Below, piece by piece: positions 1 through 64,000 of a DNA stretch of 64,000 nt (position 1 is its first letter; the number at the start of each line of letters is the position of its first letter). The notes under the pieces are model-generated. The model ran no database searches. It was not told the DNA's origin and saw only the letters and a program-made list of their open reading frames with translations. The position numbers and the translations under genes were made by a program. This DNA comes from Crambe crambe (taxonomy: Eukaryota > Porifera > Demospongiae > Poecilosclerida > Crambeidae). The stretch spans positions 4,828,001 through 4,892,000 of the forward strand of contig OZ004590.1 in NCBI GenBank assembly GCA_963924555.1, given 5' to 3'.

Positions 1-2602
1 GTCCAAAGAGAGAGAATGGTGTGAACTTCTCATCAAGTTGGACCAGGAGGGACATTATGTGGCATGTATCAAGTACCAAGGACAAAGGATTGGTCCCTCA
101 AACTTCACCATCCTCTGTCTATCAGGTAACTTATCATGGCCATGGTTTTAGTTGACTACTAGTTCAGTATCATTTTAGCCATTGTTATTTTTGATAATGA
201 TGGGCAGAGCAAAACATGCAAATTGTGGAAGATAGTGTGAAGATGAAGGATAAGGATAACATTTATTATGAAGCAAGAGATATCAATGAGTCAAAAAAGG
301 TCTACTGTTATATGTCTTCACGGGTAAGCCAATATTATGAATGTAGTTAGCTAGCCATTGATTCATGGTTCCCAACAATCAGCAATTGCAGGTGAGAGAG
401 TACGCCTTATTCTTCTTTCGCAAAAGAACATGCTCTTACAAAATATCTCCTTCAACTAAAGTGAGTTGCAATGGACTTACCCTCACTGTAGAAGTACATG
501 CATTAGCTATATATGTGTGGGACTACAGAAACTTTTCTCATTCCATAATAGATTATCTTCCATCCTGAGCCTCAGCATTTTACAGTCGATGATGGTTTTC
601 AAGAACCCCTTAAATTGGAATCCCGTCATAGGGAGATTATAGGAGCAACCTATCACAGGTTCCTTTGTCAGAACATCGGTGGTTCAGAAAAGTTCCAGGA
701 CAAGCGAAACTTCTTCTACTCCAACCTCCGAGATCACTGTGGCACTCAACATCGAACTAGGAAAGACGTGACTGTCTCAAGAATATACTTGCTAGAAAGT
801 GTAAGTCAAATGATAGCTAAATAGTAGACCATTTTCCTCTCCTCTATTTCTACTTAGGCAATGGAGGCTACTAGAAGATTTCGCAGTGAAGACTGGTATA
901 AAAAATTTAATATTATATTCAGACACGAACCAGGTGAGATGACTCATGTAAATCACTTTTAGCATTTCATGACTCTAGAATGATTTGTACAGGCCTGGAT
1001 TATGGAGGAGTAGGCAGAGAGTTTTTTGAACTCATCTGTGTTAATCTGTTCGATGCTTCAAACAGACTCTTCATGCAATTCAATGATGAGAATCACCAAG
1101 CCCTGGTGAGTGGATCATTCTGTACACATTATAAAATGTACGTAGCCCTTACATTCTGTTTTGCAGGTCCATCCTAACTACTCTAGCAAGCGTCCTTCTA
1201 ACTTAACATTGGAACATTTCAACTTTGCTGGAAAGATTGTGGGCAAGTGTCTGTATGAAAGTGCAATGGGGAACACTCTTCTTGTTAAGGCGAGGTTCAC
1301 ACGATCCTTCCTAGCTCAGCTTATTGGTCTCAGGATAAACTACATGGTATGACTGAATTTCACAAGTCAATGGAGCAAGGTGTCAATGCATGATTGGTTT
1401 GATAGCTAGAGGGTTGAGAGATGGTTCACAAACCTAGAACCATGTATCTATAGTAACCTCATTGATGTGTACATTCAATTCCTGAATTGTGGGATAATTC
1501 TGGACATGAGCTCTGTTTAAAGTGTCTGAAATTATTCGGGTTTACCTTGATTCCAGTACTTTGAGAGTGACGACCCAGACCTTTACACAACTAAGATACA
1601 ATATATATTGGAGCAAGATATGTCAGAGGAAGACCTAGGTCTTGTCTTTGCAGAGGAAGAATTCGACTCTCATAATGGACACAAAGTAAAATTTATTGCT
1701 TTATTGTTCTATCTTCATGATGTCAATTGTGTCATCTCTGATCACCATTGCACTCAGGTGGTTCCTCTCATAGCGAATGGGGAAAGAATAGAAGTTACTG
1801 AAAGGAACAAAAGACAGTATCTCAATGAACTTGCACGATACAGATTTACGAGACGAGTCAGTGAGGAGATTCAGGAGTTTTTGAATGGTATACCAATATA
1901 GTTAGCTGTAACTAAAGCTGCCTATGTATCTTTTGCACATAGGATTGAATGAAATTATCCCCAACAAATTAGGACTGCTGAGTACATTCAATGAACATGA
2001 GTTGGAGGTAATATCAGTGGGAACACCCATATAGCAGTATGCTGCAGCTTCGTTAGCTATGGCTAGCTACATGTAATGAGCTAATGAAATAATTATATGC
2101 CTCTGGCAGCTACTGATGTGTGGAATAGATCAAGTGAGCTATGAGGACTTAAAAGAGCACGCCAACGTGAGTGGGAGCAGTCTTGTGTTCCAGCGTGTCC
2201 TTGCCTGGTTCTGGACCACAGTCAGTGCCTTCACACAGGAAGAAATGGCCAAGCTCCTCCAGTTTGTGACGGGCTCTTCCCAACTGCCTCCTGGTGGCTT
2301 TGCAGAACTGAATCCTCGCTTCACAATCACTTCTGCTCCAACAACAGGAAGACTTCCAACAGCACACACTTGGTAAATTCCTTTTTTTGCTTTGAGTATG
2401 AAAGTGAGCATAGCTGCCATTATGAGCAATTTCCGTGCATTCTTATTTATTTATTTGTGTATAGTTAATGATTGAGTTCTTCACATACTTGAATTGCAGT
2501 TTCAATAGGCTGTGTTTGCCAGAGTACAGTTCATGTGAGCAATTCCAGACGTCACTCATGATAGCCCTAAATGAAGGTACTGAAGGATTTGGCATGGCAT
2601 AA
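1..2602 (+). CDS. AREL1: AREL1-like HECT E3 ubiquitin ligase, copy A (5' truncated by window edge)
   Basis: This is the 3' two-thirds of a multi-exon E3 ligase gene. It opens inside the filamin-type repeat (SKEREWCELLIKLDQEGHYV), continues through the linker (exons near 600-810 and 860-935) and the whole HECT domain, and stops at TAA 2600-2602. HECT signatures include FELICVNLFD, GKIVGKCLYES, RFTRSFLAQLIGLR and LPPGGFAEL. The catalytic segment PTAHTCFN is assembled across an intron (2373-2499). AREL1 transfers ubiquitin through this cysteine, and vertebrate AREL1 ubiquitinates IAP antagonists; that is family knowledge and not visible here. The C-terminus GFGMA resembles vertebrate GFGML. The upstream exons lie outside the window, so whether this copy has the tetraspanin part seen in copy C cannot be told. 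No stop or frameshift was seen in the exons read. Confidence 0.92.
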
Positions 2603-2898
2603 CTAGTTACCAACTTGTCCAGTTGTTGTTGTTGTTGTTATTTTTTTATCATGAAATTTTATTCATGTGCATAAAATTTATTACTTCATTGGACAATGTT
2701 GCACAGCTAATTTACTGCAGTAGCCACATGGAGTTGCTCCTTCATTATAATTATACAGTTCCACTGCATTATATATATAGCTGCACACATATTGTACTGT
2801 ATGAGTTTCATATATAGACCTTCCTATTAGTAGTTTGTTGTTTTTTTGTCTTTTTTTGTGTGCTTGTCATTGGTAAATCTTCATGTGTGGCTCTATGC
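2603..2898. other. 3' flank of AREL1 copy A
   Basis: This AT-rich stretch has a short GTT run (about 2622-2640) and no gene. It is nearly identical to 17578-17878 downstream of copy B, which shows that the duplicated unit extends beyond the stop codon. Confidence 0.6.
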
Positions 2899-3134
2899 TT
2901 ATAAACAAGTCAAGAATCCAGCTATAGAATCTGCTACATAATGTGGTTTTGTTCCTCCTCCCTGTCCACTCATCATGTCTTCTCTTGAAGTAGCTCCAGT
3001 GAAAACCAAAATAGTCTTCATCCCAAAATTCAGTCCAAACTGAATATCTGTGTTCAATCTACATGTCACAGTAAAGTTAGCAGGTGAAAGTAAAAGGGCC
3101 CAAATGTTATCTGATCTTGTGATCCATACCATAC
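2899..3134 (-). pseudogene. Isolated last exon of a PGP-like phosphatase
   Basis: The minus strand encodes the C-terminal end of a phosphoglycolate phosphatase: RLNTDIQFGLNFGMKT, then ILVFTGATSRED, then KPHYVADSIAGFLTCL and a TAA stop. It is nearly identical to the last exon of the PGP gene at 18025-20014, and the similarity continues into the preceding intron to about 3220. None of the upstream PGP exons follow, so this is an orphan fragment carried along with AREL1 copy A. Here the stop is the ancestral TTA-TAA; the intact gene has a mobile element at this point. Confidence 0.8.
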
Positions 3135-3220
3135 ATCATGTATACTCCTTAACCTCTTGTGGTGACTGGTTACCACAATGAGGCTTATAGCGCTAATTAA
3201 TATTTCCACCCCTACATGAC

Positions 3221-3682
3221 ATTTGATACATTCAAGGTGTTGCTCTCCCTCATAATGAGTCACACCATAGATAATACAGTACCTATGGAGTATCTATATT
3301 ATCTATATGGTTACACGAACATACCCTAGTCTAGTATATCTATGGTGGAACGTTCAAAATGATCCTATTTCACTTGTCCTGAGACTGGATATTAAAAATT
3401 GTCAAAGGATGCGTTTATCTCTTGTAGCCCCAACATAATTCTCCTCTTGCTCGTTGGTTAAAATGGGCAGTGATAGTAGTCACAGGTCTTAAAAATATCA
3501 TGCCTCATTTTGTTTGCGAGGCTACATGCATATATCTACCTGCTGTGATTTCTTCACCAGACTTCAAAAAATATATAAATTATTTTTTTTATGAATACCA
3601 TAAATACAATGATCTAGCTACTACAAAAAGTGAGGGGAAAATAGCTACTCTGCCAACACAAACCTCTAGCTAATTATTATCA
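3221..3682. other. Intergenic, no gene seen
   Basis: AT-rich sequence between the PGP fragment and the 3' end of the lipase-GTPase gene. Only short ORFs with no recognisable motif were seen. Confidence 0.4.
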
Positions 3683-6600
3683 TTAGGTCACTTTCTTATT
3701 TAGAAAAGACTTCAAATTACATGCCAAGTCCTGTTGGTTCATTCTCTTCTTGAAAATCTCAGCTAACTTCTCTCCAATATCTTGTGGTGAGCCAATACCC
3801 ACTTTTTTCAGGTCTTCTCTGCTAAACATGGAAGCAGCATCAGCAGCAGGTAAATGAAGGCAGTAAAAGTTGATATGAAAAGAAGGGTGAAAACCAATAT
3901 TGTCGACATTCTTTATATCCTGTGTACATATTATGAGAAGAAGATTGACATTAGAAACTTGATAGCTATATACACATTATTTACATTTAAAAGTGAGCGA
4001 ATCTTTCGCTCCTTATCTTCTGTTGACTTTGGGCTTTTGTCCTCGCAGTCATCAATGCACTCGGCATAAAACCTATCTGCATGTGAAAGACAAATGATCA
4101 CTTGTACATCTTCTTTTTTGAGAATACGTAACCATTGTTTAGCAGGATCTGATGTAATTCTCCTGTAATAGAGCATGAATAAGTTATCAGATTATGTAGT
4201 AGTATACATATCATGGATGTATACACTTGTAGATCTTGCTTACCGATAATCAACAACGAAAATAATAACTTGAGCTAGGCTCAAGAGTAGTTTGGCCAAC
4301 TCCGGAATGCTGTGGTCTTTGTCATCAACACCAGGGAAATCAATCACATCGAGACCATCCACTGTGCCATCAAGGTTGTACAGGAATGGTACAGTTGTAC
4401 GTTTATGTTTAGTAGTACCAACGTTTATCTATGAAAATGTAATTAGTGCTAACTACATGCCATAGCAAAGCTAGCTACAAGGTTTTTGTATTTCAGGGAG
4501 CACATTATGATTATAAGGAGTTAATTCAGTCTAATTTGGTTTGCATGGATAATAAAGTTTTAGCTTATAGCTGTACAACTCACTTGAAGATCAAATAAGC
4601 TTGAAACAAGACGTGATTTTCCTGAATTTACTAGACCAGTAACTCCAACACATGTATACTTCGCAAGGGATTCACGAAGATCATGAACTATTACTGCCCA
4701 TTTCAACCAGCGAGCAACAAGTGGACGGTGAGTCTTTGCCACAAGAGATAAAGCATCTCCTTTGAAGATCTCTTTCCAATCTTCAACCAGTTTCTTGACA
4801 GTAATATCCCTTTTGAACTTCAAATTACTGCACAATTGATGCTCCAAGGAATAACTGATGTACTGGCTGCTACAGCTTATGGTATTACCTCTCATACCTT
4901 GCAGAAGAAACTGTAACTTTGCAGCATATTTTTCATTCTGATGGTTAGAACTTTTCTTGAGGTCATCATCAACAATGCCAGATATATAATCAGTAATTTG
5001 TACGAAGAGAGGATCACCTTGCATTCGCTCAAGCATTTTCTGCAAGTCATTGAACCCTAAGCTGAATAAAGCCCATCCACCCATTTGCACTGGAGAAGAC
5101 TTTTCTTTTGAGAGAATATTGGCAGTATCTGCTTCAGATTTCAAGAGTGGGATACATATTTGCTGCTCCATAAATGATCCAATAAGCGAGGTACAAATTC
5201 TCAGGCTGTGATCATTGATCTCCTTTATGTCATGTAACATCAGTTCATTGCTGGTTTGAGTTCCCTGAGTACTTGAATCCAGATCTTCACTTGTAGTTTC
5301 TAACAGCCATTCGATCCTATCCCGAGCAGCTGTAAGAACATCAATGGGAGATTTCAGATGATACTCACCGCGCCTCGTTGGATGAACAGGGTAAACACGA
5401 TCAAGGCTCAAATTACTAATAATTTGACGTTCATTACTTGGATTCTTTCTTGACAGAATATCTTGAGCCATCTTATCAAACTTGCCGGCAAGAACTGGAA
5501 AATTTTGTACATCCTCAAAAGGGATATCAACCATACTTAAAGTGTGTTGTATAGCTTGTTGTAACGAACCATGTTGTACAATGGCCGAGTATGTCGGCAC
5601 TAGAGTGCCTAGGGGGGCTGCAGCACCTAAGGGGGGTGTAGTGTCTAGGGGGGCTGAAGCGCTTAAGGGGGATGCAGTGCTCTGGGGGGCTCCGGCTGCA
5701 GCTCCTAAGGGGGATCCAGTGCCAAAGGGGGGTGCAGCACCCAACAGATGAGGAAAGGGCACAAATAGTGAGAAGAAATCCATTGTAGTAACCACTTCGT
5801 AAACCATTTCGTCCAATGTTGTTCCAGGTAGTCCAGTTCTCATACGGAATCCTGCTCTGCATGCCTCCTCTAATGCCATCTGGGAATAAGGTATAGTTGT
5901 GTTAGCACATACTAAAGCCTTGGCACAATCAACAGCAATATTAAGTTCATCATGTCCAATGGCAAACAGAATACTTTCAATCGGAACAATCTTGACTGCT
6001 TGCTCAAGAAAAGAAGTGATGTCTTCAAGTCTTTTACTAGGTTTGTTGGAATAACGTTCCAACATGGCACACCAATATGCCAGCAAAATAATCTGACTGG
6101 GAGTGTGCTTGGCTAGCTGAATTTGCCTTAAAGAAAATGAAATTGGCTCCTGCAAATTAAGGAAAGATAATTTAGATGACCCCACTGGTAGCATATTATG
6201 CATTCTAAATAATGCCCATCATGAAATGGGACATGTAACAGTTAATTAGCAAGACCAACCTGTTTAACTTTAATTCGTTTTTGTATCTGTTGAGCAAAGT
6301 GACTATGCAAAATAACTTGCATTTTACCATCATTGCCCACAAGTCGTTCAGAGACTTCTGTAGGACGGAAATTGAATTGGATGGAACGTCCAGTGATATT
6401 TTGGGCTGAACTTTTTATAGGGAGTACATTTTTCCCTTCACCAAGTTGAATCTCATGACAGAACCACAGGTTTTTCCCTTCCAAAACCACGGAATGTTCA
6501 TTGGGGTATTTGTAAACACTGACTGACTTTACGGCAGGCTTGAGAGAACTGAATTCAGCATCGCACTTCTTTGTTGTAGGGATCACGTATTTATCAGGAT

Positions 6601-8747
6601 CCTTTTCCAAATGGGTCCTGAGGACTTTGTCCTGGTATTCTTTCATATTATGCTAGAAAATAAATGGAAATGGGTGGAGCATGAAAGTGGGAGAGTTGAG
6701 ATACCTTCCCCATTTGGATTTAAGGAAGCACAGTAGCTTGCAGCATACAAAATAGCTACATTAATTACTTTTTTCATTGACTGGATATCCAGTTTATCAA
6801 TGGCGGGAGCTGCAACACTTAAGAATCGGTCTACCATAGCTTTAGGCATAGTATTCCACTGATCATCTGAAATGAGAGTACTCTTTCCAATTATTATTGG
6901 AGCACACTGAATTGCTCCATGTAAAATTGCTTCATGTAAAATTGCTTTCAAGTCTGCCAGAGCAGTAGCAGATGGTTTCTTCTTTTGTTGACCAGAAATT
7001 GTGCCAGAATAGGATTGCTATAATAAAATTAATAACTTGTGTGGTTTCTGCTTAATTAAGCACATTTTAAATTTATGCATATAAGAATATACTGCCACAT
7101 AAAACCATAGCATACCTCTTGCAAATTAGCTAGTGTACCCAAAAACATCTTGGGATCTTCAAATTTCTACAGCAAGGGAAAAAAATCATCTAAATCATAG
7201 CAAAAAAATTCTTATAATATATACTTACACTAGGTAACTGGGAAGATTCTGATGGGACTTTCCGGTGTCCATTACCATTACTTGTGAGAGCCTTCATTGA
7301 TGAAGGCACTTTTTTTGCTTTATCTTTATCATAAGACACAAAGCCATAGTATCGTAGAAGCATTGGAAACATATCTTCTGAATCATGAACAGAATGGATA
7401 TTTTTTTCTAGTGTTGGATATTTCTGAATTACTTCAAGTACATAAGGATTGGCCAGTAGAGGCTGCCCAAATGTGATACAGATCACATTCTTCTCAAGAA
7501 AGTCAACACCAAAGCACGTATCTTTCCATATACGTGCTGCATTACAGCAAGCTAGCATTCCACCGAATGAAAATCCTGAAAATTCCTCAATATGGAGAAT
7601 TATATTATTTTGTATACCTCTATACCTGTGAATATTATTTGATTTTGGTGTCCAAGGAGCTCAATTATGAACCGCAGGGGAATTCTATCCAACTGCCTCT
7701 GCAATCCTGCATAAAATATCACAGTGTGATAGAAAGCTAGAGAATTGAGCAATGCACTCTACAATAATTATATAATGATATATATGATGGGCACACGTAC
7801 TTATTTAAAGTATTATTGGACCAAGGCCAGCTACATCAGACAAAGGATTAGAATACTGGGTTTAGGGTTTCGTTTGGGGGGAGGGGGGGGGGGGGCTTAT
7901 TACTTTAGCCCTCATAACTGATCATTAAAAAATGATACCCCCTCAGCTGAATGAAATTCCCTAAAACTATTTACCTAGCTAATCATATGTATAGGCATTC
8001 AGTACCTTGCTCAAAAGATGTGTAAGAACCAATCCACTTAGAAAGAGTTGGCTCACTTTGAAATGCCATGTACACTTTGTTTCCTTGCTTTGCTATCAAA
8101 TAGTGATCAACATTTTCCCTGTTATGAGAGAAGGACATCGATACTTCATCCAGTGAATTGTTAAGAGAGTTCAGGGCCTCTTTAACATTAGCTGGAGTGC
8201 AGGTACTGACAATCTGACAGCAAACACTAGCATGATATAGCGTATCCTTGGTGAACAATGCAGGTACGTCTTCACTGGCAGGACGAGGGGAAGAAGCTGT
8301 TGTATGCACAGTTGTCTTTTTTTTATGGATATCAGCCACTTCTTTCTTTGCCCATTCACGTAGATCAGTACAAACATGAAACGTACCATGACATAATGAT
8401 GACATCTGCTTTTCAATAGATTCCACATTCTCTCCTGAAATCAATGCAGTTTCAATAGCACTTGATATAGCATCTTGTATGCAGCATGTCAAATTTTCTG
8501 AGCTTGATAACTTATTTAAGACTTCAAGAGAACCCTTGAGTTCAACAAACTCTTTACAGAAAGCTGGAAATCAATAGGTTATAAATAAATTAAAAGATGT
8601 GTATAGGCTGTAGCTTACTTATGTCACTCTTAGCAGGCTCCTTCTGTTTGGGGTCTTCTTCCAGATGCTGTTTATACTTTTCTGCATACAGAATGACCAT
8701 AAGTTCGGGATTTTTCATATTCAGAGCAGCACAATAGCCACCATTTT
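3683..8747 (-). CDS. Lipase class 3 / P-loop GTPase fusion protein (probable CARD at its N-terminus)
   Basis: A roughly 11-exon gene encoding about 1,350 residues, with stop TAA at 3683-3685. Domains in order: a helical N-terminal segment; a class-3 (fungal-type) lipase with HYLIAKQGNKVYMAF, IIFTGFSFGGMLACC (GxSxGG nucleophile elbow, Ser codon near 7572, built across an intron), ITFGQPLLANPY and VHDSEDMFPML (candidate catalytic Asp); a possible Ig/IPT-like beta segment (6260-6650, with VVLEGKNLW); a helical region with a Pro/Ala repeat (5596-5745); and a GTPase with P-loop GLVNSGKSR (4611-4637), switch region TTKHKRTTVPF, G3 DFPGVDD and a G4-like LSHADRF. The exons join in frame (for example CTTCAA|gtgagt to ATAAAC). 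Inference: a cytosolic lipid-acting, nucleotide-regulated protein. The upstream CARD-like exons at 9121-9192 and 10338-10553 probably belong to it. I recognise no named orthologue. Confidence 0.72.
5596..5745 (-). repeat. In-frame GC-rich minisatellite in the lipase-GTPase gene
   Basis: Degenerate units of about 24 bp, each containing a GGGGG run, code on the minus strand for PLGAAAPLGT / PLDTTPPLGA-type Ala/Pro-rich repeats. The block lies in frame inside the large exon between the helical region and the GTPase domain and probably forms a flexible linker. Unit number is likely polymorphic. Confidence 0.75.
7740..7982. other. Intron of lipase-GTPase gene with a poly-G tract
   Basis: Non-coding intron between the two first lipase exons. 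It includes a G-rich run at about 7877-7895. No other feature was seen. Confidence 0.5.
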
Positions 8748-8782
8748 CTTGTGTACAAGTCCCACCCCTTGACTTATAATTG

Positions 8783-8977
8783 TAAGGTAAAGTGGGGGCT
8801 ATTCCGAACGGTCAAATATTTTCAAAACTCCTTGATCTTATGAGCTCTATTTTGAAAGATATATTCTACTATTATAGTAGATTATATCCTCCAACATTGA
8901 GCCCAAAAGTCTCAGTAGTTAACGTATTTGAACCGTTCGGAATTACCCGCTGTTTGGAATAACCCCGCTTTATCTTA
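8783..8977. mobile_element. MITE, 'GGGGCTATTCCGAACGG' family, copy 1
   Basis: A 195-bp element. The left end TAAGGTAAAGTGGGGG and right end CCCCGCTTTATCTTA are inverted repeats, and a second inner inverted block (CCGAACGG / CCGTTCGG) is present. TA dinucleotides flank it, as for Tc1/mariner or similar TA-targeting elements. No ORF. A second copy lies at 26221-26435. It sits in the intron between the second CARD-like exon and the next exon of the lipase-GTPase gene. Confidence 0.85.
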
Positions 8978-9120
8978 TGTTTGTTTATTTTTTTCAAGCA
9001 CCACAGATCTATCAACCATGGTCTACAGTGGTGCTACTCTCCAGTGGAATGAGCAATGAACCAATGAGTGATCATAGCTAGGTAGCTAAATTTTATGTTT
9101 TTAGCTAGCTAGCTAGCTAC

Positions 9121-9192
9121 CTTCCAAGGATTTGGCTAATTCGTCAGTGACTTCTTCACCTCTCAGAATTTCAATTAGTGATGAGAATAACT
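9121..9192 (-). CDS. Second CARD-like exon of the lipase-GTPase gene
   Basis: The minus strand reads LFSSLIEILRGEEVTDELAK and on to SLE, ending in a donor (GGAAG|GTAGCT). The split codon G|AA matches the acceptor CACAAG|AAAATGG at 8747, giving an in-frame join (SLE-ENGGYCAALNMKNP). The pattern F..LI.IL......D.LA..L is the last two helices of a CARD-type death fold. The 5' edge is uncertain because a palindromic element begins at 9207. Confidence 0.6.
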
Positions 9193-9206
9193 TTGGTTTC
9201 GTATAG

Positions 9207-9364
9207 GTTAGATAACGCACTCGAGTGACTACGAGGTTTAGAAACCCGAGTGGGAAGGATTGAATGACCAAATAGTAACCGAGGCGGAGCCGAGGTTACT
9301 ATTGCGTCATTGAATCCTGACCACGTGGGTTTCAAACCGAGTGCACTCGAGCAAGTTGTCTAAC
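9207..9364. mobile_element. Palindromic MITE-like element
   Basis: A 158-bp imperfect palindrome. The left end GTTAGATAACGCACTCGAG pairs with the right end CTCGAGCAAGTTGTCTAAC. The centre AGTAACCGAGGCGGAGCCG is itself nearly palindromic with the following GAGGTTACT. No ORF. It abuts the CARD-like exon on its 5' side and may have displaced the splice acceptor. Confidence 0.75.
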
Positions 9365-9399
9365 TGACTTAGAAACGAAAGAAGGAGAGTCATAGTAAA

Positions 9400-10070
9400 A
9401 TGGAAGAAGCCATTCAGTAAGGTTAAAATTACTGTAGATGTATCTAAGCTCCCTGCGGTAGACCCAAGGCTTCTTGCCAAGCACAAGCCTCCTCCTGGGC
9501 CAATTACTCTGGCCCAGCTTGAAATGTTTGATCTACCAGAGAAGTTTGTGGACCAAGTATGCCATGCTGAGCATGATCAAGATAGCAATGAAGATAGCCT
9601 TTCTCTCATTGCTAGTCAAATGCATGAGGGTACACAACTAAATGTAAGTGTTGATGATCCCCCCACCCCAAGTGATGAACTTTTCCTCACTAGCTCGTAC
9701 TATTAGTTGCCTATTTGAAAGTGCTGTAATTAGTGGGCATTTCACTAACCACTCGCTCAGGGCTACAGCAGCAACTAGGATGTTCGATGCAGGTGTCGAT
9801 GAGCAGCTAATAATGAATTGCACTGGTCACAGCAGTACCTCAGGAATGAGAAGCTATAAAAGAATTACTACTGGTTTAAAAGAAATGACATTCAATGTGT
9901 TAAATGAAAGTGAACCAGAGAAATTTAAGACCGAAAAATTTGAACCTGAGAAATTTAAGACTGAAAAATTTGCTGAGTCTGATGAAAACTCTAAGCCTGA
10001 GAAGATTACTCCTCCTTCAATCAATTTGGCTGGTTCCAGCAATTTTACTATTAATTTTAACTATAAGTGA
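9400..10070 (+). mobile_element. Tyrosine-recombinase (Crypton-like) transposase remnant
   Basis: Two overlapping frames give a broken protein. The 5' part (LPAVDPRLLAKHKPPPG, ending in a stop near 9705) is in one frame. The 3' part (from about 9690 to 10070) has the C-terminal catalytic core of a tyrosine recombinase: HFTNHSLRATAATRMF (H-x-x-R box), then LIMNCTGHSS, then GMRSYKR (tyrosine). A degenerate Glu/Lys repeat (EPEKFKTEKF) follows. The N-terminal half of the enzyme, including the first catalytic Arg, is missing and the frame is disrupted, so it is an inactive fragment. Assignment to Cryptons or a related host-domesticated family is by motif only. Confidence 0.7.
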
Positions 10071-10337
10071 TTGTGACTGATGTATAACATTGGTAACCTC
10101 ATACTTCCTGTTTGAAACCCATCAACAGTTTTGAAACAATGTCCCATGAACATAAAGGACACATCTACAGCGTGGGTAGCGTAAGCCTATCAGTGTAGTT
10201 AGTGGAAGCGAACTGAGAGGTTTCTAAGTGTAACCACAGGTCTCTAAGTGAGAGATAGAGACCTACAAGAGGTTACTGCATGATATAGTAACCTCATTAA
10301 GGCAGTGAAGATCAAAGGAGAATATTCAGAGTAGTTT
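10071..10337. other. Non-coding stretch between recombinase remnant and CARD exon
   Basis: Contains short repeats around AGGTTACT/AGTAACC and GTCTCTAAGTGAGAGA, probably transposon tail or intron. No gene seen. Confidence 0.4.
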
Positions 10338-10553
10338 CTAAAACTCGATAGAACCCTGTATCTCCCTCACAATCTTTGCTCCAATATACTGTTCGGCTTG
10401 CGTTGGAGAAATTACTTTGTCTACCGTTTTACTATCGATCAGGCCTTGACTATAAAGTTCTAGAGGAATTTTGCCTCTTGTTACTGCGCCAGTTAATTGC
10501 CAGAAAAGTCCTTTAACAGCTTTATCGGCAGCTTTACCATCTTCGGACTCCAT
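10338..10553 (-). CDS. First CARD-like exon, probable start of the CARD-lipase-GTPase gene
   Basis: Starts MESEDGKAADKAVKGLFWQL and continues with GKIPLELYSQGLIDSKTVDK and GAKIVREIQGSIEF. The helix pattern, the mid-domain 'LYSQGLID..T.DK' and the end 'IVREIQGSIEF' resemble the first four helices of CARD/death-fold domains. The exon at 9121-9192 on the same strand supplies the missing last helices. An in-frame TAG follows SIEF, and no good donor was found at the exon end, so the join to the next exon is not proven. The transposon material between the exons may have broken it. Alternatives are a free-standing 71-residue ORF or a pseudogene exon. Confidence 0.5.
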   Translation of the reverse strand: MESEDGKAADKAVKGLFWQLTGAVTRGKIPLELYSQGLIDSKTVDKVISPTQAEQYIGAKIVREIQGSIEF

Positions 10554-10708
10554 TATTATCCTGCCGGGTAGGTGTGTCTATTATCGGTGAATTGGCGGAA
10601 AATTTGAACTGGTAAACAACCACAGCCACCAAAACCTCAAGAAAAAATTGGTCCCCATCCTACTTCGAATTTTATTGCCTTCATTACTGGGTTCTTAAGA
10701 GAGAAGAC

Positions 10709-10709
<1 letters not shown>

Positions 10710-10752
<43 letters not shown>
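10710..10752. repeat. (AAT)n microsatellite
   Basis: About 14 uninterrupted AAT units just 5' of the PGP pseudogene. Confidence 0.95.
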
Positions 10753-10753
<1 letters not shown>

Positions 10754-10800
10754 TAACTTGTTTCATAGACCCTAAAAATTGATTGTGGAAAATCTATGGT

Positions 10801-11825
10801 TATAAACAAGTCAAGAATCCAGCTATAGAGTCTGCTACATATGTGGTTTTGTTCCTCCTCCCTGTCCACTCATCTTGAAGTAGCTCCAGTGAAAACCAAA
10901 ATAGTCTTCATCCCAAAATTCAACCCAAACTGAATATAGTGTTCAATCTACACATCATAGTAATCTTGAAAGTAAAAGTGAAATTGGGGCCCAATGTTGT
11001 CTGATCTTATTGACCCAATACATATATCCTTTTGTGGTTACTGGTTACCACAGTGAGGCTTATGGTCCACCCCTACATGTTTCTAGGTGATAGTTAGGCC
11101 CCAGTAGCAGCCACACATAATTTTGCATTGATTACCTGTCTCCAATCATGAGGGTCCTAGCCAGGTCCAAGTTGGTCCTAAAGGAAAATAGACGATATTA
11201 ACCCAGTGCAGTACTCCCCAGTTACCTTTTTCTGATCACTTCAAACATGGGTGTGTTGGGTTTTCATATTATCAATGGCTCCCTCTCTGCTCCGTGCTTG
11301 ACAGCCTGCATAAGTCATCCAGTGCCTGCACACATGAACACAGACAGTCTGTCATGACCTCCATACATTCTGTGTCATGAGCATGAGGACACACCACAGA
11401 ACCAGTACTCACTAGAAATATTCCAACCATTTCAAGGAGTGCACTGTTAAATGTTAGAGCCAATAGTCACTATACACCCTTTCACTGCAATGCAGAAACT
11501 TTTGTTATGATTATCTTTGGAAGCGTCCTCATTGGTAGCAATAAAGTGGTTCTTTCAGTTCTTAGCATAGCTACATGCTTTGATCAAGCTGATCGTAGGT
11601 AACCACTACAGCTTTCACCTGAAAAAGGGAGAGAAATAGGTTCATACCAAGAACGCAAAACAAAGATATAAACACAATCGTTAAAATGAGCTCACGACTA
11701 TGGGTATGGGAATGTCTTTTCCCACTCTGCAGGTTCTCCCTGAATATGGTCCATCCCTGGCCCAATGTAAGTCATTCCCAAGGAAGAGAGCTCCTTATCC
11801 ATTCCAGTGAGAAGCCAGTTACGGT
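10801..11825 (-). pseudogene. Degenerate PGP copy
   Basis: The exon order and introns parallel the intact PGP gene (18025-19300), but the copy is broken. The last exon has a deletion in the GATSRED region (near 10875). The exon at 11265-11340 has TGA in place of the cysteine of GTGCLVQAV. The 11740-11825 exon (LSSLGMTYIG) carries deletions and lacks sequence 5' of it. No N-terminal exons with the catalytic FDCDGV motif were found. It lies just upstream of the remnants of AREL1 copy B, so it is another trace of the PGP-AREL1 duplicated unit. Confidence 0.82.
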
Positions 11826-12126
11826 TACATGATCAATATGAGCAATCTGACCAACTAGTTCGCTCCAATCACTTCCGCTTTCCACTTTCCTGTTGGCCGG
11901 CACCAGACCCCTCCCCCGCCCCCAAGAAAAAGTAGGTAAAGGGTCGGCTACGCCAGGCGGGTTCAACGTACGTACGTACGTTCGGATATGGCCGATCTAT
12001 ATCTATGGTTCGGCGGGTCGATACGCCCTTGTACTAGCACTATGATTGGCAGTTACTGATGGCCACCGGCAAGCTCACTCTATTAGTATTCTATCACGTC
12101 CATTTGGCAAGTTGTGTGTATGTAGC

Positions 12127-13656
12127 TATGCCGGGATCAGCTTAATTCTCACCAAAAATGGTGGAGTAACTGCTCGAGGATTTTGTGGTCGCGCTTTCGA
12201 ACGAATTTTGGTGCAGCTCCTCATTGCATCAGGTCTGCATAGTGGTAGTTGCTACTAGAGCCTTTTCCTGGATAATGATTGTATGCTATTCTCTCTACAC
12301 ATTCAATTCTACAGAATTTATTTGTTATGGCCTTCACCACTATCCATAAAGTAATAATTCCTGCTATTCTTGGTTTCATCTATAATAACCCTGAAGCAGT
12401 AAGTGCCCTACATCAAGTTAGCCTTGCAGAGCCTGACTCCGTAAGACTAACATTAGTACTAGTACTGAGGTAATTTCCTTAGTTAACAGGATTTATATGG
12501 CCAGTTGTGCTATGGTCCAAGCTTCCACTCATCTCATAATAGATAACTTAAGCTAACTCCACCTAGGATTTGGCCAATTGAATTTCTATTCCATATCACT
12601 TCTGTTTGTATCAACTCCTGTGGTTTTTCCAAGAAAATGACTATCAAAATATAATGGCCATACTATGCCCCCCCCCCCCCCTCCCCCCCTCCGCATCTGT
12701 CTGACCTGATGAGAAACTAAATGTGGCCTAAACCACCTCCACCCATATTACAGTTGCTGTCTGCATGTCTGCCCGTCCGTCTGTGTGTCTGTCACCTCTC
12801 TGTCTGTCTGTCTGTATTCTAGGACATAGAGTGTTACATGATGCACTAGAATTGTTTTTTTTTTGTTTTTGTTTTTTTTTTTGTTTTTTTGAAAGGACCC
12901 CCAGTGTGCATGCATAGTACTCAGTCATATCTGTGTATTACTACTGGGTCAGCAGCCACTAGAATCCCTGAAACTTCAAAGCAAGATTTGTATCTGTCTA
13001 TCTGTTATATCCATAGTCAGTAGTGATTAAAACGCTTCTTCAACCTCAACAATACCTAGATGATATTCTCCAGTGTTTAAATTATCCATTAGATAAAGGC
13101 TTTATTCCAGAAAGAAGGCAATGATGGCAAGTGGCCAAGCCACATATGTGGTGTGAGGCGGGAGATAACTCCTTATTTTGCTGCATGTTGGCAGTTTCTG
13201 GTTCATAATGGGAAGAGTGGCCATCAAGAAGTAGAATAACTTGACGAGCAGGAGGAATATGACTGATTTAATTGATTGGTCATCCAATAATTCGTCCTTT
13301 TTCCGACATTATTGTATAGCTTCTGTACAACTGTACTTTATGCAATGACTATCATAATGTTTGTTAACCATTAGAATGCACGTGACTCATCTCCTACTCA
13401 GTTCAGTAAACTGCATTCACTCTTAGCTAGTAACTTATAGCTGCAGACCTTTTAACTATTGTGTTTTATGTGTGGGCTGAGGGCAGTGCTTTTCATTTGA
13501 AGAAGGAAGAAATTTAATGTTGTGATGGGTGTAATTATATTATTTCGCATGATTATAAAATAAGTATTCTTGGGGACCCCTTTCTTGAAAAATCCTCTAG
13601 TTATGTATAACTGCATGACTGCAAGAGGATTAGGTATCCCCTTTGCTATCCTTTAA
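12127..13656 (+). pseudogene. Decayed tetraspanin exons upstream of AREL1 copy B
   Basis: Three patches match tetraspanin exons of copy C. (i) 12127-12245 corresponds to TM1-TM2 (frame YAGISLILTKNGG against SAGIHLLATNG; TTTTGGTGCAGCTC is shared at DNA level), with frameshifts. (ii) About 12310-12390 corresponds to TM3 (KVIIPAILGFIYNNPEA against EVISAILGFAYSNQV) and ends at a GTAAGTG donor. (iii) About 13590-13656 corresponds to the first half of TM4 (TARGLGIPFAIL-stop against AIGGVGLFFAILQ), with TAA (13654-13656) replacing the Gln codon and an earlier TAA in frame. The large extracellular loop exons with the CCG motif were not found. Intact TM4/ligase exons follow from 13838. Confidence 0.7.
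12660..12900. repeat. Low-complexity tracts (poly-C, TCTG, poly-T)
   Basis: A C-run at about 12667-12690, CTGT/TCTG repeats at about 12780-12815 and T-rich sequence at about 12855-12892, in a gene-poor stretch (12480-13580) where no coding exon could be supported. Confidence 0.8.
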
Positions 13657-13837
13657 CAATAAGCATGGAAGAGTAACAGTTGAATATCTACTTTATGATG
13701 ATGTAGCTAACTCTGAGATTCTAATTGTATCAAATTGCATGCAAGGAGCAGAATTAACTGAGCAAGAAAAATTAATGACCACTGAGACATGAATATAATT
13801 GTTTCTTCTGCTGTTTCTCCTTGTATAGGTTTCTTTC

Positions 13838-16800
13838 CTATTTTCGGTTGCCTTGATATATGTCATTCACAGATATAATCAGCGTACTTTCACACCAAAT
13901 GGTAACTACGTTTCAGGTACATTATAAATCATCATGAATTATGGATGACTGACTGCATGTTTGCTTCACTAGAATGTGTTTCCCTTGAGCTGTCTAACTC
14001 TAATCTGGAAGACAGACATGAAGACAGTGTTTTGGAGTGGAATCATGACAATTTCAAACAAGTTGGAGGTTCATCAGTACTCACTATTAATGTGAGTATG
14101 TACTTTACTCTCCATTTCAGTACATTTCTTCTTGTCTTTTTGAATAGCTTGTGAGCAATAGAGGCTCTCCATACACCTGCAAACCTTCAGACCACTTTCA
14201 TTGTGGGATCTGGTACATTAAAGGGACTGCTCTAGCCACTCGGCCTACTACTGTAATCCCTCATGTGATAGAACCCAGCTCTTTAACAGGTCAAAGCACC
14301 ATCAAAGTCTCCTTTACTGCCAAAATCTCAGGTGCGTATTCCATCCGTCTCATATTCAATGGTCAGCCCATTGGTGGAAACATATACAGAAAATATTTGC
14401 CAGGTAATTTTTCTTCATTATAATTCTTTGGGTGGGGATGGACATTAAATGAAGCATTACTGTAATTGATATTTGAGTAAAAAAAGCTCACAGAGCAGCT
14501 GGTTTATTTACAATTGCTTATAATAGGTCCTGTTGATTCCAATAAGACAGTCTTTATGGACTTCAGCGCTGTGTTTCTGGTTACCAAAGGTGTTTATAAA
14601 CTGATGAAGATCATTCCCAAGGATTCGTATGGCAATGAAATAGACATAGATGAGAGTTCCATTACAGTTGAGATAAGGAAGGTCATTTACACAGGCTCAG
14701 AGCTTAGTTCTACATGTAGTATGATACATGCATTTGTAAAAGATGCATTGTATGATTGTGCTCTTACAATAGGATAGTGAAGATGGAACAAAAGTATTCC
14801 ATGAGCTTGTGGTGTCCAAAGAGAGAGAATGGTGTGAACTCCTTATCAAGTTGGACAAGGAGGGGCACTATGTGGCCTGTATCAAGTACCTAGGACAAAG
14901 GATTGGTCCCTCAAACTTCACCATCCTCAGTCTATCAGGTAACCTATGGTTTTAGTTGACTAGTTCAGTGTCATTTTAGCCATTGTTGTTTTTGATAATG
15001 ATGGGCAGAGCAAAACATGCAAATTGTGGAAGATAACGTGAAGATTAAGGATAAGGATAACGTTTATTATGAAGCAAGAGATATCAATAGGTCAAAAAAG
15101 GTCTACTGTTATATGTCTTCACGGGTAAGCCAATATTATAAATGTAGTTAGCTAGCCATTGATTCTCCTAATAATCAGCAATTGCAGGTGAGAGAGTACG
15201 CCTTATTCTTCTTTCGCAAAAGAACACGCTCTTACAAAATATCTCCTTCAACTAAAGTGAGTTGCAATTAATAGAATGCTCACATGTATGCATGCATAAT
15301 AACTACAGAATTATATATCTCTAGATTATCTTCCATCTTGAGCCTCAGCATTTTACAGTCGATGATGGTTTTCAAGAACCCCTTAAATTGGAATCCCGTC
15401 ATAGGGAGATTATAGGAGCAACCTATCACAGGTTCCTTTGTCAGAACATCGGTGGCTCAGAAAAGTTCCAGGACAAGCGAGACTTCTTCTACTCCAAGCT
15501 CCGAGGTTGCCATGACACTGAACATCGAACCAGGAAAGATGTGACTGTCTCAAGGATATACTTGCTTGAAAGTGTAAGTCAAATGACAGTTAAATAGCTA
15601 CCATTATACTTTCGTCTCTTCCTACTTAGGCAATGGAGGCTACTAAAAGATTTCCCAGTGAAGACTGGTATAAAAAATTTAACATTAAATTCGAAGATGA
15701 ACCAGGTGAGATGACTCATGTAAATCACTTTTAGCATTTGATGACTTTATACAGGGCTGGATTATGGAGGAGTAGGCAGGGAGTTTTTTGAACTCATCTG
15801 TGTTAATCTGTTTGATGCTTCTAACAGACTCTTCATGCAATTCAGTGATGAGAACCACCAAGCCCTGGTGAGTGGATTATTCAATCTGTACACAATGTCA
15901 ACTGATAAGTGTACCCCTTATAAACATGGAAGGTGGTGCTTATAGATTTTAATGACCAAACTCACAGAGTCTGAGGACTCAACAGAATATAAGGTATATG
16001 AAGGAAGGGAAATCCCATTCAATTCCTATACAAAAATCGGATAGCTAGCATTATTCTCTGTTTGATGCAGGTCCATCCTAACTACTCCAGCAAGCGTCCT
16101 CCTAACTTAACATTGGAACATTTCAACTTTGCTGGAAAGATAGTGGGCAAGTGTCTGTATGAGAGTGCAATGGGGAACACCCTTCTTGTCAAAGCGAGGT
16201 TCACAAGATCCTTCCTAGCTCAGCTCATTGGTCTCAGGATAAACTACATGGTATGCAAAGCATATGTGACAGTCGAGGGTAGAAATCAAACTTTATTCAC
16301 GTTTTAGTCAAAGTTTCCTTTTGTCATGACTGATGCTTTACAATACAATTTTCTGCCTTTCGAACTTTTTTTTTCAAAAGTAGAAAGCGTGAATAAAGTT
16401 TGATTTCTATCCTCGACTGTCACATAATATTATATAGCCACCCACCATTCAGGTTTACCTTAACTGAGGTGTGTGTCAACACGGTTGTTAGTTCTACAAG
16501 TTTCATGAACCACTTCCCAACCCCATCCTGGTTTACCTTATCACTACTATAATATTATTATTGATTCCAGTACTTTGAGAGTGATGACCCAGACCTTTAC
16601 ACAACTAAGATACAGTATATATTGGACCAAGATATATCAGAGGAAGACCTAGGTCTTGTCTTTGCAGAGGAAGAATTCGACTCTCGTAATGGACACAAAG
16701 TAACTATCTTCATGATGTCAATTGTGTCATCTCTGATCACCATTGCACTCAGGTGGTTCCTCTCATAGCGAATGGGGAAAGAATAGAAGTTACTGAAAGG

Positions 16801-17577
16801 AACAAAAGACAGTATCTCAATGAACTTGCACGATACAGATTTACGAGACGAGTCAGTGAGGAGATTCAGGAGTTTTTGAATGGTATAATATGTAATAGCT
16901 ATAGTTAGCTGTAACTAAAGATGCCTATGTATCTTTTGCACATAGGACTGAATGAAATTATCCCTGATAATTTAGGACTGCTAAGTACATTCAATGAACA
17001 TGAGTTGGAGGTAATGTCAGTGGGAACACCCAACTTAGAATGCCAGCTAGCAGCTTAACTATAATACATTTATGCCTCTGGCAGCTACTGATGTGTGGAA
17101 TAGATCAAGTGAGCTATGAAGACTTAAAAGAGCACGCCAACGTGAGCGGGAGCAGTCTTGTGTTCCAGCGTGTCCTTGCCTGGTTCTGGACCACAGTCAG
17201 TGCCTTCACACAGGAAGAAATGGCCAAGCTCCTCCAGTTTGTGACGGGCTCTTCCCAACTGCCTCCTGGTGGCTTTGCAGAACTGGATCCTCGCTTCACA
17301 ATCACTTCTGCTCCAACAACAGGAAGACTTCCAACAGCACACACTTGGTAAATTCCTTTTTTTGCTTTGAGTATGAAAGTGAGCATAGCTGCCATTATGA
17401 ACAATTTCCGTGCATTCTTATTTATTTATTTGTGTATAGTTAATGATTGAGTTCTTCACATACTTGAATTGCAGTTTCAATAGGCTGTGTTTGCCAGAGT
17501 ACAGTTCATGTGAGCAATTCCAGACGTCACTCATGATAGCCCTAAATGAAGGTACTGAAGGATTTGGCATGGAATAA
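13838..17577 (+). CDS. AREL1: AREL1-like HECT E3 ligase, copy B (5' tetraspanin part degenerate)
   Basis: Exons run from a membrane segment (13838-13910, FLFSVALIYVIHRYNQR) through SVLEWNHDNFKQVGG, two filamin-like segments (NRGSPYTCKPSDHFH; GPVDSNKTVFMDFSAVFLV) and the complete HECT domain to TAA 17575-17577. The catalytic PTAHTCFN is again made across an intron placed in the Cys codon. The splice frame at 13910/13968 (G|AA) is consistent. One HECT intron is much shorter than in copies A and C (about 53 bp near 16700), and another contains a MITE (16263-16426). The ligase part looks intact, but the upstream exons needed to start translation are broken, so the gene either uses an unseen promoter and start or is a dying copy. 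Confidence 0.8.
16263..16426. mobile_element. MITE inside a HECT intron of copy B
   Basis: A 164-bp element with terminal inverted repeats of about 36 bp (TATGTGACAGTCGAGG ... CCTCGACTGTCACATA), TA at each end and no ORF. The corresponding intron in copies A and C has unrelated sequence, so the insertion is specific to copy B. Confidence 0.85.
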
Positions 17578-17879
17578 CTAGTTACCAACTTGTCCAGTTG
17601 TTGTTGTTGTTATTTTTTTATCATGAAATTTTATTCATGTGCATAAAATTTGTTACTTCATTGGACAATGTTGCACAGCTAATTTACTGCAGTAGCCACA
17701 TGGAGTTGCTCCTTCATTATGATTATACAGTTCCACTGCATTATATATAGCTGCACACATATTGTACTGTATGAGTTTCATATATAGACCTTCCCTATTA
17801 ATAGTTTGTTTGTTGTTGTTTTTTTGTCTTTTTTTGTGTGCTTGTCATTGGTAAATCTGCATGTGTGGCTCTATGCTTA

Positions 17880-18031
17880 CAGTTGATTTGATGAGACTTG
17901 TAACAGATTTTTTTAGCATCCTACTACAATGTTATTACATGGGTACCACATTTCATTGATGTAGTCAGAGTTTGGTTAACCACTGGCTACAAAAGTCCAG
18001 AACTCTGTTGCAAGTTTTACTAAATCAACTG
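17880..18031. mobile_element. 152-bp mariner-type MITE inserted at the PGP stop codon
   Basis: About 28-bp imperfect inverted repeats (CAGTTGATTTGATGAGACTT ... its complement ending AAATCAACTG) flanked by a duplicated TA (17878-17879 and 18032-18033). The empty site is preserved in copy A's flank near 2899 (gcttataaacaag), which proves the insertion and its exact borders. No coding capacity. Confidence 0.93.
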
Positions 18032-20014
18032 TATAAACAAGTCAAGAATCCAGCTATAGAATCTGCTACATAATGTGGTTTTGTTCCTCCTCCCTGTCCA
18101 CTCGTCATGTCTTCTCTTGAAGTAGCTCCAGTGAAAACCAAAATAGTCTTCATCCCAAAATTCAGTCCAAACTGAATATCTGTGTTCAATCTACATGTCA
18201 CAGTAAAGTTAGCAGGTGAAAGTAAAAGGGCCCAAATGTTATCTGATCTTGTGATCCATACCATACATCATGTATACTCCTTAACCTCTTGTGGTGACTG
18301 GTTACCACAATGAGGCTTATAGCGCTAATTAATATTTCCACCCCTACATATTTCTAGTTGTCAAGAATATCTTAGGTGATAGTTAGGCCCTAGTAGCAGA
18401 GTAGCATGCAGGTAAGAGGCCACACATACAATGGTCCTTCTTTTGCAATTTTCTGCACTGTTTTCATATCATTACCTGTCTCCAATCATGAGGGTCCTAG
18501 CAGGATCCAAGTTGGTCCTAAAGAGAAACAAGCGATATTTATCACCCAGTGCACTGCAGTGTTCTATTCAAAACCTTTTTCTGATCACTTCGAACATGGG
18601 TGTGTTGGGTTTTCCTATTATCAATGGCTCCCTCTCTGCTCCGTGCTTGACGGCCTGCACAAGACATCCAGTGCCTGCACACATGAATACAGACAGTGTC
18701 TGGATCTTTTAATAGTCACTACACAGTGGAACCTTTCACTGCAATGCAGAAACTTTTAAAACATAGTACATACACTGACCCACGGCCACTTAAGTGCACC
18801 ACACCCCACTCCTATAAGTGGTCGTTTATGGTTTACCTGGAATCACTATCTCCTTGTTCTCTATTGGGAAGGAGGCGTCTTCATTGGTGGCGATAAAGTG
18901 GTTCTCTCTGTTCTTAGCATAGCTGCACGCTTTGATCAACTTGGCGAAGCTGAAGTGTTTGTCATAGGTAACCACTACAGCCTTCACCTGAAAAAGGGAG
19001 AGAAATAGGTTAATACCAAAATCAGTTCTTATATTAACACAAAACAAAGATACCAACACAATCATTAAAATAAGCTCATAGGGTATGGGAATGGTGACAA
19101 AATAGGACTGGCATGAGAATGGGATTGTAGTGGTATGGGACTACAATAGGGTATGGGAATGAGACTGATATGAGGGTATAGAATAACTGTACCTCAGGAT
19201 CCAACGTTGTCTTTGCCCACTCTGCGGGTTCTCCCTGAATGGGGTCCACCCCTGGCCCAATATAAGTCATTCCCAAGGAAGAGAGCTCCTTACCGAAGCC
19301 TTCCATCCCAGCTAGAAAAACTTTACCTTCAAAGTTCAACATGTGCCGTAGGTAGTAAGCAGTGACATAGCTAGTGCAGAAGATCTCATCCTATCAATGA
19401 AAAATAATACCAACATAATTTTATTGATATCATCAAGTACTTCGTATGCTTCAAAATCGAGTCTTTTGAACTTCTCTAGACACTCGGCACGTGACTTGCT
19501 GCCATGGTTGCTCACAAAGTATATAGACTTTCCCTGCAAGAGTCAAGAGAAAAGAACCAAAGAATAATTGAGACTTGCTAGTAAAATTTATCAAGCACAT
19601 AGCTAGAATATAAAGGCCATGAAAATTTCCAGTTATACAAAGTCACTCAATGCGGACATTGCACGTCTTTATTATATTGCAGTGGCATTTTAGGGAGCAT
19701 ACATTGACTCCATTGCTAATGTCCAAGAAATGACACTTCAACAATGTTATAGTGCTCAGAAACCTTTGCTCTGAGAAAGCGGATGACTTCTTGTGCTCTT
19801 GGAATTGCTCCACTGGTTCCTGTCCACAGCACTCCTATTGAGCAGAGAGAGGGGATTACCACCTGATTCACAGCTAAGCTTATGCCATCACATTAGCTAG
19901 TAACTAGGTAACTATTTGGCTTGCTAAGTTATTACCGTCACAGTCAAAAAGCACGGAATCTGCTCCATCCATAACTTTTTGCCAGTCATCTCTAGTTCTT
20001 AATTCAGCAGCCAT
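18025..20014 (-). CDS. PGP: Phosphoglycolate / glycerol-3-phosphate phosphatase (HAD family)
   Basis: A HAD-superfamily phosphatase of the PGP/chronophin type, which hydrolyses 2-phosphoglycolate and glycerol-3-phosphate in the cytosol. Start ATG at 20014 (MAAELRTRDDWQKVMDGADS). Motif I is FDCDGVLW (nucleophile Asp and acid-base Asp, split by an intron), motif II is YFVSNHGSKSR, the cap segment includes YLRHMLNFEGKVFLAGMEGF, motif III Lys is in IIGKPNTPMFE, and motif IV is LDPARTLMIGDR followed across an intron by LNTDIQFG. Exons join in frame. The C-terminus FLTCLYS and the TGA stop are contributed partly by the inserted MITE; the ancestral form ended FLTCL. The 5' end is close to a CRE/GC-rich promoter and 163 bp from the stop of AREL1 copy C. 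This is the only intact PGP of three traces in the window. Confidence 0.92.
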
Positions 20015-20045
20015 CAGCCACTGACCCACTCCCACTTTTGCAGTG

Positions 20046-20100
20046 CAACTCTAGTGACGTCACATGCGCGCGCTATCTAGCTGCTTAATTAATTGCGGGC
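20046..20100 (-). promoter_or_regulatory. Probable PGP promoter with CRE and NRF1-like sites
   Basis: TGACGTCA followed directly by CATGCGCGCGC lies about 35-55 bp upstream of the PGP ATG. It resembles the ATF/CREB and NRF1 sites typical of TATA-less housekeeping promoters. Function is inferred. Confidence 0.5.
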
Positions 20101-20176
20101 GCGGGCCTCGCCCCTTTCCATATTTCTGTACATGTACAGTATATGACATGACAAAATAATTTCATGATCAAAAGTT

Positions 20177-23100
20177 TTATTCCATGCCGAATCCTTCAGC
20201 ACCTTCATTTAGGGCTATCATGAGTGACGTCTGGAATTGCTCACATGAACTGTACTCTGGCAAACACAGCCTATTGAAACTGCAAATTAATTAAGTTAAT
20301 GAAATCACAGCTATGTCAATAATAACTAACAAACAAACAACAGGCAGGTAAAGTTCCTACTCAAAGCAAATTAAGAAATTTACCAAGTGTGTGCTGTTGG
20401 AAGTCTTCCTGTTGTTGGAGCAGAAGTGATTGTGAAGCGAGGATTCAGTTCTGCAAAGCCACCAGGAGGCAGTTGGGAACAGCCTGTCACAAACTGGAGG
20501 AGCTTGGCCATTTCTTCCTGTGTGAAGGCACTGACTGTGGTCCAGAACCAGGCAAGGACACGCTGGAACACAAGACTGCTCCCACTCACGTTGGCGTGCT
20601 CTTTTAAGTCTTCATAGCTCACTTGATCTATTCCACACATCAGTAGCTGCCAGAGGCATAAATGTATTATAGTTAAGCTGCTAGCTGGCATTCTAAGTTG
20701 GGTGTTCCCACTGACATTACCTCCAACTCATGTTCATTGAATGTGCTTAGCAGTCCTAAATTATCAGGGATAATTTCATTCAGTCCTATGTGCAAAAGAT
20801 ACATAGGCATCTTTAGTTACAGCTAACTATAGCTATAACATATTATTATACCATTCAAAAACTCCTGAATCTCCTCACTGACCCGTCTCGTAAATCTGTA
20901 TTGTGCAAGTTCGTTGAGATACTGTCTTTTGTTCCTTTCAGTAACTTCTTTTCTTTCCCCATTTGCTATGAGAGGAACCACCTGAGTGCAATGGTGATCA
21001 GAGATGACACAATTGACATCATGAAGATAGAACAATAAAGCAATAAATTTTACTTTGTGTCCATTATGAGAGTCGAATTCTTCCTCTGCAAAGACAAGAC
21101 CTAGGTCTTCCTCTGACATATCTTGCTCCAATATATATTGTATCTTAGTTGTGTAAAGGTCTGGGTCGTCACTCTCAAAGTACTGGAATCAAGGTAAACC
21201 CGAATAATTTCAGACACTTTAAACAGAGCTCATGTCCAGAATTATCCCACAATTCAGGAATTGAATGTACACATCAATGAGGTTACTATAGATACATGGT
21301 TCTAGGTTTGTGAACCATCTCTCAACCCTCTAGCTATCCAACCAATCATGCATTGACACCTTGCTCCATTGACTTGTGAAATTCAGTCATACCATGTAGT
21401 TTATCCTGAGACCAATAAGCTGAGCTAGGAAGGATCGTGTGAACCTCGCCTTAACAAGAAGAGTGTTCCCCATTGCACTTTCATACAGACACTTGCCCAC
21501 AATCTTTCCAGCAAAGTTGAAATGTTCCAACGTTAAGTTAGAAGGACGCTTGCTAGAGTAGTTAGGATGGACCTGCAAAACAGAATGCAAGGGCTACGTA
21601 CATTTTACAATGTGTACAGAATGATCCACTCACCAGGGCTTGGTGATTCTCATCATTGAATTGCATGAAGAGTCTGTTTGAAGCATCGAACAGATTAACA
21701 CAGATGAGTTCAAAAAACTCTCTGCCTACTCCTCCATAATCCAGGCCTGTACAAATCATTCTAGAGTCATGAAATGCTAAAAGTGATTTACATGAGTCAT
21801 CTCACCTGGTTCGTGTCTGAATATAATATTAAATTTTTTATACCAGTCTTCACTGCGAAATCTTCTAGTAGCCTCCATTGCCTAAGTAGGAATAGAGGAG
21901 AGGAAAATGGTCTACTATTTAGCTATCATTTGACTTACACTTTCTAGCAAGTATATTCTTGAGACAGTCACGTCTTTCCTAGTTCGATGTTGAGTGCCAC
22001 AGTGATCTCGGAGGTTGGAGTAGAAGAAGTCTCGCTTGTCCTGGAACTTTTCTGAACCACCGATGTTCTGACAAAGGAACCTGTGATAGGTTGCTCCTAT
22101 AATCTCCCTATGACGGGATTCCAATTTAAGGGGTTCTTGAAAACCATCATCGACTGTAAAATGCTGAGGCTCAGGATGGAAGATAATCTATTATGGAATG
22201 AGAAAAGTTTCTGTAGTCCCACACATGTATAGCTAATGCATGTACTTCTACAGTGAGGGTAAGTCCATTGCAACTCACTTTAGTTGAAAGAGATACTTTG
22301 TAAGAGCGTGTTCTTTTGCGAAAGAATAACAAGGTGCTTTCTCTCACTTGGAATTGCTGATTGATTCATTATGACATAACTAATAACGCCACCAGCAAAT
22401 CAACAGCTAGTAATGACTTACCCGTGAATACAAATAGCAGCGGACCTTTTTTGAATTATTAATAACATCTCTTGCTTCATAATTAATATCTTTCTTGCTC
22501 TTTCTCTCCACATTATTTTCCACAATTTGCATGTTCTGCTCTGAAAACAGCATGACAACTCTGTATTAGAGTACCCATCAGATGCTTTACTATACTAGCC
22601 TAGTAGAGTGATATCTGTGATGAGACATTGCCATTTGTAGCATTAGGTCATAATATATCCTATATCACTATGTCATGTGAAGTTCTAACATCTAGGCCTA
22701 GCTTAGCAGGTTGTACCACATATTAGCTACCAGTAATGCATGCCCCATACCTGAGAGACTGAGGATGGTGAAGTTCGGGGGACCAATCCTTTGTCCTTGG
22801 TACTTTATACATGCCACATAATGTCCCTCCTGGTCCAACTTGATAAGGAGTTCACACCATTCCCTCTCTTTGGATACCACGAGCTCATGGGTTACTTCTG
22901 TTCCATTTTCACCATCCTATTGTTATTAGATGTAAGAAGAGAGATGCAGTGCAATTAACTTAGTCGTGCAGGTCCTTTTATGCATCACAATCACATGCAC
23001 AACTCAATTCATGATTCCAATTATAAAAGCATTAGCTATGATGTAGTTCAATGACCTTCTTTATCTCAACTGTGATAGAATTCTCATCTATGTCTACTTC

Positions 23101-26100
23101 ATTGCCGTATGAGTCCTTGGGAATGATCCTAATCAGCTTATAGACGCCTTTAGTAACTAGAAACACAGCACTAAAGTCCACAAAAACTGTCTTGTTGGAA
23201 TCAACAGGACCTGTATTAAGTCATAACCAATTGTAAACAAACTCTCACAGCTATTATGTGAACTTTAGACTTTACTACTGTAATGGCTTATTTCCCCAAA
23301 TGCTATATTGTCAACAGCTAACCATATGTAATATCACCTGGCAAATATTTTCTGTATATATTATTTGCACCAATGAGCTGGCGATTGAACGTGAGACGGA
23401 TGGAATACTGGCCTGAGATTTTGGCAGTGAAGGAGATTTTGATGGTGTTTTGACCTGTTAAAGAGCCGGGTTCTATCACGTGGGGAATCACAGTAGTAGT
23501 CTGAGTGCCTAGTGCAGTTTCTTTAATGTGCTGGACTTCACAATGGAAGTAGTCTGAGGGTTTGCAGGTGTATGGAGAGCCTCTATTGCTCATAAGCTAT
23601 AAAAAATTAAAAGAAACGTTCTGAAGAAGCTAGACATTTTTTTACAATAGGACTTGATATATTATGACATGAAGGTTTCATTAATTAAGGGGGTGGGCAG
23701 GGGTGGGGGGTTATTCCAGCTATGGCTCCCTGTGTGTATCCTTGAAATTTATTTATCCATCCATTTCACTCCAATCATAGCTACTCACTTTAATAGTGAG
23801 TACTGATAAACCTCCAACTTGTTTGAGATTGTCATGATTCCACTCCAAAATACTACGCCTGGTGTCCAGAAATACGGGTACAATTTCTTCATGTCTCTCT
23901 TCTTCTGGATCAACATAGGTAATTGGTGGGAGAGTGATGATGAGTCTATGCTGATTCTTGTGAATGACATAAATAAGGGACACCACAAGTAGGAAAGGAA
24001 TCACCTGTATGTATATGTATGGGGGGGGGGGGGGGGGGGGGGGGGGGAGAGAGAGGGGAGAGAGGGGGGAAGGGAGGGGAGAGGGGGGAGAGGGGGAGGG
24101 GAGGGAGAGATAATCTATAGACATTAATTTATGTCACTATTCTAGTTAGTGTAGCTAAAATTAACATGCTGTACTGTACATGTGCAGAATACTCAAGTCA
24201 ATACTTTGCAGCTGTTCAATTCAAGGCCAAGGGTAGAAGAATTCATGTACTATAAAAGCCTATAGATCAGTTACACAGCTACTATCATAATTTTGAGGCT
24301 GGCTAGAGTGCCTGTCATTGTTGATCCATTTTGTAATGGGGTGTGGTCATAATATTTTGAATTTCGAACTTTTTACTTATCTGGCATAGCCAATTGAGGT
24401 TGGTTATTGAATTCCATGCACTTACTTGAAGGATAGCAAAGAAGAGACCTACTCCTCCAATAGCAGCTGCTCTCATTTTAAAGGCATCTGTAACTGGTTG
24501 ACTACAGGACTGGAAAGAAAAATCACTAGGTGTCAAACTTAACTATATGTAGGTATATAGGGTAGGTGTGGGTATTATGAGTCAGCTAAGTATTGTTGCT
24601 CTTTTCTTGGAAATGAACTATCTTAGAATCCTGAAAATTGCTCCAGATATAAATAGGTTATGTAGAACTAATGTGTGGAGAAAGTAATAAAAATATTGCA
24701 TCTTGTAGATAGGAGTTATGATCTTACATAACATACTCAGGAAGGTATTATGAGTCATAGGTATGAATTATGAGTCGCTGGCTTGATTTTCGTCTCTAAA
24801 AATTGATAATGTAGCTAAGATTTCTACAAAATAAAAATAATAACCTTAGATTACTTTAAAATTCATTTTTTACTCCATCTTGTGGCATCATTGCTTCCCT
24901 GCACTTTTTTTATTCAGATTGGTTACGTTGTACCCATTTTTAAACTTCTCATTTAAGATTATGTTTATGTATGAATAAGGCATTTTCTGGATGATTTTAT
25001 TTGATCAAAAGACCAAAAAAATGATTAAGTTTTCATATCTAAAGTATCAACTCTTGTAGATTCTTATCAAGTGGTGAACCCATAATAGGGACTGACTCAT
25101 AATACCCACACCTACCCTACTTACTGAACTAAAGATTCTTTGCCCAGTATCAACATCCATACAGGTGGTAGTATTACACTCACAGCTCTCTGGATATGTC
25201 AAAACTGAGTCAAAATACGGCAAGCTTTCCCAGATGATGGTAGCATTCCATCCACAACATCTGAACTGGAATAATATCATCCATGCAAAGTCATCGTCTC
25301 ATTGAAAAGTATATATTTTTATCACACTTGCACTAGCTAGCTATACACACAGCAAGGTTAAATCAAACTTTACCACAACTAAAGTCAACTACTTACATTT
25401 TGTTGTATGTTATCAACCGCTTCATTAATGCTCTTATCGTAGCCTGGTGTGTCTGGTGGAAGGTAATTCTCCATGGCTTCAGTTATTTCACTGGAGGCTG
25501 TTTCAGTCTGAGTAGAATGATATTAGCTTATTAAATGCATAAACGTAACAGGAGAGTGGGCACTGAAGTTCTAACCCTCCGCATACATTATCATCGAAGG
25601 CATAGGCAAATAAAAACTCATGCATGTCTGCATCACAATTACGTCACTTCTAAACACTAACCGATTACATGCAGTTTACAAACAAAAGTGTGCTGTGAAC
25701 ACCAATAGTGTCCGTATTTGGACAAAAATGTCCCTATATATATGCACAAGCACACTCAAGTGTACTGTAACCCTCTCATGTATGCACACTGAGGGTAGCT
25801 AATAATGCTAGTATTATCCTACTATAAGGTGAGTGAAAGTTTGGCCCATATTAGCACAATGACGTAGTATACTATACAAATACTATAGATCACTACATTT
25901 CATCATTACTTGATAGCATGCACTTACAACTTGGTTGCTGTAGGCGAAACCAAGAATAGCAGAAATTACTTCAAAGAAGATGATGATGGCCACAACAACC
26001 AAGTACTGCATGTGGAGTGTATAGTGACAAAGATTATTTGAATACTCATAAGCATATGTACTGTACTACAATTATTATAGCTACAGCTATTCACGACCCG

Positions 26101-26823
26101 AGCATAATAATAGCTAATGCAAGGACAGCTCACCTCATCAGGAATCCAACGTTTTGGGATCCAAAAATTAGCTTGTATTTAATGGGTACTAGCTATAGCT
26201 ATTAAAATTAATGCATACAGTAAGGCAAAGCGGGGCTATTCCGAACGGTGGGGCTATTCCGTAGGGTCAAATATTTTCAAAACTCCTCGAGCTTATGAGC
26301 TCTAATTTGAAAGGTGTATTCTACTATTATAGTAGATTATATCCTCCAACATTGAGCTCAGAAGCTTCAGTAGTTTCAGAAATATTTGAACAATACGGAA
26401 TTACCCGCCATTCGAAATAGCCCCGCTTTACCTTACATAGCTAGCTAGAGAATAACGTACAATAATTAGTATCCGTTTTCGTTGGATATAGGCCCCAGCA
26501 ACTCCCACTATGCTGACCACAAAAACTGCTATTCCACAGATGAGGAGAAGAGCCGCACCAAAAAAGAAGTTACTTCCAATGAACAAGGAGAAAGCACCAT
26601 TTGTGGCTAGAAGATGGATTCCAGCTGATATCAATCCAATACTTATTACCTGCATGCCAATAAAACGTGCAACTAAGTTAGAGTCCTATTGCAACTCAAG
26701 CCCAACCCAACTTCTTTCTCCCCCCACGGATAATTAACTTAGCTAGCTACGTACGAGGTACAAAATATTGGTTAGGATGACGGAGATCTTTATGTACTTG
26801 CCCTGCTTTCTTGTTGGAGCCAT
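20177..26823 (-). CDS. AREL1: Tetraspanin-filamin-HECT fusion E3 ligase (AREL1 copy C, full length)
   Basis: Start ATG at 26823 (MAPTRKQGKYIKISVILTNI), stop TAA 20177-20179. The N-terminal part is a tetraspanin: TM1 (to about 26600), TM2 (FGAALLLICGIAVFVVSIVG), TM3 (YLVVVAIIIFFEVISAILGF, 25930-26008), a large loop with FRCCGWNAT (CCG motif), PESCECN and SCSQPV, then TM4 (AAAIGGVGLFFAILQ | VIPFLLVVSLIYVI). The exon boundaries in this half are phase 0 and in frame. The exon at about 23790-24005 holds the second half of TM4 and runs without a stop into ILEWNHDNLKQVGG, the start of the AREL1 filamin region. A full HECT domain follows, with the catalytic Cys codon split between 20279 and 20384. 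Tetraspanin topology puts the tail in the cytosol, where HECT must work. Vertebrate AREL1 has only one N-terminal membrane segment. Confidence 0.87.
24020..24112. repeat. Poly-G / GGGA-rich intronic tract
   Basis: About 28 consecutive G followed by GGGGAGA-type repeats, close to the acceptor side of the intron that precedes the tetraspanin/ligase junction exon. Confidence 0.9.
26221..26435. mobile_element. MITE, 'GGGGCTATTCCGAACGG' family, copy 2
   Basis: Same family as 8783-8977, flanked by TA and with ends AAGGCAAAGCGGGGC / CCCCGCTTTACCTTA. The left arm carries an internal duplication of the GGGGCTATTCCG block. It lies in the intron between the tetraspanin TM2 and TM3 exons. Confidence 0.88.
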
Positions 26824-26928
26824 CAATGGTTGCAACCACCCCGTGTATCGTTAGCTGTTGACAAAGGATCTTTCTATTGCGTGTACACAAAAAGATAAGG
26901 ATCTAGGAGATTCCCAATCGCTGAATAA

Positions 26929-27228
26929 TTATGTAGTTCTTCTAATGCGCATGCGCAGAGGGTGGCCCACCCCTGGAGCTCCGATAAGAATGATAGGCCG
27001 GCATAAGTTAGGATCTGGTTCCAACTGGTACACTTCTTCATATGTGGGAATCTCATCTCCGATATTACTAGGGGTAGTATTCCTTCTTCTTTTTCTTTCT
27101 TGAGAACATTCCTTTAATCCCCTTCTTGGTATCAGTGGGTGGATAGTATTGATAGGAGTGCACCATGTCTTGCAGTGACAAGTTAGCCCACTGGAACGTG
27201 TTGGGTGTTCAAGGCTCTCTACTCTCAC
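26929..27228 (-). pseudogene. MAGUK-like guanylate-kinase hinge fragment
   Basis: The minus strand has RRNTTPSNIGDEIPTYEEVY followed by LCRPIILIGAPGVGHPLRMR. This matches the hinge and glycine-rich start of the guanylate kinase domain in membrane-associated guanylate kinases of the p55/PALS type. The preceding basic stretch reads better in another frame (GMFSRKKKKKEYYP-stop), which suggests a frameshift at the Lys run. No SH3/PDZ exons upstream or remaining kinase exons downstream were recognised. It overlaps the presumed promoter of the tetraspanin-AREL1 gene. Confidence 0.55.
26946..26957. promoter_or_regulatory. Perfect NRF1-type palindrome upstream of tetraspanin-AREL1
   Basis: TGCGCATGCGCA, the consensus NRF1 site, lies 123 bp upstream of the ATG at 26823. 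Related motifs sit near the starts of PGP, DPH6 and PAN2/ICE1. Function is inferred from position. Confidence 0.5.
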
Positions 27229-27420
27229 TCTATATAGAGCCCAAAACTCGAGTCTCCAAAGTGTAATTCGGGGGCCTTCTCTTGGTGTATGGATTTCCTA
27301 CTTCATCAGATGATGTTACATTGATGCACAGCTAATTATCATTAATTTTATAGCAAAAAGATTCAGTAGCAGTGTGGAGCTTAACTAGATTAGTACAGAG
27401 ATATAAATTATAGTTACAGT
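27229..27420. other. Short intergenic stretch
   Basis: Space between the MAGUK fragment and the 3' end of the first Slo gene. No feature recognised. Confidence 0.4.
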
Positions 27421-30400
27421 TTATTCAGTGAGTATGTAGGCCAGATCTCCTTCTTCCAAGATCATTTCATGATCTGGACAAGTTATAGTGTAGCGCTGGA
27501 AAGGATTATTGCTTGAATACAGGATACGAGAAATCCCTGGGCAAACTTTGCATTTCAGGAGCTGGTCATTGTAAAACTCTTTGAAAGTCTTCCCTGTATG
27601 GTTAGTCTTGGAGACAGGAACCAACTCAAGTTTACACTTCGACTTAGTCCCGGATGCATGTATTAACTCTTCAATCAGATAGAGCGTTCCTGGTCCATGG
27701 AATGCTGAGCTGGTGACAGAATCAAACATGGAGAACGAAAAAGCTTCTCCACATGCAAATGGCTGTGCTTTATAGATTCGCTCATCCGGTTCATCTTCAT
27801 CTCCAAAGTCAAGAAACTGGACATTTGATTCGTAGCGAAGATCTGTGATGATGTGGACGTTTTTATCGCACTTCTTAAGCTTGTTTTTTATGCTAAGGCT
27901 GCATAAGATAGCTTCCTTATCGCTCATGGCATGTTCCCGGCTAAAGACGTTGGAGACCACAGTTAAAACCACACACACCTTACAGGACATCACATTGGCT
28001 GCTTTGACATTCGACCATCGCAGAGGAGAACCGACCACGAGATAAATTTCTGGGATATTTCGAATAATTGGCCACTCCTTTTCAATGAAGGCTTTATTGC
28101 TGACAATTACGACTGGCATGATCTTGTCTTGTGGCAAATTCTTGGATCGTAGAGGTTTGAGGAAGTTGTGTAGACCAAGGAGAGGCGAATTACCATCTGC
28201 AAACAAACACAGAACGATGTGGTCTGTGACATTCCCTTTGGGCCTCAGATGACTGCTCTCAACTGAAAGGACATCAGGATTCAATATGGAGGATTCCAGC
28301 TTGTGTGGTTCACACACATACATCTGAAACTTTCTTCCCTCGCCAGCTTCATCTTCTGAGTCAGAATCATTATCCAGCAATGAAAGCTTGTTTGTGGAAC
28401 CTCGTCTGATATCAGTGACATTTGCTGCTGGTTGAACATCAAGCAATGCTCCATGACCTTGCTTTTTCTTGGTGTAGCGATTCAACTTGGTTTCTGAGTC
28501 CATTGACTGCTTATCACCATCCATGTCTTCAATGTTAATGATTGCTTTAGTGCTACTGTCCGTTATTGAAGACATGCTGAAGTCTTCATTTGGATTGATA
28601 TATCTACGAGATCGATAATTCAGCCTTGGTTTTCTTCCTCCTATTACATCAGCCTTTGATGTCACATGCTGGTTATTGGGACAACAGTTACAGTATGAGC
28701 TGACGGTTTTCACATGCTTCTTGTCCCTAGCTATGAAATAACCCCACATGGATTTGGAGTCTATTCTGAGGGTGGAATGGAGGGAAGGTGAGGGGTTCAC
28801 ATAATACTTGTGGTAAGTTGGTGTGATTCTTTCCACAGCTAGCAAAAGGAGTTGCAAATCGTTGTAGCATTTTCTAGAGGCCTCGTGGAATGTCAATCCA
28901 TCAAAGGCTTCTGAAAAAGAGCATGGGTAGATCTCATTGGATGCTCCTTGGGTGTAGTACTTCTTCCACTCTTGGTCTCCAGTGAAGGAAGAGGGGTTAG
29001 GAAAATCAGCCGTGTAGAAGAGGTTGGCTATCAGAGTAGAAAATCCTGGACACATGCAACTCTGAGCCAGCAGACCCAACTTCAACTCATTCAGACTCAG
29101 TGCTATATCCTGGCCTATGTTCCACCCTTCGATATTGTAGACTTGCTTTTTGCTGAAACTCAATAAAAGCTGGACAATGAGACGGATCGTCGTGGTAGTG
29201 TTCTTCACGGAAGCCACCCTGAGAAGATTAGCATTGTCTTCCTCGCTGGGATTATCAGCAAACTTGTTGGCTAGGATGAACACTGCTTCAGCAGACATTA
29301 TTTTAGCCCTTTGCAGATCCTTGCCATTCAGTATTGAACCCATGATGTACTGTACCCTGGTGTAGTTGGAACGCAAGACGTTCTTCAGCTCTTGGTCTGG
29401 TCTCATATTGTGTAAGAAAAGAACATGAGTTTTTGTATCACCTCTGTCTTCGTGCAGGAAGTCTTTTAGGAAGTCATCAGCTGTCACAGCTGTGATGTGT
29501 CCACACACAATTATATGCCTTGGGACCAAAGCTGTGTCAAATGAGGCATATTCATGTTTCGCACGATAATTTGTTAACACTTCTGCTATTTTTGGAAGAA
29601 GTGAAGCAAAGAAAGCCAAACCACCAACAATAAAGAATGTCATGAATGTACGGCCAAGAACAGTCGTAGGAAGGATATCACCGTAACCTACAGTGGAAAG
29701 GGTCACCATGATGAAGTAGGCATACACCAGGTATGCGTTTTTTCCTTTTTCCGGAGGGAACCAATGAAAGTGGTTCATGTTCTCAAGGAGGTGTATTATG
29801 CCAGCACTCATGAGCCATACGATCAGGAAGTAGATAAGAAGTCCGATGAGGTCCACAGTATCTTGAGAGTGAATAAAAGGAATGAACCGCAGAACTGTTG
29901 TGAATTGGGTCAACCAGATGAATCGCAGGGAACGTAGGCCTACCCAGTCCTTCCCGATTGCCAGAGACACAAAGATGTGAGGGAGTGTAAAAACATCCAC
30001 CAGGGTGTAGACATTGATCCAAAATAGGATGATATTCTTGCTGGCCAAAAATCTGATCAAAGCAAAGATTATTAAAACAATGGTGATAATCACTTCGACG
30101 ATCATCTCAGGCCTCTCAATGAATATACTGTTCAAAGTTTTGTTGGTGTCAAAGCATGATTCTATTGAGGGATAACTATAGGTGCGAAGTATCCCCAATA
30201 TCATATAAATGACATTGCAGACCAGAGCGGATATGATTAAGATTTTGCTCAGATGACTATTGCCAGCAAGCAGTGAGCGGATGAAGTTGAAGCAGCTTTT
30301 ACGTCTCTTGTTTCCTTTGACAATTTTCTCTTCGTCAATGTGAATCAGTTCGAATTTCTTGACCACAAGCCAGTAGATCCCACGGGCAATGAGGCAGAGA

Positions 30401-30522
30401 GAGAGCCCCACTATGTAGATCACAATGCTAGTGACCAGATATTTCCACCACTCTGAACCAGCAGACCCACTCAAAGGACAAGAGTCGGCTGTAGTAGAAT
30501 TCCCCATAAGAAGAGAGTCCAT
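27421..30522 (-). CDS. BK (Slo1)-type calcium-activated potassium channel, paralogue 1, intronless
   Basis: A single 1,033-residue ORF. I chose ATG 30522 (MDSLLMGNSTT) because a TTGGTTGCAG acceptor-like sequence sits just before it; an in-frame ATG at 30570 would add 16 residues. It has the Slo-specific extra S0 helix (WWKYLVTSIVIYIVGLSLCL), S1-S6, the selectivity filter TVGYGD (29677-29694) and two RCK domains (RHIIVCGHIT; TDHIVLCLFADGNSPLLG). Calcium-site side chains equivalent to Slo1 D362, D367, E535, D895 and D897 are kept (KDFLHED; SNEIY; FLDFGDEDEPDE). S4 reads WVGLRSLRFIWL: R207 and R210 equivalents are present and R213 is Trp. E374 and E399 of the magnesium site are His and Gln. The linker between RCK domains is Ser/Lys-rich. 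Expected role: plasma-membrane potassium efflux gated by calcium. Confidence 0.93.
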   Translation of the reverse strand: MDSLLMGNSTTADSCPLSGSAGSEWWKYLVTSIVIYIVGLSLCLIARGIYWLVVKKFELIHIDEEKIVKGNKRRKSCFNFIRSLLAGNSHLSKILIISALVCNVIYMILGILRTYSYPSIESCFDTNKTLNSIFIERPEMIVEVIITIVLIIFALIRFLASKNIILFWINVYTLVDVFTLPHIFVSLAIGKDWVGLRSLRFIWLTQFTTVLRFIPFIHSQDTVDLIGLLIYFLIVWLMSAGIIHLLENMNHFHWFPPEKGKNAYLVYAYFIMVTLSTVGYGDILPTTVLGRTFMTFFIVGGLAFFASLLPKIAEVLTNYRAKHEYASFDTALVPRHIIVCGHITAVTADDFLKDFLHEDRGDTKTHVLFLHNMRPDQELKNVLRSNYTRVQYIMGSILNGKDLQRAKIMSAEAVFILANKFADNPSEEDNANLLRVASVKNTTTTIRLIVQLLLSFSKKQVYNIEGWNIGQDIALSLNELKLGLLAQSCMCPGFSTLIANLFYTADFPNPSSFTGDQEWKKYYTQGASNEIYPCSFSEAFDGLTFHEASRKCYNDLQLLLLAVERITPTYHKYYVNPSPSLHSTLRIDSKSMWGYFIARDKKHVKTVSSYCNCCPNNQHVTSKADVIGGRKPRLNYRSRRYINPNEDFSMSSITDSSTKAIINIEDMDGDKQSMDSETKLNRYTKKKQGHGALLDVQPAANVTDIRRGSTNKLSLLDNDSDSEDEAGEGRKFQMYVCEPHKLESSILNPDVLSVESSHLRPKGNVTDHIVLCLFADGNSPLLGLHNFLKPLRSKNLPQDKIMPVVIVSNKAFIEKEWPIIRNIPEIYLVVGSPLRWSNVKAANVMSCKVCVVLTVVSNVFSREHAMSDKEAILCSLSIKNKLKKCDKNVHIITDLRYESNVQFLDFGDEDEPDERIYKAQPFACGEAFSFSMFDSVTSSAFHGPGTLYLIEELIHASGTKSKCKLELVPVSKTNHTGKTFKEFYNDQLLKCKVCPGISRILYSSNNPFQRYTITCPDHEMILEEGDLAYILTE

Positions 30523-30570
30523 TCTGCAACCAACAAACGAATAATATATATACTCAAGGCCATAATTCAT

Positions 30571-33500
30571 TATTCAAGGCCATAATTATTAGCTAGCTAG
30601 TAGCAGTTGATACAGTACAGCAATAGCCATAGCAACACAAAATTGCAAGCAGAACACCTATACCCCACAAGTAGTAACCGATGAGACTAGCCATGGCTAT
30701 ATATATATACTGCACAATGTCATCCTATAAACCAAAAAAGCTAACTCCACCTTTTTCTTCCTTTCTTCAAATTAGCAGATCTTTAGCACACTTGCTTGCA
30801 TTGATGGAATTGTCTAGCAAATGGAAATAAATATCTTGTTATATAGCTGCTTTTTAACACAGGAAGTGCATAAGACTTCCTTCAGTGATCACTCTAATGT
30901 AATCATCCATTGGAAAGCATCTTCAAAAACTTCCTGTAATTTTACAAAAATAGCTATCACAGTATAGCTACAGGTTTTACACATGTACTGTTAACTATGC
31001 CTGAAAGTATCCAATAGAGCCCAACTGTTTTACTCAAGTGGGCCACTGACTTTTAAGAGATTCAAAGTAGTTTCCGGGTTGATTGCCACTGCACATTCTC
31101 TCATGTAACAACACACATGCACTCATGCCTGCACTGATTTGATTTCATCTCGGCTCTTCAGTCTCTGCAATTGCATAACCTGATGTTGTTCCTTTGCATG
31201 TACCATTACTAGGTACTCACCACATAGCATGCTATGTATTAGTAACTAGCAAGTTACAAATCTCACTATGAACCTGCATGCATGCATCATGAATGACTTC
31301 TTCTAGCAGTGTCCAATAACCCCTAAATGTGGGCTCCCTGAAATCAAAAAAACTCCAAACCTCTGTATCCCAGACAGTATTGCCAGTATTGGGGGGAGAA
31401 CCCTTTAACCATTACACTAAATGTGGACTCCCTGAAATGTAAAATGCTGTATGTGTTAATTCACCCCCAAATCAAGGACACCTCTTTAGCTAATCAGGAT
31501 ACTTATTACTGGTCCCACATCCACTGTAGGTCATGAAAGCCACACACCAATTAGCTATCTTCATTTAGCTATAAGTTTAGTTTGTATTGTCTATTGAATA
31601 CAATAACTTTACGTATCTGGCTCACATGGGTTGTGCATCCAAGCATCATATGAAGGAATCATTTGCAGTTGATTAACTTGGGAAAACCAAGGCTACTTAA
31701 CCAAGCATGTTACTATGCATGGACAACTGACAGTTGTTCAAGTTACAAACTCATGCATCCATGCAGCTGCATGGGTACATTCTAAATGTCTTTCCTGTCT
31801 TCTTGTTTCCTTCTAACTTTCTGTTGCTTTGCACAACTATTTACTATATGACAAGAAAATACATTCTCAATTGTATGCTTTTGTTGACAATGGTGTCGTT
31901 ACAAACACCTGTGACCAAGCACCTGTGACCAGCTATGTAAATCACTTGTCTACCTACTTTGGTTTCTACATTTCTCCGAATCAGTTGTCAGTTCCTGAAA
32001 GTAAAGGATGAACTGTGGTACTAGAACCATGTGAATAGTAGTCAACGTACACAAGATTCACAAAAGTTCCGCTAGTCAAATATGCTTGCAAGGTCCGAGC
32101 AAGTAAACAAAATTTTACTGAGAAAAAGAAGGTGCATGATATCAATTATTGGATGCATCATCTTGAGACTTCCTATGAAGGATGGATGGATGGATGGATG
32201 GATGATATGGAGTTGATATGTGGGTGCTGTGGATAGAATGGGAGCTCATAGAAGGCCCCTTGTTTCAAAGATCACATATATCTTTGGGAAAGGGTGTAAC
32301 ATTTTCATTTTCACCTTGAGTGTTTGCTAGACTGCTGTTAGCTGCCAAACTTCAACTTTTCAAGAGGGGATAACGATAACCCACATGTACACTCAGTTAA
32401 TGTCTTGAATAGGCAAAAAATCATGGAATTATATGCTATTATATGCTGCAATCAAGGTGAAGATGGACACAATATCTATTTTAGTCAATGTATGGGTTTT
32501 ATCACCACAATCTGGCTGTTAATAACCAAGGGAAACATGAACTTGAATGCATAGATGCATGCATGCATGCATGACTGCATGCTGTCACCCAATGACGTGC
32601 CCATGCACATTCAACTGCATGCATGTATAGCATCTATCAATAATCAGAATGTGAACTGTAAATAACAGTAATGTAGACACCCATGCATGCATGCATAGTG
32701 ACAAAGCTAAACTATATAATATATAAGATATAGCTTGTGGCTATTACCATGTTATCCAACCTGACACAAGTTGAATTGGCAAATTCTGCCCTTCAGTTAG
32801 CGCTGTAGTCCCTGCCATTTTGCTCTGCATATTATGCATCACTGCATGGTCTTCCCCTAGCCAATACCATTTGCTGGAAAATGAGAGCAACTCTCCTCAA
32901 TATTTTCGTTGCTGAAATCATTAAACTTACTGCCCAGATCTTTCTTCTACTCAGCTACCCAATTATCATCCTCAGGTCTCCATGGACTCAGTATGTTTAT
33001 TATATAAGTGGTATTCGTTATACTCAACGTGCCTATACTCTATCTATCACTCTCTATGCTATCATGGTGTAGCTAGCTACAAGTCCTTGTTCCATATACA
33101 TACCAGCAAGTTGGGTAGTGACAGTTATAGCTATTTGGAATGTCATAATTAGCTATGCTGCATGCTGATGCTAAAACATTTGGGATTTTGTGGGACCAAG
33201 CCTTCTCCATTATTTTCTCCATTATTTTTGGCACAAAGTACGTAGCTGGATGTATGACCATCATCATCACATTTGCTGTTGTTAGTTAATGCTATGTGAA
33301 GAAAGCTAGAAGGAAGCATTGAGATTTAAAAAAAAGCCAATTTGATCATTCTCACAGTTGGTGCTATCCTGAATGTAATTTTGAATTCAGTGTCTACATT
33401 TCCCCCCTAGCTCAAAAGAAGACCTCAGACTCACTAGCTGGCATCATACTGATTTTGGTGGCATTTTGTATACTCCCATGGCCACTATATAATAGTGCTG

Positions 33501-34202
33501 AAGCCACTATTTAAGAATTCTGTTCCGTCTGCAAAAAAACAAAACACGATGTACATGCTAATTACAGCTAGCTTAGTTGTAGCCAGCTAACAAGACAATG
33601 ATTCTAAGTAATGTCTATTGCTGTAATAATTACACACACCAGAGCATGTGCTATTCACCATTTTTTAACTTCCATACTTGGGACCAGAGGTTTAATTGTC
33701 CTCTTTGTATAGAGTGCATATCCACTATTATATTGTAGCTAGATGTAGAGCATTTTTAGTTGATGTGTGCTCCAATTGATCCCGCCCCATGGTGTGTACA
33801 GGTAAACAAATCGCTCTAGTTCTTGTCACGCAAGGAGTGGCTTCTCGTACCATGGAAATATCTTTAGATTAGCAACATACTGAAGAATTATACAGCAGAA
33901 GTTATGGTCCACAACAGATCACATGATGAAAACACCCTATAGATATTGAATACCTGTTTACTATGGGCTCAAAAGAAATGATAGACCAGGCTATAATGGC
34001 AAGAGTTAATTTTTTTATGAAACTATTTACCAACCAATTTTACACGATCTAGTTACACGCATTATAATTATATCGAGAGAGCTAGAGCGCGCATGCGCAA
34101 AAGTATTGACGATCCTTACCAACACATATACATAAATCTGAGGATGAAATGGATACAAATAAAGGGAAACAAAAAACAGTGTTAACTTAATGAAAGATGC
34201 TT
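30571..34202. other. Intergenic region between the two Slo genes
   Basis: About 3.6 kb of AT-rich sequence with no supported gene. It contains GGAT repeats (about 32182-32203), several ATGC/GCAT runs (about 32555-32572, 32683-32696) and an NRF1-like GCGCGCATGCGCAA at about 34087-34099. A 63-codon ORF at 32881-33072 (+) has no recognisable motif and is not called. Confidence 0.5.
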
Positions 34203-37200
34203 TCACTCCAGCATGAAAGCAATATCACTTTCTTCAAGAAGCAAAGAAGGATCAGGACATGTGATAACATACCGTTGTGACTTGGACAGTCTACGAGCAA
34301 GCCCTAAGCAGATGCTACACTTTCCAAGTTGATCATTGTAAAACTCTCCAAAAGTTTTCCCTGGATAGTCTGTCTGACTGATAGCAATTAGGTTTGGTAA
34401 ACACTGTACGTCAGTTCCTGAAGCATGAATAAGGTCTTCCACAAGGTAAAGCGTTCCAGGGCCATGGAATGCTGAACTGGTGATAGAATCGAACATAGAG
34501 ACTGAGAAAGCTTCTCCACATGCAAATGGTTGTGCTTTATAGATACGTTCATCTGGTTCATCTTCATCTCCAAAGTCAAGAAACTGGACGTTTGATTCAT
34601 GGCGGAGATCAGTGATCACTTGAACCTTTTTATCGAGCTTCTTTAGCCGCTTTTGTATGCTGAGACTGCATAAAATGGCTTCCTTATCACTGATAGCTTG
34701 TTCGTTGCTGCTCGTGTTTGAAAGACCAGTAAGAATGACGCACACACTGCAATCTTCCACTTTGGCTGCCTGAAGGTTGGACCATCGCAGAGGAGAACCA
34801 ACCACAAGGTAGACTTGTGGGATACTTCGAATAATAGGCCACTCTTTTTCAATGAATGCCTTACTACTGATGATCACGACAGGCTTAATCTTCTCTGCCG
34901 GCAAGTGCTTGCTCCGTAAGGGTTTCAAGAAATTGTGCAGGCCAAGGAGAGGTGAATTTCCATCTGCAAATATGCACAGAATTATGTGATCTCTAATATC
35001 GGCTCTAGATATTACATCCTCCATTGATAACTTATCAGGATTCAATATGGATACTTCCAGTTTGGTGGGTTCACAGACATACATATGGAACTTGCGTCCC
35101 TCACTCTCTTCATCATCTGAGTCATAATCATAGATCGATTCCGATATGTTATCATCGTCAAGACTCTCCACCAAAGCAAGCTCTGTGTTGTTACTTGGAC
35201 CAATGCTTGCTACAGGATCAAGACTAACAACCACACTTGGGTTCTCCTTAACGAGTGATCCATTTTTATCAGGATACCCAGAACCTCTGCGCTTGACTAA
35301 AGTGAATTTCCTCATGTGTTCTTGTATTTGTTTCATCACTTCTTCCCTGTTCTCAGCCGAATCAGAATGCTTATTTCCAGGGCAGCATTCGCAGAATGTG
35401 CTCACCTTCAGTACATGTTCTTTATCCTGGGCTATGAAGTATCCCAACATCATATTGGATTTTATCTTGAGTTCAGGATATGACGAGATCGAGGGATTGA
35501 CAAAGTATCGGTGGAGATTTGGTGTAAGGCTCTCCAGAGCCAACAGAACAAGATCCAATTTGTTATAACATATGCTTGCAGCTTCGTGAAATGTCATTCC
35601 ATCGAAGGCTCCTGAGAAAGTGCTAGAGTAAACCTCATTGGAGGCACCTTTGATGTAATGTTCCTTCCAAGCATCATCCCCTGTAAAAGAGGAGTAACTT
35701 GGGAAGTCGGAAGTGTAAAAGAGGTTAGCGATCAGTGTGGAGAAACCTGGACACAAACAGCTCTGAGCAAGAAGGCCTAATTTCAACTCATTCAGGCATA
35801 CGGCTATATCCACCCCAATCTTCCACCCTTCAATGTTGTACACTTGTTTCTTGCTGAAACTGTGCAGGAGTTGAATGATAATGGGTATTTCAGAAGTGGT
35901 GTTCTTCACGGAAACGACTCTGAGGAGATTAGCATTATCCTCTTCTGTAGGATTGTCAGTATGCTTATTTGCCAGGATGAATATTGCTTTCGAGCACGAG
36001 ATCTTGGCTCTTTGTAAATCTTTACCATTCAACACAGAGCCAAGGAGGTATTGAATTCGGGTGTAGTATGAACGCAAGACATTCTTGAGACCTGGATCGG
36101 GTCTTTCATGGTGTAAGAAGAGAACGTGTGTTTGAGTATCACCTCTGTCGGGATGCAAGAAGTCCTTCAGAAAGTCTTCAGCAGTCACAGATGTTATGTG
36201 ACCGCATACAATTACGTGTTGTGGCACTCGAGAAGTATCGAAGACAGCATACTGAGTCTTAGCGTAGTAATTGGAGATAACTTCAACCAGCTTTGGTAGA
36301 ATGGCTGCAAAGAAAGCCAGGCCGCCGATGATGAAGAAAGTCATGAACGCACGACCTGTGTCGGTTATAGGATGAATGTCACCGTAACCCACGGTAGAGA
36401 AAGTAACCATGATGTAGTAATAATACACCAGAAGAGGTTCATTTGTGCCATTGGAAAAGTCCTTCCAAGGATCTCCTTGGATTTCGATGAGATGAATCAG
36501 TCCTGAGCCCATCATCCATACGATTAAGAAGTAGATCAAGAGGTTGATGAGATCTATTGTGTCTTGGGAGTGGATGAAAGGAGCAAAACGCAGGACTGTT
36601 GTAATCTGCGTAAGCCAAATGAATCGCAGGGAACGTAGACCAATCCAATCCACTCCAAAAGCAATCGAGACAAAGATATGAGGCAATGTAAAGACATCCA
36701 CAAGAGTGTAGATACTGAACCAATACATTATGATGTTATTGCTTGCCAGAAATCTCACAAGGGCAAAGAGGATTAGTTGAATTACCACTACCAATTCCAT
36801 AATCTTCTTAGGATCTCCCAAGAGAGTAAAACAATGTTCTGCCTGGTTTGGATCGTAGGTGCGTACAATGCTGAGGATGATGTATACGACATTGTTCAAT
36901 AAGACACCAGTAATCAAAATCTTGCTTGCAATGGAGTCCCCTGATATCAGGTGTCGCATGAAATCTTGGATTTTCTTGTGGTAAAACTGAAATTTGGTGA
37001 AACAGGTTTTATCTTTAGAGGAAGAACTGGTGTCTGCACTATCCACCGGGATTAGCTCGGATTTCACCAGTAGCCAACGGATCGCCGCGATAATGCAGGA
37101 GAGAGATAAACCAACGATGTAAATCACAGCACTGGTGACGAGAAATACCCACCATTTTTCTTCACCTTTTGCTGGGCAGGTCATATTCACTGAAATGTTT

Positions 37201-37205
37201 TCCAT
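34203..37205 (-). CDS. BK (Slo1)-type calcium-activated potassium channel, paralogue 2, intronless
   Basis: A single 1,000-residue ORF in tandem with paralogue 1 and the same strand. Starts MENISVNMTCPAKGEEKWWV. S0 is VFLVTSAVIYIVGLSLSCII. The filter TVGYGD is at 36378-36395. RCK1 begins QHVIVCGHITS and RCK2 DHIILCIFADGNSPLLG. Calcium-site equivalents D362/D367 (KDFLHPD), E535 (SNEVY) and D895/D897 (FLDFGDEDEPDE) are retained. S4 WIGLRSLRFIWL again has Trp at the R213 position, and the magnesium-site residues are His and Gln. The S2 D153 equivalent is Glu, while R167 and the S3 D186 equivalents are kept. Divergence from paralogue 1 is concentrated in the S0-S1 loop and the RCK1-RCK2 linker. 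Confidence 0.93.
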   Translation of the reverse strand: MENISVNMTCPAKGEEKWWVFLVTSAVIYIVGLSLSCIIAAIRWLLVKSELIPVDSADTSSSSKDKTCFTKFQFYHKKIQDFMRHLISGDSIASKILITGVLLNNVVYIILSIVRTYDPNQAEHCFTLLGDPKKIMELVVVIQLILFALVRFLASNNIIMYWFSIYTLVDVFTLPHIFVSIAFGVDWIGLRSLRFIWLTQITTVLRFAPFIHSQDTIDLINLLIYFLIVWMMGSGLIHLIEIQGDPWKDFSNGTNEPLLVYYYYIMVTFSTVGYGDIHPITDTGRAFMTFFIIGGLAFFAAILPKLVEVISNYYAKTQYAVFDTSRVPQHVIVCGHITSVTAEDFLKDFLHPDRGDTQTHVLFLHHERPDPGLKNVLRSYYTRIQYLLGSVLNGKDLQRAKISCSKAIFILANKHTDNPTEEDNANLLRVVSVKNTTSEIPIIIQLLHSFSKKQVYNIEGWKIGVDIAVCLNELKLGLLAQSCLCPGFSTLIANLFYTSDFPSYSSFTGDDAWKEHYIKGASNEVYSSTFSGAFDGMTFHEAASICYNKLDLVLLALESLTPNLHRYFVNPSISSYPELKIKSNMMLGYFIAQDKEHVLKVSTFCECCPGNKHSDSAENREEVMKQIQEHMRKFTLVKRRGSGYPDKNGSLVKENPSVVVSLDPVASIGPSNNTELALVESLDDDNISESIYDYDSDDEESEGRKFHMYVCEPTKLEVSILNPDKLSMEDVISRADIRDHIILCIFADGNSPLLGLHNFLKPLRSKHLPAEKIKPVVIISSKAFIEKEWPIIRSIPQVYLVVGSPLRWSNLQAAKVEDCSVCVILTGLSNTSSNEQAISDKEAILCSLSIQKRLKKLDKKVQVITDLRHESNVQFLDFGDEDEPDERIYKAQPFACGEAFSVSMFDSITSSAFHGPGTLYLVEDLIHASGTDVQCLPNLIAISQTDYPGKTFGEFYNDQLGKCSICLGLARRLSKSQRYVITCPDPSLLLEESDIAFMLE

Positions 37206-37355
37206 TTTGAGTGAGCTTAGACTAGTTTACTTCACTATAAATGATCTGAATGACTAGCATAGCCTATTTATTCTAGGTTCTATCGTGCAGCCTGTTTCTA
37301 GTTCTTACTCCTGCTTTTATACTGCGCATGCCAGGTGCCACCTAGCGCCTAGCGC

Positions 37356-37519
37356 CTGTACGTACAGCGGATTTACGTTCCGTTCGAATATTCCGTATGC
37401 CGTGCAAAGGAAGCTTATACTTTGTGCGTACATACATTTATATTTAAAAACAAGGCATAAGCTTCCAGTGTACGGCATACGGAATATTCGAACGGAGCGT
37501 AAATCCGCTGTACGTACAG
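37356..37519. mobile_element. 164-bp near-perfect palindromic element
   Basis: Arms of about 65 bp (CTGTACGTACAGCGGATTTA ... TAAATCCGCTGTACGTACAG) flank a short AT-rich loop. It sits about 150-300 bp upstream of the second Slo gene. It could be a MITE or a foldback element. No ORF of its own, and no clear target-site duplication. Confidence 0.85.
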
Positions 37520-38215
37520 GAATGCGCAGCGCAGCTGGGCTAGATTCGATTATTGTACAGTATGTAGGCCAAAAATTTATATTGCCTGAGGTGGTTTCTT
37601 GCTACACTGTGACATGACAGTGCCTTGCTACCTAGCTAGGACCTAAATCATGAGTCACATTATGATATGATATAGACAACTACATGCAGCTGTTAGTTTA
37701 TGGCAATGGCTACTGGTGGACTGGGCAAGCATATTAAATCATTAGCTTATTTGAGAATAATAGTGGGGAATAATTGGTGGATTCGAGGGAATAATTGGTG
37801 CATTCAGGGAACATTTTGGAGCATTGTGGAATAGAATAACTTGAGAAATCTTGAGGATTATCTACCTAAGCCTAAATGCAGCTTCATAACTGGAATGAAA
37901 GCCCCTGGAAGTTTTAATTACTTATCAGAAAGACAGAAACCATGCAAACCATGCAAATCTATATAACAGTTTGATTCATAAGGATTCAGACTAAATGTAT
38001 TTCCCAGTCAAAAAAAAAAAAAAAAAAGAGCTTTGAGCATACATTACAATGCATACATTACAATCCCACAATGTGATTTGTGGACACATCCTAACAATAC
38101 TGCTGAATATCTCAGGAAAATGGCTGGTCCCAATGGTGTCCTTACTGCTTAAATTTCTCCCTTTAGGTACATATCTTGAGCATTGTAGCTACTTACTGTA
38201 ATCAAAATCAATAAA
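37520..38215. other. Intergenic between Slo paralogue 2 and the DPH6 3' end
   Basis: AT-rich with an A-run at about 38010-38027. The motif GGCTGGTCCCAATGGTGTCC (about 38122) may be a stray end of the AGGACA repeat family. No gene seen. Confidence 0.4.
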
Positions 38216-39053
38216 TTACAATCTAAGAGCATGTACAGACAGTGTGCCATTGTCCTGACACCAATAGTTCTCTGTTGCTAGTAGAGATAGTGGAATACTA
38301 TCACTGTGTGTTGCTGACAAAGACTCCAGACAAACCTGTACATCTGTAAAGAAAGAAAACCAGAACATTTTGATGCTTACCCAAGCTCAACTAAGATACA
38401 ATAAATCATGCTTGGAATCCCTCAATGTAAATCATCCCAGACTCTCTAATCCGGAGTCTATCCAAAATTATCCACATCAATAGATTCCTTTGGTTAATTG
38501 GCTTCAATGAAGCAGCTAATTACATTATTTGGCCTCATGTGAACACCTTATGAACACTTATTAGCAATGCCAGCTGATGCCAGCTAAACTTACATTATTG
38601 GGAAAGTTCATGTTTATAATTTTCATTTCAGTCATTCATTTTTTTAAAGAAAACATTTTCCACTGTTACAGAGGTATTATTTCCTAATCTAAACACGGTG
38701 TATTATAATGCACACAGCAGCAGTTTTTTATGGGAGAATGTACACACAGTTACCAACCAGTAATCAATACCTTTGTAGTTCAATGGCTTTCCTGAGCCAC
38801 ACTTTGGTGCACACACACGGATCATTGTAAGTTGATCTAACGTAAGGTTGCGCTTGGAAAGCAAGGTACTCAATCCGCTGACACAGGCAATGATGCAAGT
38901 CATTAATGGAGAATCTTCTGTGCGACGGACGTTAAGTGATGGTTGAGCTATGGAAAATATTGGGAATTTAATATTAGCATTGGGGGAACATACATATAAT
39001 ATACATACATACATACATACATACATACATACATACATACATACATACATACA

Positions 39054-39087
<34 letters not shown>

Positions 39088-42000
39088 CACACAGGTCATA
39101 GCAGCCAACCACGAGCCAATTTCCAGTTCAGGGCACCAAGATTCTTGCAGGGTAAGTAGACTGTTGTCTTCATTGCATACATTCCGTGAAGAACCTATAG
39201 ATATATTTGATATAACAATTTAAGAGCTCCAAATCAACACATACATACGTAGTGTTCTCCCCAGCATACCTTAAGCATAGGGGTCCACTATGCCTTCAAG
39301 TACTGCTTCCCTTCGATGTGGTCAATAAAATGCTATAAATACCCTTTGATGTGTGATTCTTTCACTAATATTTTAGTGAATATTAAATATTGGTCAGGCC
39401 AGGCCTGGCCAATAATTATCTTGGGGAAAACAAGGTTCATGCATACATACATACATACATACATACATACATACATACATACATACATACATACAGTATA
39501 TACATACATACATACATACATACATACATACGACGGTTCCTGCTGATTTTAGGGCCATGAAATGCCACTCCACACAGGCTCCTCGAGGCAAAGAACCAAC
39601 TTGGACGAAAGATACGGGACAATCCACTCGATTTCCTCCTACCCCCTAAAGTACAAGAAGAAAAAGTTATTCTTTTTTTGGTGGTCCTGCATTCGGAGGT
39701 TTCACTATGGGTAAAGGACACTTTGAGGACAGACCTCTCAACAAGGGGCAACGAAGGACAATCAAAAAGTACCTTTGCATATAGACTCTACACAAATAAC
39801 AAAGAGGACAACCTCTCAAAAAGATGGGTCCCATTATATCAGGGGTTTCACTGTATGCTCCTCTTCTCCTCTATCTGACCTGATCTTACCTGCCGTAGAG
39901 TCCTCTGAGCACTCCATCTTGCTTCCACTGTGGTGTAGTAGCACGTCCCGAAGAGTACAGAGGTCAAGGAGGCATGGCAAGCAGCCAAGATAGAGTCAAC
40001 ATGAGATAGAGAGAGAGGTGCTTGCTGCAGAGGAGGTACCAAGGCCATGAGGGGTGAATCCAGGCCTATTTGTCCTGCCAGCATCACCAGATGACCGACC
40101 TGAAAAAAAAAAAAAAGATGGTGTCACTTTCAAGGAATTCAACTTTCATGATCAGCCATCAAAGGATTGTTGCAGGCAGAAAGGTAGAAAGCATGAACCA
40201 GCTCCTAGGCCATGAGATGGAAGTACATTTGACTAATTTTTTTTTTAAATGTCAATTTCTCATAATATAAAAAACGGATAATTAACACCACACAAGCTAA
40301 CACCACATTGCGCACTGGTCCACTGGCATCAAAGGTATGGGTCATTAGAACTATTTTATTAAGGAAATCATTGACCATTATGGCAGTACTCAAGATACAC
40401 CAACAGAGCCTCCAACTATACTGATTCATCAGTATTTTTACTGAAATTTGACCAAAAATACTGAAGAATTTTCTTTATATTACTTTACTTATAAAATGGC
40501 TGAAAATACTGAAATTCATACCAAAATACTGAAAATGGGAGCATTTTATACTGAAATCAAACTTCATAGGTTGGAGGCACTGCACCAATTTCTCAGGTTG
40601 ATTTTTGGTTTAAATTATCATTCATTCTAACTGCTTCAATTCTTAATTTAATTTCAAATTAAAAAACAAAACAAAAAACAACAACAAAAAACTCATGGAG
40701 TGGCAGCTGCTGGCGTCTTAAATGGGAAAGTTAGAGCAGATGGTCAAGATTAGGACCATCCAGACAAAATATTAATTAATGAATCTATTCATTTACAGTG
40801 TATGCTTGACTATAGGGCCCAATGTTAGCAGGGGCCCATTCAGAGTGCGACTGAACATGCATGGAGCTCCGCCCACAAGACGTGCCTCCTTCATCCTCAT
40901 GACGTTGGCTGCATACCAGCATCTCGATACGGACATGCACACCATGTGGTAGCACCATCCCCACACACACTCTATAAAGAGAACGAGATACACCTCTAAA
41001 TATTGCAAGGTTCAACTCCTTACCAAGCAAGGGTTTATTGATCCCTTAGGGATAACTGGGGGTGGGGTTAAGATCCTTGCCGATGACTAAAACGTTTAAG
41101 GGGGGGGAGATACAAGGCATTACCCCTTACCTAGCCGGAGGGCAAACTGGGAAATATCTGGAGTAAAGAAGATTGATGTCTCTATAGTTGGTCATGTCTG
41201 GCACGTAGAGATAAACAAGACTAACATCTTTCCAACTGCAACTCATTCTTGCCAACTCTCCTTCAAGATCTTCAAACAAGTCTCGAGTCTGATCCACAAG
41301 CGACATCATATTTGGGTTCCCATTCCATGCCACCCAAATCCAATTCCCCTTGGATATACCTATGTAGGGATGTACCGGTGGAAACCTCAGACAAAGGACC
41401 CTCCAAGAAAAGGACAACTTCCCAACAAAGAACACTCTTTTGGGCCACCTCCAAGAAAAGGACAACCTCTCTATGAAAGACAAAATGGCTGATCCCAAAG
41501 TGTCCTTTACTCGGAGGTGGTTGCATTGTATATATAAGGACCAGAGTTATATCAATTATCTGTTACTAGTACCACACACACACACACACACACACGCTGC
41601 GTGAAATGTGAGCTGGATTTTCTGTCACACTCTGATGAATTCATGAGTTCTTCCCATGGACGGACAGACGTGATGAATTATTATGTCATACACAATTTTT
41701 ATGGCAAGTAAGCGCTAGGTATACACAAGTGGTCTGATTCTCCTACCTATTAGGTGGGGGTTAATTAGATTGAGAGTTTGCCTAACAACCAATACTTGTG
41801 TAGGTGTGTGGAGTATATGGAGTACACAGAGCATACTTGGCGAATTCAATTACTTGTAATGGACAAATCCATAGTAACTAAACAAAACAACACCCATGAC
41901 TTTCATACACTATAGGTAAGAACTGATCATTGTAACATACGCACACTGAGTCTGTCGGTCAATAGGAAGAAATAAATCCGGCTCTAGCTTTTCATACGTG

Positions 42001-42727
42001 AAAGCCTGCAATTTAAAAACACCATTCAGATACAAGAAGAATTTTATAGTACAAAGGGTAGTGAGCGAAAAGACTGTATAATTCCCTAATATTGTTACAA
42101 GCAGGTTTAACCAGATGTAGCACCTAGCAGCCTAACCACAGTAGCTCATGTGTCTATTGTCAGCTTCATTACTAACAGTTCTGTAGCCATAGTAGTCACT
42201 GGGAAGGGTTCAGTATCCCCTGATTCTCGGAAGAAGAGATTGCATAATGACACTTCTGGGTTCAACTACAGAATCCATTCAACCTTGTGGAATTTAATAT
42301 GGAACTATGTGCTGACTCCTGGAAGAGAAGACTGTGATGATTAATAATGTGGTGGAGAATGCAACTCTATACTCCCATTGGCACACTGAATAACAACATC
42401 CTGGCCAGACTCAAAATAATAGTAGTAATTTTGGTCAAACAAACCTGTGTAACTGTCTGGTTATAGAGGAAGTAGCTACATGCAATTGTGAGCAGCTGGA
42501 GTAGAAACAGTTATGTACTGATAGCATTGCAATACACCATGTAGTATAGAGATGTTTATTTACTTGGATGTTTGTTTACCAGACAATATTTATTTACTTG
42601 GAGGTTTGACAATACATAAAGATTTTAGAGGTATACCTTTTTCAGTCTGCAGCAATTGCTTTCAGGAACCTAAAAAAGTAGCAAATAAAGTGAATAATGA
42701 AATGCCCATAAAGTAGTACTGGGTACT

Positions 42728-42768
<41 letters not shown>

Positions 42769-45700
42769 GGGGGGGGGGCTTGTGCAGTGTGACCTGGGGA
42801 GGAAAAAGGGGGGAGGGGGAGACAGTTCTATGCACATGCCTAGCGACAGATTTTCCACCTTGTGACTTTCATTATGCCCGTTCCATTTCAACACGCCAAG
42901 AGATACTGAATATGTACCCTTCACGATTACATGCTGAGTTAGTAGTACCTGTTCGTACCTGTACCTGTAGTACCTGTTCGTACCTGTACCTGTAGTACCT
43001 GTTCGTACCTGTAGTACCTGTTTTTCTTGCAATTTCAACTCTGTCAGTTTTAAGAAGGCAACAGGTGCAAAGGCATCATCAGAGTGAAGCACAACCTTTG
43101 AACTCTCTCTATAATCATGAAATCAATTAAAAACAAGTGAACCTCCATCAAGACACTGTCCTGTGTATCCTATAACGCACAGGATGATTTTCTTCTTAAA
43201 GAGAGGACAGTCCAGTGTAAAGGTCTCGTATTCTCCGCCTTCTCCGCAAATGTTGATCCCATAGCGCTGATTCTGAATGGAAACAAAATATATTTAGCAC
43301 TCATTTTTTTTAACCTGCATATCCTACTAGCTCACTCACACGCCACTTGCACACATTTTAAACTGAAACTACACTACTTGCGTACCAAAGTACAAAGTTC
43401 AGGGTACAGCTCCTCGATCGTCTTGCCAAGGTGCTTGTCGGGATTGAGTCCTAAAAAGAGTAGGGAGGAATTAGACGGTGAAAACAGGTTTCACATACTG
43501 CAAAACCACCTGTGCATGGGAAAGTGAGTGAGTGACCTTAATGGGGGGAGGTGGGTCTTCATTTCAGGCCGGCTTAATTAGAGAGTTTTCACTGTTTCAT
43601 GGATTATATAACTTTGGATATATTATGTGCAGTTGACCTGACAGACCACAGAACTTGCAATACCTGCTATACTTCTTTCAACAGGAGAAACTGTAATTTT
43701 GGATGGACAATTGTCCTGCATGTGTCACATAACTACCCCTGCATATATAATATTAATTATGTACCCCCCCCCCCCCCAAAAAAAAAAAAAAAAAAAAAAG
43801 TGCTAAGACCACCTCCTTTTCTACATGCAGCACAATCAGCCCATGCAAGGTCTAATTGTTAAGCAACACCTGACCACCACCCTGTAATATGATACCAACT
43901 GAGGCACTGTGCTTCATTTAGTCAGAGGAATGGCTTCAAGATGAGCAACACGAAACTGCTGACCTCATGGCTTAGAATGAAATTTCATCCCAATCAGTGT
44001 GTAATTATATGCTAATTTGTACCCAAACTTCCATATAGGCCATCAGGTGCAGTGACCAATCACACCATACCTAATGCTGCCACTTTGATCACGATAGCGT
44101 GGACTCCGGAGTCAATCATCTCCCTTAGCAACTGCTCCTGATCACGCCTCCAGAGGTAAGCCAAACTCACCAATCCTAGTCGGCCACAACTGCAGTAACA
44201 ACAAAATCATGCAGACACAACCATTTTTGAGTGCTCTCATAGCAGTGATTGGATTTGTCTTTGTGAGGCAACTTCTAGGAATACTAGCTACTATGGAATG
44301 TAATGAGTTAATATGATAACTATCACCAGTATCATTTGTATCAAGTGCTCTCATAGCAGTGATTGGATTTGGTCTTTGTGAGGCAACTTCCAGGAATACT
44401 ATGGAATGTACTGAGTTTAATACGACATTATCATAATCATTTTGTATCATATTACATTTCTATTGTGTGTGATTTTATTGTGTGTGATTTGGCCACAGTC
44501 TTAGATTTCATCATGCAGTAGCTATTATATAAAGAGAAAGCTGAAGAAAGAGTTTGGAAACTCACACATTTTCCACTCTTAGTCGTTGGTAGTCAGATAG
44601 AATGGCCCCACTGGCCACACCCTCTACTCCTCCCTCCACTTCCTCTGTCACTTTCTTTAGGAGTTCGTAGAGCTCTTCCACCTCATCCCCTTCCTGAGGG
44701 ACATAGTTCATCTCCTTGGTAACAGATATTCCATGAGTGGTGGTGCGATAGAGGGGTAAGCCCATGGCCTCGGCATAAAGGTGGACTCCCTCATGACCAA
44801 CAGTCTGGAACATGAAACTATCCAATTCATCTAATCAGATCAGGGAACAACACAAAAAATTCACACTGAAAAATTTAATTGTTCAGACCTCAAGCTCTGA
44901 TAGTTACACAATACACTGGTCTGGTAGTATTACCGTCATTAAAGCCATCTACAGGATCACATCTCAATGCACAAAATTAATAGCTAAATAATTAATTAAA
45001 AAGGGCTTACCCTTGTCCTTAGTTTGCAGGTTAGCCAATGCCACAATCTCGTGTCCAGCTGCCACACACTTCATCATGTTATAGCAGCTGTCCTTGCCGC
45101 CACTGGAAGAGAGTGTATAGGTAGTCCACTGGCATAGGAACAGGGGTGGCTAGGGTGGCCAAAGTCACTCTTATGAGGAATCTGGCATGTTACACTATCC
45201 CCAATAAATCACGATATTTAGCACCAATGTTGGCTTCACTACAGGGTGTGACTTGCTTCACTTCATGCACTGTGTGATTGCCTGCATAAGTGGAGGCAAA
45301 AGGAGTGTTTGGAACCCAAAACTGTGTGCTGCATTACAGTTACTCAATCAGCGAGAGATACCTTTGAAATGATACGTGGATAGTCACAGGTGTGATTGTT
45401 TAAGGAAATAACAGTTGTGTGAGTTATCTAATGTGTGACCCAGAGTACAGTGCAATATGCATACATAAACTTTCCAAGAGACATCTCTGAAGTTACACGT
45501 GCATACAGGTGTGTGATTATTAAAAGTAATTTTGTGAGTTATCTAATGTGTGACCTTGAAAGCATACAAGCCTTAATATGGATGTGTCATGTATTGTATA
45601 CATTGACTATTTTTTTCTAAGTCAGAATTTCTATTTCAGCTACAGGTCTAGCTTGAGAATAAAAGGGAGTGGGATTGAAATCCCCTCCAGCCTAGTCTCT

Positions 45701-45953
45701 CCTTGAGTTGGTAAAGGGTCTGGCTACGCGAGATATCCGGCCAGGCCGCGCCAGCTGGCCTTGCCTAGCCGGCCTAGCCTAGCCTGGTTGGTAAAGGGTC
45801 GGCTACGCCAGACTATCCAGCCCCTAGCTGGCCCTAGGACATTGAAGCAATCATAAAAAAAATTCTTTGCCCCCAACCTGGCCACCCTAAGGAAACCATC
45901 TTCCCACGCCACTGGGTACTACTTACTTACCTGATCAATGCTACCACTCGCAT
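38216..45953 (-). CDS. DPH6: Diphthine-ammonia ligase with C-terminal RidA-like domains
   Basis: DPH6 amidates diphthine on eEF2, the last step of diphthamide synthesis, in the cytosol. The first exon (45931-45953) encodes MRVVALI; an in-frame ATG three codons upstream (45962) is possible. The PP-loop [20 protein letters not shown] spans the next exon. Then come [71 protein letters not shown] and [20 protein letters not shown]. Two RidA/YjgF-type regions follow: [20 protein letters not shown] with [14 protein letters not shown], and [16 protein letters not shown] with [17 protein letters not shown] and [12 protein letters not shown]. The gene ends at TAA 38216-38218. Yeast DPH6 has this two-part architecture; human DPH6 lacks the RidA half. 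The introns hold many repeats. Confidence 0.94.
39001..39531. repeat. Two (TACA)n microsatellites in DPH6 introns
   Basis: Uninterrupted ACAT repeats at 39001-39081 and 39441-39531, the second with a short break. They create spurious Tyr/Ile/His/Thr ORFs on both strands. Confidence 0.95.
39690..39857. mobile_element. Interspersed 'AAAGGACACT' repeat, copy 1 (DPH6 intron)
   Basis: Starts near TTCGGAGGTTTCACTATGGG and ends AGGGGTTTCACTGTATG, with internal AGGACA..CCTCTCAA blocks. Related copies are at 41376-41530, 51985-52140, 60030-60120, 61826-62045 and 62720-62864. The ends resemble the ACAGTGGAACCTC inverted repeats of small mariner-type elements. Confidence 0.65.
41376..41530. mobile_element. 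Interspersed 'AAAGGACACT' repeat, copy 2 (DPH6 intron)
   Basis: GGTGGAAACCTCAGACAAAGGA at the left, CCCAAAGTGTCCTTTACTCG and GAGGTGGTTGC at the right, with GAAAAGGACAACCTCTCTATG inside. Same family as 39690-39857. Confidence 0.65.
42729..43025. repeat. Poly-G tract and GTACCTGT minisatellite in a DPH6 intron
   Basis: A G-run of about 50 bp (42729-42779, one A near the end) is followed at 42945-43020 by tandem units of GTACCTGTTCGTACCTGTA type. Confidence 0.9.
44229..44405. repeat. Tandem duplication in a DPH6 intron
   Basis: Two direct copies, about 110 bp apart, of a segment beginning GTGCTCTCATAGCAGTGATT and including TTTGTGAGGCAACTTC and GGAATACT. Confidence 0.8.
45711..45830. repeat. 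'GGTAAAGGGTCGGCTACGCC' repeat unit
   Basis: Two copies of TTGGTAAAGGGTC(T)GGCTACGC occur at about 45711 and 45781. The same motif occurs at about 11934-11955 next to the PGP pseudogene, so it is an interspersed family. It lies in the first intron of DPH6. Confidence 0.6.
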
Positions 45954-45980
45954 CTTGCGCATTGCATATAGCCGGATATA

Positions 45981-46000
45981 TATATATATGCGCATGCTCA
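45981..46000 (-). promoter_or_regulatory. NRF1-like site in the DPH6 promoter
   Basis: TGCGCATGCTCA lies about 35-45 bp upstream of the DPH6 start, in the 113-bp gap between DPH6 and the PAN2 stop. Confidence 0.4.
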
Positions 46001-46066
46001 GTTGTCTACCCCTTACCCACCCGCGCGAGACTAGTGAATAATGCATACAATTAAAAGTTGTTGGTA

Positions 46067-49000
46067 CTAAGAGTCTGGGACCTGCCAGTTGACACTACGG
46101 CCAGTCTCATATAGCTTTTTCAGCATTTCTGCTACCAAGCCGCTTTTCTCCAGTTCCTGATACTTGCGGTAAAGAGCAAGAGCTGTGCGGGCATCCTCAC
46201 AGCTGTCGTGAACTCCTTTCTGAATGTGCTTTTTCAGGAAGAACCAGGCCAGATATTTGAGGGAGACATAACGCTGATTGGGGAGATGGAAGAGTTTTAC
46301 TGTGTCGATGATTTGCTCTGGAGGGATCTAAAAAGATTGATACAATTAGAGATATTAAATTTCCTTATTCCCCTTGATGTGAGGCCACCCCTATAGTGTA
46401 TTCCAAGGACAACAACAGTTCACACCCCTTTGATGCTTACTAAAATATTGATGACTCTGAAGTCCTTGTTAAGTCCATGACCAACAAACTTGACCCCATT
46501 CTCAAGGAGATAGAGGAGTTTGAGGTAGCTGGCCTTGAGGGTTGTGAGGTGTTTGGAGCTCATGGAGGCATCCAGATCTCCTGGCTTGATACCAGAAAAC
46601 TTGGTCAAGTAGTCCACCACCTGCATAAGTTGGTAAGGGGTCTACAATCTTAAATACTCGTGACCGAGGAGTTGCCTCAATAATAAATTCCACTATTAAT
46701 TTCAAGTGTCCTTTATTCTCTCATTTACCTGCTCAGATGTGGAAATGTAATCATCTATGAAAGGACTGCCTTCCATGGGACCTCCCCTGTGATAATAATA
46801 ATGCAGAAAATTTGTGGAGCTCATGGTTTTTTAACTACACGATTCACAAATTTACTCCATGCTGGGAATTTCCCACTGTACCCACAAAAATATTTACCCT
46901 CTGATGACTGTGATTCTTGCGACGCTAAATTGGATGGGTTTGAGTGTGGTATGTGTCCCATCACTCTTGACCTCAGCTTCTTCCTGGTTGAGAGTGACAA
47001 ACTCTGCATCAATGCCTACCAAGTCTCCAACATTGGGGAGCTCTGGGAAGGCCAGGGGTGTGAAGGTAGCAGGGGACTGCGCCGGGCGAGGGGAGTGAGT
47101 CTCTGTCAACAGCACGATAGGATCCAACTGGACTGAAACTGGAGAAAAAAAGTACATAGCTACATGGAAAGATCATCACAAGTATGGAATACATTGACAT
47201 TTCAAACTCATTTGGTAATGGGTTTGTACACAATAGACGTTTGACTGACCATCAGTATTAAACGACTTGGCATAGTCCTTTTGTGTGTAGACCAGAACAG
47301 CAGGAGTTAACCACTCCATTGGGAACACTCCAATCTCACTCTATAAGTCAAGATTGTGAAATGATTAATATGCAGTTATCAAAGAGAGAACAATGCATAA
47401 TACCTCTTTCATTGGAGTAATGTGGAAATCATTGAATAAGTACCATTGAGTCTCCTCTTTACCCTGGAAATAAATATACATTTCAACTAGCCTGGTTAGC
47501 TACATGACTGCATCACTAGCTGACCTTCTTTCTGTGATGGTAGGTTGGTCCCACTTTGATGTGGGCCACCAGGTTTCCAGCAGTCTCCATCCATGGCTCC
47601 CTCACATGACTCACTATCATAGACAATTCATACTCTGCACATGACTCAGCCTCGTCACAACTTCCCTCGCCTTCTCTTTCGTCTCTCTCCTCTTCTTCTT
47701 CCTTGTCCAATACCTCCTCCTCTCCCTTATCTGGCATTTCTTCCTCAATCACTTCCTCACCTCCCTCATCTACATCTTCCCCTCCCTTGTCCATCACCTC
47801 CTCCTCAACTTCATCTGGAATTTTCTCCTCTCTCTTGTCTGCCTGTTCCTTGCCTATCACATCCTGATTACCTAATTCTGCACTTCCCACTTCTACTTCC
47901 ATTTTCTGCTCTTTTATTTTTCTCTCTTCTTCTTCCTTCTGTTTTCCCTCCATGCTTGACAGTTCCACTTCTCCTCTTATTTGAATCTTCTCTTCTATCA
48001 ATGGAACACATCCCTGCTCAAGTACTTCACCCGCTGGCACACTGTGGCCCATGACAATAACACCTTGACTGGAATCAGACTCATGACTCTCAAGTCTTGA
48101 GGAAGAATTGCATTCCATTCCAGCATTCTCTGGAATGCAATGCAATTCTTCCTCGATTTTTACATGCTCTGTACTACCTTGTGGTTCTTCTTTGATATCA
48201 ATTTGCTCAGCTATGTCTTGGTGAGGTTCATCCTTCATGTAGACTTGCTCATCAATGTCTTGAGGCTTTTCCTCGGGTTTAACACTCTCTTCCTCAATAA
48301 CGACTGGCTTATTAGGTCTTTCCTTCATATTGTCATTGTCTTGAGGGTTTTTGTCAATGCTGACTTGATCTGCACTCTTCACTTGCATGGTACTATCTGG
48401 AATGGAAAGAAGTTCTTCCTTGTTTGGGTGATGCTCTGGTTCTTCCTCAATGGCAACTTTCTCTGTACTCTCCTGAAGTTCTTCATTGATTGACCCCAAT
48501 TGTTGTGCAATATCATTCAGGACACCTGTCATACTAGTGTTCATTCTCTCAGCTTCATCCCTGAGTTCAAGTCTTTCATCTACTTCCAACTTGTCTGCTT
48601 TCTCCCCTATTTCTCTCTCCTGCTCCTGTCTACGGATCTCCTTACCAACTACACCACTCTCCTTCACTTTTTCTTCTTCGCTAGTCACACCACCACCACC
48701 TTCTCCCCCTCCAACCCCTCCCTCACTAGTGACACCATCGTTGTTATCACTTCCTTTCTCATCAGCCACAAGGCCAGCCCCATTTCCACCCACCTCACTC
48801 ATCACTCCACTCCTTTCAACCGAACTCTTCCTAGTCGTATCTTCTGAAGACTCATACTCATCAACATGATCACCACTCTCACTGAAACTAACTCCATCCT
48901 CATGTTCTTTAATAGTTTTATCTGAAGAGATGGACGAGATACTACTTCTTTCTTCTTTCTTTGTTTCTTCACACTGTCCATTTGAGGTGTGCTGAGATAC

Positions 49001-49491
49001 CTTCAGCACATTGCCTTTATGGATAGAGAGTTTGATAGTGAGAGGGACCCATCTGACCAGGCCTGAGGCATTCATGGGGGGAGGGGGAGTGCCTTCCTTA
49101 AGCTGCTGCTTCTGCTGTTGAATCTGCCAGAACTCCTTATCTTCCTCAGACTCCACCTGACAATTGAGCACCAGCACTTTGGGTAAGTCACAAAGTGCCT
49201 TTTGGTGGGTCTGAGATAAGAAATGAAATGGAGTCACTCAAATTTTGGTATACGTGATCAATAATGGAGCATACAGTTTCACATTGGCTTACAGTCAATT
49301 TATACTTGCCGCAGTTTTCACACCAAGATGTCATTCGTTGCTGTCGGCAAATGCTCTGCTGTAATATGGATGAAAATGAGGTCTTCTCATGTGGCAGCTT
49401 TTTCTCTCTCATGTTGAACTGATGAGGGGCTACATGGGAATAACCTATCACTTCAATTTCATGCTACACATAATAATAATTGTAATATGCA

Positions 49492-49556
<65 letters not shown>

Positions 49557-52500
49557 CACACTATTTTCAATGAACTGTACCAAGATTGTTGTGAGGATAG
49601 GAGAGGGAGAAGAGGAGCTCGACTCTCTGGGTCATGGTGCTCCACCCACACCTGCACTTGACCAATGTCTCCACAGATGACCCAAACAGTTCCTGTATGA
49701 CCGACTTACTCTCCTTTCTATCTTCTCCCCCATATCCAATGCCTTCCTCTTCAGGATTTAAGAAGGACCCAATTCCTAGTTGGAGAAGGGGAGTGGTGGG
49801 AGTGGCAGGTGGGAACGTCTTCAGTAAAGGTGTGGAAGGCGTGGCAGCAGCAGTGGTGCTACTTGTAGGAGGGGCCAAGTTACAAGGATCTGTTTCTTGA
49901 TTGAGTTGCTGTAACACAAAGCGTGTCCAATTCTGGATGAGTTTACCCAGGTTGATCTTCTGTTCCTCATTCTCCCAGCTCAGGAGGAGTCCCAGTCCAG
50001 CTGCTTCACGAAGAGTTCGAAACGCTCGTAAGAAATTGTTGGCCTGGCAGCTCTGGCCTTCAGATCGGTCCAGCATCCGAAAGAGAAGACCCAGCTCACA
50101 GGCAAGGCAGAACTCTTTAGGACAAAGATGCTTCTGTATGGCACATTGAATAGGCTCAAGAAAATAGAGGACCTGTAAATGATTATGTGATTGTCACTAC
50201 TGCAAATACCAATAGCAAGAAATTTTCATGGGGTAAAATTTTTTTTGAAAAATCACTGAAACCTCAGTGCTTGCTACTAACCCTACACAATCCATACCTG
50301 GAGCATTGAATTGCAGTAAGCATTAGGAATATGGATCTCAAGACCAGCAAATTTAGTCTCATTATAGTGCCCAAAGTCAAATGTTTCAATACCTACGTAC
50401 ATAGAAAAGTATATCAATGGTTAAATAACACCCAATAGCAAAGAGAACAGCTAGGTTAGTAAGAATGTAGACATAATTATAACATCATACCCAGTTTAGA
50501 ATACTTGATTTCCACTTGTCGGTACGGCTTAGGAACTAATGATAATGGATTGTTCTCTGCAAAAATAAAAGAATGCAATGACTTGTATAAACATAGTCAC
50601 TTCAGTGATGATACAACATTACCTCTCATCATTGGAGACTCAGGAATGTGATTCTTCATCTCTCTGTCCAGGTCATACGGGACTTGGTTACGTAGGATAT
50701 GTGCAGGCTTGGGGGCGTATCCCACAAAGTGACTCATGCGTATATTGTCAAGCACCTCAGGGTCAATGGGAGGGACCATCCTAAAGAATGTGAGTAGGAA
50801 TGGATTAGAGATGTTTCTCCTCTCTGATCAAGACAGTCCTAGCCTCGTCCCCAGGCCTGTCCCATGAAGAAGGGAGAAGGCCTGGTACAGGCCGTTTGCA
50901 CATGCGCTAACTTTTCCGTAAATATTTCAGTAACTGCACTCACCTCCTAGTAAACTTTGAACAATGATCTGGCCAATGTGAAAATAGAGGTCCTCTGAAA
51001 GATAACATAAAAAAGGTGCAGGGTATGTATGTATGTATGTATGTATGTATGTATGTATGTATGTATGTATGCATGCATGCATGCATGTATATATGCTGAT
51101 GTGTGTACTGCTCACTGTCCATGAGAACTCAGTGCCATAGGTACAGCTGAGAGGGGGGCAGAGTTTGGGTCATCATTATCCCAGCTAATGAAAGGCAATG
51201 ATTCTTCAACTAAATAAACAAAAAAGAAAACAGGACAGGAAAAATAATGTTTCCAAATACCCTCACCCATGAAAAAGCAACAGCTATGTACCTGGATCAG
51301 GGAAGATTGTTTCCTGAGTGGCATAGGGGTTCATCACAACTTCTTCCTGATCAGACCAGAGATGTACCATACCACTGGAGTCACCAAAGGCAAGACACTG
51401 GCAAGAAGGACCCACGTCCACAGCACAGGCCATGACCCCTTCTGCACTGGTGTTAAGGTGGTTCAGGACCATGCTTGAGGGGGTAACCAACCCTCGCAGG
51501 TCAAGGAGTTGGAACTCGCCCATTTGGGAGAGGACGAGCACTGTGGACTCCACAGCTGGAATACAGCGGATCAAGAAAGGTTGGAGCATTGTTACATCAC
51601 ATGGAGACATGGGACGAAGGAAACGAAGGTCAAATACTTTCAGCTGTGTATCTACACAGAGCTGTCCATACCTGCATATGTGCACATGTATAGAGCTCAT
51701 AAAATGAAATCCATAGCTAGATTGATATGTGCTGGATGGGTGACACACCTCTGAACCAGTCCACATGTGACCAAGTAGTTTCCTACCACATCCATGTCAC
51801 ACATGCCAGCCATGTGAGCAGGAAATGCAGGCATTGTCTGCAAGGAGACTGGATCCATCATAAACACTTGTCCTGCCACATCACCACAGCAAATGTACTG
51901 CTCGGACAGCTTCAGCAAGCACACACCATTGCTAGTGGGAGTCTGTGAGGTGATGTACAACTACTCTGTAGTCATTGCATACACATACGGTGGAACCTCT
52001 GATAAAGGACACTCTGAAAGAGGACAAACCTCTCAACAAAGGATAATTTAAATATACAATCTATACCTCCAAAAGAGGACAACCTCTCTACAAAGGACAA
52101 ATGCTGGGTCCCAAGTGTGTCCATTATTTGGAAGTCTCACACATACCTCTCCTGTGATTTGTCCTTGGGATAAATCCACTGCTGTTATCCTATTGTTCTG
52201 GCAACCAACCAATAGTGAAGTGTCGTCAAGGTTTAGCAGGCAGTTCATCTTATTCAGGGATGGCTCATTCTTTAGGGTCATAATCGGGAGCCCTGTCCTA
52301 GTCGTTAACCGGAGTTCTTTCTCTGTCATGCTGACCACACCGCCCAAGGTGGGTTGCAAGTGCCGGATGTCCTCATGGTGAGCTTGGAAGCACGTGTGCT
52401 TGTCCAGGGATGAGCTATAAAAGGATGTTATGTGACCCTATTGAAAAAGAAAAAAGCTGACTCAGCGTTCCAGTGACATTAAAGTAGGGTATACAGCTAG

Positions 52501-52702
52501 CTAGGCCGTCTATATACTTACAGCTGGTGATAAACCATATATTTACGTATGCACACACCCCATATGTTGCTGCCCACAGCAAGTCTTCCTGGAGGTCAAA
52601 GGCCACAGAAGATATTCCATACTCTTCTCCGCGGAAGCAGGTGGCTAGTTTTAGCTCCTGGAATTTCCCAATGCTACTCACACCATTGTATTCAAACTCC
52701 AT
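46067..52702 (-). CDS. PAN2: PAN2, catalytic subunit of the PAN2-PAN3 poly(A) deadenylase
   Basis: PAN2 trims mRNA poly(A) tails in the cytoplasm together with PAN3. Start ATG 52702 ([14 protein letters not shown]), stop TAG 46067-46069. The N-terminal WD40 propeller spans exons at about 52600-51300 ([59 protein letters not shown]). A UCH-like pseudo-protease region follows (50800-47520). The RNase-D type exonuclease has all DEDD residues: GIDAEFVTL (about 47000), [13 protein letters not shown] (about 46460) and [11 protein letters not shown] (about 46200). It ends VNWQVPDS. Oddity: the exon at 47516-49237 carries a very long acidic, Glu/Ser-rich insertion in the UCH region. The gene is head-to-head with the ICE1-like gene and tail-to-head with DPH6. 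Confidence 0.96.
47650..48990 (-). other. Acidic low-complexity insertion in the PAN2 UCH-like region
   Basis: About 430-450 in-frame residues rich in Glu, Asp, Ser, Gly and Val lie between [12 protein letters not shown] and [10 protein letters not shown]. They include degenerate repeats of the type [20 protein letters not shown] and [20 protein letters not shown]. Both flanks are conserved-looking PAN2, and no splice sites consistent with an intron were noted. It is predicted to be disordered. Confidence 0.8.
49492..49553. repeat. (CT)n microsatellite in a PAN2 intron
   Basis: About 31 uninterrupted CT units. Confidence 0.97.
51023..51092. repeat. (ATGT)n/(ATGC)n microsatellite in a PAN2 intron
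   Basis: Runs of TGTA then TGCA between WD40-encoding exons. Confidence 0.95.
51985..52140. mobile_element. Interspersed 'AAAGGACACT' repeat, copy 3 (PAN2 intron)
   Basis: Begins ACGGTGGAACCTCTGATAAAGG and ends TCCATTATTTGGAAGTCTC, with GAGGACAAACCTCTCAACAA and GAGGACAACCTCTCTACAAA inside. It is one of the best-preserved members of the family. Confidence 0.7.
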
Positions 52703-53026
52703 CTCTAACTCTCGAGCTAGCTAGCCAACAACCAGGGCAGCTAGCTCCGGCCACTTATTGTTTATGATGACGTCACACGAGAGGAGGCATGTTGGCGCCT
52801 GCGCGTGCGCAGCTTCGACGTTTGGAAGACGTTTTCCCTTGTTTAATTTAACAACAGTTTCATTGCTTATGGTATCTACTAGACCTGATTGCTGGAGACA
52901 CTATCCATTCCAATGATGTGAGTTGAAATAACTCAAAGCAACTATAGAAACTTCTTTCAGAGATTATTCCAATTAAAGCGCAGTCCACATGCTCTATGCT
53001 CTAATCAAGGATCAAAAGCTGCAGTT
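52703..53026. promoter_or_regulatory. Bidirectional promoter between PAN2 and the ICE1-like gene
   Basis: The two ATGs diverge with 324 bp between them. The space contains a perfect CRE palindrome TGACGTCA (52768-52775) and a GC-rich NRF1-like GCGCGTGCGCAG (52801-52812). No TATA box was seen. Confidence 0.7.
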
Positions 53027-56000
53027 ATGGCAAAGATGCGTAATTTCAGGGCCTTGAAGGAGAGAATCATAAACACGAGGTAAGTAATAAGTCATGGAGT
53101 AGCTCAACCTCTGGCTACTTCTTCCCAAGTTTGAAAAAAGTCAAATTCCTAGACTGCACTGATCAGTGAGTAAGAGCAACTGGGGAGAATCCAATTTTAA
53201 TTTTGTTAAGAGTCCTCTCTATGTAACAAATTTGAGTGAGCAGCTCTTAGTCCAAGAAGTTAGAATTTCCAAAAATAATCCCGCCTACCAGTGACTTGAG
53301 TTATAACTGCACATTCGATACTTCCTCTGCATGTTTACTACCCTCCTACACTCAGTGCTCTTTACCATCTTCCCCCTTTCACCTTCCTTTTTTAGTGAGC
53401 TGATAATGTTGGTTCAGAACAAAAAGAAAGAGTTGGAGTCGAGTCAGCAGAAGCTGCTGGAGACCCAGAGCCAACTGACGTCCACGCAGTGTATCATTGA
53501 AGGCCTTAGAATGGAAGTCCAGTCCTTGCATCAGGTATGCATGTAAGAGTGTGAGTTAGAATGTGTGTCTGTGTGGGGGTCTCAAGGAGAGAGAGAGAGA
53601 GGTTCCTTGCATTAGAGGGGGTGTGTGTAGAGGAAGAGAAGCTATAATTGAAGCCATCATTACCACATGCGAGAGTGCTACAATATGTTTGGTGATATGA
53701 ATGAACGTGTCATGTTTGTTGATTTCAGGAGAACCAGATGCTTAGAGAAGAGTACAGCAAGTGTCTAGAGGATAACAACCAACTCCGTGATAACCTGGCA
53801 TCAGAGGAACTGCTGAATCAGCAACTACTGGCTCAGTTTAATGGACTGAAGTTGGACGAAAAGGAGAAGAAGTGTCTCATCAGAGAACACAATCGGCTCA
53901 AGCAAGAGTACGTTGAGCTTAGCTGTTCAGTAGGCATGAAGATTCAATGAGAGGTTCAAATTTCCACTCTCCATTAGTTTGTTGAGTCAGCAGTCTTGTC
54001 TAACCACAATTTTTTTAACCTGTAGGAGAGACAAGTGGAAGAGCATGTACCAGAAACTGAACAAGGAAAGAAACAGTAAGTCTAATTAGCTATATACCAA
54101 TTGATCCCTGTACAGGTTCAACATTCCTAGTAGGAATATATCAATGTTGATTTTGTCTTATTTTGATTCAGGAGCAAGAGAAAGAGAATGCCGTGCTTCA
54201 TCCAATCGTTGCACCCTCATTAAAGATACCACCAACTCCCTCCTTCCTTCCATCACTAGCCAATCCCATTCCTTCAGTGCCTGTCCTGATGACTACCCTT
54301 TACCACACAGCACTTCTAAATCTTCCCTCATATCGTCCCCAATGTACTGCCTCACACCCAGCACAATGTCTCAAAGTACACCAAGTGGTTTGGAAGTATC
54401 CAGTGGTAATGCTAATGACCCCTCCTTACCACATAGCAGTTGCACATCCTTGGTATCCAGAACTGCATCAAGTAGATTGGAAACCGTGTGTGGTAAAGCT
54501 GGCCCGTCCTGCGTATCTGGTGGTAATGCTAATGTACCACATAGCAGTCGCACATCCTTGGTATCTGGAACTGTATCGAGCAGATTGGAAACTGTGTGTG
54601 GTAATGCTGACCCATCCTGTTCTAACATTTCTGGAAGCAGTTTGGAAGTTGCTCTCTTCGGAGAGGATTTGGAGGACAGTTTGAGTGTTTCTGACTTGAG
54701 TTCTGAGAGCTCTGAGTCAGAGAGCGAAGACGAACTTGCCGACCTTTTGAAATCTGGTGAGAGAAATGATGGCCTGTGTGGACTGTCTTCTAACTCTGCA
54801 CATCTGGCCAGTGTGGAGCCTTGTTCCTCTCTTACTGAAACTGTCATTAGCTGTACTGGAAGCCTGTCATCATCTTGTCTTTCGACTTCACCAAGCCACT
54901 TGCCAATCCAGGTGACGTCTCCTATTTCTTCTCCTCGCCATTCCAAAACCGAAATCCAAACAATCTCTCCCCTTCCTCCATCTCCTCCGCCCAGATATAC
55001 CCAAACGTTATCCCCTCTTTCTCCGCTTCCCTCCTTCAGTGATGAAATACGAGTGCTCTCTCCACTCCCTCCCACTCCTCCTCCCAAGAATAGAATCCGA
55101 ACAGTATCTCTTTCCAGGGATGAAGTGCGGACACTGTCTCCTCTATCTCCCATCAGAGATGAAGTACAACCATTATCTCCTCTTTCTCCCTCCAGGCGGA
55201 CATTATCTCCTATGTCTCCCTCCAGAGATGAAGTACAAACACTGTCTCCTCTATCTCCCTCCAGGCAGACATTATCTCCTATGTATCCCTCCAGGGATGG
55301 AGTACAAACACTATCTCCTCTGCCTCCCTCCAGGCAGACATTATCTCCTATGTCTCCCTCCAGGGATGAAGTACAAACACTATCTCCTCTGCCTCCTTCC
55401 AGGCAGACATTATCTTTTATGTCTCCCTCCAGAGATGAAGTACGAACACTGTCTCCTCTATCTCCCTCCAGGCAGACATTATCTCCTATGTCTCCCTCCA
55501 GGGATGAAATACGAACACTATCTCCTCTGCCTCCCTCCAGGCGGACATTATCTCCTATGTCTCCCTCCAGAGATGAAGTACAAACACTATCTCCTCTGCC
55601 TCCTTCCAGGCAGACATTATCTCCTATGTCTCCCTCCAGAGATGAAGTACGCACACTATCTCCTCTGCCTCCCTCCAGGCAGACATTATCTCCTATGTCT
55701 CCCTCTAGAGATGATATACAACCATTATCTCCTCTACCTCCCTCCAGGCAGACATTATCTCCCATGTCTCCCTCCAGGGATGAGGTACGAACACTATCTC
55801 CTATGTCTCCCTCCAGAGAAACAATATCTCCCTCCAGAAATGATGTGCAAACACCATCTCCCTCAAGAGATGAAATACAAGCAGTTTCTCCCTGGGCTGA
55901 AACATCGTTTCCCCTTCCTCCTTCTCCCCCCATCAGTGAAGAAATGAAACCAAGTTCCCCTCTTTCTCAGAGCCCAACACTTTGTATTGAAGAGCAAGTT

Positions 56001-56641
56001 CCAATTGGAGCACACCTCAGTGGCACACCACTGCAATTTGCTGACTCAGCACCTAGTGGATCATCCATGCCCAGACCAGTTCCAGAGTCTGGGCATGCAG
56101 AAACAAGTGGGATGGATGGTAGAAGTATCGGTAGTCCAACCAGAAATAGTCCGAATAAGCACCATTTCCAAGTGTCTAAAAAGAGTTTATTTTCTCCACC
56201 ACCTTCTGCAAAGATCTCCAAGACCTCTCCCATGCGTGGAAGTGACTCTGAGACTACGAAATCTAGAGTGACAAGGAAAAGGAGAAGGATCGATTATCAC
56301 AGCTTGGATGAGCCTGAGGACGGTGATGGAAAAGGTGATGGTTTTGGTTTCGATAAGTTATTGAAATGTGCTAGGATGAGGAATAGCGAGATTAATGTTA
56401 AGAGAGGTGACATTAATGGCACTCAAACACAACACAGTGATGTTCAAACCAAATCAACAGCCAGCACAGAAGTTGATGACACTTGTACACAATGTAGTGA
56501 TGAGTCGAAGAAGTCGAAGAAACCCAAATCAGAAGTGTTGCCATTTAATCAATTCACTGTCTCTCCACCTCTGCAGGAGACTAGATTAGCCACAAGACAA
56601 TTTCTTTCTGCTTTGAGTGCCTCTGAGCAGTCACTACCCAC

Positions 56642-56687
<46 letters not shown>

Positions 56688-59456
56688 CCTGTTGGCCCCT
56701 ACTGCTACCCCACCCCTCCCTCCACTCCCTCTCCCTCGTCTTCCTTCCAGCCTCCCTCTGTCCCCCCTTTTCCTTCGTCATCATCGTCCTCCTCCCAACC
56801 TCCCTCCCCCATGCTCTCAGTGGCCCAACAGCAGCTAGCAATGATAATGAAGTGTCATCTACCTCTCCCTCCCTGGCTGGTGTCGGCAATGAGCATGACC
56901 CAATCCATGCACGAGCACTCCAGTGCTAGTGGGCGTCACCTCGGCAAGAAGAAGAGGAACGTCAAGGAGCCCATCTTCATCCAGCCCAAACAGCAACCTC
57001 TTAATTGTGAGTTAATTTTCATTTCAATGAGGGGAAACTCCTCTTCATTAAGCAATCTTTCTAGACTTAAATAACACATGACTTTGTGGAGCTATTAAAA
57101 TGTAAACTGGTCTTGGCAGCAAACAAGCTCAATAACTTCCAACCTGCTGTGATAATTTGACAATCCTCACCAGTTGCTATGTTAGCCTCCCAGTGGTTTA
57201 GATAGTCTTGGGTAAATTTAAAAGAGTAAATGTGACTTATTTAGAATCAGTTCTTTAAACATATTATAGAGAGGAAATAATTTTTTCCCCACAATAAAGC
57301 AAGGTTTTCACTTGGGTGAAAAAGCAAGTAATCTCTGTTGTGTACTCATTGTGTTCCTCCAGATGTAGTGGTGAACCTGGAACGTCTTGCTAGTGGTCAC
57401 TTGCACCTTGCCCCTGTCATCACCATGTTCAGTCACTCCTCCACAGCTCTCACCTCTGACCTCATGGCTACTGGACTCCTCAAAGTAAGTCACCATTAAA
57501 TTTTCAATCCCTGGAATATCACTCTCACGATGATTATCTTTCCTCTTGTAGTTCTTCCTGGAATGTTACAATCCCAAGATAGAGCATGTGGTGTCCCTTT
57601 ACCACAGCCAGTGCAGCAGCATACGCTCCAACCCAACCACCCTCGATCCCTCTGATCCCAACTTCCCCCCGGCACTCCTGCGTCCAGAGTGCCAAATTGT
57701 AGCCCTGTTGGCTCACCTGTTTCGAATGAATAGCTGCATGGCCAATCTACTCATTCAGACCTCTTGCGCTCTCTGTCAAGCCATGTTGAAACCAAACCTC
57801 AAGTTCCATAAACTCTTGGCCATGGCGTAAGTGTTAATACTGTAAATCACCATCCACTAAATTATACAGAGAGTGAAAGGAAAGATTGATTTTTGTTTGT
57901 TTGTTTGTTTGTTGTTTGTTTGTTTTTTGTATGATTTACTTCCACTTCCACCCCCCCCCCCCCCCCCCCAACAGACGTGTCTTCACAGCTCTGGTCCGCC
58001 TTCAAGCTGATCGTGACCGCCTCCTCTTCTTCATGGGAGATCTCGTGAAGAAACCCCTCCTCCCCAATGAGCTTCACGTCATCACGAATGTGGCCAGCAT
58101 ATGGCCCGCCCCCTTACACCGGAAGAAAGGGGCAAGTCCTTTCCTGTTCAAAGGCCACGGGCTGAATCTGGAGGGCCTCGAGTGTCAGATTCTCAAGTAC
58201 ACACTTGAAGTGGTGGTGATGTACAAGTATAAGAATGAAGGCAAGAATGCTGGCATACAGGATTCTGTGAGTACATGCTACTGCAGTAATCCCCCCCCCC
58301 CCCCCAATAGAAAATTACTAGGGTGCTCCCCCCTTTCATACTTTATAACCACTGACCTTTATACTGCACACAGTGGCTACTGCTCAGTACAGTGCTTTGC
58401 AGGTTGGTTGGCACTCTGCTGACTTTCCACTCACCAGTTGTAGTTAATTGTACAAACATCTAGACTTGGTAGCTAAAGTAATACAGGTGTGCAGCTGCAC
58501 TAGATTATTCATAGTTGGTGAGTGGAAAGTAGAGCAGAGTGCCAATCAACTTGCAAAGCACTGTAGTTACCACCCTCCCTTTATAAATTTCATGGGGAAA
58601 CTATCGGTGATGCCTACTCCACATGTACTTGTGCCTTGGCAAGATTGGTTGCTAGGAACTACCATTTCAAGAAAATCTCAGTACTCCAATAGGGTACTGA
58701 CTTTGTCCCTTTCTATTTAGAGCACACTCAACTAGTGTATACATCCTTGTTATGTAGTTTCCTCGCAACTTGCTGACCCTGTGCGGCTGGGCACGCAGCG
58801 GCAATATCAATCTCCTCACCAGCTCCCTCATAGAACTCCTCAAGAACAGCTCCAACATCTATATCAACTCCACCTGCATGTACCACACCCCCTGGCAGCC
58901 CCCACAGCCAAGCGAGGTTGCACGTCAAGTGGTATATTGTTTGACGTTGTTGTCCAAGTGCAAAGGTTGGTCATGGACTAATGATTTCCTGATTGCCAAG
59001 CACTTGTGGCCTATCCTGCAAGAGTGGAATTGCAAAGGGAGAGACGATCGAGGGTGTGATGGGGGTGTGGTCATGAAGGAGGCTACGGTGGTGTGTACTT
59101 TAAGACTGATAGGTGAGTGAGCATTATGTGGAATCTCTCAATAATCTGTTAATCACCTGTTATTTCATTCTTTTCTAGGTTTTATCTCTTCCTGTGGCAT
59201 CAAGGAAGATCCGACTTCCTCCTCGATTGCTCAACTCCGTCGAATGCTAAGTGCCCTGCTAAAAGAAACTGGTTCCAAGCACGTTTCTTTCCCAATGCAG
59301 CTAGCAGCAATGGATTCACTGCTGGAGCTATGTCCCTCCACTCACCCTTCCCGCAAGGATGTGGTGGGTGTGGCCAGGGAGTGGTTAAACCAACAGAGAA
59401 CACATCCATGGGGTGATAAACTCCGTGAAAGTTTTACTAGCAAGCTAGCTAGCTAG
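53027..59456 (+). CDS. ICE1: ICE1-like subunit of the little elongation complex (Pro/Ser-rich repeats)
   Basis: Start ATG 53027: MAKMRNFRALKERIINTSEL, then MLVQNKKKELES. This resembles the start of the ICE1 coiled coil (vertebrate: LKQKIINTDNLL..YQKKCDEL). Coiled-coil exons continue to about 54075. A very large exon (to about 57015) is disordered: Ser/Pro-rich, with nine 69-bp repeats (55194-55815), a polyQ tract and a basic patch SRVTRKRRRIDYHSL. The C-terminal exons (57361-59456) form a helical, alpha-solenoid-like domain: NLERLASGHLHLAPVITMFS, ECQIVALLAHLFRMNS, FTALVRLQADRDRLLFFMGD and LTLCGWARSGNINLLTSSLI. In vertebrates ICE1 scaffolds the ELL-containing complex that drives snRNA transcription by RNA polymerase II. 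The assignment rests on the N-terminal motif and overall layout; another large coiled-coil nuclear protein cannot be excluded. Confidence 0.68.
55194..55815 (+). repeat. Coding minisatellite, nine 69-bp units
   Basis: Each unit encodes 23 residues of the form TLSPMSPSRDEVQ + TLSPLPPSRQ. Units differ by a few substitutions (for example MYPSRDG, SFMSPS) and all stay in frame. Because the repeat lacks stops in several frames, it creates a long antisense ORF that is not a gene. Confidence 0.93.
56643..56688 (+). repeat. (CAA)n tract encoding polyglutamine
   Basis: About 15 CAA units give a run of Gln after LPT in the ICE1-like protein. A Pro/Ser-rich stretch follows. Confidence 0.95.
58390..58563. 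mobile_element. MITE in an intron of the ICE1-like gene
   Basis: A 174-bp element with terminal inverted repeats of about 45 bp (CAGTGCTTTGCAGGTTGG ... CAACTTGCAAAGCACTG), flanked by TA on both sides (58388-58389 and 58564-58565). It is mariner-type by target site and the CAGT start. No ORF. Confidence 0.88.
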
Positions 59457-59601
59457 CTATAATGCAATGATAATAATTTATATTTTAAGTTATATTTTAA
59501 GAAAGAGTTTAATATTAATTTTATTTCAAAAAATAAGTGGGAGTGGCTAATTTGGTCTCGAGTTCTTGGTTCTATCTATGCTTAGCTGAGACTTGATTGA
59601 T

Positions 59602-60835
59602 ATGAGTACACGTTTTTCAGATGCTGTGGAAGCGGCAGGAGGACTTGGCATAACTAGAGAAGTGTCTGTGGGTTCGGCTAAGTACCTGTGCTTCACTAGG
59701 TTCTCTGATGGAGAGGGAGAGTGGCTCATTGGGTCAGTATAACTAGCCTAGCCTTGCTTCCCATAGTCTAGCTCTCATTTCATTCTTAGCGTATCTGATG
59801 GGATTTCTGTCTGGAGGGCAGGGCTCACTGAAGATGAAGTGGTATGATTCATTTTGCATGAATAGGTGTAGTGTAACCTCCAATGACTTAAGGGACGAGG
59901 TTACACACCTTCCAACAATGCCTTCTTTCTCTCCTTTTCAGAAGGAGCACAGTGAAGACGTGGCCGAGGCTAGTTTTCTAGGTGAGATCAGGTATGTGAT
60001 ATCCTGGAGTTCAAAAGTACAAGTAATGGATATACTTGGGATCCAATTTGTAGAGAGGTTGTCCTCTTTTGGAGGTTATATAAGGTACTGTCCTTGTCTC
60101 CTTTTATCAGAGGTTAATTTGGCTAGAAATAAGAGATGAGATCCTATGATGATGTGTTTGTGCAAAATTAGGCCCTCTCCTAATAATATCCCAGTGATGA
60201 TCCAAAATTATGCTGTTGATTCTTAGTCAGACCCTTCAGAGTGGTGAAGTCCAGCTGCTCAAGTCACATGACCACATGCTACTCAGCCTCAAGTGTTCCT
60301 CAAAGCAAGTGGACCTGACTCTCTATGAACTGTCAGCCGCCAACAAGAGGGTCGAGATGCAGACACTTATATTCATGCTGTGGGACACCCTGCAGACAAC
60401 TAGGATAAAGTTACAGGGTATGTTAATTCCAATGAAAAAAAGTGTCTGGTTATTAGAGGGGCATCCAGGGGTGAATTTATGCAAAGGGACTTTAATTATG
60501 GAGAGAATTCACATCAAAGGAATCAAGCTCTGTTCAATGCCATGTCACCTATGCCATGTATCTTCTACTTTTTAAAGATTTGTCGGAAGTACAAAGGGCA
60601 AAGACCAACTTTGGAGAGATTTCTGTGACAAGTGGAGGTGCTGGTAAGACGACAACTTCAAGACCAAGGAAAGCAAAGGGCGCCAGTCTAGTGAATCCCA
60701 ATACCAAACGGTGAGTGGTCATCATAGCACTATTCATAGCTACCATTGATCTTCACATTCATTATTATATGAGTTGTTTTTGTACGTTGCAGGCGCAAGG
60801 TTGCCACTGGTGTTGTGTTTGATGCAGATGACTAA
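59602..60835 (+). CDS. PAXX: PAXX-like non-homologous end-joining factor (XRCC4 superfamily)
   Basis: Six exons: MSTRFSDAVEAAGGLGITRE, KYLCFTRFSDGEGEWLIG, VSDGISVWRAGLTEDEV, KEHSEDVAEASFLGEIR, SQTLQSGEVQLLKSHDHMLL..., and the tail. The layout is an XRCC4-like head (beta strands, then W..GLTEDEV), a coiled-coil stalk (SAANKRVEMQTLIFMLWDTL) and a basic C-terminal tail ending GASLVNPNTKRRK then VATGVVFDADD. The tail matches the vertebrate PAXX Ku-binding end (SLINPGFK ... GVDFDET), the strongest identifier. Stop TAA 60833-60835. PAXX binds Ku at DNA double-strand breaks in the nucleus and stabilises ligation. Splice frames are consistent (for example GG|C and AG|T). The gene ends convergently about 315 bp from BROX. 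Confidence 0.88.
60030..60120. mobile_element. Interspersed 'AAAGGACACT' repeat fragment, copy 4 (PAXX intron, reverse)
   Basis: GAGAGGTTGTCCTCTTTTGG and AGGTTATATAAGGTACTGTCC, reverse-complement relatives of the family blocks. Confidence 0.5.
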
Positions 60836-61150
60836 AACAATTACCAACTATCTCATTTCATTATCACTTCAATTCCTCCACTTTTCCGCTCACCAATACT
60901 AAATTGATTCAAAATACTACTTCTCACAATACAAGAAGAATTTCAAAGCAAATTTATAACCCTTAAAGCTTACTATGTATACCCTCTTCACAACTTGCAG
61001 CCGAGATTCATGAGATACATTATACATAATACAGTAATTATTAGCTAGCCAATATAATACTGGTACATGCAATAATACATACAGTGCAGTTATTGACACT
61101 TAATTCTGTAATATGAAATATGAATTTAAATGCATAATTATGTGTAAAAC

Positions 61151-63801
61151 CTAAGAGACGACACATCCAGATTTAGTCTGAGGTGCAGGTGGTTTGGTGG
61201 GATCTATATTTGGTTCGGGAACGGGAGCAATCTCTTCATGGGATGACGAAGACTACAGTCATAACAAAATAAAGAAAGAAGACATGGTCATAAGGTGTGG
61301 ATATTGCCCAAAGTACATAATTCCGTGTAACGTATCATAAAAGCTTCAATTTAATTAGGGTGCCCCCCTCCCCCAACCACTCTGCTGAATGTGATAATGA
61401 CTTTGTCAATATCATTAGTTCAGTCCACCTCATTCACTGTTTCGCCATGTTCTATTTAATGCTCAGCCTCTTACCTTGGTGTCGTACTTTTCACTGGACT
61501 CTGCTGTGACTTGGAAGGCAGTGTAGGTCTCCTCGGTCCACAGCGTGTGATGTGGGGGCAGAGTAAAGTCCTCTGGAGTGGCTAACCCATACACCTGCTT
61601 CTTCTCAAGTGGGGGGAGTTCTGCTGGCACCGTCTGATAGTAGCTATCACAAAAAGGATTCAATCAATTTTGGACTTTTCTACCACACAACAACACTTTA
61701 TCAATAATTATTGTATGGACATAATAGCACTTTTAATGTACAGACCAGAAAGTGATGATGAAAATGACACCTAGCTAAAAGAATTTTTTGTGGTGTACAA
61801 CCACCTTCAAGTGTAAATTAAATTTACAGTGGAATCTCCAAAATTTAATAATGGACACTCCAAATAAAGAACACCTCTCTATAAAGGACACTTAGTACTT
61901 TGTGTATTAAATGATCTCTGAATAAAGGTCACCTCTCTGTAAAGGACACTTGTTGCTGTCCCACCATAGTACTTTGTGTATTAAATGACCTCTGAATAAA
62001 GGATCTATAAAGGACAATTTCAGTGGTCCGTTATTCAGAGGTTCTTGTAAGTATAGGCATTGCTTGGACTTACATGAATCCATTTTCCCTGGTGCTCTTG
62101 TCCAAATGGAGTTTGACCATGGGTGCTAGTTTCTGAAAGAAGGGGTGTCGCTCTGGTCGGGCTATGGACCCTGCCCCTTTCGTCCGAGCGTACCGCTCAC
62201 ATAGCTTATTTGCCTTGTCACACACTAGGGGGGATAAGACAAGGATACTGTTATTATTGAGGCAAGCCAACATGTCAGGCCCATGACATGATGAACATGT
62301 CCATGGTCCAGCTTGGGGAGGGGGAGGGGTCTTTGGGGCCATGGATACAATCAAGAAGGACATGTCCATGGAGAGGAAGGGGGGAGATAGATTACTTACA
62401 CGCTTGGCTGTGCTGGAGGACTTTGACTGATTCACCACACTTTTCTTGTCCAAGGAGTTCTTGGCCAAAGAAGCAATAGGCCTGAATGGAGTATTCTTAG
62501 GTATCTTACATAGTTCTACAACCGTATAAATGGAAACTTACATATGATTCGTAGAAAGCTGCCTTCAGTGTCAAGTAATGGACCCACTTTCCAAACTGAT
62601 TAGGATCAAGAGTCTTCAGGGCATCACCTATGGGTATGATATGGTATGGAGTTGGATCCAGTCAAAGCTGCTCACCCAATTTACATTCAATAGGAGGGGT
62701 TTCCCTCACTAATGTATATACAGACCTCCGATAAAGGACACTTTGAAAGAGGACAAACCTCTCAATAAGTATACAAAATAACCTCTAAAAGAGGACAACC
62801 TCTCTACTACAAAGGACAAAAGGCTGGGTCCCAAGTGCGTCCATTATTCGGAGGTTACACTGTAAGTGCACTAACTGGCTAGTGTGAAGATGACCGACGT
62901 CTCAATGGCCAGGGATGTGACCACAGCCGGTTTGTGACCAAGTTCCAGCGCACGGGCCAGGGTGACCTCCTGTGCCTCACCCTGACTCATGTGAGCATAA
63001 GCCTCCACGACTCTGGGATCAGTGTCCACTCCCTTCTCTGGACTGGCTGGCAACTTGGGCAGGAGGTTGTCCTTGATGTGTAGGAACATGCCAGCTGCCA
63101 ATTTCAAGCTCCGATGGACTTCCTTAGCCTCATCCAGAGTTATACTAAGCACAATATTTACAGTCATAATATGCAAATAGAGACTGATAATAGGGTTGTT
63201 GTTTTTTTCGTGGGGGTATTTAGTATCAGATCATATATACCTGTCTGAGCTGGCAGTATCAGCTGCACGTTTGGTATGCCATATTGCCATCTGCATCACC
63301 ACCGATATAATTTCGAACCATGCATCGGTCTGCACACTACAGAAATACAGTACAAAGTTCAGCTTGCCAATGTCAAGTAGTACATTTCCTTAAACAGTAA
63401 ACCTGTAGTCAAAACGTCCTATGGGAAGAGCTCAGGTATATCTACTCAAAAGGGCTGAGATTTTACCACATTGAAAGGAGTACCCGAGTACCCTTTACTG
63501 ACCCCTCCTTCCCCCTCCTCCCCCCCGTACATTCCAAACAACCTTAAACTCTTTATGTTGGTTAAGTAGCTATGAAGAGCATTTTAAAGACTCTTACGTT
63601 GGTGTCCTTCCTCCTAGACTGTTGGTCCACTTGAAAGTGGTGAGTCCCCTCATCTTACTCTCACCCCCAGTCTCTGTGGGGGCATCCACCAGCCCCCGCA
63701 GGAGAGAGAGGTACTCTGTGAAAGCCGCCGTTGTGTCGTCCACACCACTACTCACCTTACTCACCAGCTCCAAGAAGTGGACTCGTCCTGCTTTCAATTG
63801 C
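61151..63801 (-). CDS. BROX: BROX, BRO1 domain and CAAX protein (5' exon outside or not seen)
   Basis: BRO1-domain proteins bind ESCRT-III (CHMP4); BROX acts on membranes, with prenylation anchoring it. The exon at 63597-63801 reads QLKAGRVHFLELVSKV, SLLRGLVDAPTETGGESKMR and TFKWTNSLGG. Later exons give DEAKEVHRSLKLAAGMFLHI, LPKLPASPEKGVDTDPRVVE and EAQEVTLARALELGHKPAVV, then FQKLAPMVKLHLDKSTRENG, and finally PHHTLWTEETYTAFQVT. The C-terminus KSGCVVS is a CAAX box (farnesyl or geranylgeranyl acceptor Cys; codons 61154-61165), with stop TAG 61151-61153. The first exon (about 35 residues upstream of the acceptor CCCCTCAG) was not found in the window, so the gene is 5' partial. Confidence 0.95.
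61826..62045. mobile_element. Interspersed 'AAAGGACACT' repeat, copy 5 (BROX intron)
   Basis: Begins ACAGTGGAATCTCCAAAATT. It contains tandem sub-blocks of TAAAGGACACTTAGTACTTTG and CTCTGAATAAAGG, and ends near GTCCGTTATTCAGAGGTTC. Confidence 0.7.
62720..62864. mobile_element. Interspersed 'AAAGGACACT' repeat, copy 6 (BROX intron)
   Basis: Begins ACAGACCTCCGATAAAGGAC and ends TTATTCGGAGGTTACACTGT. The ends are inverted repeats of each other (ACCTCCGA / TCGGAGGT). Confidence 0.7.
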
Positions 63802-64000
63802 CTGAGGGGGAAAGTAATTGTACATACATCTTTTTCTTCACAGCCATATTTAATGGAGGGCAAGTCTCCATATATAGTGTTATATGGCTGACATAGCCAT
63901 TACATCACTTATCTGGAGAAAAGATTGTGATGAAATCATCCTACGTACCTCAATTGGATTACATGCATGTACAAGATTACCCTCCCCCCATCTCTTTTAA
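63802..64000. other. Window end, BROX intron sequence
   Basis: Upstream of the last recognised BROX exon. No coding sequence supported; a first exon could lie beyond the window. Confidence 0.4.

Follow-up and report, generated by a model that had tools for sequence, protein, structure and literature searches.

A predicted tetraspanin–AREL1-type HECT ubiquitin ligase fusion gene in the sponge Crambe crambe

The stretch of DNA analysed here (the window, 64,000 nucleotides) comes from the sponge Crambe crambe (assembly GCA_963924555.1, contig OZ004590.1, positions 4,828,001 to 4,892,000 of the forward strand). Its minus strand carries, from 26823 to 20177, a gene of 21 exons that keeps a single intact frame when rebuilt exon by exon (Table 1); it is referred to below as copy A, and B, C, D and E denote the other AREL1 copies of the same genome. 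These bounds are identical to those given in an earlier note on this DNA, which had described tetraspanin and AREL1 exons on one strand, joined by GT..AG introns that are in phase 0 throughout the tetraspanin half. The rebuilt model agrees with that description: all 20 introns are GT..AG as chosen, the six between the seven tetraspanin exons are without exception in phase 0, and the ligase half mixes phases 0, 1 and 2. Exon edges were picked by eye, guided by the sequence and by the relatives of the gene, and several donors in the ligase half are weak (for example, gtcatt and gtgata). The donor of exon 3 fits better when placed three bases later, at 25928 and just before gtaagtg; the protein thereby gains one Val and grows from 989 to 990 residues.

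Table 1. Exons of the predicted fusion gene (copy A) and parts of the neighbouring copies B and C, in window positions. T1–T4 are the stand-alone tetraspanin genes next to AREL1-D.
Feature	Position	Strand	Content
A, exon 1	26755..26823	minus	start codon, short N-terminus, TM1 start
A, exon 2	26461..26649	minus	remainder of TM1, small loop, TM2; 189 bases, same in T1–T4
A, exon 3	25928..26005	minus	TM3; 78 bases, same in T1–T4
A, exon 4	25397..25507	minus	large extracellular loop, first part
A, exon 5	25125..25265	minus	large-loop CCG and ESCEC motifs
A, exon 6	24426..24509	minus	large-loop end, TM4 start; 84 bases, same in T1–T4
A, exon 7 (fusion exon)	23789..24004	minus	TM4 remainder, linker of about 25 residues, AREL1 start; no stop
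A, exon 8	23338..23596	minus	pre-HECT AREL1 region
A, exon 9	23056..23210	minus	pre-HECT AREL1 region
A, exon 10	22751..22916	minus	pre-HECT AREL1 region
A, exon 11	22422..22540	minus	pre-HECT AREL1 region
A, exon 12	22279..22356	minus	pre-HECT AREL1 region
A, exon 13	21939..22187	minus	extended HECT region begins
A, exon 14	21806..21881	minus	extended HECT region
A, exon 15	21634..21746	minus	HECT
A, exon 16	21393..21572	minus	HECT
A, exon 17	21054..21182	minus	HECT
A, exon 18	20852..20981	minus	HECT
A, exon 19	20721..20785	minus	HECT
A, exon 20	20384..20646	minus	HECT; catalytic Cys codon divided by the intron before exon 21
A, exon 21	20177..20279	minus	HECT C-terminus, stop; AATAAA at 20181 overlapping the stop
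B, tetraspanin exon 3 remnant	12322..12406	plus	decayed, 72.9% identical to A
B, tetraspanin exon 6 remnant	13625..13670	plus	decayed, 78.3% identical to A
B, fusion-exon TM4 part, remnant	13830..13886	plus	75.4%; about 140 bases ahead of the ligase part
B, fusion-exon ligase part	14026..14098	plus	94.5% identical to A
B, 14 ligase exons	14148..17577	plus	intact frame; copy B region 12104-17577
C, 3' ligase half	1..2602	plus	intact frame; 5' part situated before window position 1 (L017 from 8369)

The tetraspanin half has the hallmarks of its family. The protein matches the Pfam Tetraspanin profile (PF00335) with 112.1 bits against a cut-off of 32.1, over residues 11–235 and profile positions 1–221 of 225, and this half alone finds Tspan7 (9w2b) as its best match among PDB sequences (2.1e-15, residues 11–243). 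Six 19-residue hydropathy peaks exceed the threshold; two pairs overlap, and together the six make up four hydrophobic segments at about residues 20–41, 55–73, 83–101 and 204–237 (in the 989-residue numbering). The large loop contains the CCG motif and four further cysteines (C152, C153, C177, C179, C184 and C198), so that the four membrane helices and CCG loop read earlier from the sequence are borne out. Tetraspanins usually end in a short cytosolic C-terminal tail, which is no strict rule; the tail of A is not short, with about 750 ligase residues following TM4. Cysteines on the cytosolic side near the membrane, also common rather than obligatory, are the palmitoylation sites used in tetraspanin web formation. 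Residues 1–300 of A contain no Cys before position 61 or after position 198 and no membrane-near Cys at the N-terminus: counterparts of the N-terminal cysteines of the related genes T4 (C10 and C17) and T1 (C26 and C34) are missing.

The ligase half is an AREL1-type HECT E3 of predicted activity. Its HECT domain (PF00632) scores 255.4 bits against a cut-off of 23.9 and occupies residues 677–989, and the best match of the whole protein among PDB sequences is human AREL1 (6jx5, 8.6e-131), with which the catalytic-Cys segment, TAHTCFN, can be aligned. An Ig/filamin-like region between the membrane and the HECT domain is typical of AREL1; the Filamin profile gives E 0.032 with A, at 15.5 bits under its cut-off of 26.9, and the pre-HECT region parallels that of the unfused copy D (AREL1-D) exon for exon. 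What would anchor this ligase in the membrane is the four-TM tetraspanin, not a single N-terminal TM of the AREL1 kind.

The two halves meet inside exon 7, whose 216 bases run from the last part of TM4 into the first part of the ligase with no stop between them. An exon spanning both in this way had been placed at about 23790-24005, and it is found at 24004-23789 in the present model. Its 5' part resembles the last exon of T4, and its 3' part an inner exon of AREL1-D (LDxxRxILEWNH). When the bases of exon 7 were shuffled, 0.975% of 20,000 shuffles were stop-free in the coding frame, a control that is weak because a second frame has its sole stop at the first codon of the exon and is otherwise open; the third frame contains several stops. 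An open frame arising by chance was rejected as an account of exon 7 because both of its ends are homologous to known exons.

A search of the same genome with the AREL1 part yielded at least 32 matches in five places, read as copies A to E, of which B and C lie beside A, D on the same contig 1.7 Mb away, and E on C20; the C5 gene is a more distant HECT gene. The strongest non-self matches of the tetraspanin half of A fall in the neighbourhood of AREL1-D, a complete gene without a tetraspanin (C13:6537549-6531916, minus strand). Four stand-alone tetraspanins share its strand, in the order AREL1-T1-T2-T3-T4 (C13:6524435-6537549, minus; L036 and L037), and all four fit the seven-exon, phase-0 layout seen in A. 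In the 9 kb upstream of the first exon of AREL1-D, no tetraspanin-like match is listed at E up to 1. AREL1-D is like A in the order of its ligase exons and is 69.6% identical to it across 681 aligned codons (dN/dS 0.115, at a dS of 1.8 that is near saturation). However, it differs at the N-terminus, where it has no tetraspanin part and carries hydrophobic segments of its own to which nothing in the model of A corresponds. By eye this N-terminus (L037 4871-6549, C13:6535871-6537549) is long, with several hydrophobic stretches; it gives a SAM_2 match of 19.4 bits, below the cut-off of 20.5.

T4, the last of the four tetraspanins (L036 4555-2435, minus), is sister to the tetraspanin half of A, with support of 99/99, in a tree whose six rows are A, T1–T4 and one single-exon C15 tetraspanin on a long branch. 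These rows cover part of the tetraspanins of the genome, for which 12 matches are listed. The two proteins share 48.7% identity over 240 codons and the same six intron places, all in phase 0, whereas T4 has two extra N-terminal cysteines and reaches a stop seven residues past the common TM4-HK sequence. The dN/dS ratio between them is about 0.2, at a dS of 1.9 that is likewise near saturation, and the branch leading to A is the shorter one (0.28 versus 0.68 for T4); for T2 versus T3 the ratio is 0.57. An intact tetraspanin half with this ratio and this branch length favours the reading of A as one protein.

Copies B and C have lost the tetraspanin half. In B, decayed pieces of it lie ahead of an open ligase frame (Table 1). 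In C, which covers L017 5960-9000 and the first 2602 bases of the window, the ligase half is open through 14 exons, from L017 8369 to window position 2602; upstream, DNA comparison with A picks out no more than exon 6 and the part of exon 7 that encodes ligase, the exon 6 remnant lying about 310 bases ahead of the latter. Such loss in two of three local copies invites the thought that A, too, is a chimera without function that is undergoing the same decay. Yet A is intact across 990 codons, and its ratio and branch length relative to T4 speak against decay, which we regard as very improbable. The repetitive cluster, with three AREL1 copies within about 28 kb, could raise the suspicion that the assembly has placed a tetraspanin gene beside an AREL1 gene by error. 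The junction, however, lies inside one open exon, and tetraspanin remnants precede the ligase parts of both B and C, which makes an assembly error in a single copy unlikely as the source of the join; this is the account to which we give the least credence of all. The TM4 remnant of B, which keeps its place just ahead of the ligase part, makes it probable that the fused layout had already arisen when A, B and C parted.

The ligase exons of B and C differ from each other by a dS of about 0.1, compared with only 73–79% identity in the blocks upstream of them, and this disparity makes gene conversion between the two ligase halves likely. Their dN/dS ratios of 0.25 to 0.34 may, as a result of such conversion, not mirror selection on each copy. 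The idea that this genome contains many such fusions was not borne out: among the matches listed, a whole tetraspanin half is present only at A. Copy E (L018 1932-2159, C20:3441932-3442159) is a diverged AREL1 whose first ligase frame begins MGAALRFISRSFRRICTC. Read from its first Met, this frame starts MGAALRF and shows no TM by eye, and E is possibly a lipid-anchored or soluble form, though additional upstream exons are possible; the 8 kb upstream of it contain a single weak, low-complexity tetraspanin-like match (E 0.12). The window positions 2892-3000 and 10793-10890 hold two occurrences, 88% identical to each other, of a repeated block of about 100 bases, which by eye recurs at about 18030-18180; flanking the AREL1 copies as it does, it may mark the edges of duplications.

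The stop-free exon 7 and the presence of both Pfam families above their cut-offs in one frame argue that A encodes one protein. Judging from the gene model, we put at roughly three in four the probability that its main product is a single 990-residue polypeptide in which the tail of a tetraspanin runs into an AREL1-type pre-HECT and HECT region. The most serious competitor is a pair of transcription units with exon 7 in common, the joint protein being rare or absent. One transcript would encode the tetraspanin only and end in intron 7, its frame reaching a stop near 23753, where an AATAAA lies just within the intron; the other would start in intron 6, where an ATG at 24124 is open into and through exon 7, and would use TM4 as a single-pass anchor, as in vertebrate AREL1. 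The ligase halves of B and C, which have stayed open after the loss of tetraspanin exons, fit this arrangement as well. The signals themselves are less telling than they look, since AATAAA is a frequent chance hexamer (the 7.9 kb scanned on the minus strand contain nine AATAAA/ATTAAA sites) and the frame in intron 6 is open because the C/T-rich tract before the acceptor lies in its path. Moreover, the stop found in the last exon of T4 has no equivalent in exon 7. We therefore consider two separate units unlikely and retain the single polypeptide as the preferred reading. Nevertheless, the ligase frames of B and C are still open although no complete tetraspanin half precedes them, so the ligase may be expressed separately in these two copies, and perhaps also in A. 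These open ligases are the strongest argument that the fusion is not strictly required.

As to how the fusion arose, the probable event is the joining of the last exon of a T4-like tetraspanin to an AREL1 exon from inside that gene, with displacement of the ligase's own anchor. Tandem duplication of a cluster of the AREL1-T1-T2-T3-T4 type would have set a T4-like tetraspanin upstream of an AREL1 gene, and a deletion would then have joined the last exon of the one to an inner exon of the other, within the exon, removing both the tetraspanin stop codon and the membrane segments of the ligase. Duplication followed by deletion is the simplest history that we infer; T4 and AREL1-D themselves are relatives rather than the parents. 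Within a single genome, the locus suggests a route by which a ligase may exchange its anchor, since both halves have a surviving unfused relative and these relatives are neighbours.

The earlier reading of this locus as a gene for a membrane-anchored tetraspanin–AREL1 E3 stands as a gene model, with the ligase placed after TM4 and hence on the cytosolic side. Both ends of a tetraspanin lie inside the cell (PMC8761850), which would put a ligase behind TM4 in the cytosol and leave the anchor as the only thing changed. A report on human AREL1 describes one N-terminal TM, location in the ER and a cytosolic ligase (PMC12864862). Set beside that description, A is similar in being a HECT enzyme with an aligned catalytic-Cys segment and a cytosolic ligase behind an N-terminal membrane anchor, but in place of the single TM in the ER it has an entire tetraspanin, extracellular loop included. 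Most likely, then, A is a HECT ligase that a tetraspanin holds on the cytosolic side of a membrane. The tetraspanin would act as both anchor and address label, choosing the membrane and the neighbours of the ligase, and the HECT domain would be brought next to proteins that bind to the tetraspanin or travel with it, so that ubiquitination would be confined to that membrane. Placement in tetraspanin microdomains, where the earlier note would have the HECT domain ubiquitinate partner receptors, is possible, but the absence from A of N-terminal cysteines of the T4 and T1 type is a weak argument against it. That the tetraspanin part of a single polypeptide collects membrane partners while its HECT domain tags these partners or their cytosolic neighbours, the AREL1 anchor having been exchanged, is a tentative proposal to which we give somewhat less than even odds. 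If it is true, the adjacency of AREL1 and tetraspanins at one locus and their fusion at another would suggest that the two families are functionally connected.

Both halves of A belong to known families; it is their combination that appears to be new, and a tetraspanin anchor appears to be a departure among AREL1-type ligases. No description of a tetraspanin–HECT protein was found among the listed titles and opening abstracts of open-licence literature on tetraspanins together with the HECT domain or AREL1. The ligases RNF149, RNF152 and GRAIL are RING rather than HECT enzymes, and GRAIL is reportedly another E3 that acts on tetraspanins. As the titles of the respective papers indicate, RNF149 acts on CD63 (PMC11298846) and RNF152 on TSPAN12 (PMC7890835). 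All three resemble A in pairing a ubiquitin ligase with a tetraspanin, but unlike A they are separate proteins, for which the tetraspanin is a substrate and has no anchor role. Tetraspanins are generally regarded as non-enzymatic organisers, and a natural tetraspanin–ligase fusion would offer a test case for an organiser that bears an enzyme. It would also suggest that a partnership between tetraspanins and AREL1 be sought in other places.

The fusion gene is flanked on both sides by further reading frames. Just downstream of it, on the minus strand at 19076-20050, a likeness to haloacid-dehalogenase-type phosphatases can be seen by eye (VLFDCDG motif); for three of the open frames there, searched separately, Pfam returned nothing at 0.01. 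On the other side of A, about 600 bases upstream and also on the minus strand, an uninterrupted frame of 1050 residues at 27421-30573 matches the Pfam Slo-like RCK and BK_channel_a families and represents a calcium-activated potassium channel gene that is intronless there.
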